DNA of 64,000 bases from Christensenella sp. (GTDB lineage: Bacteria; Bacillota; Clostridia; Christensenellales; UBA3700). Shown piece after piece: positions 1-64,000 of the stretch (position 1 is its first letter; every line of letters starts with the position of its first letter). Made by a program: the position numbers and the translations under genes. The DNA lies in NCBI GenBank assembly GCA_022784465.1, contig JALFUR010000004.1:1-64000 (forward strand). Direction: 5' to 3'. The notes beneath the pieces were generated by a model that saw nothing but the letters and a program-made list of their open reading frames with translations, was not told the DNA's origin and made no database searches.

Positions 1-53
1 TCTGCGACAGTCAACTTACCGATAATATCTAATGCGTCTTTGATAGTAGGCAT
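1..53 (-). CDS. 5' end of an unidentified protein (MPTIKDALDIIGKLTVA...), truncated by the window edge
   Basis: ATG on the minus strand at 51-53 preceded by a good RBS (AAGGAGG on the minus strand); open to the window edge. Confidence 0.5.
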   Translation of the reverse strand, partial: MPTIKDALDIIGKLTVA

Positions 54-134
54 ATCCAATTACCTCCTTCGGTGGTACTGTTTCTTACTATTATTATACG
101 CTATTTCTCGTCAAAAATCAACCATTTGTTGTGA

Positions 135-185
135 CAGAGCCATTATATTCTAGGAAGCATTCATCATTGCTATGGCTCTGTTTTT
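135..185 (+). terminator. Hairpin CAGAGCCAT...ATGGCTCTG followed by T5
   Basis: 9-bp inverted repeat (135-143 / 172-180) then TTTTT. Confidence 0.45.
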
Positions 186-599
186 CCAGGTGCAAAAAAC
201 ATAGAGGAATCAAAAGCGATTGATGAATACTATAATCTTATGTTAAAATCAATTCAGACCTGCGAGTTCCAGGCGATGGCACATATAGATTTTCCCAGAC
301 GTTATTTTGATAATTGGAACGTCAGTGATACTATCATGGATGAAATATTAAATGCTATGATTAAAAAAGACATTATTCTTGAAGTTAATACGTCTTCCAT
401 CATGAATGCTTCTGACGAACCGCTGCCTCGATACAGTATCATTGATCGATATGTTCAGCTTGGAGGACGTAGGGTTGTATTAGGATCCGATGCGCATATT
501 AGTGTTAAACTTGGAAATGCATTTAGTAGTGTTGTTAGAAAACTACCGAATACTTGCGTTATAGGGTATTTTAAGAACAGGGTGTTTTATGAACTGTAA
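186..599 (+). pseudogene. 5'-truncated PHP-domain phosphatase (HisJ-like) C-terminal fragment
   Basis: ORF 240-599 reads in frame upstream (…AKNIEESKAIDEYYNLMLKS) but lacks the N-terminal PHP motifs; HID and LGSDAH segments are typical of the C-terminal part of PHP phosphatases. Confidence 0.6.
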
Positions 600-627
600 T
601 ATAATAAAATGATAAGGGGGATTAAAA

Positions 628-1557
628 ATGAAAGAATTGGTAAGTGTTATTATCCCTTTTTATAATGAAGAACAGTATATAGGAGATTGCCTAATATCGC
701 TTATAAAGCAGACATATAAGAACATTGAGATTATTTGCGTTGATGATGGTTCAACCGACAATGGGGCAATGATAGTCAAAGCAATACAACAGTCTGATAG
801 CCGTATTTCTTTAATTCAACAAGAAAATATGAATGCAGGAACAGCGAGAAATGTAGGTTTTTCTAAAGCAAAGGGTGAGTATGTCCTTTTCTTAGATTCT
901 GATGATTTCTTTTCTCCATCAATGGTCGAGCGTATGTTAAACAAAGCATTAAGTACAAACTCTGATATTGTATTTTGCACAGGATATGGTTTGAATGTGA
1001 TAACTAAAGAAACATATATGATGCCTCCTGTTGGTAAAGACAATGCCTCGTTTCCAAATAAAGAAGTATTTTCTTCCGCCGACACAACTGACGGTATATT
1101 TCAGTTATCTGTTACATGGGCTTGGGATAAGATGTATAGAACTGATTTTATACGTAAAAATGATATTTTCTTTCAAGGGACAAAAGTGTGTAATGATCTG
1201 GTTTTTGTTTGCTTATCATACTTGTTCAGCGAAAGAATCACATCCGTGAATCAGCATTTTATATGTCATAGAACAAATATAGCTTCATCTTTGTATTCTG
1301 CTGGTGAACGCAACTGGAAGTGTTTGTTTGAAGCACTTTCAGAGTTAGAAAACAGATTGATCTGCGAGGATTTATATAATAAACATAGAATTAGTTTTCT
1401 CAATCTGGTTGTCGAAAATATAGTTTATTATCTGCTTATGAGATTTACAGATGGCAATTGTTTCAACTCGTTTTACACATATTACAAAAATAATGTAAGT
1501 GATCATTACAATTTCATGCAGTACCCTAAAGAGATTTACAGAGATGACTTTGCTTAA
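628..1557 (+). CDS. Family 2 glycosyltransferase
   Basis: VSVIIPFYNEEQYIGDCLISLIKQTYKNIEIICVDDGSTDNG and LDSDD motifs; RBS before ATG. Confidence 0.92.
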   Translation: MKELVSVIIPFYNEEQYIGDCLISLIKQTYKNIEIICVDDGSTDNGAMIVKAIQQSDSRISLIQQENMNAGTARNVGFSKAKGEYVLFLDSDDFFSPSMVERMLNKALSTNSDIVFCTGYGLNVITKETYMMPPVGKDNASFPNKEVFSSADTTDGIFQLSVTWAWDKMYRTDFIRKNDIFFQGTKVCNDLVFVCLSYLFSERITSVNQHFICHRTNIASSLYSAGERNWKCLFEALSELENRLICEDLYNKHRISFLNLVVENIVYYLLMRFTDGNCFNSFYTYYKNNVSDHYNFMQYPKEIYRDDFA

Positions 1558-1646
1558 TCTACGGATACAAATGCTATAACCAATTAAATAATGGTTCAAA
1601 AAGCGTAAGGGATGAAGCCGGAATCGATCCGGGAAGAGCTTGCGAT

Positions 1647-2273
1647 TTGCGAGAAATATGTGATTGGAAATTGGAGTTGATGGCAAGACATATTTTTTCA
1701 GGACTATGGGGAAACAGAAAAGATATTTTATATGAGGTTTCTTCTCTTTATCAAGTCGGGGTCCACGAGGGACGCAGACAGACTGATGCTCTAAAAGATA
1801 GGTTAAATCAAGACATTGCTAAATTGGACGAGAAAATGAAACGTTTGACTCGAATGCGATTGGAAGATGAAATTTCCAAAGAAGAATTTTTGGAATATAA
1901 ATCTGAAATAGAAAAAGAAAGAGAAAAAGTTGTACAACAGAGACTCGCATTTGAAGCAGGCGTAGAAACGAGAACGGACAGCGATAGCGTAGAGGGGAAA
2001 ATACAGAATTTCCTTTTGCAAAAAATGGATTTTACGGAGCATTATGTGGATAGAGATATAATCTCGCAATTTGTTGATACCGTTATTCCGCGAAGCGAAA
2101 CTTGTTATGAGTGGTATATGGATTTCGATTTGATTGAGAAACCGAACGAAAAGAAAAAAATGGTTTGGTCATTTAAGATAGACTATAACGAGGCGAAAAC
2201 ATATCGTAAAGAGAGAGAAGGAATGTTAAGACCCAATCAGTGGGAAGACCTCATTGTCAGAGTATACATTTGA
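1647..2273 (+). pseudogene. C-terminal remnant of a large serine recombinase
   Basis: Coiled-coil region (KMKRLTRMRLEDEISKEEFLEYKSEIEKEREK) and tail typical of large serine recombinases; no catalytic resolvase domain upstream. Confidence 0.65.
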
Positions 2274-2530
2274 GGGATTTGAAAAATTCATAAGGGGAGA
2301 AAAATAACTACTCAAGACAAGTTATTTACTTGCGTAGTATAAATACGAAAACAAGCTGCGACGTCGTCGTAGAATACAGATATTGCACATAGTCAAGCGA
2401 TATAATACAGCACTCAAACGGGCGATAAATCGCTCGCTCGAAAGTTGGTACAGCACAAGCTAATATCCGTAATCCTAGGGGCTAGAATTAACCCTTAAAA
2501 GCGGTAAAAATTAATCAAAAACAACCTTTT

Positions 2531-2566
2531 AGTAGTCATTCTTTTCGGAGAGTGACTACTTTTTTT
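2531..2566 (+). terminator. Rho-independent terminator AGTAGTCA...TGACTACT-T7
   Basis: 8-bp perfect stem followed by poly-T. Confidence 0.75.
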
Positions 2567-2601
2567 CTATTAAAATTCTCTTGCCAAGTTTTCGAGAAAG
2601 C

Positions 2602-2691
2602 AATATCGGATTTTATTCCTTTTTTCAAGAAATCAATATCGGATTTTATTCCTTTTTTCGATGTAATGATATCCGATTTTATTCCTTTTCT
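2602..2691 (+). repeat. Three direct repeats, 33-bp period: AATATCGGATTTTATTCCTTTTTT (third copy diverged: ATATCCGATTTTATTCCTTTT)
   Basis: GGATTTT/CGATTTT cores at 2608, 2641 and 2674, i.e. exactly 33 bp apart; array abuts a -35 element. Confidence 0.9.
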
Positions 2692-2692
2692 G

Positions 2693-2721
2693 TTGACTAA
2701 TACAAAAAAACAAAGTATAAT
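2693..2721 (+). promoter_or_regulatory. Sigma-A-like promoter of ATPase 1
   Basis: TTGACT (2693-2698), 17-nt spacer, TATAAT (2716-2721). Confidence 0.8.
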
Positions 2722-2754
2722 ATCGATAATAAAACTTCATTTCGGAGAAACGTT

Positions 2755-4071
2755 ATGTTAAAAAGAAAAGCATATCAGAAACTTGTTGAATGGAAAAATA
2801 CCCATCAGAATAACTGCTTGATGGTGAAAGGGGCAAGGCAGGTCGGGAAAACTTATCTTATCCGCGAGTTCGGGAAAAAAGAGTATAAAAGTTTTGTAGA
2901 AATCAATTTTATCAAAAATCAGGAATTAAAACAGATTTTTGCGGGAACGTTGGACGCCGAATCCGTTTATAAAAGAATGACGGCAATGATAAACGGCGTA
3001 AATCTCGTCAAAGGCGATACGCTGATATTTTTAGACGAAATTCAGGCATGCGGAAGAGCGCGCACCGCCTTGAAATTTCTTGCGGAGGACGGGAGATTCG
3101 ACGTTATTACTTCCGGAAGCCTTTTAGGATTGACATACGGGGAAGACGCCGACGAAAATACGGAAGAACCCGAATCCGTTCCTACCGGATACGAAACGTT
3201 TCTTACGATGTATTCGCTTGATTTTGAGGAGTTTCTTTGGGCGGAAGGGTATGAAAGCGGAATTTCTTATCTAAAAGAACTTTTTGATAAAAAAGAAAAA
3301 GTACCTTTCGCTCTAAATGAAAAATACGAAACGTTGTTCCGTGAGTATATGGTGGTGGGCGGTATGCCCGAAGTCGTTGCAGATTATGCCGATAATCACG
3401 ACTTTACAAGGGTTGCCGCTTTGCAGGAAAAAATTCTCGAAAACTATCGTTTCGATATTTCAAAACACGCAAAGGGCGCAGAAAAAATAAAGGTGCGCAA
3501 GTGTTATGATGCTATTCCGAAGCAACTCGCAAAGGAGATTACGAAATTTCAGTATTCCACCGTGGAAAAAGGGCAGACAAGCAAAAAGTACGGCGGAAGC
3601 GTGCAATGGTTGAAAGACTCGAATATCGTTAATACGTGTTACAATATTCACGAGTCGTATTTGCCGTTGATGGCGAATGCAGATGAAGATCAGTTCAAAT
3701 TGTATATCAACGATACGGGCTTGCTGTGCGCTATTTATGGTTTTGAAACCAAAAGAGCGATTCTTGAAAACACAATAAAAGGAAATGCCAAAGGCGGTAT
3801 TTACGAAAATATTATTGCCGAAACGTTGGTGAAAAACGGTTATGCGCTTTATTATTACAAGCCCGACGATTCCAATGAACTGGAATTTCTGATAGAAAAA
3901 AACGGGGAAGTGGTCCCAGTGGAAGTGAAAGCGGGAAATACCGCAACAAAATCGTTGAACAGATTTATAGAAGCATATAAACCGTCGGTGGCATATAAAA
4001 TCATTGATGGAAACGTCGGCACGAGCGACGTAAAACTCACTATTCCGCATTATATGGCGATGTTTTTATAA
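2755..4071 (+). CDS. AAA ATPase with DUF4143/PD-(D/E)XK-like C-terminus (ATPase 1)
   Basis: Walker A GARQVGKT, Walker B LIFLDEIQ, C-terminal ELEFLIEKNGEVVPVEVKAG. Confidence 0.92.
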   Translation: MLKRKAYQKLVEWKNTHQNNCLMVKGARQVGKTYLIREFGKKEYKSFVEINFIKNQELKQIFAGTLDAESVYKRMTAMINGVNLVKGDTLIFLDEIQACGRARTALKFLAEDGRFDVITSGSLLGLTYGEDADENTEEPESVPTGYETFLTMYSLDFEEFLWAEGYESGISYLKELFDKKEKVPFALNEKYETLFREYMVVGGMPEVVADYADNHDFTRVAALQEKILENYRFDISKHAKGAEKIKVRKCYDAIPKQLAKEITKFQYSTVEKGQTSKKYGGSVQWLKDSNIVNTCYNIHESYLPLMANADEDQFKLYINDTGLLCAIYGFETKRAILENTIKGNAKGGIYENIIAETLVKNGYALYYYKPDDSNELEFLIEKNGEVVPVEVKAGNTATKSLNRFIEAYKPSVAYKIIDGNVGTSDVKLTIPHYMAMFL

Positions 4072-4325
4072 AAATGGTTATATTTCACTCAATCGTGATT
4101 TGCTAAAAATTCAGAAAAAATATTGAAAAACGGCATAAAAAATTATTGCGTACACTTGGGCAATAATATACATCAAAAAAAAGCGTGACGATATGCTCCG
4201 CCAAAATAAATGCGACGAAATTAAGGTAAAGTTTGTGCAAAACACACTGTAAAAAATGTTATAAAGATAACAAAAGTGCTTGTACTTTTTGTGGTTATAG
4301 GCTATACTATTACTGAGGTAAATTT

Positions 4326-5615
4326 ATGATCAGATTAGCTTTACAACAGCTTTTAATTTGGAAAGAAAAAAAGAAAAGAAAACCTTTGATTATTGAAGGT
4401 GCAAGACAGGTTGGCAAAACTTGGCTTATGAAAGAGTTTGGGAAACAAGCATATCAAAATACTGTTTATATCAACTTTGATTCCAATCCTCGAATGAAAA
4501 ATCTATTTGCTTCCGACTTGGATGTAAAAAGAATCGTTATGGGGTTAGAATTGTATGTGGGGCATAAAATCGATCCTGCGAATACTCTTTTGATTTTTGA
4601 TGAAGTGCAAGAAGTTCCAAGAGCTCTTTCAAGCCTTAAATATTTTTACGAAAACGCTCCGGAATATCATATCGTTTGTGCGGGGTCGCTTCTTGGCATT
4701 GCCTTGCACAATGGTACTTCATTTCCCGTTGGTAAGGTTGAGTTTTTAAAACTTTATCCATTATCGTTTAGAGAATTTTTAATGGCGACGGAAAAAGAGC
4801 AATATGCCGAGTTATTAGTAAAAAATGATGTGGCTATGATTACGGCTTTCAAAGATATTTATGTTGAGGCTTTAAAACAATATTGCTATATCGGTGGTAT
4901 GCCGGAAGTTGTGCAGAATTTTTCGGATAATCAAGATTTTAACGAAGTCAGAAATATCCAAGAACGTATTTTAGAAGCATACGAGCAGGACTTTTCCAAG
5001 CATGCACCCAATGAAGTCGTTCCAAAAATCAGAATGATTTGGAATAGCATTCCTTCGCAACTCGCAAAAGAAAATAGAAAGTTCGTTTATGGTTTGGTTC
5101 GTGAAGGGGCGAGGGCAAAGGATTATGAAACTGCAATCATGTGGCTTTCCGATTGCGGACTTATCTATAAAGTCGGTAGGGTAAATCAAGCAGGAATCCC
5201 TCTAAAAGCCTATGAAGACTTAAAAGCGTTTAAACTTTTTGTGTTGGACGTCGGATTGCTTTCTTGTATGGTTGGATTAAGTCAAAAGACTTTACTGGAC
5301 GGCAATCGTGCCTTCGTTGAATTTAAGGGTGCATTGACGGAACAATATGTTTTGCAACAATTAAAAACGAGGTTGGACTTGAATCTATATTATTATACGA
5401 ATGATAGGGGTTTGTGCGAAATTGATTTTATCGTCGATAATGGAGAGCAAATTATTCCTTTGGAAGTAAAGGCGGAAGTAAATTTGCAGGCGAAGAGTTT
5501 GAAAACGTATTGTGAGAAGTATAAACCCGAAATTGCGGTTAGAACTTCAATGTGCGATTACAAACAGGAAGATTGGCTTTTGAATTTGCCATTGTATATG
5601 ATTGAACTTATTTAA
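4326..5615 (+). CDS. AAA ATPase with DUF4143 C-terminus (ATPase 2, different subtype)
   Basis: GARQVGKT, LLIFDEVQ, EIDFIVDNGEQIIPLEVKAE. Confidence 0.92.
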   Translation: MIRLALQQLLIWKEKKKRKPLIIEGARQVGKTWLMKEFGKQAYQNTVYINFDSNPRMKNLFASDLDVKRIVMGLELYVGHKIDPANTLLIFDEVQEVPRALSSLKYFYENAPEYHIVCAGSLLGIALHNGTSFPVGKVEFLKLYPLSFREFLMATEKEQYAELLVKNDVAMITAFKDIYVEALKQYCYIGGMPEVVQNFSDNQDFNEVRNIQERILEAYEQDFSKHAPNEVVPKIRMIWNSIPSQLAKENRKFVYGLVREGARAKDYETAIMWLSDCGLIYKVGRVNQAGIPLKAYEDLKAFKLFVLDVGLLSCMVGLSQKTLLDGNRAFVEFKGALTEQYVLQQLKTRLDLNLYYYTNDRGLCEIDFIVDNGEQIIPLEVKAEVNLQAKSLKTYCEKYKPEIAVRTSMCDYKQEDWLLNLPLYMIELI

Positions 5616-6154
5616 TTTCTTTTCGTTCTTATACGCCCACCTCCGCCTAAAAGTACAGGCGAAAACGGAAATAGATAAGAAGGCAACGTGTATAGAAAAA
5701 GGCTACGGCGGGTAGCCGTGTCCGAGAGGTTATTTGTTAAGCAGGAATTTGATAATGTTGTAATGCTTAATCCCGTTACGCGAAAAATCGAGGAGATCAC
5801 TTGAAATAACGTACTTCGGATAGTTGTCTTTGATTCTTTCGAGATTTCCGAACTAGCGTTCGACCGTTTCGGGGGAAGAGAGAATATTTCTAACGATAGG
5901 AAAAAGATATTAAGGTGAAATAAAATGTATATAAACAAAACCATGAGACTTTTGTGGTATGTTTTATGTGTTAGAGCTTTGTATATAAAATCGGTGAAAT
6001 CGTTTGATTTTATCGATTTTTTATTTTAAGAGGAAATAAAGTCAAAACTGTCAAATGTAGTTAATCCTTAAAAAAGGAATCCTGGTTATATGTTGCGTTT
6101 TATTATTATAATGTTTTATAATATTAAAGATTAATAAATAATCGAGGAGAACGA

Positions 6155-6565
6155 ATGAAGGATCATATAGTTGTAATCGGAGCAGGAAAGTTTGGATCTT
6201 ATCTAGCAACGTCTATATCAACATTAGGTTCGGATGTTGTATTAATAGATAAAAATCCGGAGGCATTTTCAACAATAGCTGATTCGTTTGTTGGAATTGA
6301 ATTGGTTGGTGATGCATCTGACCTTTCTGTTTTAGAAGAAGCACAAGTTTCAAAAGCTTCTCAAGTTGTAATTGTTACTAAAAATGATAATACAAATATA
6401 TTTTTAGCAAATATATGTAGTACAATATTTAAAGTTCCAAAAATATTTTTAATGCAAAATAGTAATGATAAAGCAGGCTTGTTAGCTGGATATAATTTTA
6501 ATGTTATATATCCATTTAATTTGTCTGTTAAAGAATACTTTAATTTGTCGGGGGATTTAGAATAA
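6155..6565 (+). CDS. TrkA-N (RCK) domain K+ uptake regulatory protein, N-domain only
   Basis: VVIGAGKFGSYLATSI Rossmann motif; TAATG overlap with the next gene. Confidence 0.88.
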   Translation: MKDHIVVIGAGKFGSYLATSISTLGSDVVLIDKNPEAFSTIADSFVGIELVGDASDLSVLEEAQVSKASQVVIVTKNDNTNIFLANICSTIFKVPKIFLMQNSNDKAGLLAGYNFNVIYPFNLSVKEYFNLSGDLE

Positions 6566-7248
6566 TGAAAGTTTTAATTACTGGTGGACAAAACGAAGCA
6601 GATTTTATCATTAAGATGTTTAAAGAAGCAAAGCATCAATTGATCGTAGTTAATAGCGATCAAAAATATTGTCAATATTTAAGCAAGGAAAACCATATTA
6701 AAGTATATATTGGAGATCCTACTCAAATAAGTGTTTTACATGATGCCGGAGCTATGGATTGCGATTTAGCTATTGCATTATGTCCAAATGATGAGGACAA
6801 TTTTGTAATATGTCAAATTTCTAAGAAAATATTTGGAATAGAAAAAGTTGTATGCACAGTATCTAATCCTAATAACGTTGATGTATTTCATAAATTAGGA
6901 GTAAACAGTGTTGTATCTTCAACATATTTATTATTACAAACAATAAAAGTTGAATCTTCGTTTGAAAATGTTGTAAAGGCTCTTTCTTTTGAACAAGATA
7001 AGATTGCAATGCTTGAGATTGTGTTAAATAAGAAGAATTTGGCAATAATTGGAAAAACCCTTGCGCAATTAGAAAACACAAGATTATATAATATTTCATG
7101 TATATATAGAAATGCACAAGTTGTAATACCTTCCGGAAATACAGAAATAAAATTCGGAGACAAGCTATTTGTTATTACAACCAATGCAGATAAGGATGAA
7201 GTTATAAAATATATTCAGAAGACTTCAAAGAGAGCTTTTAATGACTAA
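6565..7248 (+). CDS. trkA: TrkA family K+ uptake protein (TrkA-N + TrkA-C)
   Basis: Rossmann domain plus C-terminal RCK_C-like domain; overlaps the downstream transporter gene. Confidence 0.88.
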   Translation: MKVLITGGQNEADFIIKMFKEAKHQLIVVNSDQKYCQYLSKENHIKVYIGDPTQISVLHDAGAMDCDLAIALCPNDEDNFVICQISKKIFGIEKVVCTVSNPNNVDVFHKLGVNSVVSSTYLLLQTIKVESSFENVVKALSFEQDKIAMLEIVLNKKNLAIIGKTLAQLENTRLYNISCIYRNAQVVIPSGNTEIKFGDKLFVITTNADKDEVIKYIQKTSKRAFND

Positions 7249-8830
7249 AAAACAGATAGATACAGAATTAATAAGTACTGATAATTTTGGAATCCATAAA
7301 GTTAATGTTGGTATTTATGGAGTTAGATTAATTATTGGTTATTTAGGGATATTTATTGCATTCATTGGAATGGCAATGATTCTGCCTTGTTTTGTAGCAA
7401 TTTTTTATCCAGAAGAAAAAATATATTTAAAGGATTTCTTGATTCCTGCTGGTGGAAGTATTATTGTTGGTTTGCTTATGTATTTATTTATTATACGTGG
7501 CAAAAAGGAAAAGCTTAGAAAAGGGGAAGATCAAGTTCTTTTAGTTTCAATTTGGGTAATAAGCATTTTAATTAGTTCAATTCCATTTATGACTTCAATG
7601 AATATGAACTTTACTCAAGCATTCTTTGAATCTACAAGTGGTTTGACAACAACAGGATTAACCGTTATAAATCCAGACACGACTCCAAAAATGGTTTTAA
7701 TGTATAGAAGTGTTTTGCAATTTTTAGGTGGCGTTGGATTAATATTAATAATAACAGCAACAATTTCAGATAAATATGGATTAAAATTGTATTCGTCAGA
7801 AGGCCATAATGATAAATTATTGCCAAATATGGCTAAATCTGCAAGACTAATTTTGACAATATACGTGACCTATATTCTTGCTGGAACAGTTTTGTATTCT
7901 CTTTTTGGAATGCCTATATTTGACGCAATTAATCATTCTATATCAGCTATTGCTACTGGAGGATTCTCTGTACGTAATGCATCAATAGGATATTATGAAT
8001 ATTTAGGACCAGTTAGATATATGGGCATTCAAATTGTTACAATGATTTTAATGATATTAGGTGCTACTAACTTCTTAATTCACGCTAATTTGCTTAGAGG
8101 TAAGTTTAAGAACGTATTTAAAAACAGTGAAACTACTTATACTATTTTTACTATTTTATTATTTGCTCCTATATTCTCTATCTCCCTATATCTAAGCAGT
8201 GGTTACGATTTGCAAGAAGCAATTAAAATTGGTGTCTTCCAAATGGTTTCTGCATATTCTACAACAGGGTATCAAATCATTCCATCCATAGCTGCAATGC
8301 CAACTCTTCTCATAGGAATAACGGTAGTCTTAATGGCCGTTGGAGGAGCCACAGGTTCTACATCTGGTGGTATAAAACAATATAGAATGGTGTCCTTTTT
8401 CAAAGGTATTTATTGGGAATTTAAAGATAGGCTAGGAAAGGGAAGATATGCCGATACGCATTTTATGACATATGCGGGCAAATATGTAGAACTTACAGAT
8501 AAAAATAGAAAAGAAAATAATGATTTTATTTTAATATTAATCTTAATAGCTGTTGTCGCATCTTTAATTATTACGGCTTGTGGTTATACTTTTGGTGACG
8601 CAATATTTGAAGTCTTCTCAGCATTTACATCTACAGGGCTATCTGTAGGCATAACAAGTCCTCAAGCTAATCCTATTGTTTTGTGGACGTTAAGCCTTAT
8701 TATGTTCCTTGGAAGATTGGAAATATATGCTGTATTTATTTCAGTATTTAATGCTGTAGGACTTGTTCGTACAGATTTAAAAACATTCTTTAAATCAAGA
8801 AAATTAAAAGGCAAAATAATTAAGATATAA
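7241..8830 (+). CDS. trkH: TrkH/KtrB family K+ transporter
   Basis: Multi-pass protein with filter-like segments (STSGLTTTGLTV, SAIATGGFSVR, SAYSTTGYQI, SAFTSTGLSVG). Confidence 0.95.
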   Translation: MTKKQIDTELISTDNFGIHKVNVGIYGVRLIIGYLGIFIAFIGMAMILPCFVAIFYPEEKIYLKDFLIPAGGSIIVGLLMYLFIIRGKKEKLRKGEDQVLLVSIWVISILISSIPFMTSMNMNFTQAFFESTSGLTTTGLTVINPDTTPKMVLMYRSVLQFLGGVGLILIITATISDKYGLKLYSSEGHNDKLLPNMAKSARLILTIYVTYILAGTVLYSLFGMPIFDAINHSISAIATGGFSVRNASIGYYEYLGPVRYMGIQIVTMILMILGATNFLIHANLLRGKFKNVFKNSETTYTIFTILLFAPIFSISLYLSSGYDLQEAIKIGVFQMVSAYSTTGYQIIPSIAAMPTLLIGITVVLMAVGGATGSTSGGIKQYRMVSFFKGIYWEFKDRLGKGRYADTHFMTYAGKYVELTDKNRKENNDFILILILIAVVASLIITACGYTFGDAIFEVFSAFTSTGLSVGITSPQANPIVLWTLSLIMFLGRLEIYAVFISVFNAVGLVRTDLKTFFKSRKLKGKIIKI

Positions 8831-8849
8831 TAATTAAGTTTGTGATTTT

Positions 8850-8890
8850 AAGGGCTTATTAGAGGATTTAATCTAATAGCCCTTTTTTAA
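8850..8890 (+). terminator. Rho-independent terminator after trkH
   Basis: AAGGGCTTATTAGA...TCTAATAGCCCTT followed by poly-T. Confidence 0.8.
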
Positions 8891-8946
8891 AAAAATACAT
8901 TCTTAATCTAAAAGATAAAGAGTGCACTATAAAATTTATTTACATT

Positions 8947-11900
8947 TCATGACCACATTGAACCATTATATGTATACGTTGTATTTTGTGCTGGTGTAAT
9001 AGTGGTTTCATCGCTATTTACAAGAAGAAGATTAGCTTCTGTTTGTGTAGCTTCTACATCTACTGAAGGAAGAATCAATCCCTTTTTGCCTGTACACATT
9101 TTTGTTGAAATGCCATGCGTAAAGGAGTTTGCTATAATTTGCGCTCCAGATTGAGTGCTACTAATACATCCGCCAATACTTACTGAATTAATTGTAATTG
9201 TACCATTATTAATTAATTGAGCAGGTCCATATGTCGTTGGATACCAGAAAGGTCCTGAAAAACCGGTAAAGGCTGTAGATCTAATCATTAAATTAGCATT
9301 TACAACAACTTCTGCTCCAGGATTTACAGTAAATGAACTTCCTGTCATTATTTGCATTGGATTTGCTATTGTGAATATTCCAGATTCAATAGTTATATTC
9401 CACAAATATGAAATAGGGCACAATACATTCTTTGTATCAACCGTAACAGGAGTAAAAGCTGTAATGTTAACTTTCATAGATAAAGAGCCTAAAGAAATAT
9501 CACCGTTAAATTTAAAGTATGATATTGTTACTGCGTTTACTGATTTAGATTGAGGAACTACATGTAAATCAATTGTTCCACTATTTAAATTAAATATAGC
9601 ACCTGAAGAAGCAATAAACTTGGCTGTTGTAGAGTGGAATGATCTGTTTGCATATAATACACAATAAATATTAACAGTTGAGCCATAATTTATAGTTTGA
9701 TAAGTTTGATTGTTTGGCATTTCAAATTGTTCAAAAGGTGCAGCATTTACATGATTATATATAGCGTATGTATTTGTTCCGCCCTTAAAGTCTCTTACTG
9801 CAAATGGGTAATATACATTAGAACCATTTTCGTATATTGTTTTTCCTTCTCCTTTAATATAACCACGGCATTCAATAAGGCCTCCAGATTTAACAATTAT
9901 TGATGAAGTAGACTCTATGTCAATTTGAGTATAATTTTCGCTTGTATGGCCATTTAGGCAGGCAGAAGGAGAAGTTGTAATTCCACCAAGTTGTAATGTT
10001 CCATAAACATTTAGAGTAGTTCCCGCTCTTAAAGTTAAACGTTTCTTTAAATATGTAGATTCATAATAATCGGCAAAATCGGAACGAGTTGTTGAAGCAT
10101 ATCCGTCAAGTAATGTGTTTGCATCATCATGATATAAAGATAGTGTGCTGCCGGATTTTAAATCATAGGTTCCAGCAGACATGAACGAATTTCCAAGAAC
10201 AGTAATACTTCCGCCAATAGATAGAGCATCTTCTATTGTGTAATATGTGCTTCCAATTAATGCAGCTTTTACGCTAAATGATAAATTTAATATACATTCT
10301 AAATAGTTGGCTGTTTCTAAAACAGACAATTTTAGAGCATATATTCCACCATCTTTCATAATGCTTTCAAATATTTCGTAGTCAACAGTTGAATTGTCTG
10401 TGTTGTTTGTTGAAGCATTAATTATAGAAATATAATCAATTTCTGATCCTGTATAATTTGTTTCTAAAGATGTATATGAAATTGTTGTTGTTGCTTTAGC
10501 TATTTGCATTGGAACAGAAACAATAACATCGTTATAGTTGATTGGATTTGGATTGTATATAGCATTATATGTAGAAATAGCACATACAGGTTTAGTATTT
10601 GGGTTTTCCCATGTAAAGAACTCAGGAAGTAAACTTTCATACGTAGACAATGTTGCAGTAGGGCTATAAACAATTCCGTTTATTGCTGAGCATGTAACAT
10701 TTGTAGGTGTATATTTATTTACAATCAAATATTTTGTTCCGTTTGTTGTAAACTTGTAATTATCTGAAACGGCATTTGAAACATCAACATAATATGCATA
10801 TCCTGTTGAAGAAGCGTTGTCATTTTGTTTGTATGTAGATACAATTGTAACACCGCTAAATGCAGAAGAATCATCTCCGTTAACATATCCTAAAACTGTA
10901 TAAGTATATGTTGGTTCTTTATCAAGATAAGTAATAGGGGATACTTCATTAATATTAAATGTTAGTAATACTTTATTAACAACGCATGATACTTCAGAAT
11001 AAATAATATTGTAATTATCTGCGCTTAATCCAGAGAAAGCAATGTTATAAGTACCAGCTTTTTTAACATCTAAATATTCGCAATAATAACTAAATGATCC
11101 ATTTAGAATTGATTTGTCATCATCATAAGCAAAACCATCGTATTTGCTTATTGTATATGTAGGCAACTCATCACCATAATTAATTGATGTCGTAGGAACA
11201 TTAATTGAAATAGTTAAATCAGCCTTTACTACAGTTAATATTGCAGGTGTAATTGTTAAATCGTAATTTGAATTTTCAAATACTGGAGTAATTGTATAAG
11301 TTCCAACATTTGAATAATTGCAAGTATATGTAACAACTTCGTTTTCTAATAGATTAGTGATATCTGCATCAAAAACAGCAGTTTGGCCATAAGAAATGCT
11401 TATATCCTTAGCTTTAATAGAAGCAATTCTTTTTTCTACAGTAAGATAAGCATCATTAATTTTTAATTCATAATTTGAGTTTGTTGTAATAGCTATATAT
11501 TTATAAGAGCCAACAGTCAATAAAGATGAATAATTTTCAACACTAATTGAAATGTGTGATGTATCGTTGTTGTATAGATTTGTAGCAACATATTTTGGTT
11601 GAGAATAGTTATCTCCATAAACCATAGAATTGTTAGATACTTGAATATCTATAGTTCTCTTTTCAACAGTGATTGAGGCATTTACTTTTGTAATATTGTA
11701 ATTGTTTAAACTATTTGTGCTAATTGTTATAGGGTATATTCCTATAGATTTACCTTGAGTGTAATCACAATTGATGCTAACTTCAAGTTGTGATTCTTCT
11801 CCAGAGATAAATGAACCATTAGTAATAGAATATGAAAGAGGTTCATTTTCATCTCCATATGATATAGATTGATCAAAAGCGCTTATAGTTATGTCTATTT

Positions 11901-14900
11901 TGCTAATAATAACTTTAAATGAAGCTTCTGTTGGAGTTTTATTATCTGCAGTAACAATATATGATACTGTATATTCTCCGGCATCTTTAAATTCTGGCAT
12001 AACATTTGAGAAAGTCTCACCGTCAGTAGAGTATTTAATCTCAAGATTTGTAAGACCAGTTTCATTAATTATAATTTCTCCTGTATGCAATAAAGCATCG
12101 TATTTACAAGATACTCCTGTTGCTGTTAAATCTATATATAAATTATCTATAATAACATGTATGTTGTAAGAAATATTGTAGCTGTTTGTTACATCGTTTC
12201 CATTTTCATTTAATACTTTAATGTTATCAAAATTGAATAAATCATTTGAAGCATATTCTCCATTTAAAATTAACTCAGAAGTAATAGTTCCGTTAATTGT
12301 ATCTTCAGAGAACATATTACTTACAATATGAGAAGAGAAAGTCTTTGTGAATGCAACTCCATTTTGAGCTTTTGTTTCATCAACAGTAATTGTAATATTT
12401 CTTTTTCCTACTGTTAATATACCTTGAGTAATAGACACGTTGTAATTTTCATTTGAAGAGTTAGCAGTAATGCTATATGAACCAACTATATCTCCTTGAG
12501 AATATGAGCATATATATGTAATTCCCAAATTATCTTTATTTACAATAGAACCTTGTATTAATTTATACGTGCAGTCTACTAAGTTAATAGAATTGCCATA
12601 TATAACATCTCTATCATTTATAGAAATAGAAATTGATCTAGGAATAATAGATAGATTTCCATTTGTAATTGAAATATTATAGTTTTCTGAAATATCTTCT
12701 TCGCCACTTAATATTGTTGCTGAAGCTGAAATAGGGAATAAAGAACCTGCTTTGCTATATAGAGTATATGAGCAAGAATAAGTAGCAGATATTATATCTT
12801 CGCCATATAAAGAACCAGACTTGATATCGTATTGGCAAATATTTGTATCAAAATCGTTACCATATTCAATTGATTTGTCCGTAACAAGAAGGGAAATAGG
12901 ACGTTTTGTAACAGTTATATCTCCTCCAGTTACGTTTTTAATTGTATAGTTTGCAGATTTAGATGTTGCATTTAATTTTCTTTGTGAATGGATATTATCA
13001 CCTAAAACATAATCAGATGAAATTTGAACAATGTCATCTTTGTTATCGTTGATATATATATTGTCTATGGCAAAAGATGTATCTTTAAGCTTTTCTCCAT
13101 AAACAACACTAGCACTATTAATAGAAACATTAATAGCTCTAGATGTTACATTTAAAGATGCGATATTGCTTGTAATGTTAAAGTTCGGATATTTTGATTC
13201 GTCAATATCTAACGAAACATCATATGAACCTACATTGCTTCCTTGTTCGTATTGACATGAATAGCTATAATTAAATTTTGTTCCAAAATTTTTTCCTAAA
13301 ATTTGGCAAGAATATTCTTCAAAGGGGTTTCCATAAACAACTTCTTTATCATCTAATATAAACTGAATGTTAGCTTTATTTATTATTAAATCAAAAGATC
13401 CAGTAACAGTATTGTAGTTTTCCTTGTGAATTCTATAGAAAATTTCATATTTTCCAGCGTTAATTTTTTCAATTTTATCTTTAGTGAAGTTTTCGTTATC
13501 CAAAGAATATTCTACAGTGCTTCCAGGAGTTAAAGATGTAACTATTTCTCCGTATGCTGTGTTATTGTAATTGTATGTATATGATTCCTCAGGAATTGTA
13601 TATTCTATATCGGCAGGATTAATTGTTGCGGTAATAGAATATGTTACATCAAAGCAATCGTTCATAGATGTTGAATCAATTATTTCATTATTTGCATTAA
13701 AAGAATCAATTTTTGCATTAAAAGAAACAATTAAATTATTATTGCTTGTTGAATAAGTTCCAACATTTGCAGAATTAGATTCATATTCACATTCTATACT
13801 TGTTCCGTTTTCAAGAGAAGAAACATATTTAGAACCAAGTGTAGTTGAATCGTAAACTTTTGATAATGTGTCTGAAATAGTAATAGATTTTTTATTAACA
13901 TCAAAAGATTTTGTGATATAAGTAAAAGTGTAATAATCTGACATTAAACCAGATATTTCAATATCGTATTTTCCAGGTTTTGCAATATTTGAGTAATTTG
14001 TATTATATGCAATTGTTCCATCCAAAGAATCATAATTATCTTCTAATTTGTATCCTTCTATTAAAACAGTATGCGATTCAGGAAGGCTATCTCCGAATGA
14101 AAGGTTTATTGTGTCACTTATAGAGATTGTTAAATTAGCTTTTTCAACATTTACAGTGATAAAGCAAGTATTAGTCTTTGTTTCTTCTTGGTATTTAGCT
14201 GTTGTTGTTAAGAAATATGTTATTTGTCCAACATATTTAGGTGTTGAGATAAAACTTAAATTATTATCAAAATTTGTTTCATTTAAAGAATCAATATCAA
14301 ATCTTGATGTCCAGCTATATGTATAGTCAATATCATCGTATACATAATTGTTTGTTGCACTGATATAAATAGAATCACCATAAGTATATAAATCTTTATC
14401 AGAAGTTATTGTAGGATTAATAGGTGTGTCTAAAGTGAAGACAGGGGAGAATGTGACGTTTTTAGTAACGACATATTCATTAGTTAGTACTGTTCCATTT
14501 TCGTCAACCCAGTTTACAAAAGAAAAACCACCTTTTTCTATTTGTGGGACAATAGATTCGTTAATAGGTTTATTTTCTGCTAATTCATATTCTTTAATAG
14601 TTTCTCCATCTTGAACGAAGGAAACTGTATGTTTAATTGTAGCCTCTTGCAAGATGGCATTAATTGTTAAATTTGATTTAATATTATCAAAAGATTTGTC
14701 CCATGAAACAAATTCTTTTCCATCAAGATACTTGCTTATTTCTTCGTCCGAAGGCGCTACTGCACAAGCTGAATAATCAATGGTTTGCTCAGAAACTAAA
14801 TTGATTCCAACATAGAATTTTACTTTATAGGAATTTATTTTCCATTGAGCATAAACAGTAGAGTTATCATCAATTGACTCAACAGGAACAATTTCTCCAT

Positions 14901-15099
14901 CTTTTTCATAAGACCATCCAATAAAGGTGTATCCCTCGCGGGAAAAAGATGTGTCAGGGTCAAAAGATATTATGTCATTTCCATAGTTAGAGTGGAATTC
15001 GATGCTATTGTCAATTTTATTAATTTTTGTTTCGCATCCAATAAAGATTAAAGCTAACAACATGATAAGTATTATTAAAACTAAAGCCTTTTTGTTCAT
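8947..15099 (-). CDS. Giant lipoprotein: N-terminal InlB B-repeats, about ten MBG-like domains, C-terminal beta-helix-like region
   Basis: Lipobox-like LIFIGC; GYTFIGWSYEKDGEIV and VYAQW; repeated (V/I)xYG(D/N/E) motifs; 2050 aa uninterrupted. Confidence 0.85.
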   Translation of the reverse strand: MNKKALVLIILIMLLALIFIGCETKINKIDNSIEFHSNYGNDIISFDPDTSFSREGYTFIGWSYEKDGEIVPVESIDDNSTVYAQWKINSYKVKFYVGINLVSEQTIDYSACAVAPSDEEISKYLDGKEFVSWDKSFDNIKSNLTINAILQEATIKHTVSFVQDGETIKEYELAENKPINESIVPQIEKGGFSFVNWVDENGTVLTNEYVVTKNVTFSPVFTLDTPINPTITSDKDLYTYGDSIYISATNNYVYDDIDYTYSWTSRFDIDSLNETNFDNNLSFISTPKYVGQITYFLTTTAKYQEETKTNTCFITVNVEKANLTISISDTINLSFGDSLPESHTVLIEGYKLEDNYDSLDGTIAYNTNYSNIAKPGKYDIEISGLMSDYYTFTYITKSFDVNKKSITISDTLSKVYDSTTLGSKYVSSLENGTSIECEYESNSANVGTYSTSNNNLIVSFNAKIDSFNANNEIIDSTSMNDCFDVTYSITATINPADIEYTIPEESYTYNYNNTAYGEIVTSLTPGSTVEYSLDNENFTKDKIEKINAGKYEIFYRIHKENYNTVTGSFDLIINKANIQFILDDKEVVYGNPFEEYSCQILGKNFGTKFNYSYSCQYEQGSNVGSYDVSLDIDESKYPNFNITSNIASLNVTSRAINVSINSASVVYGEKLKDTSFAIDNIYINDNKDDIVQISSDYVLGDNIHSQRKLNATSKSANYTIKNVTGGDITVTKRPISLLVTDKSIEYGNDFDTNICQYDIKSGSLYGEDIISATYSCSYTLYSKAGSLFPISASATILSGEEDISENYNISITNGNLSIIPRSISISINDRDVIYGNSINLVDCTYKLIQGSIVNKDNLGITYICSYSQGDIVGSYSITANSSNENYNVSITQGILTVGKRNITITVDETKAQNGVAFTKTFSSHIVSNMFSEDTINGTITSELILNGEYASNDLFNFDNIKVLNENGNDVTNSYNISYNIHVIIDNLYIDLTATGVSCKYDALLHTGEIIINETGLTNLEIKYSTDGETFSNVMPEFKDAGEYTVSYIVTADNKTPTEASFKVIISKIDITISAFDQSISYGDENEPLSYSITNGSFISGEESQLEVSINCDYTQGKSIGIYPITISTNSLNNYNITKVNASITVEKRTIDIQVSNNSMVYGDNYSQPKYVATNLYNNDTSHISISVENYSSLLTVGSYKYIAITTNSNYELKINDAYLTVEKRIASIKAKDISISYGQTAVFDADITNLLENEVVTYTCNYSNVGTYTITPVFENSNYDLTITPAILTVVKADLTISINVPTTSINYGDELPTYTISKYDGFAYDDDKSILNGSFSYYCEYLDVKKAGTYNIAFSGLSADNYNIIYSEVSCVVNKVLLTFNINEVSPITYLDKEPTYTYTVLGYVNGDDSSAFSGVTIVSTYKQNDNASSTGYAYYVDVSNAVSDNYKFTTNGTKYLIVNKYTPTNVTCSAINGIVYSPTATLSTYESLLPEFFTWENPNTKPVCAISTYNAIYNPNPINYNDVIVSVPMQIAKATTTISYTSLETNYTGSEIDYISIINASTNNTDNSTVDYEIFESIMKDGGIYALKLSVLETANYLECILNLSFSVKAALIGSTYYTIEDALSIGGSITVLGNSFMSAGTYDLKSGSTLSLYHDDANTLLDGYASTTRSDFADYYESTYLKKRLTLRAGTTLNVYGTLQLGGITTSPSACLNGHTSENYTQIDIESTSSIIVKSGGLIECRGYIKGEGKTIYENGSNVYYPFAVRDFKGGTNTYAIYNHVNAAPFEQFEMPNNQTYQTINYGSTVNIYCVLYANRSFHSTTAKFIASSGAIFNLNSGTIDLHVVPQSKSVNAVTISYFKFNGDISLGSLSMKVNITAFTPVTVDTKNVLCPISYLWNITIESGIFTIANPMQIMTGSSFTVNPGAEVVVNANLMIRSTAFTGFSGPFWYPTTYGPAQLINNGTITINSVSIGGCISSTQSGAQIIANSFTHGISTKMCTGKKGLILPSVDVEATQTEANLLLVNSDETTITPAQNTTYTYNGSMWS

Positions 15100-15112
15100 T
15101 TCGATTCTCCCA

Positions 15113-18100
15113 TTAATCTATGTTAATCATAATGAATCTAAAGTCTTCTACACCTGCAGCTAAAGGAAGATATCTTCCTTGAGAAGATAAGTTATTATCC
15201 TCTGCATTTTCAAGTATAGAAAGATTTATATTATAATGATTATAATTTTTATTATTTAAATCGGTCAAATCAATAATCGAATAATTTTTTCCTCCTCCAT
15301 AGAAAGCAACAGCAGGATTAATTAAATTTTTTCCGTCTTTTTCCACGAATAAATCGGCATATTTTTCTAAGTCGGAGTTTTTTGCATATTTAATCATTGA
15401 TTTTATATCTAAGTTTAAGAAACTTAAACTTTCCTTAGAAGTGTTAGTTTCTATTAAAGTTGAGCTGTCAATAGATTCTACTTCTTTTTCATCATCAAAC
15501 AAGACATTTCCTTGTAATCTAACAATTGCAGGGTATGAAGTTCCAGCTAAATCTTTCCATCCTTCTAATCTAAACGCACTAGATAGTGACTCATCTCCAT
15601 TTAGCATTGCACCAGCAAAATGAGAATCAATTCCAATACAGAACAATCCACTATTTTTAAATGTTGTATTATTCACTGTAACATCTGTTAATACATAGTT
15701 ATTATAGAAATAAGAATCAGACACTAATTTGTCATTTTCTAAAGAATTGTTGCAAGTATAAGGGTTTGCATTTTGATCATATAAAGATGGTGCAAGATTT
15801 GATGTAGATTTTAAAAATCTATTAGTGCCCACTTTTAATATAAATTCTCTAGCATTAGATAAAATTGAATTATTAATACCTACTTTCATTCTTTCAGTAT
15901 TTGGATTAATAATTTCTGAATTAGTTTCCTTTCCAAAAGCTCTTAAAACAGTTCTACCATTTGAAATTCTGCAGTAGTTGATGTTTGTATTATTCATAAC
16001 TTCTAAAGTAGTTCCTGCATAATTCAACAAAGATAAATTGATTGAGTCATCTTCATATAAAGTAGAATCTTTGAATGATTTTAATACAACATTATTTAAA
16101 GAAACGTTTTTGTTTCTAACTAAAAATACAATATTGTCTTGAGCTTTTACTGAAGCTATTTTAATTCCATCGCTACTTGTAGCAACAAAGTCTAAAGGAC
16201 CATTAAATACAGCATAACTATATAGGTTTCCAGTAGAATCAAACATGTTTGTAATATTGTCAGCATCAATTGTATATCCATTACCATACACATTATTTGT
16301 GAATTCTAAACAATATCTTACAGAAGGTTGTGATATGCCTAAGTTTTTATAATATGTCCAATCATATGTAGTTTTAATTTCTCTTGTTTCATTACGTAGT
16401 TTTTGGAGCATTTCTTGATTAGAATATTTTGCACTTCTAGAATTGCCATTATCTTCAAATAAGTATTCTCCTAAAGAAATATCATTGTTTAATACTATTT
16501 GTAGATTGTTGTCTTGTGCAAAAACTAAATCTTTATATGTAGATGCTGTTATGCCTTTTACAGCTATAAATGATAGGGCAGTTTCTAAATCTCCAAAATT
16601 CCATTTTACTTTTATTGTTACTATTCCTGTTTCTTTAACTTTGATAACTAAAGAGTTTGATTGTATGCTTGCAGATGCAATGTTGTCATCTGTTGAAATT
16701 ATAGTGAAATCATTGCTTGATATCTCAAGATTATCATTGCCTTTGAAAGAGAATTTTGATGTGTAGTTTACGTCGTTTATTTGATTATCTTGTACAATTG
16801 AAGAGGCGATTGCAAGCTTGTTTTGCAATCCGTATGTTGTAGCATTTTCTTTAAAAGCAATAGAAGAGAAATAGTTTATTGAATGCAAATTTTTTTCTAA
16901 TATGTATGTTGTATTTTTATATTGAACAACAACCTTTAGTATACAATCTCCATTATTGTTAGCTTTTAAAACAAAATAATTGTCTTGTTTCGATGATATT
17001 TCAAAATTGTCATTTGAAAGTTCAATTGTATAAGAATAGTCTATATGTTTTGGGTTTGATGAAATTGCATATTTTAATACAGAATCATTAAATTGATAAT
17101 AGTCGGTAGAATCGATTGATTGCTTTGAAGTTATTATTTCAAAATCCACTTCGACAAAGGTCGCGTTAAATATTCCTTTTGAAATTCCGTTAATATACAA
17201 TTCATATGCAATTTGATCAAGTTCGCTAGATTCAAAATCTAGAGATACTAGCGCAACTTTATCATTAATTTTATTAATATCGTAATTTGTAATTTGAGAA
17301 GAAGCAAAATGAATTGACTCAATATTAGTGCTGCTCTCAAGATAGAAAGAATATGTATTGTTGCCTTTTGGAATGACAAGTTCGCCACTCTCTATGCCAT
17401 TTATGGCAAAATCAGAAGTGTTTAGGGAAGAATATAAAGTAACATTGATATTTTGTTCTCCTGAAATAGTTTCCGTTTTGCATGTAATAGTACTTTCTCC
17501 AGAATATAAAATCGTAAAATCTCCAAAGTGGGAATTAAGCTCAATGTTCTCGCTGCTAGAGGAGAATGAATAATTATAATTTTTTATATTTGATGGATAA
17601 GCTAGTGAAGATATTGTGTAATTGCCAGTTGGACAATATGCATAGTAGTTATTGTCATCGATTTTATGTAGTTCTATCTCATCTAAAGCGGAATTTTTAA
17701 TAATAGGCGTTGCTCTTAAAGGCATAGAAGATGTGATATTTAAAAGTACACTGCTAGAAAATTGTCCATCTTCTGTTGTAACTATCAATTTAACTTGACC
17801 AATGTCTGAAAATTCAAAATGATCATCTACAATCTTAACAAAATCTACCTTGTCTAATGTGATTGGGTCGCAAAAACTAAAATTGTAATTTTTGTTTTTT
17901 GCTTTCTTTGGATAAACTTCAATTTGTAAATCTTCAATATATAGTAGGTTTGTGGAGTTGTAATTTGCTAAATCAATATCAAATACACCCTCATCTCCCT
18001 GGTTTAAAATAACAATATTTGTAACTGCAATATCTTTAGATATATTTGCAGTGTTAGTAACGGCAAACAATGCAATTATAAGAACTAGAGGAATAAGTAC

Positions 18101-18127
18101 GATTAAAGTAGATAATAACTTTTTCAT
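15113..18127 (-). CDS. Large secreted/membrane-anchored protein with Ig-like and right-handed beta-helix-like regions
   Basis: N-terminal hydrophobic segment MKKLLSTLIVLIPLVLIIALFAV; repetitive beta-rich sequence, VYGNGYTIDADN-type segments; adjoins the ABC permease gene. Confidence 0.75.
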   Translation of the reverse strand: MKKLLSTLIVLIPLVLIIALFAVTNTANISKDIAVTNIVILNQGDEGVFDIDLANYNSTNLLYIEDLQIEVYPKKAKNKNYNFSFCDPITLDKVDFVKIVDDHFEFSDIGQVKLIVTTEDGQFSSSVLLNITSSMPLRATPIIKNSALDEIELHKIDDNNYYAYCPTGNYTISSLAYPSNIKNYNYSFSSSSENIELNSHFGDFTILYSGESTITCKTETISGEQNINVTLYSSLNTSDFAINGIESGELVIPKGNNTYSFYLESSTNIESIHFASSQITNYDINKINDKVALVSLDFESSELDQIAYELYINGISKGIFNATFVEVDFEIITSKQSIDSTDYYQFNDSVLKYAISSNPKHIDYSYTIELSNDNFEISSKQDNYFVLKANNNGDCILKVVVQYKNTTYILEKNLHSINYFSSIAFKENATTYGLQNKLAIASSIVQDNQINDVNYTSKFSFKGNDNLEISSNDFTIISTDDNIASASIQSNSLVIKVKETGIVTIKVKWNFGDLETALSFIAVKGITASTYKDLVFAQDNNLQIVLNNDISLGEYLFEDNGNSRSAKYSNQEMLQKLRNETREIKTTYDWTYYKNLGISQPSVRYCLEFTNNVYGNGYTIDADNITNMFDSTGNLYSYAVFNGPLDFVATSSDGIKIASVKAQDNIVFLVRNKNVSLNNVVLKSFKDSTLYEDDSINLSLLNYAGTTLEVMNNTNINYCRISNGRTVLRAFGKETNSEIINPNTERMKVGINNSILSNAREFILKVGTNRFLKSTSNLAPSLYDQNANPYTCNNSLENDKLVSDSYFYNNYVLTDVTVNNTTFKNSGLFCIGIDSHFAGAMLNGDESLSSAFRLEGWKDLAGTSYPAIVRLQGNVLFDDEKEVESIDSSTLIETNTSKESLSFLNLDIKSMIKYAKNSDLEKYADLFVEKDGKNLINPAVAFYGGGKNYSIIDLTDLNNKNYNHYNINLSILENAEDNNLSSQGRYLPLAAGVEDFRFIMINID

Positions 18128-19812
18128 TAATTACCTCCTTTTTCCATATAATTGTCATTTAAATTATCATAGTTTTTATCTATGTGTCTAAAATAGATAA
18201 AACATGATATACCTAAAAACAATGCAGAAATGGCAATTGCGATTATCATATTAAAATACTTATAATTTATCAGTTTCAAGAAAGGAAATAAAAACATTGC
18301 TACAATTACAACGATTATAGTAAATCCAAAAACCTGTACGGTTGCAACATTATCGTTTCCTTCATCTATTTCGTAAGAATTTCTAGCAAATTTTGGATGT
18401 TTTAAATCCAGTTTTGTTCCTAGCAAAATTTGACTTGTGCATGCAAAAGTAGTGACAACTAATATAATAAATGCATCAAGTGGTCCTACAATCTTATAGC
18501 AGACTAATATAATAGCAGTTAAAATATTTGAAAGAAGCATAATTGAAGAACAATATATAGATTTAATAGACAACAAGGCAATATTTGAAATAGGCATTGT
18601 TTTCATGACAAGAGCCATGTGTCCATCTCTAGATATATTTGTAGAACAATATGAGTTTGTAGCGCATGCAAATAAAAGACAAACAATCAAAGTAATTTCA
18701 AATCCAATATTGGAAAATCCTACCATTTTATTTGTTAAATCAACAAGAACTTTTGCTAAAGAGAATGACATAATTGGAGTTACTATTATGTTTGAGAAAC
18801 ATATAAATGAATAATTGGGCGAAGTAATTGTAGTATGCAATTCTCTCATAAACAATGCCATATATGGATTTAGATGATAAAACTTTGATGGCGCAATAGA
18901 TTTGCTCTTTTTTCTTAATAATTTGTTATTAAATCGTTTTGCCAAATATTGGTTAATAAATAAAGCTGAAGCAAAACAAACAACTGCAAATATAGCAAAT
19001 AAAATTAAAAAGCTAACTAATAAATCTTTTTTGTATATAAAGTTTAAAAACAAGTTTGTAGGATAAGAATATTTCGTAAACAATATAATTGTGTTCATTA
19101 CATCTTCCGAGAATAAGGAAGTAATTTTTCCAGAGATGATGATTTGCTCAATATTATCAAAAATAAGAGTGTATACCCAACAAGCTACTGCCATAATAAT
19201 TATTACGATTAACGATGCTTGAATAGGATGCGCTTTGAAAAAAGACTTCATTTTGTTTATTGGAATACAAAAGAAAGTAGCACAACACATTGGAATAATT
19301 GGAAGCAACAATGGTAGGGTAATAGAGAAAATCACTTTATACAAAGTCAATGTGCCGTTTGTTATAAATACAGTAAAAGCCAATATTAAAAATGTTGGCA
19401 AAATTATAATAACCTCTTTTATATAAAGCATTATTCCTTTTGAGATAAATATTTCAAAAGTTGAAATAGGCAAATATGAAAAAATGACATTGTCTTCAGA
19501 ATCAAACAATTTCTTTTCAAATTCAAATGCAGAATAAATAAAAGTTGCCAATAAAATAATAAAAGAAAGGCAATTTAATAGTTCATATTCTCTTGCTTGA
19601 ATGTCTAAAACCCTATTAATTTTTATAACACAATAAGATTCCGTGAAAGCATTTAAAACATAAACAACAGCAACTATCAATATTAAAGAAATAAACGCAA
19701 TAAATATTGATGTAAAAACTTCAAATTTAATCTTTCCGTTTTTTACGACAAGGTTAGAAGGCTTTAAATCATTAAATTGTTTCTTTAGTATTGTAATTAT
19801 GTTGTTATTCAT
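18127..19812 (-). CDS. ABC-2-type transporter permease
   Basis: Multiple predicted TM helices; overlaps the ATPase gene. Confidence 0.8.
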   Translation of the reverse strand: MNNNIITILKKQFNDLKPSNLVVKNGKIKFEVFTSIFIAFISLILIVAVVYVLNAFTESYCVIKINRVLDIQAREYELLNCLSFIILLATFIYSAFEFEKKLFDSEDNVIFSYLPISTFEIFISKGIMLYIKEVIIILPTFLILAFTVFITNGTLTLYKVIFSITLPLLLPIIPMCCATFFCIPINKMKSFFKAHPIQASLIVIIIMAVACWVYTLIFDNIEQIIISGKITSLFSEDVMNTIILFTKYSYPTNLFLNFIYKKDLLVSFLILFAIFAVVCFASALFINQYLAKRFNNKLLRKKSKSIAPSKFYHLNPYMALFMRELHTTITSPNYSFICFSNIIVTPIMSFSLAKVLVDLTNKMVGFSNIGFEITLIVCLLFACATNSYCSTNISRDGHMALVMKTMPISNIALLSIKSIYCSSIMLLSNILTAIILVCYKIVGPLDAFIILVVTTFACTSQILLGTKLDLKHPKFARNSYEIDEGNDNVATVQVFGFTIIVVIVAMFLFPFLKLINYKYFNMIIAIAISALFLGISCFIYFRHIDKNYDNLNDNYMEKGGN

Positions 19813-20531
19813 TTTTTAGTATTTTCCAATAAATAGTCTCTTAATAATACATTTTTATTAGATGCGTTATATTCATCAATTGTGAAATTATCTATTAGCG
19901 ATCCATTGTGTATTATGATTATTCTGTTGCATAACAATTGTATTGCTTCTATGTTATGGCTAGAAAACAATATAGAATGACCTTTTGAACTGAATAGTTT
20001 CATAAAATCAGATAAAGCTTGAACAGAATGAGGATCAAGGCCGCTTAATGGTTCATCTAATATCCAAAGTAGGGGATTGTGTATTAATGATCCCATTATA
20101 GATAACTTTTGTTTCATTCCATGAGAATAAGAAGAAATGGAATCATTTATAGCTGGTCCTAGATTGAAATATTCTTCTAATAATTTATATTGATTTTGTC
20201 TATCTTCTGTAGATACTCTATATATATCTGCCAAGAAATTTAAATATTGAATACCTGTCATCTTGGTAAATAATTCATGATTGTCTGTAACAAATCCAAA
20301 AGAAGATTTATATGCTTTAGGAGTAGCTTTTAAAGTGGTCCCATTTAAAGAAATGATTCCATCATTAAAAGGAATCATTCCGGTTATGCATTTAAGTGTA
20401 GTAGATTTTCCAGCGCCATTATGGCCAACTATACCCACGATTTCTCCCTCTTGGATAGAGAAGTTTATAGAATGTAAAACCTCAACTTCTTTGTTGTAGG
20501 ATTTTTTTAAGTTTTCTACGTTTAAAATCAT
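19809..20531 (-). CDS. ABC transporter ATP-binding protein
   Basis: GHNGAGKST, SHGMKQKLSI, LWILDEPLSGLDP. Confidence 0.95.
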   Translation of the reverse strand: MILNVENLKKSYNKEVEVLHSINFSIQEGEIVGIVGHNGAGKSTTLKCITGMIPFNDGIISLNGTTLKATPKAYKSSFGFVTDNHELFTKMTGIQYLNFLADIYRVSTEDRQNQYKLLEEYFNLGPAINDSISSYSHGMKQKLSIMGSLIHNPLLWILDEPLSGLDPHSVQALSDFMKLFSSKGHSILFSSHNIEAIQLLCNRIIIIHNGSLIDNFTIDEYNASNKNVLLRDYLLENTKK

Positions 20532-20678
20532 CGCTTACCTATATATAAAATTTTTTGTTTATTATATATAATAGTAAAAATTATGTAAAGCAAATATTGT
20601 CCATATTTTTGGACAATATTTGAATATTTTGTTGATTTTTTGTTGAAAAATAATCTAATAAATCGTAAAAAGATTGAA

Positions 20679-21563
20679 TTAATGAATCTTTTCGACATCT
20701 AGGGAACTTAGATAAGAAATTAGTCTATTTCTTAAATTTTTATTTCTAAGTCCATACTCAATTGTGGCCTCTATAAATCCGTTTTTGTCTCCTATATCGT
20801 ATCTACGAGCTTCAAAATCGTATGCATAAGCACCCTTTGTGTTTGCTATTACTTCAATGGCATCTGTGACATATTTTTCGCCATTTGGAGATTCTTTTGT
20901 TTTTTCAATTATGTCAAAAATATCCGGAGTAAGCACGTATCTGCCTAAAGAAACTAAAGTAGAAGGGATTTTATCTATTGGTGGTTTTTCTACAAAACCT
21001 TTTACTTCCGTGAACCTTCCATTTGTTTCTCCTGGTTTAACAACTCCATATTTTGTTGCAGCTTCTTTAGAAACGTTTTGACAGCCAATTATTAGTTTTC
21101 CTGTTTTTTCATATGCATCAATTAACTGTTTTGAAACAGGATCTTTATCTCCTGTATACATTAAATCATCACCATACAAAACAACAAAAGGTTCATTGTT
21201 TACAAATTCCTTTGCAAGCAAAATTGCATTTCCGGTTCCATTTGCAATGTATTGAGTAGCAAAATGATAATTTGCCATTGTGTGAATTGGCTTCAATTGA
21301 TCAATAATATCTTGCTTGTTATTTTGTGACAAGAATTTTTCTAATACAAAATTCTCTTGAAAGTGATTTTTGATGCATTGTTTATGTTCTGAAATGATAA
21401 AAAGAATATCTGTAATGCCACTATCTACACATTCTTGTACAATTAATTGCAAAGAAGGAGTGTCTATGATTGGGAACATTTCCTTTGGAATAGCTTTTGT
21501 CGCAGGTAAAAATCTTGTTCCAAAACCTGCGCATGGTATTACTGCCTTTGTAATTTTTCTCAT
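20679..21563 (-). CDS. galU: UTP--glucose-1-phosphate uridylyltransferase
   Basis: IPCAGFGTRFLPATKAIPKEMFPI and VEKP motifs. Confidence 0.95.
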   Translation of the reverse strand: MRKITKAVIPCAGFGTRFLPATKAIPKEMFPIIDTPSLQLIVQECVDSGITDILFIISEHKQCIKNHFQENFVLEKFLSQNNKQDIIDQLKPIHTMANYHFATQYIANGTGNAILLAKEFVNNEPFVVLYGDDLMYTGDKDPVSKQLIDAYEKTGKLIIGCQNVSKEAATKYGVVKPGETNGRFTEVKGFVEKPPIDKIPSTLVSLGRYVLTPDIFDIIEKTKESPNGEKYVTDAIEVIANTKGAYAYDFEARRYDIGDKNGFIEATIEYGLRNKNLRNRLISYLSSLDVEKIH

Positions 21564-21746
21564 ATAAGCTCCTTATCGTATACTTGTTTTCCTATATTAT
21601 AATCTATATTTAAAATATATGCAAATTGCAATATGGTATGAGTTTTTTTTTGTAAATTTTTGGTCAATTTAAAAGAATGTTTATCTAATTAAGTTGATAA
21701 TGTTTTCTTGATAAGATATACTAAACAAAATTGTTTTGAGGGAAAA

Positions 21747-24700
21747 ATGCATAAAGATACAAATGTAGAAAAAGGCGAAAGTTATATTAAATCAAGAAGC
21801 AGAGAATACAGGAATATTGTCCTTGTATGTATGGCTGCTTTAATTGTTATTGTTGTAGGAATTGTTGTTCTTGTTGAAGTGTTTAGAACTGAAATTCCAA
21901 AGGTTTCCGTTTTTGATGAAAACGGAAATGAGATTGGCATATATGAGGATGGCGGAGAAGTATCTTTTGTAAAAAATAAATTAGGATACGACTTTGCTGG
22001 TTGGGTTGATACAGAATCAGGAGAGATTTATACAACATTGCAAGAAGCCTTAGAAGCTGGCAGTAAATCTGTAAAACAAAAGTGGGATTTAAAGACATAT
22101 ACTTTAACACTTTATATTCGTGGAGGAAAAATCTTAGGTGATGATTCTTATGAATTCCATGAAGCGGAGGATGATAAAGGAGATTATTATACTAAAACCT
22201 TTACAGTTGAGAGCAATAATATTATATTGCCATCATCAGCTTATATAGGTAGCGTTAAAATTGAGAAATTAGGTTCAGCTTTTAAGTTTTGGAGCCAATT
22301 GCCATCTTCGGAAGATTCTTCTACTGCGGTTAAGCAAATTCAACAAGGTTCTACAAGAAGCATAGTTTTATATGCTGTTTGGAACGCGGATCCATATGTA
22401 GTTAATTTTGTTGATGTATATGGAAAATATTATGATCAATATGTTTTAAACTATAAAGATATAATAGTAAAACCAGAAAAAACTTTTGAAAAAGAAGGTT
22501 ATGAATTTGGTGGATATTTTACTGATTCTAGTTTCTCAAAAGAGTTTAAATTTGACGAAGAAATTGTTACAAAAAAGTTAGATGTTTTTATAAAATGGAT
22601 TCCTAAAGAGTATGTTATTGAATACTACAAAGGTGAAACTTTAATTGAAACAAAGCAATATCATACAGACGAGGATATACAAGAGTATATATGTCCATTA
22701 GAAGGCAAAGATGCACTTGTTTATACTTTTAAGGCATGGCTTATAGATAACAATATAAATAATGTTTTTAATAATCAAACAATGCCACCTAAAAACTTAA
22801 AATTATATGCTCAACTTGAGAAAATACAATACACTGTGACATGGATTATTGGAGAAAATCAATTTGAAGATAAATATGAATATGAAGCTCAACTTTTGTG
22901 CAATCATGATACATCAAAAGCTCCAACTGAAACTACAGTCTATGAGTTTAAAGAATGGCTAAATGAAAACGATGAACCAGTTGATATTAATGGTGCTTTA
23001 GTCACACAAAACGTTACCTATAAAGCAAGTTATACATCTTCAGATAGATATTATTCATATAAAATTCTTGATGCAGAATCCAATGTATTAAGTAAAGGTG
23101 TAGGGCGTTATGAAGAAGAGATTAATTTCCCAGATCCAACGCCTACAAAAGAATCAACAATTGATAAAGTATACACATTTAGCTGCTGGATTTCAAATGA
23201 TGGAAAGACAACCTTTGATGAGGGGACGTTTACTCTTACTTCCGATATAATTATTATTCCTAAATATTTAGAAGCAACAAGAAAATATTCTGTAATATTC
23301 TGTATTTATAATGAAGAATCAGGAGAATCGGATAAAGAATTGTATACTACTCAAATTGAGTACGGAAGCAAAGTGTTCTTTGATGAAGAAAACTATGGAA
23401 AGTTAATAGAGAATTATACAAATGGTACAAAGACTTATAGCTTTAAATCTTGGAGCGTTAATTTGGATGAATATATAGTGCAGGGAGATACAACTATATT
23501 TGCTATATATGAATCCGATGCGGATAAGTATCATTTGCATTTTTATAGCGATAACGTAGAGATAGGAGTTAAGGATATCGATATAGGAGACGAGCCTATA
23601 TATATTGAAGATCCTATTAAAGCTGAAGATGCTCAATATACATATACTTTTGTATGTTGGTATATAGACAAAAATGATAATGGCCAATTTGATATTGATG
23701 ATTCAGAGCAAGTGAATGCCAATTCTTTTGATGAAGCAACAAAAGATGAGATATTTAATCTATATGCTCATTATTCAAAACAACTAAGAAAATACACTCT
23801 TTATTATGACACTAATGGTGGTAGTGAAGTCTTATGCGTTGAAATTGAAAATGGAACTGACCTTTCTATCTATATTGCAGATGATTTGACAACAAAAGAA
23901 GGATATACATTTATAAAATGGGAAGGAATTCCTGAAGATAATCTTATGCCTATTGAAGATTTAATAATTACAGCTACATGGCAGATTAATCAATATACAA
24001 TTACTTTTGACACCAATGGTGGAAGCGAAATTGCGCCTATAACGCAAGATTATGGAACAGACATTACTCCGCCTGAAGATCCAACTAAAGAAGGATATAC
24101 ATTTAAGGGTTGGGACAAAGAAATTCCAAGTACTATGCCTGCAGGTGACATGACAATTACAGCTACATGGCAGATTAATCAATATACAATTACTTTTGAC
24201 ACCAATGGTGGAAGCGAAATTGCGCCTATAACACAAGATTATGGCACTAAGATTACTATACCAGAAAACCCAACAAAAACAGGGTATACATTTAAGGGTT
24301 GGGACAAAGAAATTCCAGGTACTATGCCAGAAGGTGACATGACAATTACTGCTACATGGGAGATTATTCAATATACAATTACTTTTGATACCAATGGTGG
24401 AAGTGAAATTGAACCTATAACACAAGATTATGGAACAGAAATTACTGCACCAGATGATCCAATGAAGACAGGGTATACATTCATGGGTTGGGACAAAGAA
24501 ATTCCAAGTACTATGCCTGCAGAAGACATGACAATTAAAGCTACATGGCAAATTAATAAATATACAATTACCTTTGACACTGATGGTGGAAGTGAAATTG
24601 AACCTATAACACAAGATTTTGGCACTGAGATTACTATACCTGAAAGCCCTTCAAAGACTGGATATACATTTAAGGAATGGGAAGGAATTCCTGAAGATAA

Positions 24701-26081
24701 TTTAATGCCAGCAGAAAATATAACAATTAAAGCTACATGGCAGATTAATCAATATACAATTACATTTGATACCAATGGTGGAAGTGCAATTGCACCTATA
24801 ACACAAGAATATGGCACTGAGATTACTATACCTAAAAACCCTACAAAGATTGGATATACATTTAAGGAATGGGATATAGAGATTCCAGATATTATGCCTG
24901 CAGAAAATATGACAATTAAAGCTTTATGGCAGATTAATCAATATACAATTACTTTTGATACTGATGGTGGAAGCGAAATTGATCCAATAACACAAGATTA
25001 TGGCACCGAGATTGCTATACCAGAAAACCCTACAAAGATTGGATATACATTTAATGGATGGAAAGGAATTCCTGAAGATAATCTTATGCCAGCAGAAAAT
25101 ATAACAATTAAAGCTTTATGGATAGGTAATACATATATTGTGTCTTTTGATTCTAACGGCGGGGAAGAAATATTAGGTACAGAGGTTACATTTGGTAGTG
25201 AATATGGCGCTTTACCATCGCCAACAAAAGAAGATTATGAATTTGTAGGATGGAAATTGGATACAATAGTTATTAATTCGTCAACAATAGTTGAAACTGC
25301 ATCTAATCATACATTAAAGGCTGTATGGAAATTGAAAGAATATACTATAACTTTATCTAATAATCTTGGTTTAGAATTAACATCAATTAAATATACAATA
25401 GAAGATGATGTAATTCTTCCATCGGATTTAGTTGTTGGTATATATAGATTAGATGGTTGGTATAATTCTTCATCATTTGCAGGATCTCCAATTTTGTCAT
25501 ATGAAAAGGGAACAATAAGAGGAGACTTTACGCTATATGGCAATTATTATACTAACGGAATAACATTTAATTTAATCGAAGATGCAGAAGGTGATTACTA
25601 TTCAGTTTGTTCTTATGATAAAAACTTACAAACAACAATAATATTTATTCCTAAAGTATATCAAGGAAAACCTGTAACTACGATTGAACAATCGGTATTT
25701 AGATATGCTAAAAATATACAAACAGTAATATGTAACGATATATTATATATTAAGGAAAATGCTTTTGCAGGATGTACAAATCTAAAAACTGTTAACATGC
25801 GTTCTGTAAAAATAATTTCAGAAGCTGCGTTCTCATTCTGTGCAAGTTTGGAAACTGTTTATATGATAAACGTGGAAGTTATTGGTATTGGAGCCTTTTC
25901 TCTAAATACAAGTTTAAAAGAAATTACAATTTCTACTTCATTACAAGAAGTTAAAGATGAAGCGTTTATTCAAGTTGATAGAATGACAATTATATATAAT
26001 GGCAGCGAAAATGATTTTAATGAGATTTCAGTTGATACAAGCACAAATGCCGCCTTTATTTGGGATAACGTAAAAAAATAA
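21747..26081 (+). CDS. InlB B-repeat surface protein with BspA-like LRR C-terminus; probable start 21747
   Basis: N-terminal TM segment; many (Y)TITFDTNGGSEIxPITQDYGT…GYTFKGW repeats; C-terminal LRR_5-like segment (FRYAKNIQTVICNDILYIKENAFAGCTNLKTVNM); GAGGG before ATG at 21747. Confidence 0.88.
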   Translation: MHKDTNVEKGESYIKSRSREYRNIVLVCMAALIVIVVGIVVLVEVFRTEIPKVSVFDENGNEIGIYEDGGEVSFVKNKLGYDFAGWVDTESGEIYTTLQEALEAGSKSVKQKWDLKTYTLTLYIRGGKILGDDSYEFHEAEDDKGDYYTKTFTVESNNIILPSSAYIGSVKIEKLGSAFKFWSQLPSSEDSSTAVKQIQQGSTRSIVLYAVWNADPYVVNFVDVYGKYYDQYVLNYKDIIVKPEKTFEKEGYEFGGYFTDSSFSKEFKFDEEIVTKKLDVFIKWIPKEYVIEYYKGETLIETKQYHTDEDIQEYICPLEGKDALVYTFKAWLIDNNINNVFNNQTMPPKNLKLYAQLEKIQYTVTWIIGENQFEDKYEYEAQLLCNHDTSKAPTETTVYEFKEWLNENDEPVDINGALVTQNVTYKASYTSSDRYYSYKILDAESNVLSKGVGRYEEEINFPDPTPTKESTIDKVYTFSCWISNDGKTTFDEGTFTLTSDIIIIPKYLEATRKYSVIFCIYNEESGESDKELYTTQIEYGSKVFFDEENYGKLIENYTNGTKTYSFKSWSVNLDEYIVQGDTTIFAIYESDADKYHLHFYSDNVEIGVKDIDIGDEPIYIEDPIKAEDAQYTYTFVCWYIDKNDNGQFDIDDSEQVNANSFDEATKDEIFNLYAHYSKQLRKYTLYYDTNGGSEVLCVEIENGTDLSIYIADDLTTKEGYTFIKWEGIPEDNLMPIEDLIITATWQINQYTITFDTNGGSEIAPITQDYGTDITPPEDPTKEGYTFKGWDKEIPSTMPAGDMTITATWQINQYTITFDTNGGSEIAPITQDYGTKITIPENPTKTGYTFKGWDKEIPGTMPEGDMTITATWEIIQYTITFDTNGGSEIEPITQDYGTEITAPDDPMKTGYTFMGWDKEIPSTMPAEDMTIKATWQINKYTITFDTDGGSEIEPITQDFGTEITIPESPSKTGYTFKEWEGIPEDNLMPAENITIKATWQINQYTITFDTNGGSAIAPITQEYGTEITIPKNPTKIGYTFKEWDIEIPDIMPAENMTIKALWQINQYTITFDTDGGSEIDPITQDYGTEIAIPENPTKIGYTFNGWKGIPEDNLMPAENITIKALWIGNTYIVSFDSNGGEEILGTEVTFGSEYGALPSPTKEDYEFVGWKLDTIVINSSTIVETASNHTLKAVWKLKEYTITLSNNLGLELTSIKYTIEDDVILPSDLVVGIYRLDGWYNSSSFAGSPILSYEKGTIRGDFTLYGNYYTNGITFNLIEDAEGDYYSVCSYDKNLQTTIIFIPKVYQGKPVTTIEQSVFRYAKNIQTVICNDILYIKENAFAGCTNLKTVNMRSVKIISEAAFSFCASLETVYMINVEVIGIGAFSLNTSLKEITISTSLQEVKDEAFIQVDRMTIIYNGSENDFNEISVDTSTNAAFIWDNVKK
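23991..25130 (+). repeat. Tandem in-frame 189/192-bp repeats coding for ~63-aa InlB B-type units (six)
   Basis: (C)AATATACAATTAC(T/A)TTTGA at about 23991, 24180, 24369, 24558, 24750, 24939. Confidence 0.85.
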
Positions 26082-26100
26082 TAATTAAACAACTTATATA

Positions 26101-26181
26101 AATAGTAAGGAAATACAAAGCCCTTTGGTACTTTTAAAAATGAAGGGTTTTATACAAAAATTAATCCTTACTATTTTTTTT
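26101..26181 (+). terminator. Nested terminator after the InlB-repeat gene
   Basis: Outer stem AATAGTAAGG (26101-26110) / CCTTACTATT (26166-26175) with T tail; inner stem AAAGCCCTT/AAGGGTTTT. Confidence 0.7.
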
Positions 26182-26190
26182 TAAAAAAAT

Positions 26191-26217
26191 TTAGCACTCT
26201 CCTATTGACACTGCTAA
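26191..26217 (+). promoter_or_regulatory. CIRCE-like element (HrcA operator)
   Basis: TTAGCACTC-N9-CACTGCTAA; left half perfect, right half 7/9 to GAGTGCTAA. Confidence 0.75.
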
Positions 26218-26233
26218 AACAAGTGCTATAATA
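26205..26233 (+). promoter_or_regulatory. Sigma-A promoter of ctsR operon
   Basis: TTGACA-17 nt-TATAAT. Confidence 0.88.
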
Positions 26234-26241
26234 TACGTGAA

Positions 26242-26258
26242 GGTCAAAGAAAGTCAAA
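26242..26258 (+). promoter_or_regulatory. CtsR heptad direct repeat
   Basis: GGTCAAA-GAA-AGTCAAA matches the CtsR box (A/GGTCAAANANA/GGTCAAA). Confidence 0.88.
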
Positions 26259-26295
26259 CTTTTGGAGAAAGCATAAAAAAAGGAGGTAATGATAG

Positions 26296-26754
26296 ATGGC
26301 ATCGAATATTTCAAATGCAATAGAACAATTTATACTTTCTGTCATAGGAGAAGATGAGAGTATACAATTATCTAGAAATGAACTTGCAAACTATTTTTCA
26401 GTTTCTCCTTCGCAAATTAATTATGTACTTGAAACAAGATTCAATCTTGATAAAGGATATATAATTGAGTCTCGTAGAGGAGGAGGCGGATATGTAACAG
26501 TCTTGAAAATTCCATATTCTCAAGATGAAACAATACCTTTAATGTTAAAAGAAATAGAAGGGGTTAATCATCTAACATATAATAAAGCGAGTGATATGAT
26601 AGATAGATTATTAAGAGAAGATATTATTTCGGAAAATGAGGCAACAATAATTAAAAGTGCAATAAGCGAAAAAGCTTTAGCAGGGCCAATAAAAACAAAA
26701 GATATTAGAAAAAATGTATTTAAAGAAATACTAGTCGGGTTAATGAGGCGATAA
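26296..26754 (+). CDS. ctsR: Transcriptional repressor CtsR
   Basis: SNISNAIEQFI, SRRGGGGYVTV; operon context. Confidence 0.95.
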   Translation: MASNISNAIEQFILSVIGEDESIQLSRNELANYFSVSPSQINYVLETRFNLDKGYIIESRRGGGGYVTVLKIPYSQDETIPLMLKEIEGVNHLTYNKASDMIDRLLREDIISENEATIIKSAISEKALAGPIKTKDIRKNVFKEILVGLMRR

Positions 26755-26755
26755 T

Positions 26756-27286
26756 ATGTTTGGAAAACAAAAAATATGTAATATATGTAAAAAAAGACCA
26801 GCTACAAATATTATTAAAGAAACAGTAAATGGTCAAAGTGTAGAATTTTGCTTTTGTAATGAATGTGCATCAAAAGTAAATTTGGATAATAATTACAATA
26901 TCTTTTTAAGTAACATCTTTAATGATTTTACAGACAACTTTTATAATGAAGATTCTTTGTTTGAAAAACCAAGACCAAAGAAAGTTTGTAAATGTGGTTG
27001 TACAGAAGAAGATATTATAAATAGTGGTAGATTTGGATGTAGCGAATGCTATAAAACCTTTTCGGATTTGGTTGATCAATACGTACAAAGATTGGGTGGA
27101 AAAACATATTCAGGAACTATGCCAAATCATGTTGAAACAGAAAATCAAAAACCTCTTTCAAAAGAGGAACAAATGAAAAAGCTTCAAACTCAATTGAATG
27201 AAGCTATAGCTAAAAAAGACTATAAGAAGGCTGATGAAATAAGCAACCAAATTATAGATTTAAATAAAGGAAAAATAGGAGGCTAA
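26756..27286 (+). CDS. mcsA: McsA, zinc-finger/UvrB-UvrC motif activator of McsB
   Basis: CxxC pairs (CNICKKRPAT; FCNECASK; CKCGCTEED) and C-terminal UVR motif. Confidence 0.93.
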   Translation: MFGKQKICNICKKRPATNIIKETVNGQSVEFCFCNECASKVNLDNNYNIFLSNIFNDFTDNFYNEDSLFEKPRPKKVCKCGCTEEDIINSGRFGCSECYKTFSDLVDQYVQRLGGKTYSGTMPNHVETENQKPLSKEEQMKKLQTQLNEAIAKKDYKKADEISNQIIDLNKGKIGG

Positions 27287-27288
27287 AT

Positions 27289-28275
27289 ATGGACAAGATA
27301 CAATCTACAGTAATATCTACAAGAATAAGACTTGCTCGTAACGTTAAGAATCTTCCTTTTCCTAATAGATTGAGTGGTGAAGAGGGAATATATACATTGC
27401 TAGCAAAAGTACAAAAGACTTGTGATGCATTGTTCCCAAATAAATATTATAAGATTGATGGTATGGATAGATATGAATCAGAATCACTTGTTGAGCGTCA
27501 TCTAATTAGTAGAAATTTGCAAAAATCTAAATATGGTGGAGCTTTTATAAGTGAAAGCGAAGATATTTCAGTAATGGTTTTTGAAGAAGATCATCTAAGA
27601 ATTCAATCTATAATGCGTGGATTTAATTTGGAAAATGCATACAATGCAGTTGCCAAAATAGATTCAGAATTAAAGAAAAATGTAGAGATAGCTTTTGATC
27701 AAAAATTGGGATATTTAACTGCATGTCCAACCAATTTAGGTGCAGCGATGAGAGCCTCAGTAATGTTGTTCTTACCTGGATTAACAAAATTAGGATTAAT
27801 AGACAATATAATAATGAAGTTCCAGGATTTAGGAATGACAATTAGAGGTATATATGGCGAAGGTTCTAAAGCAGAAGGATATGTTTACCAGATTTCAAAT
27901 CAAGCGTCAATATCTCTAAGTGAAACGGAAATTTTAAACAAGATTAAGAAGTATGTAATGCAAATTGTAGATTATGAAACAGATGCAAGAGAAAAACTAA
28001 AATCTTCATTGGGTATAGATTTACAAAATGATATTATGATTTCTTATGGAATTTTAAAATATGCATGTAAGATGTCATCTCAAGAATTTAATCAAAATTT
28101 AGCATCGGTTAAACTTGGTGTGGCTCTAGGATATTTAAATTTAGATATGGACAAACTTAATAGTTTATCTGTATTAACACAACCTGCAATGTTATGTTTC
28201 TTAAAGAAAAAGGAGCTTACTCCACAACAAAGAGACATTTATAGAGCAGAAATAGCTAAAAGCATGATCGGCTAG
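27289..28275 (+). CDS. mcsB: Protein arginine kinase McsB
   Basis: STRIRLARNVKNLPFPNRL, LTACPTNLGAAMRASV. Confidence 0.96.
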   Translation: MDKIQSTVISTRIRLARNVKNLPFPNRLSGEEGIYTLLAKVQKTCDALFPNKYYKIDGMDRYESESLVERHLISRNLQKSKYGGAFISESEDISVMVFEEDHLRIQSIMRGFNLENAYNAVAKIDSELKKNVEIAFDQKLGYLTACPTNLGAAMRASVMLFLPGLTKLGLIDNIIMKFQDLGMTIRGIYGEGSKAEGYVYQISNQASISLSETEILNKIKKYVMQIVDYETDAREKLKSSLGIDLQNDIMISYGILKYACKMSSQEFNQNLASVKLGVALGYLNLDMDKLNSLSVLTQPAMLCFLKKKELTPQQRDIYRAEIAKSMIG

Positions 28276-28288
28276 GAGGTGTATATAT

Positions 28289-30733
28289 ATGGCAAATTAT
28301 AGTCAAGAATGTCAAATGACATTAGAAAAAGCAAGAGAATTAGCAAAACAATCCCAAGGCTTATTGGGAACAGAACATATGATAGCAGCAATGCTATTAA
28401 CTGAGGAATCAGAAGGCGGAAAAATAATGCGTGATCTTGGAATAGATGCGGAAGAATATGTAAATAGAAACATCGCATTTGAAAATCCAAAAGGCGGTTA
28501 TTCAATAAGTAATAGAATGAACGCTATCATGGCAAGAGCAATTTTGATGGCAGCAAAACTAAATAAAGATGAAGTAGGTTCTGATTTGGTTTTGTACAGC
28601 ATATTACAAGATGAAACTTCATGGGGTGTTAAAGGTTTAATCGCAATGGGATTTTATCCAAGAAATATTCTTAACATGATTGTTCAGAAGTATAATGGAG
28701 AATCAAATAATAGTGGCTATTCGCAAGATGATTCTGATTCTTCTCAATACGGATATTCATCTAACTCTTCTAATAAATCAAAAGGACAGTTCAAAGAAAT
28801 TGAAAAATATGGTGTTGATTTAACAGAAAAAGCTAAAAAAGGACAACTTGATCCAGTAATTGGAAGAAAGGACGAAGTAGATAGAATTATACAAATTTTG
28901 TCTAGACGTACAAAGAATAATCCAGTACTTATTGGTGAACCAGGTGTAGGTAAGAGCGCAATTGTTGAGGGATTAGCACAAGCAATAGTTTCTGGCGACG
29001 TTCCTGAAATGTTGAAGAACAAAACTATCTTCAGCTTGGATTTAACAAGTATGATAGCTGGTTCTAAATATAGAGGTGAATTTGAGGAAAGAATTAAAAA
29101 AGTAATCGATACAATAAAAGAAAATAAAAACATTATTTTGTTTATTGATGAGATTCATATGATTGTTGGTGCTGGAGAAACTAGCGAAGGCTCTATGGAC
29201 GCAGCTAATATTTTAAAGCCACAACTTGCAAGAGGAGAGATTCAAACAATTGGTGCAACTACAATTGAGGAATACAGAAAATTCATTGAAAAAGATGCAG
29301 CACTTGAGAGAAGATTCCAACCAATAATGGTAGACCCACCTTCAGTAGAAGATACTATATTGATTTTGAAAGGAATTAGAGAACAATACGAAAAGCATCA
29401 CTCTGTAAAAATAACAGACGAAGCAATTGAAGCTGCTGTTAAACTTTCAGATAGATATATCAATGATAGATTCTTACCAGATAAGGCAATTGACTTGATT
29501 GATGAAGCTGCTTCTAAAAAACATATTGGAGCTTCAGTTGTTCCAAAAGAAGTAAATGATTTGGAAGAGAAAATTTCTAAATTAAATATGGAAAAAATTG
29601 AAAAAGCCAAGAAAGAAAAGTTCGAAGAAGCAGGAAAAATTAAGGCTCAAGTTGAAGAACTTCAAAAAGAATTAGATCAAAAGAAATCTGAGTGGAAATC
29701 AAAGAAGAAAGATGTTGAACTAATTTTGAATGAGGATGATATAGCTCAAGTTGTATCTTCTTGGACAAAGGTTCCTGTAGTTAAATTAACTCAATCCGAA
29801 TCTGAAGTATTGTTGAACCTTGAAAATGTTTTAAAGAATAGAATTGTAGGTCAAGATGAGGCTGTTACTGCAGTTGCAAAAGCTGTAAGAAGAGCAAGAG
29901 TTGGAATTAAAGATCCAAAAAGACCAATTGGTTCATTTATATTCCTAGGACCAACAGGTGTAGGTAAGACAGAACTTTCAAAGGCATTAGCTGAAGCTAT
30001 GTTTGGCGATGAAAACTTGATGATAAGAATTGATATGTCTGAATATATGGAACCACAAAATGTATCTAAATTGATTGGTTCAGCACCAGGATATGTAGGA
30101 TATGATGAAGGCGGTCAATTAACAGAAAAGGTAAGAAGAAATCCATATTCTGTAGTACTATTCGATGAAATCGAAAAGGCTCATCCAGATGTATTTAACA
30201 TTTTATTGCAAATACTTGAAGATGGTAGATTGACAGATTCTCATGGACGTACAGTTAACTTTAAGAATACTATCATCATTTTAACATCAAATATCGGCGC
30301 TCAAGATATAAAGAAAAAGGCACTTGGATTTGGTGATGCAAAGAGTGAAATATCTTATGATGATATGAAAGAAAAACAAATGGAAGCATTAAGAAGAACA
30401 CTAAAACCAGAATTCATCAACAGAATTGATGACATAATTGTGTTTAGACCATTCTCTGATGAAGACATGAATAAGATTGCTACACTTATGAGTAACAATT
30501 TGGTTAAGAGATTAAAAGAACGTGGTATAGATGTTGAGATTACTCAAAAGGCAATTGATGTAATTGTTACTAAAGGCTTTAATGTTGAATATGGTGCTAG
30601 ACCTTTAAGAAGAGCTTTACAATCTATGGTTGAAGACGAATTAGCAACTAAAATGTTAATGGGTGAATTCCAAATAGGAGATAAGGTTCTTGTTGACGGA
30701 GAAGAAGGCAAGTTAACTTTTTCTAAGAAATAG
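28289..30733 (+). CDS. clpC: ATP-dependent Clp protease ATP-binding subunit ClpC
   Basis: Two AAA modules (GEPGVGKSAIVEG; GPTGVGKTELSKALAE), UVR motif, Clp_N domain. Confidence 0.97.
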   Translation: MANYSQECQMTLEKARELAKQSQGLLGTEHMIAAMLLTEESEGGKIMRDLGIDAEEYVNRNIAFENPKGGYSISNRMNAIMARAILMAAKLNKDEVGSDLVLYSILQDETSWGVKGLIAMGFYPRNILNMIVQKYNGESNNSGYSQDDSDSSQYGYSSNSSNKSKGQFKEIEKYGVDLTEKAKKGQLDPVIGRKDEVDRIIQILSRRTKNNPVLIGEPGVGKSAIVEGLAQAIVSGDVPEMLKNKTIFSLDLTSMIAGSKYRGEFEERIKKVIDTIKENKNIILFIDEIHMIVGAGETSEGSMDAANILKPQLARGEIQTIGATTIEEYRKFIEKDAALERRFQPIMVDPPSVEDTILILKGIREQYEKHHSVKITDEAIEAAVKLSDRYINDRFLPDKAIDLIDEAASKKHIGASVVPKEVNDLEEKISKLNMEKIEKAKKEKFEEAGKIKAQVEELQKELDQKKSEWKSKKKDVELILNEDDIAQVVSSWTKVPVVKLTQSESEVLLNLENVLKNRIVGQDEAVTAVAKAVRRARVGIKDPKRPIGSFIFLGPTGVGKTELSKALAEAMFGDENLMIRIDMSEYMEPQNVSKLIGSAPGYVGYDEGGQLTEKVRRNPYSVVLFDEIEKAHPDVFNILLQILEDGRLTDSHGRTVNFKNTIIILTSNIGAQDIKKKALGFGDAKSEISYDDMKEKQMEALRRTLKPEFINRIDDIIVFRPFSDEDMNKIATLMSNNLVKRLKERGIDVEITQKAIDVIVTKGFNVEYGARPLRRALQSMVEDELATKMLMGEFQIGDKVLVDGEEGKLTFSKK

Positions 30734-30741
30734 AATAAAAA

Positions 30742-30771
30742 TTGAGCGGTGAAAAGCCGCTCAACTTTTTT
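30742..30771 (+). terminator. Terminator after clpC
   Basis: TTGAGCGG...CCGCTCAA + poly-T. Confidence 0.85.
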
Positions 30772-30845
30772 AAATGAGTCTTTAAAACTTTTTTTGGCTA
30801 TGCTATACTAAATATGAAAAATAATTGAGCAGGAGGAATACGACT

Positions 30846-31385
30846 ATGCGAATTGAAATTATTACAAAAAACTACACAATGAGCGATTGGATGAAGAATT
30901 TGATCGAAGAGAAGTTATCAAAATTTGACAAATATTTTGATGATGATGCGGTAGCAAAAGTTGCATTGAAAACCATAGGAAAGGAGGGCTCAAAAAATTT
31001 CAAATATGGTATGGAAGTAACTATATTCTTTGGTAGCAATATGGTTAGAAGTGAAGTAAGTGCTGATGAAATGCAAAAGAACATTGATATTGCACTTCCA
31101 AAAATTGAAGGTCAAATTAGAAAATATCGTACAAAACTTGACAAACTAAAGAGAGGAGCATTTGATGAATCTGCATTGTATGCTTCTACTTTGGGAGATA
31201 AAGAAAAACAACTTGTTAGAACTAAGACGATACATCTAAATAGCATTACAACAGCACAAGCTATTGAGAAAATGGAACTTGCAGATCATGATTTCTATGT
31301 TTATATGGATGCAGATTCTGGCATGGTAAGTCTAGTTTATTGTAGAGAAGATGGCGAGGTAGGCCGTATAGAACTAGTTTATTAG
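30846..31385 (+). CDS. hpf: Ribosome hibernation promoting factor (long form); probable start 30846
   Basis: MRIEIITKNYTMSDWMKNLIEEKLSKFDKYF; AGGAGG upstream. Confidence 0.94.
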   Translation: MRIEIITKNYTMSDWMKNLIEEKLSKFDKYFDDDAVAKVALKTIGKEGSKNFKYGMEVTIFFGSNMVRSEVSADEMQKNIDIALPKIEGQIRKYRTKLDKLKRGAFDESALYASTLGDKEKQLVRTKTIHLNSITTAQAIEKMELADHDFYVYMDADSGMVSLVYCREDGEVGRIELVY

Positions 31386-31392
31386 TAATTAT

Positions 31393-31441
31393 TGCCCTTA
31401 AAGTTATATTTTGAAAAAAATGCTTTAGGGGCATTTTTTTA
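31393..31441 (+). terminator. Terminator after hpf
   Basis: TGCCCTTAAAG...CTTTAGGGGCA + T8. Confidence 0.8.
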
Positions 31442-31501
31442 TTTGTAATAATTAAGTATTTATTCTTTTATGTATTCGCGTGCGTGTGGTATAATCCAAA
31501 T

Positions 31502-34501
31502 ATGAGAAAAATAACAAGAATTGTCGGAATTATATTTTTGTTTGTAGTTTTTGCTACAATTTGTTTTTCTTGTTCAAATGTAAATCAAACAATTGAATAT
31601 AATGACAATATCGATGTTAGATATTTAGATTCTTTTGAAATTATTAGTTCAAAGCCTGCTTCTCAAGAGTCTATAGAGTATGTAGATAAAGAAAGGGTTT
31701 ACAAAAAAGTTTTAATAGATACTAGAATAAAGGGTTCTCATATTTTAGGATTATATGCTCCACAGGGAGAAAAACTTGTTGTTGAAATTCCAGAAAATCA
31801 AATAGAAATAGGACACAAAATTGTAATAAATAACAATTTGCCAAATGAGCAAGAAGTCGTTTTAACAAGCGCTAGAACTGAGATAGATGTGCTATATGGC
31901 GGAATTGTTGAATTTATATATAGCGGAGAAGAAAATTCTACAAATTGTATGACAATATATATAGACGGCGCTATAGAGTCATCTTATTATAGATATGGAT
32001 TAGATTCAAAAAACAATATTGAGTCAATTGGAAAGTTTACAACTTTAGATGCATCTAATGTTAGAATATATGTTCCTAATGCTTATGTAGATTATATTGA
32101 AAATCCAAATGAGATAATGTTATGGTGGAGAAACGCTATAGATTTATTTGATAGATGTTTATCTCTTTCTTATTATAAAAATGATTTTTCTTCAATTAGG
32201 TTGTATATTTATGGGGATTACTTTGATTATGATATTTCAGAGAACGCAGTATATATTCCTACTTTATATGCTTCAACTATATTAAATTATGACAACCTAT
32301 CTTCTGGCGATGGTGATAAGCTTTATGATATTTTAAGTGTCATATCTGAAGCGAAAATAGAGCTTGCATTGAAAGATACAACCAAGGTGTATGAAGATTA
32401 TACAAAGGATGTGTTATCTAGCTTTGTATATTCAGAAATGGTAGATTCAACAAGCGCTGATTTTACAAAGGAAATCAATTATTGTTTATCTAGTGCAAAG
32501 TGTATGCAAATAGCTATAGATCAATCATATATAGACAATACTCAAAAATATGTGTCATTTATTATGAATCTTTATTATGCATATGGCGGGGATGAGATCA
32601 TAGAGAATTTTGATTACATTGCTACTAAAGACATTTTTAAATTTTTAATGGATGTAGTAAATAAGCACAATGCGAATATAGTTGAGTACGTATCGAGTTA
32701 TGGCCTTGCATTTTCTTCAGAAGATATAGAAGTTCAAAAAGATAATAATCCATTCTATTTTGTTGCAAATGAATATTCGTTTGGCTTGAGTGATAGAAAG
32801 AACCAAACAGGACTTCATTTTAAAATGGGAGAGTCAGTAGAAATTGATTTTAATGCGGGATTAATTTCTAAAGAAGATGAAAATTGGGTTGTTAAATCTC
32901 TTTCAGGAGAAGGCTGGAGTTATGTAAAAGATGGAGTATATTTGTTTACTCCTAATGCTGAAAAGTTAAAGAATGATTTTACAATCACAATCACAAATGG
33001 TGATAAAGAGATTGAATTAAAAAGTAGAACTTCAGTTGATATAGCTGTAAGTAATTATAAAATGTATTCAAATATTTCATACGAAAAACTTGGTCCAGAT
33101 AAATTAAATAGTGCAATTAAATCAATAGACAAAGATATGTCGCCATCATTAAATAAAGCTTTATTAAAAGCTGAAGTGCCACAAGAAGAAGAGGTAGATA
33201 CAACTTCATATTCTTTGGCTGTTACTACAGGTTGTTTGGAAGTCCCTAAAGAAAGTGATTACACTTTTTATTTAAAGAGTTCTGGGTTATGTAAAGTTAT
33301 ATTTGGTGTAAAAGATCAAGATTTTGTAATGTTCGAAAATATATTGACAGTTGGAGAATATACAAACGAATTAAAATATGAGATTAAATTGCAAGTTGGT
33401 TTTAAATATTATTATACAATTTATAATTTGTCTAACAAGGGTAGCGGATATGCAAAATTAGGCATATTAGAAAGTGATATATCATTGCAAGATGTAAATG
33501 ATGATGATATTGATATTAATGAAGATTATTTAGTATATAACGACAAGCATCTTACAAGGGATGACATTGTAAAATTTGATTCTAAAAATAGAGTAATAGA
33601 TTTTTATGAAAAACAAGATAAAACAACAAACAGTTTTTCATACGGCAAAATAAGAGAGCATTCTAGTAATTTAACAATAAATCAAACGGCTTCGTCTTTG
33701 GAAATAACAGGTAATGTAGAGCAAGATGATATGGCTAAGTTTATTGTGCCATTGTATTCTTCTTCTAAAATTGAATATCTTAATATTCAAGTTAATGATA
33801 TGGAAGGTGTAAGAATTAAGCTAACTGCTGAGGCGGATTTTACGAACGTTTTAGTTGATGATTTATTGAAAAACGGGCTTAACTTATTTGAAATAGATAG
33901 TAGTAAATCTTATTCTGAGTATAGGGTTGAGTTTTATAATGATAGCGATTTTGCTGTCAGTGTTACAGGATTAGAGTTTGGTGAAAACATAAAAGAACTT
34001 GAAATTGTGCCTTCAACTTCAACGGAAATTGAGTATATAGGGGAGTGGAGCACAATACATACATATAATGCAATTAATGGCTCTTTATCTCAATCTCATT
34101 CTCAAGCTTCATCATTTAAATATTCATTTAACGGAGATTATATTGCAGTTTATGCCGTAAAAGATTCTCAATTTGGTGGGGCAACGATATACATAGATGG
34201 ATCAGAAGTAACTACAATTGATTTATATTCTGATACAACAATGTGTACTCAACTTGTATTTAATGCAAAATTAAAAGAGGGAGACCATGTTATTGAGATT
34301 AAGGCAAACGGGGAAACTCCAATCAACATAGATTATTGTGCAGTATCTAAACTTGGAGAAACACGTATTAATAACGATTTTTCAAAAATATGGTATATCG
34401 TATTTATTCCTAGTGCGGTATTTATTGCAATGATAGTATGCATTGCACTTGATATAAAGGAAAAAATAAAACGTAAAAAACAGCAACATTCTCAAGAATA
34501 A
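31502..34501 (+). CDS. Large lipoprotein with C-terminal carbohydrate-binding-like domain and terminal TM helix
   Basis: MRKITRIVGIIFLFVVFATICFSCS lipobox; C-terminal WYIVFIPSAVFIAMIVCIAL-IKEKIKRKK. Confidence 0.7.
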   Translation: MRKITRIVGIIFLFVVFATICFSCSNVNQTIEYNDNIDVRYLDSFEIISSKPASQESIEYVDKERVYKKVLIDTRIKGSHILGLYAPQGEKLVVEIPENQIEIGHKIVINNNLPNEQEVVLTSARTEIDVLYGGIVEFIYSGEENSTNCMTIYIDGAIESSYYRYGLDSKNNIESIGKFTTLDASNVRIYVPNAYVDYIENPNEIMLWWRNAIDLFDRCLSLSYYKNDFSSIRLYIYGDYFDYDISENAVYIPTLYASTILNYDNLSSGDGDKLYDILSVISEAKIELALKDTTKVYEDYTKDVLSSFVYSEMVDSTSADFTKEINYCLSSAKCMQIAIDQSYIDNTQKYVSFIMNLYYAYGGDEIIENFDYIATKDIFKFLMDVVNKHNANIVEYVSSYGLAFSSEDIEVQKDNNPFYFVANEYSFGLSDRKNQTGLHFKMGESVEIDFNAGLISKEDENWVVKSLSGEGWSYVKDGVYLFTPNAEKLKNDFTITITNGDKEIELKSRTSVDIAVSNYKMYSNISYEKLGPDKLNSAIKSIDKDMSPSLNKALLKAEVPQEEEVDTTSYSLAVTTGCLEVPKESDYTFYLKSSGLCKVIFGVKDQDFVMFENILTVGEYTNELKYEIKLQVGFKYYYTIYNLSNKGSGYAKLGILESDISLQDVNDDDIDINEDYLVYNDKHLTRDDIVKFDSKNRVIDFYEKQDKTTNSFSYGKIREHSSNLTINQTASSLEITGNVEQDDMAKFIVPLYSSSKIEYLNIQVNDMEGVRIKLTAEADFTNVLVDDLLKNGLNLFEIDSSKSYSEYRVEFYNDSDFAVSVTGLEFGENIKELEIVPSTSTEIEYIGEWSTIHTYNAINGSLSQSHSQASSFKYSFNGDYIAVYAVKDSQFGGATIYIDGSEVTTIDLYSDTTMCTQLVFNAKLKEGDHVIEIKANGETPINIDYCAVSKLGETRINNDFSKIWYIVFIPSAVFIAMIVCIALDIKEKIKRKKQQHSQE

Positions 34502-34545
34502 ATTAGCTTTTTATAGTTTTTTCGCAATTCTATACGGGGGCATTT

Positions 34546-34875
34546 ATGAGTATAACAATCAACATATATTATAAAGGCGAAAATGGTTCTGCTAGAAATT
34601 TTGCACGAGAAATGATAGAGAGTGGAATTGTAGATGAGATAAAAAAAGAGCCTGGAAATATAAGATATAATTATTTTTTTCCTATAGATGATGTAGAAAC
34701 AGTTTTCCTTATAGATACATGGGAAAATCAAGAAGCAATAGATATACATCATAATTCTGCAATGATGGAAAAAATAGTTAAATTAAGGGAAAAATATAAT
34801 CTTCACATGCAAGTAGAAAGATATGTATTGGATGATAATATCCCGAATAATGACAAAAAATACATTAAAAAATAG
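34546..34875 (+). CDS. Antibiotic biosynthesis monooxygenase-like (ABM fold) protein
   Basis: FPIDDVETVFLIDTWENQEAIDIHHNSAMMEKIVKLREKYNLHMQVERY. Confidence 0.85.
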   Translation: MSITINIYYKGENGSARNFAREMIESGIVDEIKKEPGNIRYNYFFPIDDVETVFLIDTWENQEAIDIHHNSAMMEKIVKLREKYNLHMQVERYVLDDNIPNNDKKYIKK

Positions 34876-34892
34876 AAATATTAAGTTTTATA

Positions 34893-34925
34893 AAACAACC
34901 GTGCAAAAAGCCGGTTGTTTTTTAG
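34893..34925 (+). terminator. Terminator
   Basis: AAACAACCG...CGGTTGTTT then T-rich. Confidence 0.75.
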
Positions 34926-34984
34926 ATTTAAAAGAAGAATTTATTAATTTATATATAAAATATAAAAATCTTTTTCAAAAAGTG

Positions 34985-35043
34985 TTGACTTGTTGATTTA
35001 GGGGAGTATAATATAATTAGCAATCAAGGAGTGAGACTGCTAA
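34985..35043 (+). promoter_or_regulatory. hrcA promoter with CIRCE element
   Basis: TTGACT-16-TATAAT (34985-35012); TTAGCAATC-N9-GACTGCTAA at 35017-35043, one mismatch per half-site. Confidence 0.88.
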
Positions 35044-35076
35044 CAAATAAAAACCAAGATTGCTAAAAGGTGAAAA

Positions 35077-36096
35077 ATGGAAAAAGATTTATCAGAAAGA
35101 AAGAAAAAAATTCTATATGCTTTAGTCGATAGTTACATAAGTAATGTGGAGCCAATTTCTTCTGCTGCAATACAAGATAAATACTTACCAGATGTATCTA
35201 CAGCTACAATAAGAAGTGAATTAGCATCACTAGAAGATATGGGTTATTTAACACAGCCACATGTTTCTAGTGGAAGAATTCCATCATCTAAAGCATATAA
35301 ATATTATGTTGAAAACATGTTGAGTGTATCTGAAGATGAATTACAAGCTGTAAAGTCAATTTTGGAAACAAAATTTGATTCTATACAAGAGATCGTTAAA
35401 GATGGTGCTAAGATTGTATCAGATGTTACAAATTACACATCAATGCTTATGATATCTTCTACAGATAACTTAGTAGTAAAAGATGTAAAGTTAATTGATA
35501 TGTACGATGGAAATGCTTTGGTGTTAATTGTTACAAATAATGGATCAATTAAAAATAAAGAAATTAAACTTCCAGAAAATTGTATGCAAAATTACATTGA
35601 AGTAGCAAATGGACTTCTATATAGAACATTTGCAGGAAAGAAACTTGTAGAAATAATTCATTCACACAATATAATTGATAATCAATTGAAAGAGTTTAAG
35701 CAAATATTTGAAGAAGTAATGAACGTAATATTAGATTACAAGAAAACTCGTGAGAGCCAAATGGTTATTGAAGGTAAAGATAAAATCTTTAATTATCCAG
35801 AATACAACAATATTGAAAATGTAAAAAACTTTATGAGTATTGTTGATAATAAAGAAAAACTTCATCAAATAGTTGGACAAGATAACGCTGACATTGAGTT
35901 TTCAATTAAGATAGGAAAAGAAGATGATGAAAAACTTGATGATATGGCAGTAGTATCAGCAAAGTATACAATTAATGGCCAAGAGGTTGGTCAATTAGGA
36001 GTTATTGGTCCTCAAAGAATGGATTATAAACGAGTTTTAACAGTGCTTAGAGAAGTTGGAAAACTATTTCAAGATATAGAAAATAATAAGGAGTAA
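35077..36096 (+). CDS. hrcA: Heat-inducible transcription repressor HrcA
   Basis: DLSERKKKILYALVDSYISNVEPISS; LTQPHVSSGRIPSSKAYKYYV. Confidence 0.96.
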   Translation: MEKDLSERKKKILYALVDSYISNVEPISSAAIQDKYLPDVSTATIRSELASLEDMGYLTQPHVSSGRIPSSKAYKYYVENMLSVSEDELQAVKSILETKFDSIQEIVKDGAKIVSDVTNYTSMLMISSTDNLVVKDVKLIDMYDGNALVLIVTNNGSIKNKEIKLPENCMQNYIEVANGLLYRTFAGKKLVEIIHSHNIIDNQLKEFKQIFEEVMNVILDYKKTRESQMVIEGKDKIFNYPEYNNIENVKNFMSIVDNKEKLHQIVGQDNADIEFSIKIGKEDDEKLDDMAVVSAKYTINGQEVGQLGVIGPQRMDYKRVLTVLREVGKLFQDIENNKE

Positions 36097-36099
36097 AAG

Positions 36100-36615
36100 A
36101 TGGCAAAAGAAACAGAAAAAACTGTAAATGATGCACAATCATTTGAGTATAAAGAGACAGCAAAAGAGCAAAAGCCAAAAAAAGAGAAAAAGCAAAAACA
36201 AGATGAAAAATACGACAATCTTTATAATCAATTTATAAGATTGCAAGCGGATTTTGATAACTATAAAAAGAGAAATGCTTCGATTGCTTCAAGCATGTAT
36301 ACAGATGGTTTTAATGATGCGATGATGGCTATATTGCCAACAATAGATTCTTTAGATAATGCAATCAACACACAAAGTGATGAAAGTATTAAAAAAGGAT
36401 TAGAGTTAATTAAAAAAGCATTTTTAGACATGCTTAATAAATATGAAATCGAAGAGATTGAAGCTTTAGGAAAGGATTTTGATCCTAATTTCCATGAAGC
36501 AGTAATGAATAAAGATGATCCAGAAAATGCTGGCAAAGTTGTACAAGTATTTAGAGCTGGATATAAACGTGGCGATAAAGTTCTAAGACATACTATGTGT
36601 GTTGTAGGACAATAA
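36100..36615 (+). CDS. grpE: Nucleotide exchange factor GrpE
   Basis: RLQADFDNYKKRNA...; position between hrcA and dnaK. Confidence 0.95.
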   Translation: MAKETEKTVNDAQSFEYKETAKEQKPKKEKKQKQDEKYDNLYNQFIRLQADFDNYKKRNASIASSMYTDGFNDAMMAILPTIDSLDNAINTQSDESIKKGLELIKKAFLDMLNKYEIEEIEALGKDFDPNFHEAVMNKDDPENAGKVVQVFRAGYKRGDKVLRHTMCVVGQ

Positions 36616-36654
36616 ATATTGAAATAAAGATTTTTTCTAAAGGAGAATATAAAA

Positions 36655-38493
36655 ATGAGTAAAATTATTGGTATTGATTTAGGAACTACAAATTCATGTG
36701 TAGCAATTATGGAAGGTGGCGATGCCACTGTTATAGCAAACTCTGAGGGAGCTAGAACAACACCTTCAGTTGTAGGTTTTGCAAAAGATGGCGAAAGACT
36801 TGTAGGTCAAGTAGCAAAAAGACAAGCAGTTTCAAATGCTGCAAGAACAATAAGCTCAATTAAACGTCATATGGGCGAAGATTATAAAGTTAAAATTGAC
36901 GATAAATCATATAGTCCACAAGAAATTTCAGCAATGATTCTTTCTAAGTTAAAGAAAGATGCTGAAGCATATATTGGTCAACCAGTAACACAAGCAGTTA
37001 TTACAGTTCCTGCATACTTCTCAGATAGCCAAAGACAAGCAACAAAGGACGCTGGTAAAATTGCAGGTCTTGAAGTATTGAGAATTATCAACGAACCAAC
37101 AGCAGCAGCTCTTGCTTATGGTCTAGATAAAGGCGAAAATAAAGGACAAAAAGTTCTTATTTACGACTTAGGCGGTGGAACATTCGATGTTTCAATTCTT
37201 GAAATTGAAGATGGTGTATTTGAAGTATTGTCTACAAACGGTGATACACACTTAGGTGGTGATGACTTTGATAACATTATTATTAAATATATCTGTGATG
37301 AATTCAAGAAGGCTGAAGGTATTGATTTGACAACAGATAAAGCTACAATGCAACGTATCAAAGAAGCTGCAGAAAAAGCTAAGATTGAACTATCTGGTGT
37401 AACAAAAACAAATATTAACTTGCCATTTATTACAATGACAGCAGAAGGACCAAAACACATTGATATGGAATTGACAAGAGCTAAGTTTGATTCATTAACA
37501 GCTGATCTAGTTAATAGAACACTTATTCCATTAAAGAAAGCTTTAGCAGATGCTAACTTAACAGCAAAAGATTTGTCTAAGGTTATCTTGGTTGGTGGAT
37601 CAACAAGAATTCCAGCAGTTGTAGATGCCGTTAGAGCAAATACAGGAAAAGAACCATTTAAGGGAATTAACCCAGATGAATGTGTTGCTTTAGGTGCTGC
37701 TATTCAAGGTGGTGTTTTAGCCGGTGATGTTAAGGACGTTGTTCTACTAGATGTAACACCTCTATCATTAGGTATTGAAACAATGGGTGGTGTATTTACA
37801 AAATTGATTGATAGAAATACAACAATTCCTACTCAAAAATCTCAAGTATTCTCAACAGCTGCAGATAATCAAACAGCAGTAGATATTAGAGTTTTACAAG
37901 GTGAAAGACCAATGGCTAACGATAACAAAGAGTTAGGTAGATTCCAATTAGATGGTATTGCTCCAGCTCCAAGAGGAATTCCTCAAATTGAAGTTACTTT
38001 TGATATTGATGCTAATGGTATTGTTAACGTTACAGCTAACGACAAGGGAACAGGAAAGAAACAATCTGTAACAATTACTTCTTCTACAAACTTATCTGAA
38101 GATGAAATCGATAAGGCTGTTAAAGAAGCTGAAAAGTACGCAGAAGAAGATAAGAAACGTAAAGATATGGTAGATGCTAAAAATGAAGCAGATCAAATGA
38201 TTTTTGCAACAGAAAAAGCAATTGACGAAGCTGGAGATAAGATAACAGAGGACGACAAAAAGACTCTTAAGGATGCTATCGAAAAAGCTAAGAAAGATTT
38301 AGTTGAAGCAAAAGATGCTGAAACTGTAAGAAAGATTACAGAAGAAATGACAAAGGCTAACGCTCCAATCTTTACAAAACTATATCAAGCTACACAAGCT
38401 GAAGCTCAAGCTAAGCAAGAAGGTGCTACAAAGAATGATGATGGAAGCGTTAATCCAGACGATATAATTATTGATGGTGGAGATAATCAATAA
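36655..38493 (+). CDS. dnaK: Chaperone DnaK
   Basis: [32 protein letters not shown]. Confidence 0.98.
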
Positions 38494-38517
38494 TTAGAAT
38501 AAGTATAGAGTTTTTAA

Positions 38518-38553
38518 GCGAAAAGGAATCCTAGTTGTAGGATTCCAATTCGC
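38518..38553 (+). other. Long intergenic hairpin between dnaK and dnaJ without U-tract
   Basis: GCGAA-AA-GGAATCCTA-GTTG-TAGGATTCC-AA-TTCGC. Confidence 0.85.
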
Positions 38554-38568
38554 GAAATAAAGGATAAT

Positions 38569-39693
38569 ATGAATAAAGATTTATATGAAGTTTTAGGCGT
38601 TTCAAAAGGTGCTTCAGAACAAGAAATAAAAAGCGCTTATAGAAAACTAGCTATAAAATATCATCCAGATAGATATGCGACTGCAAGCGAAGCTGAGAAA
38701 AAGGAAGCTGAAGCTAAGTTTAAAGAAATAAATCACGCATATGAAGTTTTAAGTGATCCAAACAAGAAATCAAATTATGATAATTATGGTAGCGAGGATG
38801 GACCACAAGGATTTAGTGGCTTTGGCGGCGGTGACGCTTCTGGATTTGGAGGATTTGAAGATATTTTAAATTCCTTCTTTGGCGGTGGAATGGGAGGAAG
38901 ACGTGCAAATCGTTCAAACGCTCCTCAGCAAGGTGATGATATTCAAGTTAGATTGGATTTGACTTTTGAAGAAGCATTTAATGGCGTAAAGAAAACTATA
39001 GAAATAGATAGATATGAAGAATGTCCAACTTGTCATGGTACAGGTGCTAAAGATTCTTCATCAATTGATGTATGCCCATATTGCCATGGATCAGGAATGA
39101 TTCAAAAGACACAAAATACTTTATTTGGACAACAAATCATTCAAACAGTATGTACTCATTGTGGCGGTAAGGGAAAAGTTATTAAAGAAAAATGTAAAGA
39201 TTGTAAAGGTGCAGGCTCAATTAGAAAAAGAGCTAGCGTAACTATAAACATTCCAGCAGGTATTGATTCAGGAATGAACATGACTATAAGACACGAAGGT
39301 CATGCTGGAAAGAATGGTGGTCCAAAGGGAAATCTAATTGTTTCAATATCAGTTAAGCCATCAGACAAGTTTAAGAGAGTTGGTAATGATTTATACATGG
39401 ATGTACCAATAGGGTTCTTTGATGCTGCTAATGGATGCACATTAGAGATTGATACATTAAAGGGAAAGACAACAACTAAAGTTCCTGAAGGAATACAATC
39501 TGGTACAAAAATAAGAATAAAAGGATACGGAATGAAAGCTTTGCAAAAAGACTTCTATGGAGATCTATATTTAACTATAAAAGTTGAAACTCCAAAAGGT
39601 CTATCTTCTAAGCAAATGAAGTTATTGAAAGCCTTTGAAGAATCCTTGAGTGAATCTCAATACCCACAAGTAAAAAGATTTAACAAAAAATAA
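38569..39693 (+). CDS. dnaJ: Chaperone DnaJ
   Basis: J domain [12 protein letters not shown]; four CxxCxGxG-type zinc motifs. Confidence 0.97.
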
Positions 39694-39757
39694 AAAAAAA
39701 TTGTAAAAGTGCTTTACAACGCAATATAGATTTGTTATATTATAAAAGCACTTTTGT

Positions 39758-39833
39758 GGAAGCATAGCTCAGCTGGGAGAGCATCTGCCTTACAAGCAGA
39801 GGGTCATAGGTTCGAGCCCTATTGTTTCCACCA
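39758..39833 (+). tRNA. tRNA-Val(TAC)
   Basis: Cloverleaf; anticodon loop CTTACAA; GGAAGCA/TGTTTCC acceptor; encoded CCA. Confidence 0.93.
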
Positions 39834-39837
39834 ATAC

Positions 39838-39913
<76 letters not shown>

Positions 39914-39926
39914 TTAAGACAAGAGT

Positions 39927-40001
39927 GGCACCTTGGCCAAGTGGTAAGGCAAAGCTCTGCAAAAGCTTTATTCTCCAGTCCGAATCTGGAAGGTGCCTCC
40001 A
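39927..40001 (+). tRNA. tRNA-Cys(GCA)
   Basis: Cloverleaf; anticodon loop CTGCAAA; GGCACCT/AGGTGCC acceptor; encoded CCA. Confidence 0.95.
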
Positions 40002-40020
40002 ACAAAAAAACAATGCGTGT

Positions 40021-40107
40021 GCCGAGTTGGCGGAATTGGCAGACGCGAGGGACTTAAAATCCCTTGGTCGAAAGGCCGTGCCGGTTCAAGTCCGGCACCC
40101 GGCACCA
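40021..40107 (+). tRNA. tRNA-Leu(TAA)
   Basis: Cloverleaf with long variable arm; anticodon loop CTTAAAA; encoded CCA. Confidence 0.95.
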
Positions 40108-40113
40108 TGTTAG

Positions 40114-40167
40114 TATAATCTGAATCAAATCCTTATAATGAGTGAGTGGTTCGGATTATATTTTTTT
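40114..40167 (+). terminator. tRNA operon terminator
   Basis: TATAATCTGAA / TTCGGATTATA (one G-U pair) + T7. Confidence 0.8.
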
Positions 40168-40215
40168 ATGACTTATTTCAAGAACACCCGTGACGGACAA
40201 TCAATCGGGAAAGGG

Positions 40216-40280
40216 CGGTAAGTAAATGTGAAAACGGCTGTCGGTTTCAAGCCGACAGCCGTGAATACAGGCATTTACCG
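40216..40280. repeat. Nested inverted repeat directly 3' of ATPase 3
   Basis: ACGGCTGTCGG-7-CCGACAGCCGT (40234-40262) inside CGGTAAgtAAATG…CATTTACCG. Confidence 0.85.
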
Positions 40281-40281
40281 T

Positions 40282-41628
40282 TTAGTGGAATTGAAAGGAC
40301 GAAAGGAATTCTTTGATCAGAAACGAGCAAAAATGCGGGAACGTGCAGATGTTCGAGTTAAACCCGATATTTCCTCTTACTATTTTAATGCCGAAACAAA
40401 TCTCTTTATAATCGGGATTTTTGATTAACGTTGCGAGGGATTTCGAGTTATTATTTCCGGCTTTGACTTCAATCGGTACGAGATAGTCTTTGTAACGGAC
40501 AAGGAATTCTTCTTGAAGCGTGGAGTTTTCCTTTTTGTAATAACGAAGCTCGTAACCCGATTTGACGAGCGCTTCGCCTATAATGCTTTCAAACAGCCCG
40601 CCTTTATAAACGTCGAGATTTTTATTCTGACGGAAATCCGTTTGCGCTTCATCGTCGAGCTGCGAGATCAGCAATCCGTTATCGGCATAATACAGGATAC
40701 AGCAATCTTCGATAACGTTGCCTTTCAAAGGAAGATTCGGAGTTTGCAAAGCGCGGCTTACGTTGACGATACCGGCATCTTCGAGCCATTCGAGAGAGCC
40801 TCGGTAATCTTTGAACTTTGCGCCCGAACGCACTTTGGAAAGCTGGAACTTTTTGTTTTCCTTTCCAAGTTGGAACGGCACGGAGCGAAAGACGTTTGTA
40901 ATGCGGGATTTATCAAGTCCGACCGCGTACTTGCGGATGTCGGCTTCGTAACCGATCACAATCTGTCTTTGAATTTCAAGCGTATTTTCAAAAGTTTTCC
41001 TTGTTACAAAGTCTTTGACGACATCTGGCATTCCGCCGACGAGACAGTAGTCCAAAAAAAGGTCGTTGTAAATCTTTAAGACAGAAGACGTAAACGGCGT
41101 AAACGACAACATATGTTCGAGAATATCGTTCTTGACAGAGTTGTCGTAACCGAGCGCCCACAAAAATTCTTCAAAATCGAGTGAACGCATTTCGATTTCA
41201 GTTTTATAGCCTACGCTGATATTCGATATTTCTTTATAATGAACGCCGAGTAAAGAACCGCTGCAAATGACATCGTAGTTTCCGTCCAGAGCAAAAAACT
41301 TCAATGAAGTTACAATGTCGGGGAATTCCTGTATTTCATCGAAGAAAATCAAAGTTTTTCCTTTGATGAATCGTGCTTCGGGATTGATACGAGAAATGTT
41401 CTTGATAACGGCTTCCGCAGAGTAACCATTTTCCACGATTTGCTTGTAAACGGGATCGGAAACAAAGTTGATTTCGACGATGCTGTCGTAATTGCTTTGA
41501 GCAAAGTTTTCAATGGATTTGGTTTTACCAACCTGTCTTGCCCCTTTGATAATCAGCGGTTTTCTCTCGTCATTCGCTTTCCATTCGGCAAGATAGGCAT
41601 CGATTTTTCGTTTCAGATATCCGATCAT
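40282..41628 (-). CDS. AAA ATPase with DUF4143 C-terminus (ATPase 3)
   Basis: IIKGARQVGKT, LIFFDEIQEFP, YLVPIEVKAGN; resembles ATPase 1 (SLDFEEFLWALGY vs SLDFEEFLWAEGY). Confidence 0.92.
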   Translation of the reverse strand: MIGYLKRKIDAYLAEWKANDERKPLIIKGARQVGKTKSIENFAQSNYDSIVEINFVSDPVYKQIVENGYSAEAVIKNISRINPEARFIKGKTLIFFDEIQEFPDIVTSLKFFALDGNYDVICSGSLLGVHYKEISNISVGYKTEIEMRSLDFEEFLWALGYDNSVKNDILEHMLSFTPFTSSVLKIYNDLFLDYCLVGGMPDVVKDFVTRKTFENTLEIQRQIVIGYEADIRKYAVGLDKSRITNVFRSVPFQLGKENKKFQLSKVRSGAKFKDYRGSLEWLEDAGIVNVSRALQTPNLPLKGNVIEDCCILYYADNGLLISQLDDEAQTDFRQNKNLDVYKGGLFESIIGEALVKSGYELRYYKKENSTLQEEFLVRYKDYLVPIEVKAGNNNSKSLATLIKNPDYKEICFGIKIVRGNIGFNSNICTFPHFCSFLIKEFLSSFQFH

Positions 41629-41654
41629 AAAATCACCTCTTTCAGATTAATGAT

Positions 41655-41683
41655 AGTATACCACGAATGAAGGGAATAATCAA
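41655..41683 (-). promoter_or_regulatory. Sigma-A-like promoter of ATPase 3
   Basis: On minus strand TTGATT (41683-41678), 17-nt spacer, TATACT (41660-41655). Confidence 0.75.
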
Positions 41684-41687
41684 GGCG

Positions 41688-41778
41688 TTTTCCTAAAAAA
41701 TGAGCGAGTTTTTAAAATAAATTTCCTAAAAAATGAGCGAGTTTTTAAAATAATTTCCTAAAAAATGAGCGAGTTTGT
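41688..41778 (-). repeat. Three direct repeats, 33/32-bp period: TCCTAAAAAATGAGCGAGTTT (plus strand)
   Basis: Copies begin at 41691, 41724 and 41756; array lies immediately upstream of the ATPase 3 promoter. Confidence 0.92.
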
Positions 41779-41829
41779 GTCGAGAAATGCCGATTTTATA
41801 GCAGATTAATCTATAATCAATACAACTTA

Positions 41830-42051
41830 CACGAAAAAGCAGCTGACTCAATATGGAAAATTACGCGGAAAAGCAAAGTTTGGGAGGAAAGAAAATATAA
41901 ACAGGAAAAAATAGAAAAAAGCGGAGTTGTTCGTACCCAAAACCTACGATTTGGAATCGTTATACGATACGGAGGACAACGAAATGATAGAGATGTAAAT
42001 GCAGCCATCAATATTCTTAATGAAGGACTGAGAATATTAGAAATGGCGTAG
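41830..42051 (+). pseudogene. C-terminal remnant of an IS200/IS605-family TnpB
   Basis: Frame ending at TAG 42049-42051 reads …RNDRDVNAAINILNEGLRILEMA*, the canonical TnpB C-terminal motif; no intact upstream ORF. Confidence 0.75.
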
Positions 42052-42165
42052 ATGAATAAAAGAACGATAGGAACTATCAGGTTAGCTTGGCAAATATCTT
42101 TTCAGTAGAAAGGAGTTCCCAAGAATCTAGTGGCTTTATCCATGAGAGGTCCAAAATTTGATTGT
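42052..42165 (+). mobile_element. Putative IS605-type right end downstream of the TnpB remnant
   Basis: GTAGAAAGGAGTTCCCAAGAATCTAGTGGCTTTATCCATGAGAGGTCCAA resembles the …ATCTAGTGGCTTTAGCC…GAGAGG..CAA ends of such elements. Confidence 0.5.
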
Positions 42166-42302
42166 TGACTTTTTTAATTAACTATCTAAAAAAAAACGAC
42201 TAAATGTTCGGTCGTTTCATCTAGACAAAAGATTTTGTTTAAAGTACAATAATTGAAAGCAAATTGTTTTTGCGACCAACTTTCAAACAAAAGGAGCATT
42301 TT

Positions 42303-43559
42303 ATGGGTTTAATTGCAAGAGATAGATATTTACAAAAGTTAATAGATCGGAAAGAAAACGGTATGATAAAAGTAATTACAGGTATTCGCCGTTGCGGAAA
42401 AACTTATCTTCTTTTTGAATTGTTCTATAATTATTTGAAAGAACAAGGCGTTGACGATAAACATATCATTAAACTTGCTTTGGACGATACAAAGAATAAG
42501 AAATATCGCAACCCCGATGAATTATATTATTACGTTCGAGCACAAATCCTTGACGACAATCCGTATTATATTCTTCTTGATGAAGTGCAATTTGTGGACG
42601 AGTTTGAGGACGTGCTTAATGGTTTTTTGCATATCAAAAACGCTGATACTTACGTAACTGGTAGCAATGCAAAATTCTTGTCAAAAGATATTATTACCGA
42701 ATTTCGTGGTCGTGGTGATGAAGTTAGAGTTTATCCCCTTACTTTTAAAGAATACTATGGTTATTTAGGTGGTGACAAGTTAGAGCGTTTTGAAGAATAT
42801 GCTCAATTTGGTGGGCTTCCACTTACTTTATCAAGAAAATCAACAGAAGATAAAGCAAAATATTTATCAAACCTTTTCAAAGAAGTATATTTCAAAGATT
42901 TGGAAGAACGTTATAGTATTGATTTACCCGAAGTTTTACAGTTATTAACCGATGATTTATGTTCTTCTATTGGTTCTCTTACAAATTCTTCTAAATTGGC
43001 AAAGGACTTAAAGTCGGCTAAAAATGTTAAGGTTGATTCTCAAACAATTGCAACCTACTTGGAATATTTAGAAGAATCGTTTTTGTTTAATCAAGCGAAG
43101 CGTTACGACGTTAAGGGTAAAAAATATTTCCTATATCCTTCAAAATATTATTGCACGGATATGGGCTTACGCAATGCTCGCTTGAATTTTAGACAACAAG
43201 AAGATACTCACGCAATTGAAAATATTATTTATAACGAGTTGATTGCTCGTGGTTTTTCCGTTGATGTTGGTGTAGTTGAAATCGTAAGCGTTGGAGAAGA
43301 TGGAAAACGCCATCAAAAACAACGCGAAATAGACTTTGTTATCAACAAAGGAATGAGAAGGTATTATATTCAATCAGCTTTAGCATTGAATACGGATGAT
43401 AAAGAAAAAACTACACTTCGCTCTTTCCTTGAAACTAAGGATTTCTTTAAGAAAATAATCGTAACTAAATCATACATGATGCCTTGGTTTGACGATAACG
43501 GAATTTATCACGTAGGCTTATACGATTTCTTATTAGACGAAAGCATTTTGGAAAGTTAG
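42303..43559 (+). CDS. AAA ATPase, DUF4143-type (ATPase 4); probable start 42303
   Basis: ITGIRRCGKTYLLFELF, YYILLDEVQFVDEFEDVLNG, EIDFVINKGMRRYYIQSAL; AAGGAG before ATG 42303. Confidence 0.93.
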   Translation: MGLIARDRYLQKLIDRKENGMIKVITGIRRCGKTYLLFELFYNYLKEQGVDDKHIIKLALDDTKNKKYRNPDELYYYVRAQILDDNPYYILLDEVQFVDEFEDVLNGFLHIKNADTYVTGSNAKFLSKDIITEFRGRGDEVRVYPLTFKEYYGYLGGDKLERFEEYAQFGGLPLTLSRKSTEDKAKYLSNLFKEVYFKDLEERYSIDLPEVLQLLTDDLCSSIGSLTNSSKLAKDLKSAKNVKVDSQTIATYLEYLEESFLFNQAKRYDVKGKKYFLYPSKYYCTDMGLRNARLNFRQQEDTHAIENIIYNELIARGFSVDVGVVEIVSVGEDGKRHQKQREIDFVINKGMRRYYIQSALALNTDDKEKTTLRSFLETKDFFKKIIVTKSYMMPWFDDNGIYHVGLYDFLLDESILES

Positions 43560-43578
43560 TCGTAATTGTTACTAAAAT

Positions 43579-44493
43579 TCAAATGAGAGCGTTTAAATAT
43601 GTGTCAATATATGACCATACTTCATTGTCGTAATTTCCAAATAAAGATGACATATCAATGCCTAAATATGAAAGGTTTTCATTATTAAATCCATGAGTTG
43701 CGCCATCTATTATGTATAGTTGGCAATTGTGGTATATATCGGCAGCTTTTTGAGAATATTCCTTATTTACAATAAAATCATTAGATCCGTGAATAATAAG
43801 TACATCGCCTGTAAAATTTGCTATATTTGCGTATACATCATAATCTTTTATTGTATTTATAAATTTTTCTCCATAAGAAGAAAAACCCAAAGCTCCAAAA
43901 TTGCTCGAATTGTTTGAAAAATTATTTGCAATTTCTGGGATATTAAACGCAGGATAAAGAAGAATTAGCCCAGATATTTCATCGTATATATCGTTTGCTA
44001 CAAGTGCAGATACAAGTCCTCCTTGGCTGGTTCCAAATAAGAATAATTTGTTAGGATTAACATAGTCTAAGTTTTTTATTGTATTTATTACAGCTTTTAA
44101 ATCATCCATTTCAGTAAAAATTGTCATGTCTTGCGTAGATCCATCGCTTCTGCTGTTTGAACTACCTCCGCAAAAATCAAAAGCATAAGCCACATAGCCA
44201 CGCTCTGCAAAACCTATACAATATGCGTTCATAGAATCAGCAGTAAGGTTTGCACTATGTGAAAGAACAACGGCAGGGAACTTTTCTGTTTCAGAAGCTT
44301 TTGTAGGAATGTATATTTTTCCGTAGATGTTCAATTCTCCATTTGTCGTATAAAGTTCCTCTATGATAAAACTCATTGGCTCGTTTTCATCTTTTTTTGT
44401 ATCCTTACAAGAAGAGAATATCAGTGTTGATAAAACAAGCACTAAAAGGGCGCATATAGCTATAAATAATGTAAACTTTTTAAACTTTGTCAT
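43579..44493 (-). CDS. Alpha/beta hydrolase lipoprotein
   Basis: Lipobox LIFSSC; GTSQGG nucleophile elbow; GSNDFIV and DGATHGF. Confidence 0.88.
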   Translation of the reverse strand: MTKFKKFTLFIAICALLVLVLSTLIFSSCKDTKKDENEPMSFIIEELYTTNGELNIYGKIYIPTKASETEKFPAVVLSHSANLTADSMNAYCIGFAERGYVAYAFDFCGGSSNSRSDGSTQDMTIFTEMDDLKAVINTIKNLDYVNPNKLFLFGTSQGGLVSALVANDIYDEISGLILLYPAFNIPEIANNFSNNSSNFGALGFSSYGEKFINTIKDYDVYANIANFTGDVLIIHGSNDFIVNKEYSQKAADIYHNCQLYIIDGATHGFNNENLSYLGIDMSSLFGNYDNEVWSYIDTYLNALI

Positions 44494-44663
44494 ATGACAA
44501 CCTCTATTTAAAAGTTATTTTATCACTAGTATTATTGAGGGTCAAATTATGGTTAATATTTGAAAAATAGTTAAGATCAAACTTTGAAAATGCAATATAA
44601 TTTATGTTGTTATTGATTAAAGATTCTATTTTTACTATAATTTATTTGCAATAAAAAAATGAG

Positions 44664-45665
44664 GTGACGATTGTGAAACAATTATTTGATAACTATAACG
44701 GAACAGCCATATATTCTTATACTTTATCTTCAAAAAACTTAGAAGTAGAAATTGTGGAATATGGGGCAAGAATTAATGCTTTGCGTTTTAATGGTGTTAA
44801 TGTTGCTTTAGGTTATAAATCTGTCTGGGGAAGCAAAGAATCTGCATGCTATATTGGCGCTACAGTTGGAAGATGCGCAAATAGAATTGAAAATGCACGT
44901 TTTGTATTAAATGGTAAAGAATATCAAGTATCAAATAATGAAAACAAAAATCATTTGCATGGTGGAATAGAGGGCTTTGATCAAAAAATATTTAATGTTG
45001 AATATTTTGATGATCAAAAAATTGTCTTATCATATGAATCTAAAGATGGCGAAGAGGGATATCCTGGCAATTTAAAGCTTATAGTTACATATACAATCAA
45101 AGATAATGATTTAATAATCGACTATGATGCTATATCAGATAAAGATACTTTGTTTAATCCTACATGTCATACATATTTTAACTTTAACGGAGAAGAGGTA
45201 TGTGATTGTAGAGATAATGAGGTGTATATTAATGCAACATCATATACAGTTTCAAATGATAAATTAATTCCGACAGGAGAAGTTCAAAGTGTAATCTCTA
45301 CACCTTTAGATTTTACTAAACTAAAGCCTCTTATAAAAGATATTGATGAGCCTATGTTAATTGATACAAAAGGCTATGATCACAATTTTATTCTTGATGG
45401 GGAATATGCTGCTTCAGTTAGAAGTACTTTAACAAATATTTCAATGGATTTATATACAGATTTGCCTTGTCTTCAATTGTATACAGGTGGATTTTTACAA
45501 GCAAAAGAAGGTAAAACTCGTGCATATGAAGCATTTGATGGTTTCTGCCTTGAACCACAATATGCACCTAATGCTATAAATATAGAATCCTTTAAAAAAC
45601 CTATTATAAAAGCTGGAGAAAAAGTTCATCACTATATAAAGTATTCCTTTAAGACAAATAATTAA
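44664..45665 (+). CDS. galM: Aldose 1-epimerase; likely GTG start at 44673
   Basis: GRCANRIENARF, NHLHGG, HTYFNFNG, DGFCLEPQ. Confidence 0.93.
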   Translation: MTIVKQLFDNYNGTAIYSYTLSSKNLEVEIVEYGARINALRFNGVNVALGYKSVWGSKESACYIGATVGRCANRIENARFVLNGKEYQVSNNENKNHLHGGIEGFDQKIFNVEYFDDQKIVLSYESKDGEEGYPGNLKLIVTYTIKDNDLIIDYDAISDKDTLFNPTCHTYFNFNGEEVCDCRDNEVYINATSYTVSNDKLIPTGEVQSVISTPLDFTKLKPLIKDIDEPMLIDTKGYDHNFILDGEYAASVRSTLTNISMDLYTDLPCLQLYTGGFLQAKEGKTRAYEAFDGFCLEPQYAPNAINIESFKKPIIKAGEKVHHYIKYSFKTNN

Positions 45666-45760
45666 TTTTTACAATTTTGACTGGAATTTACTTTTACAAT
45701 TAACTCTATTTTTTTGTAATGCTTTAATTTCACTATTTAATATGTTAAAATATTAAAGAT

Positions 45761-47236
45761 ATGCAAAAAAGAGCTCAATTGGGACTAATATTAAGTATTT
45801 TATTTGCACTTTTAATGGTGCTATTTTGTATATTTGTTTTTTCAAGTGAAGTATATGCTGCAGGAGAATATTATGTTAATTTGAATAGTAATTATGAGAT
45901 TGTTGAAATTGATCCAAATGGCAATACAACTTTTCAATTAATTGCAGACACAAACAATCCAAACGCTTCACTAATGTATACAACTTCAGATTCGTCAATT
46001 ATCAATGTAGATGATAATGGTTTAGTTTATATTGTTGGAAGAGGTGTTGCTGAAGTGTATTGTATTGATCAAGACAGTGGCGAATACGATTCTTGCAGTT
46101 TTGTTAGCGTGGATTGTCAAATTGAATCGGGAAATAATTTATATAAAGTATTGGTAGACAATAATCAATATTTTTATATAGCAGCAGCAGGAGATACTGC
46201 GTTAAGTAAAATAGCGCAAGAAATCAAATTGCTTGCAAATGTAGACTATAATGTTGTTTTTAGAAAAACGAGTGGAGAAGAAATTCAAATAAACAGAACT
46301 ATTTCATCTTGTGTTGATTCGAATAACACAGTTTGCATGAATTATAAACATAGAATAGTTAAAGAAGAAGGAAATATAACTTTTGATATATCATCCATAG
46401 AAGCAGAATATGGCACTTATGTTAGCATATATGATATAGAAATAGAAGAAGGTTATGAAATTGGTAAAATAGAAGTTTTTTCACCTAGCGATAATACTAT
46501 AGATATTTCTCAATCAAATAAGTATTTTGTAATGCCGGCAGAAGATGTTGTTGTATCAATTAATATTTCAAAAATTGTTGTAGATTTGGATGGATATGAT
46601 GCATATATATCTTCTAAAGAAGGCTTGAATGTCAATGCTAGCGTTAGCATAGAAAAAGTATCATCAAACAACTTTAAACAAATAGCAATACCTGAGGGAA
46701 AAGAGTTTGCAGTTGCTTATAAAATAAATTTGCAAAACGTTTTAGAACAGAGCGAGATGATTGTTAGCGTAAAAGTTCCGCAAGAAATGCAAAGTAAAGA
46801 TGGAATTGTAATTGCTACAATAGAGAATGGACAATATGTAGAAAAAGCAATAACAATAAAAGACGGGTATATGTCTTTTACGGTATCTCAATCTGGAGAT
46901 TATTTAGTTTTATCTAAATATCATAATCCTGGTAGAGATTTGTCTGTTGCTTTAATATGGATAATAGTTTTTAATGCATTATGTTCAATAGCTTTAATTA
47001 TTTTGGCGTTTGCATATGTAGATTGTAAACAGAATCCAGTAGCAAATAGAAAACGCGTTTACTCTAGCATTATGCCTATCCTTGCCTTATTAGCAGTTTC
47101 ATCAATTACTGCAGTAAACTCTGGTTATGTTTTCTTGATAGTTCTATTCTCCTTGACTTTATTGATTAAGGTTATAGCTATTTTATGGTTAATTATAAAG
47201 TTGATTGAAAAAGGAGTAATTTGGTCAAAAGATTAA
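45761..47236 (+). CDS. Secreted/membrane protein with Ig-like region and C-terminal TM helices
   Basis: N-terminal signal segment; STSDSSIINVDDNGLVYIVGRGVAEVYC Big_2-like; C-terminal hydrophobic helices. Confidence 0.7.
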   Translation: MQKRAQLGLILSILFALLMVLFCIFVFSSEVYAAGEYYVNLNSNYEIVEIDPNGNTTFQLIADTNNPNASLMYTTSDSSIINVDDNGLVYIVGRGVAEVYCIDQDSGEYDSCSFVSVDCQIESGNNLYKVLVDNNQYFYIAAAGDTALSKIAQEIKLLANVDYNVVFRKTSGEEIQINRTISSCVDSNNTVCMNYKHRIVKEEGNITFDISSIEAEYGTYVSIYDIEIEEGYEIGKIEVFSPSDNTIDISQSNKYFVMPAEDVVVSINISKIVVDLDGYDAYISSKEGLNVNASVSIEKVSSNNFKQIAIPEGKEFAVAYKINLQNVLEQSEMIVSVKVPQEMQSKDGIVIATIENGQYVEKAITIKDGYMSFTVSQSGDYLVLSKYHNPGRDLSVALIWIIVFNALCSIALIILAFAYVDCKQNPVANRKRVYSSIMPILALLAVSSITAVNSGYVFLIVLFSLTLLIKVIAILWLIIKLIEKGVIWSKD

Positions 47237-47287
47237 CTTTGACTATTTATATAAATTAATATATTATTATAAGAGTGGAGAGATTAT

Positions 47288-48118
47288 ATGTCATACGCAG
47301 ATAGAGTTTTTGTACAAAATATTAAAGATATTCTTGAAAATGGTGTTTCCGATGAAATGTATAACGTAAGACCTAAATGGGAAGATGGAACACCTGCTCA
47401 TACAATTAAGAAATTTGGAATAGTAAACAGATATGATTTGCAAAAAGAATTGCCAATTTTAACAATTAGAAAAACAAATTTTGAAGCAGCCATTGATGAG
47501 ATTTTATGGATTTGGCAAAAGAAATCTAATAAGGTTTCAGAATTGAATTCTCATATTTGGGATCAATGGGTTGGAGAAGATGGCACTATAGGAAAAGCTT
47601 ATGGATATCAACTTGGAGTAAAGCACAAATATAAAGAAGGTGAATTTGACCAAGTAGATAGAGTTTTATATGATTTAAAGCATAATCCTAATTCAAGAAG
47701 AATCATGACAAATATTTATACATTTGCTGATTTACATGAAATGAACTTATATCCTTGTGCGTATTCTATGACATTTAATGTAAGCGGAAATAAGTTGAAC
47801 GGAATATTAAATCAACGTTCAAATGATATGTTAGTTGCAAATAACTGGAATGTTTTGCAATATAGCATTTTATTAATGATGTTTGCTCAAGTATCAGGAT
47901 TAGAACCAGGAGAACTTGTTCATGTAATTGCTGATGCTCATTTATATGATAGACATATAGAACTTGCAAAAGAAGTAATTGCTAAAGAGCAATATGAAGC
48001 TCCAAAGCTAATTATGAATAAAGATGTAAAGAATTTCTATGATTTTAAAGTAGAAGATTTTAAATTAGTAGATTACAAGTATCATTTACTTGGAAAGAAA
48101 ATACCGGTGGCAGAATAA
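47288..48118 (+). CDS. thyA: Thymidylate synthase
   Basis: NLYPCAYSMTFNVSGNKLNGILNQRSNDMLVANNWNV. Confidence 0.96.
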   Translation: MSYADRVFVQNIKDILENGVSDEMYNVRPKWEDGTPAHTIKKFGIVNRYDLQKELPILTIRKTNFEAAIDEILWIWQKKSNKVSELNSHIWDQWVGEDGTIGKAYGYQLGVKHKYKEGEFDQVDRVLYDLKHNPNSRRIMTNIYTFADLHEMNLYPCAYSMTFNVSGNKLNGILNQRSNDMLVANNWNVLQYSILLMMFAQVSGLEPGELVHVIADAHLYDRHIELAKEVIAKEQYEAPKLIMNKDVKNFYDFKVEDFKLVDYKYHLLGKKIPVAE

Positions 48119-48120
48119 TA

Positions 48121-48623
48121 TGAAAGCGATAGTTGCAGTTGACAGAAATTGGGGAATTGGAAAAAATAACGATTTGTTATTTCATTTAAAAAAAGACATG
48201 AAATTTTTCAAAGAACATACTATGGGAAATGTCGTAGTTATGGGCGGAAATACTTTGTTGTCTTTACCTGGATCAAAACCTCTTCCAGGAAGAACAAACA
48301 TTGTTATTAGCGATGTTTTTAAAAGAGATGATGTAATAATGGCTGAGACATTTGATGAGTTATTATCAATACTTAGTCAATATGATACAGATAAATTGTT
48401 CGTTATGGGTGGCGCTATGTTATATAGAACATTGCTTCCATATTGTGATACTGTTTATGTAACAAAAGTTGATGCAGATGGAGAAGCTCAAGTTTTTTAT
48501 GAGAATTTAGATAAACTTGAAAATTGGCAATGCATAGATGAAGGTGAACCTTTAGAAGATGAAGGTTACACAATTCGTTTTACAACATATAAAAATAGTA
48601 ATCCAAAACCATTTAAGGAGTAA
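48121..48623 (+). CDS. folA: Dihydrofolate reductase; start 48121
   Basis: MKAIVAVDRNWGIGKNNDLLFHLKKDMKFFKEHTMG. Confidence 0.95.
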
Positions 48624-48626
48624 GAA

Positions 48627-50312
48627 ATGGAAAAAACTAGAGACAATTGGTCGAGTAGAGTGACATTTATTTTTGCTGCAATAGGTTCTGCAGTAGGATT
48701 AGGAAATGCCTGGAGATTCCCAGGCCTTGCAGCGCAATATGGCGGTGGAGCATTTTTGCTTGTATTTTTCCTTGCCATGATTATTTTAGGATGGCCTTTA
48801 TTGTGCATGGAAATTGCACTTGGAAGAAAGACACAAAAAGGTGTTCCTGGAGCTTTATATAGTATTAATAAGAAGTTTGAATTTGTTGGATGGGCATCAG
48901 TTGCTAATGCGTTTATTATTGTATGTTACTATACAGTAATATTGGCTTGGGTTATTGTAATGATTTTTAAATCATTTGATGTTGGTGCAATGGATACGAC
49001 TCAAGCTGGAAATGTTTTTATTAATGATGTATTAAAATGTGTAAATATTGGAGATGCGGGTTCTATGGATGTTCCAGGCGCTTTAATATGGGCATTAATA
49101 GCAGCATGGGTAATGATGTATTTGTGTATTAGAAAGGGCGCTAGAGGCGTTGGAAAAGTTGTTAAATACACAGTAATGATTCCTATTATTTTATTGTTTA
49201 TTCTTGCAGTTAACGGAATAATTAAAGATATATCTGTATCAGGCGGTGCAGGACTTGCAACATTCTTTAAACCAGATTTTTCAAGAGTAATTGCTGAAGG
49301 GAAAATGGGTAATTTGTTCTTAGATGCATTTGGACAAGTTTTTTATTCTCTTTCAATTATGATGGCAATTATGGTTGCATATGGAAGCTTTGTTGACAAA
49401 AAGAGTGATATTGTTAAAGATACCATGATAGTAGCTATTGGAGATTTTTCAATTTCAATGTTAGCTGGTATAGTATTGTTTACTACACTATCTGGAACAG
49501 GAATGCTAGAGTCTTATCTAAAAAGTCCATCAGGCGGAGTTGTAACAGCATTTATCATTTATCCTCAAGCTATTGTTTCTTTAACTGACAATGCAATCGT
49601 TAATGGAATTTTTGCTTTGATCTTCTACTTAACATTATTTACTTTGGCTATAGATAGTGCATTCTCAATTGTTGAAGGCGTATCAGCATCTGTTTCAGAC
49701 AAATTGCATATTGAAAAGAAAAAGACAACTCTTGCTGTATGTGGAGTTGCAGGAATTATATCAATTATATTTGTAACAAGAAGTGGATTAAACTGGTTAG
49801 ATATAGTAGATAACTGGGCAAATTCATTTAGTTTAATACTTGTTGGTATTTTAGAGTGTATTACAATTGGATGGTTCTTTAAGCCAAGCAAATTGCGTGA
49901 TGAAATGAATAGAACAATTACGCCATTTAAAATTGGTAAAAAACAATTTAATGTAAAAATTGGACCATGGTACGATTGGATTATAAAAGTAGTAAGCCCA
50001 TTAATTTTAAGCGTATTTATGGTGTGGAATATCGTAACATTAATTATAAGCTATGCAACTGGAAAGGGAGGATATGGTGGATATCCAATATGGGCACAAG
50101 TTGTTGCTGGATGGGCTTTATTTGTAGGAGTATTTGTTGTTGCTGCAATTATACAAATTGTGTCTAGAAAGAATAAAAAGATTTTAGAATTGGATGCTAC
50201 AATTAAGTCATGGGACGAAATGCATGCAGAAGATGAAAATAAATTTATTCTTGCTCAAATGAATGCAGAAATGAATGTAAATGCTACAGAGAATAATGCT
50301 CAAAACAATTAA
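48627..50312 (+). CDS. Sodium-dependent transporter, NSS family
   Basis: NWSSRVTFIFAAIGSAVGLGNAWRFPGLAAQYGGGAFLLVFF signature. Confidence 0.95.
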   Translation: MEKTRDNWSSRVTFIFAAIGSAVGLGNAWRFPGLAAQYGGGAFLLVFFLAMIILGWPLLCMEIALGRKTQKGVPGALYSINKKFEFVGWASVANAFIIVCYYTVILAWVIVMIFKSFDVGAMDTTQAGNVFINDVLKCVNIGDAGSMDVPGALIWALIAAWVMMYLCIRKGARGVGKVVKYTVMIPIILLFILAVNGIIKDISVSGGAGLATFFKPDFSRVIAEGKMGNLFLDAFGQVFYSLSIMMAIMVAYGSFVDKKSDIVKDTMIVAIGDFSISMLAGIVLFTTLSGTGMLESYLKSPSGGVVTAFIIYPQAIVSLTDNAIVNGIFALIFYLTLFTLAIDSAFSIVEGVSASVSDKLHIEKKKTTLAVCGVAGIISIIFVTRSGLNWLDIVDNWANSFSLILVGILECITIGWFFKPSKLRDEMNRTITPFKIGKKQFNVKIGPWYDWIIKVVSPLILSVFMVWNIVTLIISYATGKGGYGGYPIWAQVVAGWALFVGVFVVAAIIQIVSRKNKKILELDATIKSWDEMHAEDENKFILAQMNAEMNVNATENNAQNN

Positions 50313-50317
50313 AGATA

Positions 50318-50346
50318 TTGACAGAATAAAAAACTAGCGCTAATAT
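50318..50346 (+). promoter_or_regulatory. Sigma-A promoter of the trpB leader
   Basis: TTGACA-17-TAATAT. Confidence 0.82.
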
Positions 50347-50367
50347 TTAGGCATATAGACAAAAACC

Positions 50368-50602
50368 TTTGAAGTGAATAAGTAGCTTTTAAAGAGATCT
50401 ACAGAGAGTCTTGGGATGGTGCGACAAGATGAAATCTAGAAAGTGAATGGGTCACGGAGGGCGGCTAATAACCGACGGGAGTTCAACTCGTTAACAATAG
50501 AATATGTATGGTGGTACATAAAATAACATGAGCACATGTAGGTGGCATAATAAAAGTAAATAACAAGACTTTTATCCTTTGAGGGTAGAAGTCTTTTTTT
50601 AT
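50368..50602 (+). ncRNA. T-box leader, predicted Trp-specific (specifier UGG 50448-50450), with terminator
   Basis: GAAGTGAATAAGTAG, AGAGAGTC, GGTGCGACAAGATG, GAATGG-GTCACGGAG; UGGN elements; terminator AAGACTT…AGAAGTCTTTTTTT at about 50565-50600. Confidence 0.85.
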
Positions 50603-50617
50603 ATTGGAGGATAACAA

Positions 50618-51997
50618 ATGGAAAAGAAAATACCTTACAGGCATTATTTAACAGAGGAGCAATTACCAAGACAATGGTACAATTTAAGAGCTGACATGAA
50701 AGAATTGCCAGATCCACTAAGAAATCCAGCAACTGGAGAAGCTTTAAAGGAAGAGGATTTATATCCAATTTTCTGTAAAGAATTAGCTCATCAAGAAATG
50801 GATAATACTACAAGATATGTAGATATTCCTGAAGGCATAATGGAAATATATAAGCAATATAGACCAGCGCCACTTGTAAGAGCATATAACTTAGAAAAGG
50901 CTCTAGGAACACCTGCAGAAATTTATTATAAATTTGAAGGAAACAATACATCAGGTAGCCATAAATTGAATTCTGCTATTCCACAAGCTTATTATGCAAA
51001 AAAGCAAGGTCTAAAGGCCTTAACAACAGAAACAGGAGCAGGACAATGGGGATCTGCATTATCTGAAGCTTGTAGTTATTTTGATATGCCATTAACTGTA
51101 TATATGGTAAAAGTATCATACGAACAAAAGCCATTTAGAAGAACATTAATGCAAACATTCAATGCTGAAGTAATTCCATCTCCTTCAATGACAACACAAG
51201 TAGGAAAGAAGATCCTTGCAGATAATCCAAATTGTACAGGTTCATTAGGAACTGCTATTTCAGAAGCAGTTGAAAAAGCTGTAACAAATGAAGGTTCTAG
51301 ATATGTATTAGGTTCTGTTTTAAATCAAGTATTATTACATCAATCAATAATTGGTCTTGAAGCATATAAATCAATGGAAATACTAGGAGTTTATCCAGAT
51401 GTCGTTATAGGATGTGCTGGTGGTGGATCAAATCTTGGAGGTTTAATAGCTCCATTTATGAGAGATAAGATTACTGGAGTTCACCCAAATACAGAATTTA
51501 TTGCCGTAGAACCAGCATCTTGTCCATCATTAACAAGAGGAAAATATGCATATGATTTCTGTGATACAGGAAAGATTTGTCCATTGGCAAAAATGTACAC
51601 ACTAGGTTGCGAATACATTCCTTCAGCAAGCCATGCGGGTGGTTTAAGATATCATGGTATGTCTCCTATTATTTCGAAGTTGTATCATGATGGATATATG
51701 AAGGCCGTAGCTGTTGAACAAACAAAAGTATTCGAAGCAGCAAAGATGTTTGCAAAATATGAAACAATATTGCCAGCTCCAGAATCATCTCACGCTATTA
51801 GAGTTGCCATCGATGAAGCATTGAAATGCAAAGAAACAGGAGAGAAGAAGACAATTCTATTTGGATTGACTGGAACAGGATTTTTCGATATGTTCGCATA
51901 TGACAAATTTATCAAAGGTGAAATGTCTGATTATATTCCAACAGATGAAGAACTTGAAGCAAGTTTTGCAAAATTGCCACAAATAGAAGAAAAATAA
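50618..51997 (+). CDS. trpB: Tryptophan synthase beta chain, TrpB2-like
   Basis: GNNTSGSHKLNSAIPQAYYAKKQGLKALTTETGAGQWGSALSEA; GGGSNLGG; 459 aa; no trpA adjacent. Confidence 0.93.
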   Translation: MEKKIPYRHYLTEEQLPRQWYNLRADMKELPDPLRNPATGEALKEEDLYPIFCKELAHQEMDNTTRYVDIPEGIMEIYKQYRPAPLVRAYNLEKALGTPAEIYYKFEGNNTSGSHKLNSAIPQAYYAKKQGLKALTTETGAGQWGSALSEACSYFDMPLTVYMVKVSYEQKPFRRTLMQTFNAEVIPSPSMTTQVGKKILADNPNCTGSLGTAISEAVEKAVTNEGSRYVLGSVLNQVLLHQSIIGLEAYKSMEILGVYPDVVIGCAGGGSNLGGLIAPFMRDKITGVHPNTEFIAVEPASCPSLTRGKYAYDFCDTGKICPLAKMYTLGCEYIPSASHAGGLRYHGMSPIISKLYHDGYMKAVAVEQTKVFEAAKMFAKYETILPAPESSHAIRVAIDEALKCKETGEKKTILFGLTGTGFFDMFAYDKFIKGEMSDYIPTDEELEASFAKLPQIEEK

Positions 51998-52016
51998 TTT
52001 AATGAATTAAATAAAA

Positions 52017-52060
52017 AACATGGCTTTGAATTTAAATTTCCAAAGCCATGTTATTTTTTT
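52017..52060. terminator. Terminator between convergent genes
   Basis: AACATGGCTTTG…CAAAGCCATGTT followed by T-rich. Confidence 0.85.
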
Positions 52061-52074
52061 TGTTTAGTTTTTAA

Positions 52075-53076
52075 TTATTTGTTAGATTCTTCTACAGCAA
52101 CAGCGCAAGCAACAGTAGCACCTACCATTGGGTTGTTACCCATTCCGATAAGTCCCATCATTTCTACGTGAGCAGGAACAGAAGAAGAACCTGCGAATTG
52201 TGCATCAGAGTGCATACGACCCATAGTGTCAGTCATACCATAAGAAGCAGGACCAGCAGCCATATTGTCTGGGTGTAGAGTACGACCTGTACCACCACCA
52301 GAAGCAACAGAGAAGTATTTAATTCCGTTCTCAACGCACCATTTTTTGTATGTTCCAGCAACTGGATGTTGGAAACGAGTAGGGTTTGTAGAGTTACCAG
52401 TAATAGATACTTGAACTCCTTCATGTTTCATGATAGCAACACCTTCTACAACGTCATCAGCACCATAGCAATTGATTGCAGCTCTTGGACCATTAGAATA
52501 AGAAATAGATTTAACAACTTCTAATTCTTCTGTAGCATAGTTTAACTTTGTTTGAACATAAGTGAAACCGTTGATACGGCTAATAATTTGAGCAGCATCT
52601 TTTCCTAAACCATTAAGAATAACCTTTAGAGGCTCTTTTCTTACTTTGTTAGCTTTCATAGCAATACCGATTGCGCCTTCAGCAGCAGCAAAAGATTCGT
52701 GACCAGCTAAGAATGCGAAACATTTTGTTTCATCTCTTAGTAACATAGCACCTAAATTACCATGTCCAATACCAACTTTTCTATTTTCAGCAACTGAACC
52801 AGGAACGCAGAAACTTTGTAATCCGATTCCGATAGCTTCAGCAGCATCAGCAGCCTTTGTGCATCCCTTCTTGATTGCAATAGCGCAACCAACAGTATAA
52901 GCCCAACCAGCGTTATCAAAAGCGATTGGTTGAATTCCCTTAACAATAGCCATTGGATCAAATCCTTTGTTTAAACAAATGTCTCTTGCTTCTTCTAAAG
53001 ATGAGATACCATATTCAGCTAATACTTTATTAATCTTATCAATTCTTCTATCAATATTTTCAAATTTAACTGCCAT
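52075..53076 (-). CDS. GGGtGRT family protein (uncharacterised)
   Basis: Name-giving motif SGGGTGRTLHPDN plus IGIGLQSFCVPGSVAENRKVGIGHGNLGAMLLRDETKCFAFLAGHESFAAAEGA. Confidence 0.93.
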   Translation of the reverse strand: MAVKFENIDRRIDKINKVLAEYGISSLEEARDICLNKGFDPMAIVKGIQPIAFDNAGWAYTVGCAIAIKKGCTKAADAAEAIGIGLQSFCVPGSVAENRKVGIGHGNLGAMLLRDETKCFAFLAGHESFAAAEGAIGIAMKANKVRKEPLKVILNGLGKDAAQIISRINGFTYVQTKLNYATEELEVVKSISYSNGPRAAINCYGADDVVEGVAIMKHEGVQVSITGNSTNPTRFQHPVAGTYKKWCVENGIKYFSVASGGGTGRTLHPDNMAAGPASYGMTDTMGRMHSDAQFAGSSSVPAHVEMMGLIGMGNNPMVGATVACAVAVEESNK

Positions 53077-53088
53077 ATTTGTACCTCC

Positions 53089-53781
53089 TTATTCTTGTCT
53101 TGGGTCGATTACTTTAACAGCATCAGCAAATCTGCCGTATCTGCCAGTATTCTTTTCTAGAGCTTCGTTTGCGCTCATTCCGCCTTTTATAGCTGCCATC
53201 ATTTTTCCTAGGTTAACGAATTCATAACCGATTACGAAATCATCAGCATCTAAAGCGATTTTTGTAACATATCCTTCAGCCATTTCTAGGTATCTAACGC
53301 CCTTTAATTTTGTTGAGTACATTGTACCAACTTGAGAACGAAGACCTTTTCCTAAATCTTCAAGACCGCCACCGATTGGTAGTCCGCCTTCAGAGAAAGC
53401 TGATTGAGTACGACCATATACGATTTGTAAGAATAGTTCTCTCATTGCAGTATTAATTGCATCGCATACTAAATCTGTGTTTAAAGCTTCAAGAATTGTT
53501 TTTCCAGTTAAGATTTCTGCAGCCATAGCAGCTGAGTGAGTCATACCAGAACAACCAATTGTTTCTACTAATGCTTCTTCAATAATACCATTTTTAACAT
53601 TTAATGTTAGTTTACATGCACCTTGTTGAGGAGCACACCAACCGATACCATGAGTTAAACCAGAAATATCTTTAATTTCTTTTGCTTGAACCCATTTTCC
53701 TTCTTCAGGAATTGCAGCTGGACCATGATAAGCACCCTTACCAACAGTACACATCTTCAAGACTTCTTGTGAATATTCCAT
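53089..53781 (-). CDS. Iron-sulfur cluster assembly scaffold-like (NifU/IscU-like) protein
   Basis: EYSQEVLKMCTVGKGAYHGPAAIPEEG; VETIGCSGMTHSAAMAAEILTGKTILEAL. Confidence 0.8.
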   Translation of the reverse strand: MEYSQEVLKMCTVGKGAYHGPAAIPEEGKWVQAKEIKDISGLTHGIGWCAPQQGACKLTLNVKNGIIEEALVETIGCSGMTHSAAMAAEILTGKTILEALNTDLVCDAINTAMRELFLQIVYGRTQSAFSEGGLPIGGGLEDLGKGLRSQVGTMYSTKLKGVRYLEMAEGYVTKIALDADDFVIGYEFVNLGKMMAAIKGGMSANEALEKNTGRYGRFADAVKVIDPRQE

Positions 53782-54278
53782 TAGGGAATCCTCCTATAAA
53801 ATTTTTTTCAACGATAAAATTATATAATATATAATTCATCAAGTCAAAAAATAATTTAGGTTTAATTGAATTAAATATGCATTTTAATAGTGCGACGAAT
53901 TTACTAATCAATAACAAAAATATTCATAATTCTACAAATAAAGAAAGTGCAAAAATTTTCAGTTCTAAACATTTTTTGACAAATACGATATCATATAATT
54001 GAACAAGTTTATGTGCAAATAAAACAATATATGTATTTTAATTGAGGTTTTGACCGCACAAAAAAAGGCAGAGACGGCAAATGGTTCATGGCAACTTCAA
54101 TATGAAGAAAATGGTGAAGTATTTAGTTATGGAAATGGCAGCGAAATTGGTTCAGATCCAGACTATTCAAGTAAAAATTGGTATTATATTTATATACCTA
54201 CTGATAGATGCTGTGAATCTGTTAAAATTTTTGTTAAACTAGTAGTGTATAATAAATAAAGACAAAAATTAATCAATT

Positions 54279-54317
54279 GTGGAGTGTCCTTAAAAAAGGT
54301 GCACTCCACTACTTTTT
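54279..54317 (+). terminator. Terminator upstream of tyrS
   Basis: GTGGAGTG…CACTCCAC + T7. Confidence 0.8.
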
Positions 54318-54409
54318 TTACTATGAAAGAAATTTGATTTTATTTGTATATTATAATTTATAATGATATAATTTATTTAATTTATATAATAATTCGAGAG
54401 GATATAGTG

Positions 54410-55627
54410 ATGGAAGAGAAGAAAAATATAATGGACACTCTAAGAGAAAGAGGATTTATTAAACAAACGATATATGAAGAAGATTTGTATGAACTTTTAG
54501 GAAAAGAAAGTGTTCCGTTTTATATTGGATTCGATCCAACAGCAAACTCCCTTCATGTAGGGCACTTTGTTGCATTAATGGCAATGAGTCATATGCAAAA
54601 AGCTGGACATAAGCCAATTGTATTATTAGGCGGTGGAACTGCAAAAGTTGGTGACCCTTCTGGAAGAACAGATATGCGTAGCATGATGACAAACGATGTA
54701 ATTCGTCAAAATGTTGAATGTTTTAGAAAACAAATGAGCAAGTTCTTTTCTTTTGAGGGTGAAAATGCAGCTATAATGGCAGATAATTCAGATTGGTTAG
54801 ACAAACTAAACTATATTGAATTTATTAGAGATATTGGATGCCATTTCTCTGTTAACAAAATGCTTACAGCAGAATGTTATAAACAAAGAATGGAAAAAGG
54901 ACTAACTTTCCTTGAGTTTAACTATATGTTAATGCAATCATATGACTTTTTACATTTATGTGAAGAATATGGATGCAAATTGCAATGTGGTGGCGATGAT
55001 CAATGGTCTAATATGCTTGGTGGTGTTGATTTAATTAGAAGAAAATTGCAAAAGCCTGCTTTTGCTATGACATTCCAACTTTTAACTACATCAGAAGGAA
55101 AGAAGATGGGCAAAACACAAAAAGGAGCAGTTTGGTTAGATCCTGAAAAAACATCCCCATATGAGTTTTATCAATATTGGAGAAACACAGGAGATAGCGA
55201 TGTAGAAAAATGCTTAAAGTTGTTAACGTTTTTACCTGTCGATTACATTGAAGATATTTGTAAATATCAAGATGAGAGAATGAATGAAGCTAAAAAAGTT
55301 TTGGCTTATGAAGTTACAAAGATTGTGCATGGTGAAGAAGAAGCAAATAAGGCTCAAGCTCAAGCTCAAGCTGCCTTTGGTGGTGGAGATGCTGAACTTC
55401 CAACAAAAACTATTTCAAAAGAAGTTTCAAATATTTGTGATATTTTAGTTAGTGTTGGTGCATGTAAATCAAAGAGCGAAGCAAGAAATATAATTGCTGG
55501 CGGTGGAGTAAAAGTAAATGATGACACAATTTCAGATTTTGCATATTCAGTATCTGATGAAATGAAAGCAAATGGATTTATACTTCATAAAGGCAAAAAG
55601 GTACATATAAAGATAGTTAGCGAATAA
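54410..55627 (+). CDS. tyrS: Tyrosyl-tRNA synthetase; probable start 54410
   Basis: [46 protein letters not shown]4-like C-terminus. Confidence 0.96.
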
Positions 55628-56262
55628 TGAGTTTTTATTCTGTTGATTCTATATATGAGGAAATTGTTGTAATAAATAAATCCAAGTTTATAACAACATT
55701 AATTCCGATTGAATCTCAAGAAGATGCTCAAAAGAACATTGAAATAATAAATAAAAAATATTCTGATGCAACACACAATTGCTATGCGTATATTTCAAAT
55801 GAAATTGCAACAGAGCAAAGATTTTCAGATGATGGTGAACCTCAAGGAACCGCGGGGATTCCGATGCTTGAAGTTTTAAAGAAAAGAAAGATGTATATGA
55901 CGCTTGCGGTTGTTACGAGATATTTTGGAGGAATAAAACTTGGAGCAGGAGGACTTGTTCAAGCATATTCATCTTGTGTTGCTAATGCATTAAACAATGC
56001 AAGCATTGTTGAAAACGTTATGAGTCATTTAGTTGAAATTAAGACTAATTATTCTCAATATAAAAAACTTGAGGAGATAATTAAAAATCAAAATGGCGAA
56101 ATAATTAATATTATTTTTGATGAAGATGTTATTATTAGTGCTATAATTTCTTTAGATGACTATAAAAAAGCTGAAGAAAACATAATAGATTTTTCTTTAG
56201 GACAAGCAAAAATAGAAATAAAAAATACAAAATATAACAAATTTAGAAGAGGCGAAAAATGA
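55627..56262 (+). CDS. YigZ/IMPACT family (UPF0029) protein
   Basis: ATHNCYAYI, RFSDDGEPQGTAGIPMLEVL, VVTRYFGGIKLGAGGLVQAYS. Confidence 0.94.
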   Translation: MSFYSVDSIYEEIVVINKSKFITTLIPIESQEDAQKNIEIINKKYSDATHNCYAYISNEIATEQRFSDDGEPQGTAGIPMLEVLKKRKMYMTLAVVTRYFGGIKLGAGGLVQAYSSCVANALNNASIVENVMSHLVEIKTNYSQYKKLEEIIKNQNGEIINIIFDEDVIISAIISLDDYKKAEENIIDFSLGQAKIEIKNTKYNKFRRGEK

Positions 56263-57314
56263 AAATTACATTAACAAAACAACCAAAACAAAAGCCAGAC
56301 TTTTCTAAGTTAGGCTTTGGAAAGTATTTTACAGACCATATGTTGGTAATGGACTACAAGGATGGAGCATGGGGTGAGCCAGAAATCGTTCCTTTTGAAC
56401 CATTTGAAATGAGCCCTGCTTCTAACGTTCTTCATTATGCACAAGGTATTTTTGAAGGCGCAAAAGCTTACAAAAACGAAAAAGGCGAAATTACTGTATT
56501 TAGAATTGACGATAACTTTATTAGAATGAACAATTCTGCTACAAGACTTTGTATGCCTACATTTGATGCAAAAGTAGTTAAAGATGCATTGTTTGAATTA
56601 TTGAAAATTGAAAAAGATTGGATTCCTACAGCAAAGGGAACAGCTTTATACATAAGACCAACAATGATTGCAAATCAACCAGTTCTTGGAGTTCATGCAT
56701 CTCATGTATATAAGTTCTTTATTATTTTATCTCCAGTTGGTTCATATTATGCTAACGGCTTAGAGCCAACAAAGATTTTAGTTGAAGAAAAATATGTTAG
56801 AGCTGCAATCGGTGGTACAGGTGAAGCTAAATGTATGGGTAACTATGCTTGTTCATTGATAGGTGGCGAAATTGCTAATCAAAAAGGATATGATCAATGT
56901 CTATGGTTGGATGCTGCTGAACATAAGTATGTTGAAGAAGTAGGTTCTATGAATATGTTCTTCGTAATTGATGGCGTAGTTATAACTCCAGCATTAGTTG
57001 GATCTATTTTGCCTGGTATTACAAGAAATTCATGTATCCAAGTTTTAAAGAAATATGGATATAAGGTTGAAGAAAGAAGAATTTCTATGGATGAAGTATA
57101 TGATGCTTACAAAAGTGGTAAGTTAAATGAAAGCTTTGGATCTGGTACAGCTGCAGTTATTTCTCCAGTAGGAACAATTGGATATCACGGAGAAGATATG
57201 CTTATTAACAATGGCGAAATGGGCCCAATAACAAAATTCTTATATGATAAGATTACAGGAATTCAAAACAGGGTAGAGCCAGACGAATTTAACTGGGTTA
57301 CAAAAGTAAATTAA
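56259..57314 (+). CDS. ilvE: Branched-chain amino acid aminotransferase
   Basis: HYAQGIFEGAKAYKNEKGEITVFR; GGTGEAKCMGNYACSL; EVGSMNMFFV. Confidence 0.95.
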   Translation: MKITLTKQPKQKPDFSKLGFGKYFTDHMLVMDYKDGAWGEPEIVPFEPFEMSPASNVLHYAQGIFEGAKAYKNEKGEITVFRIDDNFIRMNNSATRLCMPTFDAKVVKDALFELLKIEKDWIPTAKGTALYIRPTMIANQPVLGVHASHVYKFFIILSPVGSYYANGLEPTKILVEEKYVRAAIGGTGEAKCMGNYACSLIGGEIANQKGYDQCLWLDAAEHKYVEEVGSMNMFFVIDGVVITPALVGSILPGITRNSCIQVLKKYGYKVEERRISMDEVYDAYKSGKLNESFGSGTAAVISPVGTIGYHGEDMLINNGEMGPITKFLYDKITGIQNRVEPDEFNWVTKVN

Positions 57315-57328
57315 TTGTTATATATATA

Positions 57329-57358
57329 AAAATGAGGTCGGTTGACCTCATTTTTTTC
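57329..57358. terminator. Terminator between convergent genes
   Basis: AAAATGAGGTC-GGTT-GACCTCATTTTTTT. Confidence 0.88.
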
Positions 57359-57372
57359 TATTCATTAAAGAT

Positions 57373-58407
57373 TTATTTATTTTGAGCTTTTTCTGTAACT
57401 AACTCTATGAATTCTTCTGCATATTGGTAATTTCTAATATTTAGGGCATAGTCATTATAATAAAATGAAGTTTGGTAATCATTTACAGCATCTAATTTAA
57501 AAAATCCATATGCCTTATCGGCATGCCAAGAGTTTTTGCAGAAGAACTTTTTGAATCTACCGCAATCCCATATTTCAATATCCATTTCTACAGCAGTATA
57601 TCTTGCATTTTTATCGCCAGCAGCGCCAACTAGGAATGGAAGTTCTTTTTCCATAGTTTTATCTAGAGAGCAATCTAATTCTAATCTGATTTTATAAAAG
57701 CCTGCTTCATCGTAAGAGATGTTTGCTTTTGAAATGGTATCAGCTTCAATAAGGAAAGAAGAGAAAGTATATTCACGTCCAGATACAAGCATTTCTTTTG
57801 GAGCAGATACTTCTGATTCGTTGTATAGATCGTTCCAGTCTGCGCCAAATGTAACGGCACCATTATCCGCAACTTGATATGTCATAACTTTTGATTTTTG
57901 AGAATAACCATAGTTCAAATCTGAATTATAATAAATTCTTTGAGAAAAAAGAACATTTTCTGCAGAAACTGTTGACATGATAGTTGAACCAACGCCAGAA
58001 CCATCTGTATAAAAATAGTTTGTGTTATAAAATTCTGAACCATTTTTAATAAAATATCTATAGGCAACACTGTCGGCTTTTAGTATTGAGATAGGTGATA
58101 CATTGTAAACAGAATAGCACAAAGTATCATCGTGTTGAGCGTTATAGTTTGCTTTGTCATACAAGTAAACCGCAAGATTTTTCATTTCTAAAGAATCTTC
58201 TTCCTCAGGAATTACAACATTTTCTAATGGTGCTCCTAATGGTTGATATGTGTTGTCTAATTTTGTTGAATCGAATTCTGTTTCGTCAACCTCGTTCTTA
58301 GATTTGCACGAAGAAAGACAAAAAATCATTGAAATAATAAAAGTAACTATTGTAATAGTAGATAATAATTTTCTCATATGTTTTCCTCTCTTCTTTGAGT
58401 ATATCAA
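57373..58407 (-). CDS. Lipoprotein of unknown function
   Basis: Signal with lipobox (IFCLSSCKS). Confidence 0.75.
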   Translation of the reverse strand: MIYSKKRGKHMRKLLSTITIVTFIISMIFCLSSCKSKNEVDETEFDSTKLDNTYQPLGAPLENVVIPEEEDSLEMKNLAVYLYDKANYNAQHDDTLCYSVYNVSPISILKADSVAYRYFIKNGSEFYNTNYFYTDGSGVGSTIMSTVSAENVLFSQRIYYNSDLNYGYSQKSKVMTYQVADNGAVTFGADWNDLYNESEVSAPKEMLVSGREYTFSSFLIEADTISKANISYDEAGFYKIRLELDCSLDKTMEKELPFLVGAAGDKNARYTAVEMDIEIWDCGRFKKFFCKNSWHADKAYGFFKLDAVNDYQTSFYYNDYALNIRNYQYAEEFIELVTEKAQNK

Positions 58408-58496
58408 ATAAACAGAGCTTTGCCAATATAATAAAATAATAAAAAATATACTTGCAATCGATACAAGTATATTTTAAACGAAAATAGTTGCGATAA

Positions 58497-59384
58497 TTAT
58501 TTAATAAAAGAACTTCTTTCTTTACCCATGAAGATAATTGAAACCATTCCTTTTCCTACGTGAGTTCCAACAACAGGTCCAACGTCGTAAGGAATTACAT
58601 TGGTATATCCCATAGCTTTAATAGAATCTATTACTAAAGCTCTATCTGGTTCATTATCTGCGCAGCCAACCGCTATTAGCAAATTTTTATCTTTATCAAA
58701 GGCAACATTTTTAAAGTCTTCAAGCATAGTTTTTAAAGCTTTTTTTGTAGACATTGCTTTTTTATATGGCTCTAATGTTCCTGTTTCAGAAATGTAAAGC
58801 ATAGGCTTTATTTGTAAAAGTGTACCTAAGAAAGCTTCGTTTTTTGTTGCTCTTCCAGTTCTGCATAAATGATTTAAATCGTCAATAACAAATATGCCAT
58901 ATGCATTTTGTTTAATAGATTCAACATAATCTACAATTTCTTCATATGAAGCACCTTCATCTTTTTTATGGCAAGCATAATATGCAACTAAACCTTCAAC
59001 AAAACTTGCAGATAAAGAATCAATTACAGTAAGTTTTCTTTCAGGGTATTTTTCTTTTAGTTCTTTAGCTGCCATATTTAATTGGTCTAAAGTTCCGCTC
59101 AATTTGCTTGAAAAACCAATATGGATAATATCGTATCCTTGAGATAGGTATTTATCAAAAAATTCTGTTGCAGTAAAAGAAGTAACCATTGTTGTTTGAG
59201 GAAGATCTTCTTTAGATTTTGCTTGTGCAACAGCATTATAAAAATCTTTATTAGATAATTTTTCAGTATCACCATCATATCCAATGCCGTTAACTGTATA
59301 ACCCATTGGAATTATTTTTAAGTCATCTCTAAATAGAGATTCAGGGATATCTGCAGTAGCTTCTGTAGTAATTAAAATACTCAT
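58497..59384 (-). CDS. DegV family protein (fatty-acid-binding type)
   Basis: ITTEATADIPESL, SSKLSGTLDQ, VIDSLSASFVEGL, VGPVVGTHVGKG. Confidence 0.93.
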   Translation of the reverse strand: MSILITTEATADIPESLFRDDLKIIPMGYTVNGIGYDGDTEKLSNKDFYNAVAQAKSKEDLPQTTMVTSFTATEFFDKYLSQGYDIIHIGFSSKLSGTLDQLNMAAKELKEKYPERKLTVIDSLSASFVEGLVAYYACHKKDEGASYEEIVDYVESIKQNAYGIFVIDDLNHLCRTGRATKNEAFLGTLLQIKPMLYISETGTLEPYKKAMSTKKALKTMLEDFKNVAFDKDKNLLIAVGCADNEPDRALVIDSIKAMGYTNVIPYDVGPVVGTHVGKGMVSIIFMGKERSSFIK

Positions 59385-59525
59385 TTTTTCACCTCAATAT
59401 TTATTTTGTAAGCACAAAAATATTTTATAAATAAAAAACATCATTGTCAAATGATATGATAAATTACTAGATAACCCCTACTTATATACAATATAAATAA
59501 ATATAATATAAATAGTTTTTATTTA

Positions 59526-59576
59526 TTGATTTAGTAAAAAATTGAGTATATAATTAAATCATACAAATTTGATAGG
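59526..59576 (+). promoter_or_regulatory. Promoter plus operator-like block of the rrf2 gene
   Basis: TTGATT-17-TATAAT; TATAATTAAATCATACAAATTTGATAGGAA near-identical to the metY promoter block. Confidence 0.72.
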
Positions 59577-59587
59577 AAAAGTTAATT

Positions 59588-60019
59588 ATGAATATTTCAA
59601 CTAAAGGAAGATATGGTATAAGAATGTTAGTAGATCTTGCACAACATAAAGATGCAGGATTAGTTCAAATTAAAGATTTAGCTCAGCGTCAAGATATTAC
59701 TATTAAATATGCTGAACAAATTATTAGTTTATTAAATAAAAATAGATTTGTAAGAAGTGTACGTGGCGCTCAAGGTGGATACGAAATCATTGGAAATGCA
59801 AAAGATTATACAATATATGATATATTAACCAAAATAGAAGGGGACCTATCTGTCGTAGATTGCGTTAATGATGAAACATACTGTAATAGAACTTCAGCAT
59901 GTGCATCTAGAAATCTTTGGGTAGGTTTAAACAATGTTATTAAAGATTATTTAAGCAATATTACGCTTCAAGATCTAGTTGATCAAACTATAAATACATC
60001 CGATTTATATAGCATCTAA
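59588..60019 (+). CDS. Rrf2 family transcriptional regulator (CymR-like by context)
   Basis: MNISTKGRYGIRMLVDLAQH; VRSVRGAQGGYEI; adjacent to metY-cysK. Confidence 0.93.
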   Translation: MNISTKGRYGIRMLVDLAQHKDAGLVQIKDLAQRQDITIKYAEQIISLLNKNRFVRSVRGAQGGYEIIGNAKDYTIYDILTKIEGDLSVVDCVNDETYCNRTSACASRNLWVGLNNVIKDYLSNITLQDLVDQTINTSDLYSI

Positions 60020-60047
60020 AAAAATTAAAAAAAATATTGTTTTTTTG

Positions 60048-60101
60048 TTGACAATATATATATGTATGTCTATAATTAAATCATACCAAAGCGATAGGAA
60101 T
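60048..60101 (+). promoter_or_regulatory. metY-cysK promoter plus operator-like block
   Basis: TTGACA-17-TATAAT (60048-60076); TATAATTAAATCATACCAAAGCGATAGGAA. Confidence 0.82.
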
Positions 60102-60126
60102 AGTATAAAATAGGAGAAGAAAGAAT

Positions 60127-60177
60127 ATGAATATTAAAAATTATACGATTCGATGTTGTTTCCGAATGTGTATGTAG
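60127..60177 (+). CDS. Putative 16-aa Cys/Met-rich leader peptide MNIKNYTIRCCFRMCM
   Basis: ATG AAT ATT AAA AAT TAT ACG ATT CGA TGT TGT TTC CGA ATG TGT ATG TAG; AGGAG 10 nt upstream; located in metY-cysK leader. Confidence 0.7.
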   Translation: MNIKNYTIRCCFRMCM

Positions 60178-60246
60178 GTAATACAAAAATAAATTAATAA
60201 AACAAAATTACACACAAAAAAATAAACACAAAAGGAGAATATAACA

Positions 60247-61539
60247 ATGTCAGAAAGAAAATATAGATTTGAAACATTACAATTACATGTAGGACAAGAA
60301 CAAGCAGACCCAATAACAGACTCAAGAGCTGTTCCAATTTATCAAACAACTTCATATGTATTCCATAACGCTGCACACGCTCAAGCAAGATTTGGACTAG
60401 CAGATCCTGGTAATATTTATGGTAGATTAACAAACTCAACACAAGACGTATTAGAAAAGAGAGTTGCCGCACTTGAAGGTGGTGTTGCTGCACTTGCTGT
60501 AGCATCTGGTGCTGCTGCTATTACATATACTATTCAAGCATTAGCTCAAAAGGGCGATCATATCGTAGCACAAAAAACTATCTATGGTGGTTCATATAAC
60601 TTATTAGCTCATACTTTAAAACAATTCGGAATTGATACATCATTTGTAAACATTCATGATTTAGATGAAGTTGAAGCTGCAATTAAGGACAATACAAAAG
60701 CTCTTTATATTGAAACACTTGGCAATCCAAACTCAGATATTCCAGATATTGATGCTGTAGCTAATTTAGCTCATAAATATAATATTCCATTAGTAATAGA
60801 TAACACATTTGGTACACCATATTTAATTAGACCAATTGAACATGGCGCAGACATAGTTGTGCATTCAGCAACAAAATTCTTGGGTGGACATGGAACTACT
60901 TTAGGTGGAGTTATTGTTGATTCAGGAAAATTTGATTGGAAGAAAAATGCAGATAAGTATGCACCAATAGCAAAAGCAAATCCATCTTATCATGGTATTT
61001 CATTTGCAGACGCTGTAGGCCCAGCTGCTTTTGTAACATATATAAGAGCAATCTTATTAAGAGATGAAGGTGCTACTCTATCTCCATTCAATGCCTTCTT
61101 GTTATTACAAGGAGTTGAAACTCTATCACTAAGATTAGATAGACATGTAGAAAACACAAAGAAAGTTGTTGAATATTTGTCTAAACATCCTCTTGTTGAA
61201 AAAGTAAATCACCCTTCATTGAAAGATCATCCAGACCATGATTTATATCAAAAATATTTCCCAAATGGAGGAGCTTCAATATTTACCTTTAACATTAAGG
61301 GTGGACAAGAAGAAAGCTTTAAGTTTATAGATAATCTAAAAATCTTTTCATTACTTGCAAACGTTGCAGATGTTAAATCTTTGGTTATTCATCCAGCAAC
61401 AACAACTCACTCACAATTGTCTGAGGAAGAATTGAGAGATCAAGATATTTATCCAAACACAATAAGATTGTCTATTGGTACAGAACATATAGACGATATC
61501 ATTGAAGACTTAGAAAACGGTTTTAATGCAATTAAATAA
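60247..61539 (+). CDS. metY: O-acetylhomoserine aminocarboxypropyltransferase / sulfhydrylase
   Basis: [50 protein letters not shown]. Confidence 0.95.
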
Positions 61540-61558
61540 TAATAAGGAGATTACAAAA

Positions 61559-62485
61559 ATGGCTATATATAAATCAATTACAGAATTAGTTGGTAAAACA
61601 CCACTATTAGAAATAGTAAACTATGAAAAGAAAAATAATTTAAAGGCAAAAATATTTGCAAAACTTGAGTACTTTAACCCAGCTGGATCTGTTAAAGACA
61701 GAATCGCAAAAGCAATTATTGAAGATGCTGAGGAAAAGGGTTTATTAAAAGAAGGTGCAACAATCATTGAACCTACTTCAGGAAATACCGGTATTGGTCT
61801 TTCAGCTATTGCAACAGCAAAAGGTTATAGAATGATTGTGACAATGCCTGATACCATGAGTGTTGAAAGAAGAAACTTAATCAAAGCATATGGCGCAGAA
61901 TTAGTTTTAACAGAAGGCGCAAAGGGTATGAAGGGAGCTATTGCAAGAGCAGAAGAATTAAATCAAGAAATTCCTGGTAGTATTATTGCTGGACAATTCG
62001 TAAATCCTGCAAATCCACAAGCTCACTTTAAAACAACAGGACCAGAAATCTGGGAAGATCTAGATGGTAATGTAGATGTATTTATCGCTGGTGTTGGAAC
62101 TGGTGGTACAGTATCTGGTGTAGGTAAATACCTAAAGAGTAAAAATCCTAATGTTAAAATCATTGCAGTTGAACCAGCAGCTTCTCCAGTATTATCTAAA
62201 GGTGTTGCAGGTCCACACAAGATTCAAGGTATTGGCGCAGGATTCGTACCAAAGACTCTAGATACAAGCATTTATGATGAAGTATTTGCTGTTGAAAATG
62301 ACGATGCATTTAAAACAGGAAAAGAATTTGCAAAAATTGAAGGTGTTCTAGTCGGTATATCTTCAGGGGCTGCTTTATATGCTGCATCACAAATTGCTCA
62401 AAGAAAAGAAAATGAAGGCAAAAACATCGTAGTTTTGTTACCTGATACAGGTGATAGATACTTATCAACACCTCTATTTCAATAA
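61559..62485 (+). CDS. cysK: Cysteine synthase A; start 61559
   Basis: [39 protein letters not shown]. Confidence 0.97.
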
Positions 62486-62506
62486 TAATTTTTAGAATAA
62501 ATCTTC

Positions 62507-62555
62507 CTCGGCCCATTGCGATGCAACATCAAAAATAGACCGAGGTTTTTTTTAT
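62507..62555 (+). terminator. Terminator after cysK
   Basis: CCTCGG…CCGAGG + poly-T. Confidence 0.72.
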
Positions 62556-62631
62556 GTTAATTTTTTCTTGATTAATATATATATTTTAATATAAAATAAG
62601 TTTAGGAAAAAAACAAAAGGAGAGGTTCTTT

Positions 62632-63834
62632 ATGAAAAAGAATGATAAGGAATTCGAAGAATTAGACGACGAATTGTTGGATGAAGAAGAAATCCTAGAA
62701 GAAGATGACGAAGAATTGTTAGATGATGACGATTTCGTAGAAGATGAAGAAGAAGACGTAAAGCCTGCTAAAAAATCTTCTAAAAAAGCTGCAAAACAAC
62801 CAAAGAAAAAGTCTAAGGGTGGAAAAGTTGCAATTATTGTAGTTTCAGTAATTTTAGTAATTGTAATCGCTGCTGTAGCCGTAATGTATTTTATGGGATT
62901 CTTTACAAAAGCAGAACCTGTTGATGCTTCAGATGCTTACACAGCTACTATTGGTGCTTCAAAGCCAACAGTTGCAGGTACAACAGCAATTAATAGTAAG
63001 ATGACTGCTTATCAAATGATGGAAGCTGCTATTAATAACTACTATGATGCTGATTATGCTGCAAACATTTGTCAAGTTGGTGGTGTTGTTACAAAGGTTG
63101 GACCAATTAATGTTGCTCAAGCTGTATTATCTGCAAAGATTAGACAAGGTAAAGGCACATCAAGTAGTGCTAAATATTTCTGTTATTCTAAGTCTGTTGG
63201 TATTGCTAACATGTGGGAAGAATATTACACAGTTGGTGATGGAAAAGTTGCTTACAGAAAGAATAATGGCCCTAAGGGAGCAAAAGACGCTAATGGAAGA
63301 GATAGAGTAACAGCAGGATCATGGTCTACAACTAATTATGATTCATTTGATGAATTTAAGGCTGCAACATCTACAGATTATACAAAGATTTGGTCATATG
63401 ATGTTAATCCAAATTCTGTAACAAAAGAATCTGCACAATCTACTCCTGTATATGATAAAGCTGCACAATGTTACTATTTCACAATTTCTTTAGATATTAA
63501 CAATGAAGCTGCATTTAATGATTATATTGAAGTTATGAAATATCAATTGTCAGGAAACATGGGAATGGATGTTACTTCATTAGTATTCCAAAAATTAGAT
63601 TTAGAGTTCTCAGTATGGGATAACGGACAATTACGTTATATCTATATCCATGAAGCATATGCAATGAATCTATCTAAAGTTCCTGTAATTGGAAAATTAA
63701 ACGGAATGGTTATTGAAAACAACTGTATGAACGAATTTGCTTTTGATCCAGAAGAAGGATTCCCTTATGATATGGGAGATAAAGAAGGTAAAATTAAAAC
63801 ATTAGTTGGAAACGATGCATTCAAGTTTCAATAA
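62632..63834 (+). CDS. Membrane-anchored protein with acidic then Lys-rich cytoplasmic tail and extracellular domain
   Basis: EELDDELLDEEEILEEDDEELLDDDDF; KKSSKKAAKQPKKKSKGGK; TM IIVVSVILVIVIAAVAVMYFM. Confidence 0.75.
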   Translation: MKKNDKEFEELDDELLDEEEILEEDDEELLDDDDFVEDEEEDVKPAKKSSKKAAKQPKKKSKGGKVAIIVVSVILVIVIAAVAVMYFMGFFTKAEPVDASDAYTATIGASKPTVAGTTAINSKMTAYQMMEAAINNYYDADYAANICQVGGVVTKVGPINVAQAVLSAKIRQGKGTSSSAKYFCYSKSVGIANMWEEYYTVGDGKVAYRKNNGPKGAKDANGRDRVTAGSWSTTNYDSFDEFKAATSTDYTKIWSYDVNPNSVTKESAQSTPVYDKAAQCYYFTISLDINNEAAFNDYIEVMKYQLSGNMGMDVTSLVFQKLDLEFSVWDNGQLRYIYIHEAYAMNLSKVPVIGKLNGMVIENNCMNEFAFDPEEGFPYDMGDKEGKIKTLVGNDAFKFQ

Positions 63835-63852
63835 TAATTAGATTTAAAATAT

Positions 63853-63897
63853 TAGAGCAAAGGCAAATTGATATGATACCTTTGCTCTTTTTTTTAT
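63853..63897 (+). terminator. Terminator
   Basis: AGAGCAAAGG…CCTTTGCTCT + poly-T. Confidence 0.85.
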
Positions 63898-63928
63898 TTT
63901 AATATAATATAAATATGTGGAGGCAGTT

Positions 63929-64000
63929 ATGATTAAATCAAAAATTAAGGATATATGTGTTGTCGCAGTTTTTGCGTGTTTATTAGTTCTTGGTTCTATG
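63929..64000 (+). CDS. 5' end of a membrane protein (MIKSKIKDICVVAVFACLLVLGSM...), truncated by window
   Basis: GGAGG RBS then ATG; hydrophobic N-terminus. Confidence 0.6.
   Translation, partial: MIKSKIKDICVVAVFACLLVLGSM

Follow-up and report, generated by a model that had tools for sequence, protein, structure and literature searches.

A short leader ORF before metY-cysK in Christensenella sp. and a family of related leaders with a CGA-AUG codon pair in Clostridia

Comparison with related genomes indicates that the 16-codon ORF upstream of metY and cysK in Christensenella sp. is real and is a member of a previously unlisted leader-peptide family across gut Clostridia. The element common to all forms is the codon pair CGA-AUG, not the RCCxRMCM tail of the window peptide; the window here means the whole stretch of 64,000 nucleotides that was analysed. 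We give about even weight to the reading that the leader is a cis-acting control of metY, and sometimes of metQ-like genes, that would respond to the supply of sulfur amino acids, a slowed ribosome on the leader probably switching homocysteine/cysteine synthesis on or off.

The leader ORF and its surroundings

Table 1. Features of the leader-metY-cysK region, numbered from the first nucleotide of the window
Feature	Position	Strand	Evidence
Rrf2-family transcriptional regulator gene (CymR/IscR-like)	59588..60019	+	NCBIfam TIGR00738, 129.9 bits, over cut-off
Promoter TTGACA-17-TATAAT of the leader-metY-cysK unit, sigma-70-type	60048..60076	+	12/12 match
30-bp repeat TATAATTAAATCATACCAAAGCGATAGGAA, candidate operator	60071..60100	+	near-copy at 59549-59578, Rrf2-gene promoter
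Shine-Dalgarno (SD) AGGAG of the leader ORF	60112..60116	+	sequence; 10-nt spacing to ATG
Leader ORF MNIKNYTIRCCFRMCM, then stop	60127..60177	+	sequence; in-frame CGA-AUG; in-genome pattern search
Predicted RBS-sequestering stem, 5' arm (codons Arg9-Cys10-Cys11-Phe12)	60149..60163	+	MFE -15.4 kcal/mol, z -2.2
CGA-AUG (Arg13-Met14), core common to the leader family	60163..60168	+	enrichment, frame and codon invariance in relatives
Predicted stem, 3' arm: metY SD GGA 60234-60236, start region AACAAUGUC 60243-60251, GAA 60253-60255	60234..60255	+	same fold; family-wide leader:own-RBS complementarity
metY, O-acetylhomoserine sulfhydrylase	60247..61539	+	TIGR01326, 624 bits
cysK, cysteine synthase A	61559..62485	+	TIGR01139, 446 bits

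The ORF was found exactly as the initial annotation described it, with its own AGGAG, from an ATG at 60127-60129 to a TAG at 60175-60177. The count of three Cys and two non-initiator Met among the last seven residues agrees, Cys taking 3 of the 16 codons, and the ORF indeed lies between a strong promoter and the sulfur genes, the arrangement being that of a Cys leader: a translatable, short, SD-led ORF with a promoter on one side and a sulfur operon on the other. The absence of an intrinsic terminator between this promoter and metY was likewise borne out, and the window thus lacks the terminator of a transcription attenuator; an intrinsic terminator-like hairpin (CCTCGG...CCGAGG, then T8) is located at 62506-62553, at the end of the metY-cysK unit. 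Rfam cis-regulatory families, including riboswitches and the T-box, gave no match in the window or in 40 relatives.

In pattern searches, on which all genome-wide statements here are based, an SD-ATG-...-CGAATG arrangement in frame occurs a single time in the 1.59-Mb genome, at the window leader, which is therefore more than chance; the pattern has two other matches, both within a repeated gene start and neither in frame.

The neighbouring Rrf2-family gene encodes a product that scores below cut-off with the CymR and IscR equivalog models. Two copies of the 30-bp repeat, differing by about four mismatches, are present in the window, one in the Rrf2-gene promoter and one in the metY promoter; since the sequence is common to both promoters, it is likely an Rrf2 operator, and the Rrf2-family regulator is the likely controller of the leader-metY-cysK promoter. 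Promoters in relatives share CCTATTGACATAGTAGG, an imperfect palindrome across the -35 box, which is likewise a likely candidate for an Rrf2-family operator. Transcriptional control is probably a second regulatory layer on metY. That it is the sole control, the ORF having arisen by chance, is improbable in our assessment: the adjoining Rrf2 gene and repeated operator-like site would fit this explanation, as would the window peptide, atypical among family members, and the roughly half of metY relatives that have no recognisable leader, but the in-frame CGA-AUG, the SD and the Cys codons stand at the expected place before metY, uniquely in the genome, and same-genus relatives carry leaders of the form described below as type A.

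A leader family with a common codon pair

The metY relatives were gathered from genome contigs plus 60 related and 393 class-level genomes, upstream stretches being taken for most of the strongest class-level metY matches irrespective of leader presence. In the resulting 235 distinct metY upstream regions, mostly from Clostridia, CGAATG was the second most enriched hexamer (133 observed versus 20.7 expected) after TTGACA, the -35 box, and the enrichment was strand-specific, its reverse complement being observed 7 times versus 11.8 expected. An SD-led ATG ORF runs in the CGA ATG frame at 109 of 138 CGAATG sites (-330 to -40), versus 2 and 6 in the other frames, and Cys makes up 23% of the residues after Arg-Met in frame versus 1.6% out of frame. 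In 65 of the 109 leaders, the Arg codon is number 16 or 17. The invariance of CGAATG at the nucleotide level would also suit an RNA-level site, a target of a protein or small RNA, which the ORF overlaps incidentally; we regard this as quite improbable in view of the single frame shared with SD-led ORFs, the in-frame Cys enrichment and the synonymous variation around CGAATG in type A.

Leaders of this kind are present in at least 25 families of class Clostridia, and roughly half of the relatives sampled have one ahead of metY. Among the 80 leader-bearing loci that show a promoter-like site, the nearest one is always more than 110 nt from metY, whereas close to half of the leader-less metY genes have such a site nearer than that; therefore, the division into metY genes with and without a leader is real. 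The window leader shares with the family the in-frame CGA-ATG, the SD-led ORF and the downstream metY.

The initial annotation had drawn attention to the Cys-rich tail and proposed a leader peptide of sulfur genes that senses charged tRNA-Cys/Met. The leader itself is supported by the Cys enrichment near its end and by a position conserved across Clostridia; the emphasis on the tail is partly wrong, as the RCCxRMCM tail, when compared, was unconserved even within the genus, two species having ..LRHNFR[FC]GRMC..CCA or similar. Concerning the sensing, Cys codons are in excess in the window and strongly enriched family-wide, yet 18 of the 109 leaders are Cys-less, so the family is not defined by Cys codons alone, nor can these be its only sensor throughout. 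Given these leaders and the 24 of the 109 that stop directly after Arg-Met, a simple count of charged tRNA-Cys/Met does not suffice as a mechanism. The stop codon of those 24 is UGA in 21 cases, versus mostly TAA in long window ORFs.

Three groups of leaders were distinguished. Type A (55 distinct) follows ..L[LV]R.N[FYW]R[FNC]G-R-M, then a stop or a Cys-rich tail; type B (22) follows M(M)CCRM..SRA..MAGA; the other leaders (30, including that of the window) mostly have CGA-AUG with nearby Cys and do not fit the A or B pattern as scored. In type A, the residues R-8, N-6, aromatic -5, R-4 and G-2 are near-invariant while their codons vary synonymously. When close pairs were compared across the ten codons that lead up to CGA, 620 single differences were synonymous and 202 non-synonymous, where random change would be 22% synonymous; therefore, the type A peptide itself is under selection. 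The ratio is indicative, the pairs being non-independent. Pfam contains no family matching the type A/B peptides, and NCBIfam has none for the window peptide, yielding only one weak, spurious match. Literature searches on leader peptides in connection with sulfur, O-acetylhomoserine, CGA or Clostridia turned up no account of the family, which is weak evidence of absence as they covered open-licence papers only.

The association with metY was also seen genome-wide. In 151 genomes of the order, the NFRxG-CGAATG pattern had 11 matches, of which 9 immediately precede metY and the remaining 2 fall within other coding sequences; in 399 phylum genomes, mostly of other classes, it had 5, with no excess over the reversed control. 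Two further class-level type A leaders precede MetQ/NlpA-family lipoprotein genes (G507, G266), and the leader is therefore not restricted to metY. In these two loci, the leaders FIKLLRQNFRFGRMCRCCI (L180, G507) and FTRLVRENFRFGRM (L181, G266), each followed by a stop, lie directly upstream of the MetQ/NlpA-family genes. The conservation of the type A peptide over about 17 residues might be taken as a sign that the ORF product is a small trans-acting protein with, for instance, MetY as its target. We hold this to be very unlikely: every real match inspected sits in cis, a short distance from metY or a metQ-like gene, the C-terminal length and composition of the leaders vary freely, and the N-termini of type B are not conserved.

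Selecting on CGAATG makes CGA invariant by construction; therefore, leaders were also sought by peptide alone. In that search, the codon before Met was CGA in 65 of 71 type A and in all 19 type B leaders. The six type A exceptions (CGC, GTC, CTC) all come from spirochaete-labelled MAGs, so CGA is not indispensable everywhere. These loci, titled Treponema/Spirochaetales (L009, L011, L015, L017, L054, L080), carry a type A leader with metY and may reflect either transfer or mislabelled MAGs. At the other invariant Arg (-4), all six Arg codons are used. When any MGN codon was admitted genome-wide, CGA was found in all metY- or metQ-linked matches (linkage being assigned from positions) versus about 2 of 39 unlinked ones.

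Only 7 of the 412 Arg codons in long window ORFs are CGA, which makes it a rare codon there. The tRNA-Arg genes found in the window genome have the anticodons ACG, CCG, CCT and TCT, with no TCG, and among these only tRNA-Arg(ACG) should read CGA. In a Salmonella leader assay, CGA was slower than CGU/CGC though the same tRNAs read them (PMC4046918). In E. coli, tRNA-Arg1(ICG) carrying s2C32 cannot wobble to CGA (PMC5372741), and CGA could accordingly gauge tRNA thiolation: with ample sulfur, TtcA-made s2C32 would block its reading. A TtcA-like gene and a C32 in tRNA-Arg(ACG) are present in the window genome, as this explanation would have it, but TtcA-like genes (E<=1e-20) occur in 25 of 33 leader-bearing versus 27 of 32 leader-less metY genomes, eight leader-bearing genomes that are 92-100% complete have none, and every match is below the curated TtcA cut-off. 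Such a gauge is highly improbable, and thiolation as the general cause of CGA was rejected, as TtcA-like genes do not track the leader. The TtcA-like protein of the window genome (L281:1432-2163, contig C8) scores 199.5 bits to the TtcA model, below cut-off, and is of a kind common in Clostridia.

Predicted output structures and mode of action

In the window, the Cys codons of the leader are predicted to pair with the SD and start of metY, which suggests translational attenuation. In a longer window transcript, the fold had a z of only -0.8, so the stem is plausible and unproven. Across type A and other leaders, the duplex of leader and own RBS was stronger than that of control segments (mean z about -0.9 versus -0.05, P=1.4e-7; dinucleotide shuffles with upstream controls), but a strong duplex (z<-2) is seen in only 20-27% of them, which falls short of showing that translational attenuation is universal. 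An earlier permutation test of these duplexes was dropped, being confounded by genome G+C. The overall leader-to-metY folding in type A is unremarkable (median z -1.0). Rho was considered, and the type A spacers with C slightly above G, 27 of 47, are too weak to argue from.

Type B has a different geometry. In most members, CTCCCGGGCA starts at a distance of 11 nt from the C of CGA, on its 3' side, and roughly 10 nt of it could base-pair with the 5' arm of an intrinsic terminator some 105 nt downstream; terminators were scored in 16 of 22 type B versus 4 of 55 type A leaders, and the window and most type A and other leaders have none. Complete transcription attenuators, with the CTCCCGGGCA arm and terminator, were observed at about -320 to -60 of metY in L031, L036, L040, L136 and other Lachnospiraceae-type loci, and Rfam leader families had no match in the loci of this type scanned (L016, L019, L031, L040, L073). 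The initial annotation saw no obvious intrinsic terminator before metY, as holds for the window; a candidate output structure nevertheless exists there in the predicted pairing, and many Lachnospiraceae-type relatives have a full terminator/antiterminator.

Based on these data, the Cys codons and the rare CGA-AUG pair would both slow ribosomes that have initiated at the leader SD. Under a shortage of Cys-tRNA, a ribosome detained on the 5' arm would keep the stem open and metY-cysK would be translated; with ample cysteine, it would depart and the stem would close over the SD and start codon of metY. Relatives appear to have this leader core wired to a transcription terminator (type B) or joined to the conserved NFRxG peptide, which resembles an arrest peptide (type A). 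With standard ribosome footprint sizes, a type B ribosome at the Cys codons before CGA would leave the CTCCCGGGCA arm free, and one at CGA-AUG would begin to cover it; a shift of one or two codons, from Cys to CGA, could be the switch.

Nascent-chain arrest of the TnaC kind would place the emphasis on the peptide: ..R.NFRFG-R-M would halt translation at CGA-AUG or at the UGA/UGY that comes next, the cue being a sulfur metabolite or its lack, and the Cys codons would only tune the response. The near-invariant type A residues, kept despite synonymous codon variation, and the 24 leaders that end right at RM, mostly with UGA, are consistent with arrest. We nevertheless find it rather unlikely, as NFRxG is missing from type B and from the window peptide, which lacks this C-terminal amino-acid conservation, while CGA-AUG is kept, and a fixed CGA codon is unexplained by any peptide-only model.

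Returning to the codon pair, we tentatively propose a new leader class in which a codon brake (CGA then AUG, read by inosine wobble only), the NFRxG arrest motif and Cys codons may have evolved to different outputs, namely RBS sequestration, a terminator and another in most type A, upstream of metY and metQ-like genes across 25 or more clostridial families.

Relation to known leaders and significance

Cys leaders are known in Actinobacteria, as in the cys operons of Mycobacterium (PMC1262725), and translational attenuation is reported in M. smegmatis (Canestrari et al. 2020, as cited in PMC13236596). The clostridial family resembles them in the short ORF, the Cys codons near the stop, the position before sulfur genes and the usual absence of terminators. 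It differs in being SD-led and clostridial, in preceding metY or metQ-like genes, in the invariant CGA-AUG, in the NFRxG peptide of type A, in its Cys-less leaders and in the terminator version of type B. The latter is similar to uORFC-8-2, the cysS leader of Rhodobacterales with tandem Cys codons (PMC8632094), in combining tandem Cys codons in a uORF with a downstream terminator, although the gene, phylum and sequence differ and CGA-AUG is undescribed there. Type B also shares leader codons, a fixed-distance antiterminator arm and an intrinsic terminator with trp/his-type transcription attenuators; unlike these, its switch arm lies 11 nt after CGA, an arrangement not found in the window. To our knowledge, such a switch arm has no earlier description. 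Concerning TnaC and SecM, the likeness lies in conserved C-terminal residues beside a putative stall site and in the preference for UGA where leaders end with Met, whereas the sequence is unrelated, the clostridial leader is constrained at the level of the Arg codon and stalling is only putative here. On this comparison, the leader is best described as a previously unlisted variant of leader-peptide attenuation, one in which a codon is constrained for no evident reason.

If this is true, the leader would be a widespread control of sulfur amino acid synthesis in gut Clostridia, a setting in which regulation by T-boxes, riboswitches and CymR had been expected. The type A leader is a candidate new arrest peptide, and the invariant synonymous codon offers a clean test of whether what a leader peptide conserves is a slow codon rather than an amino acid.
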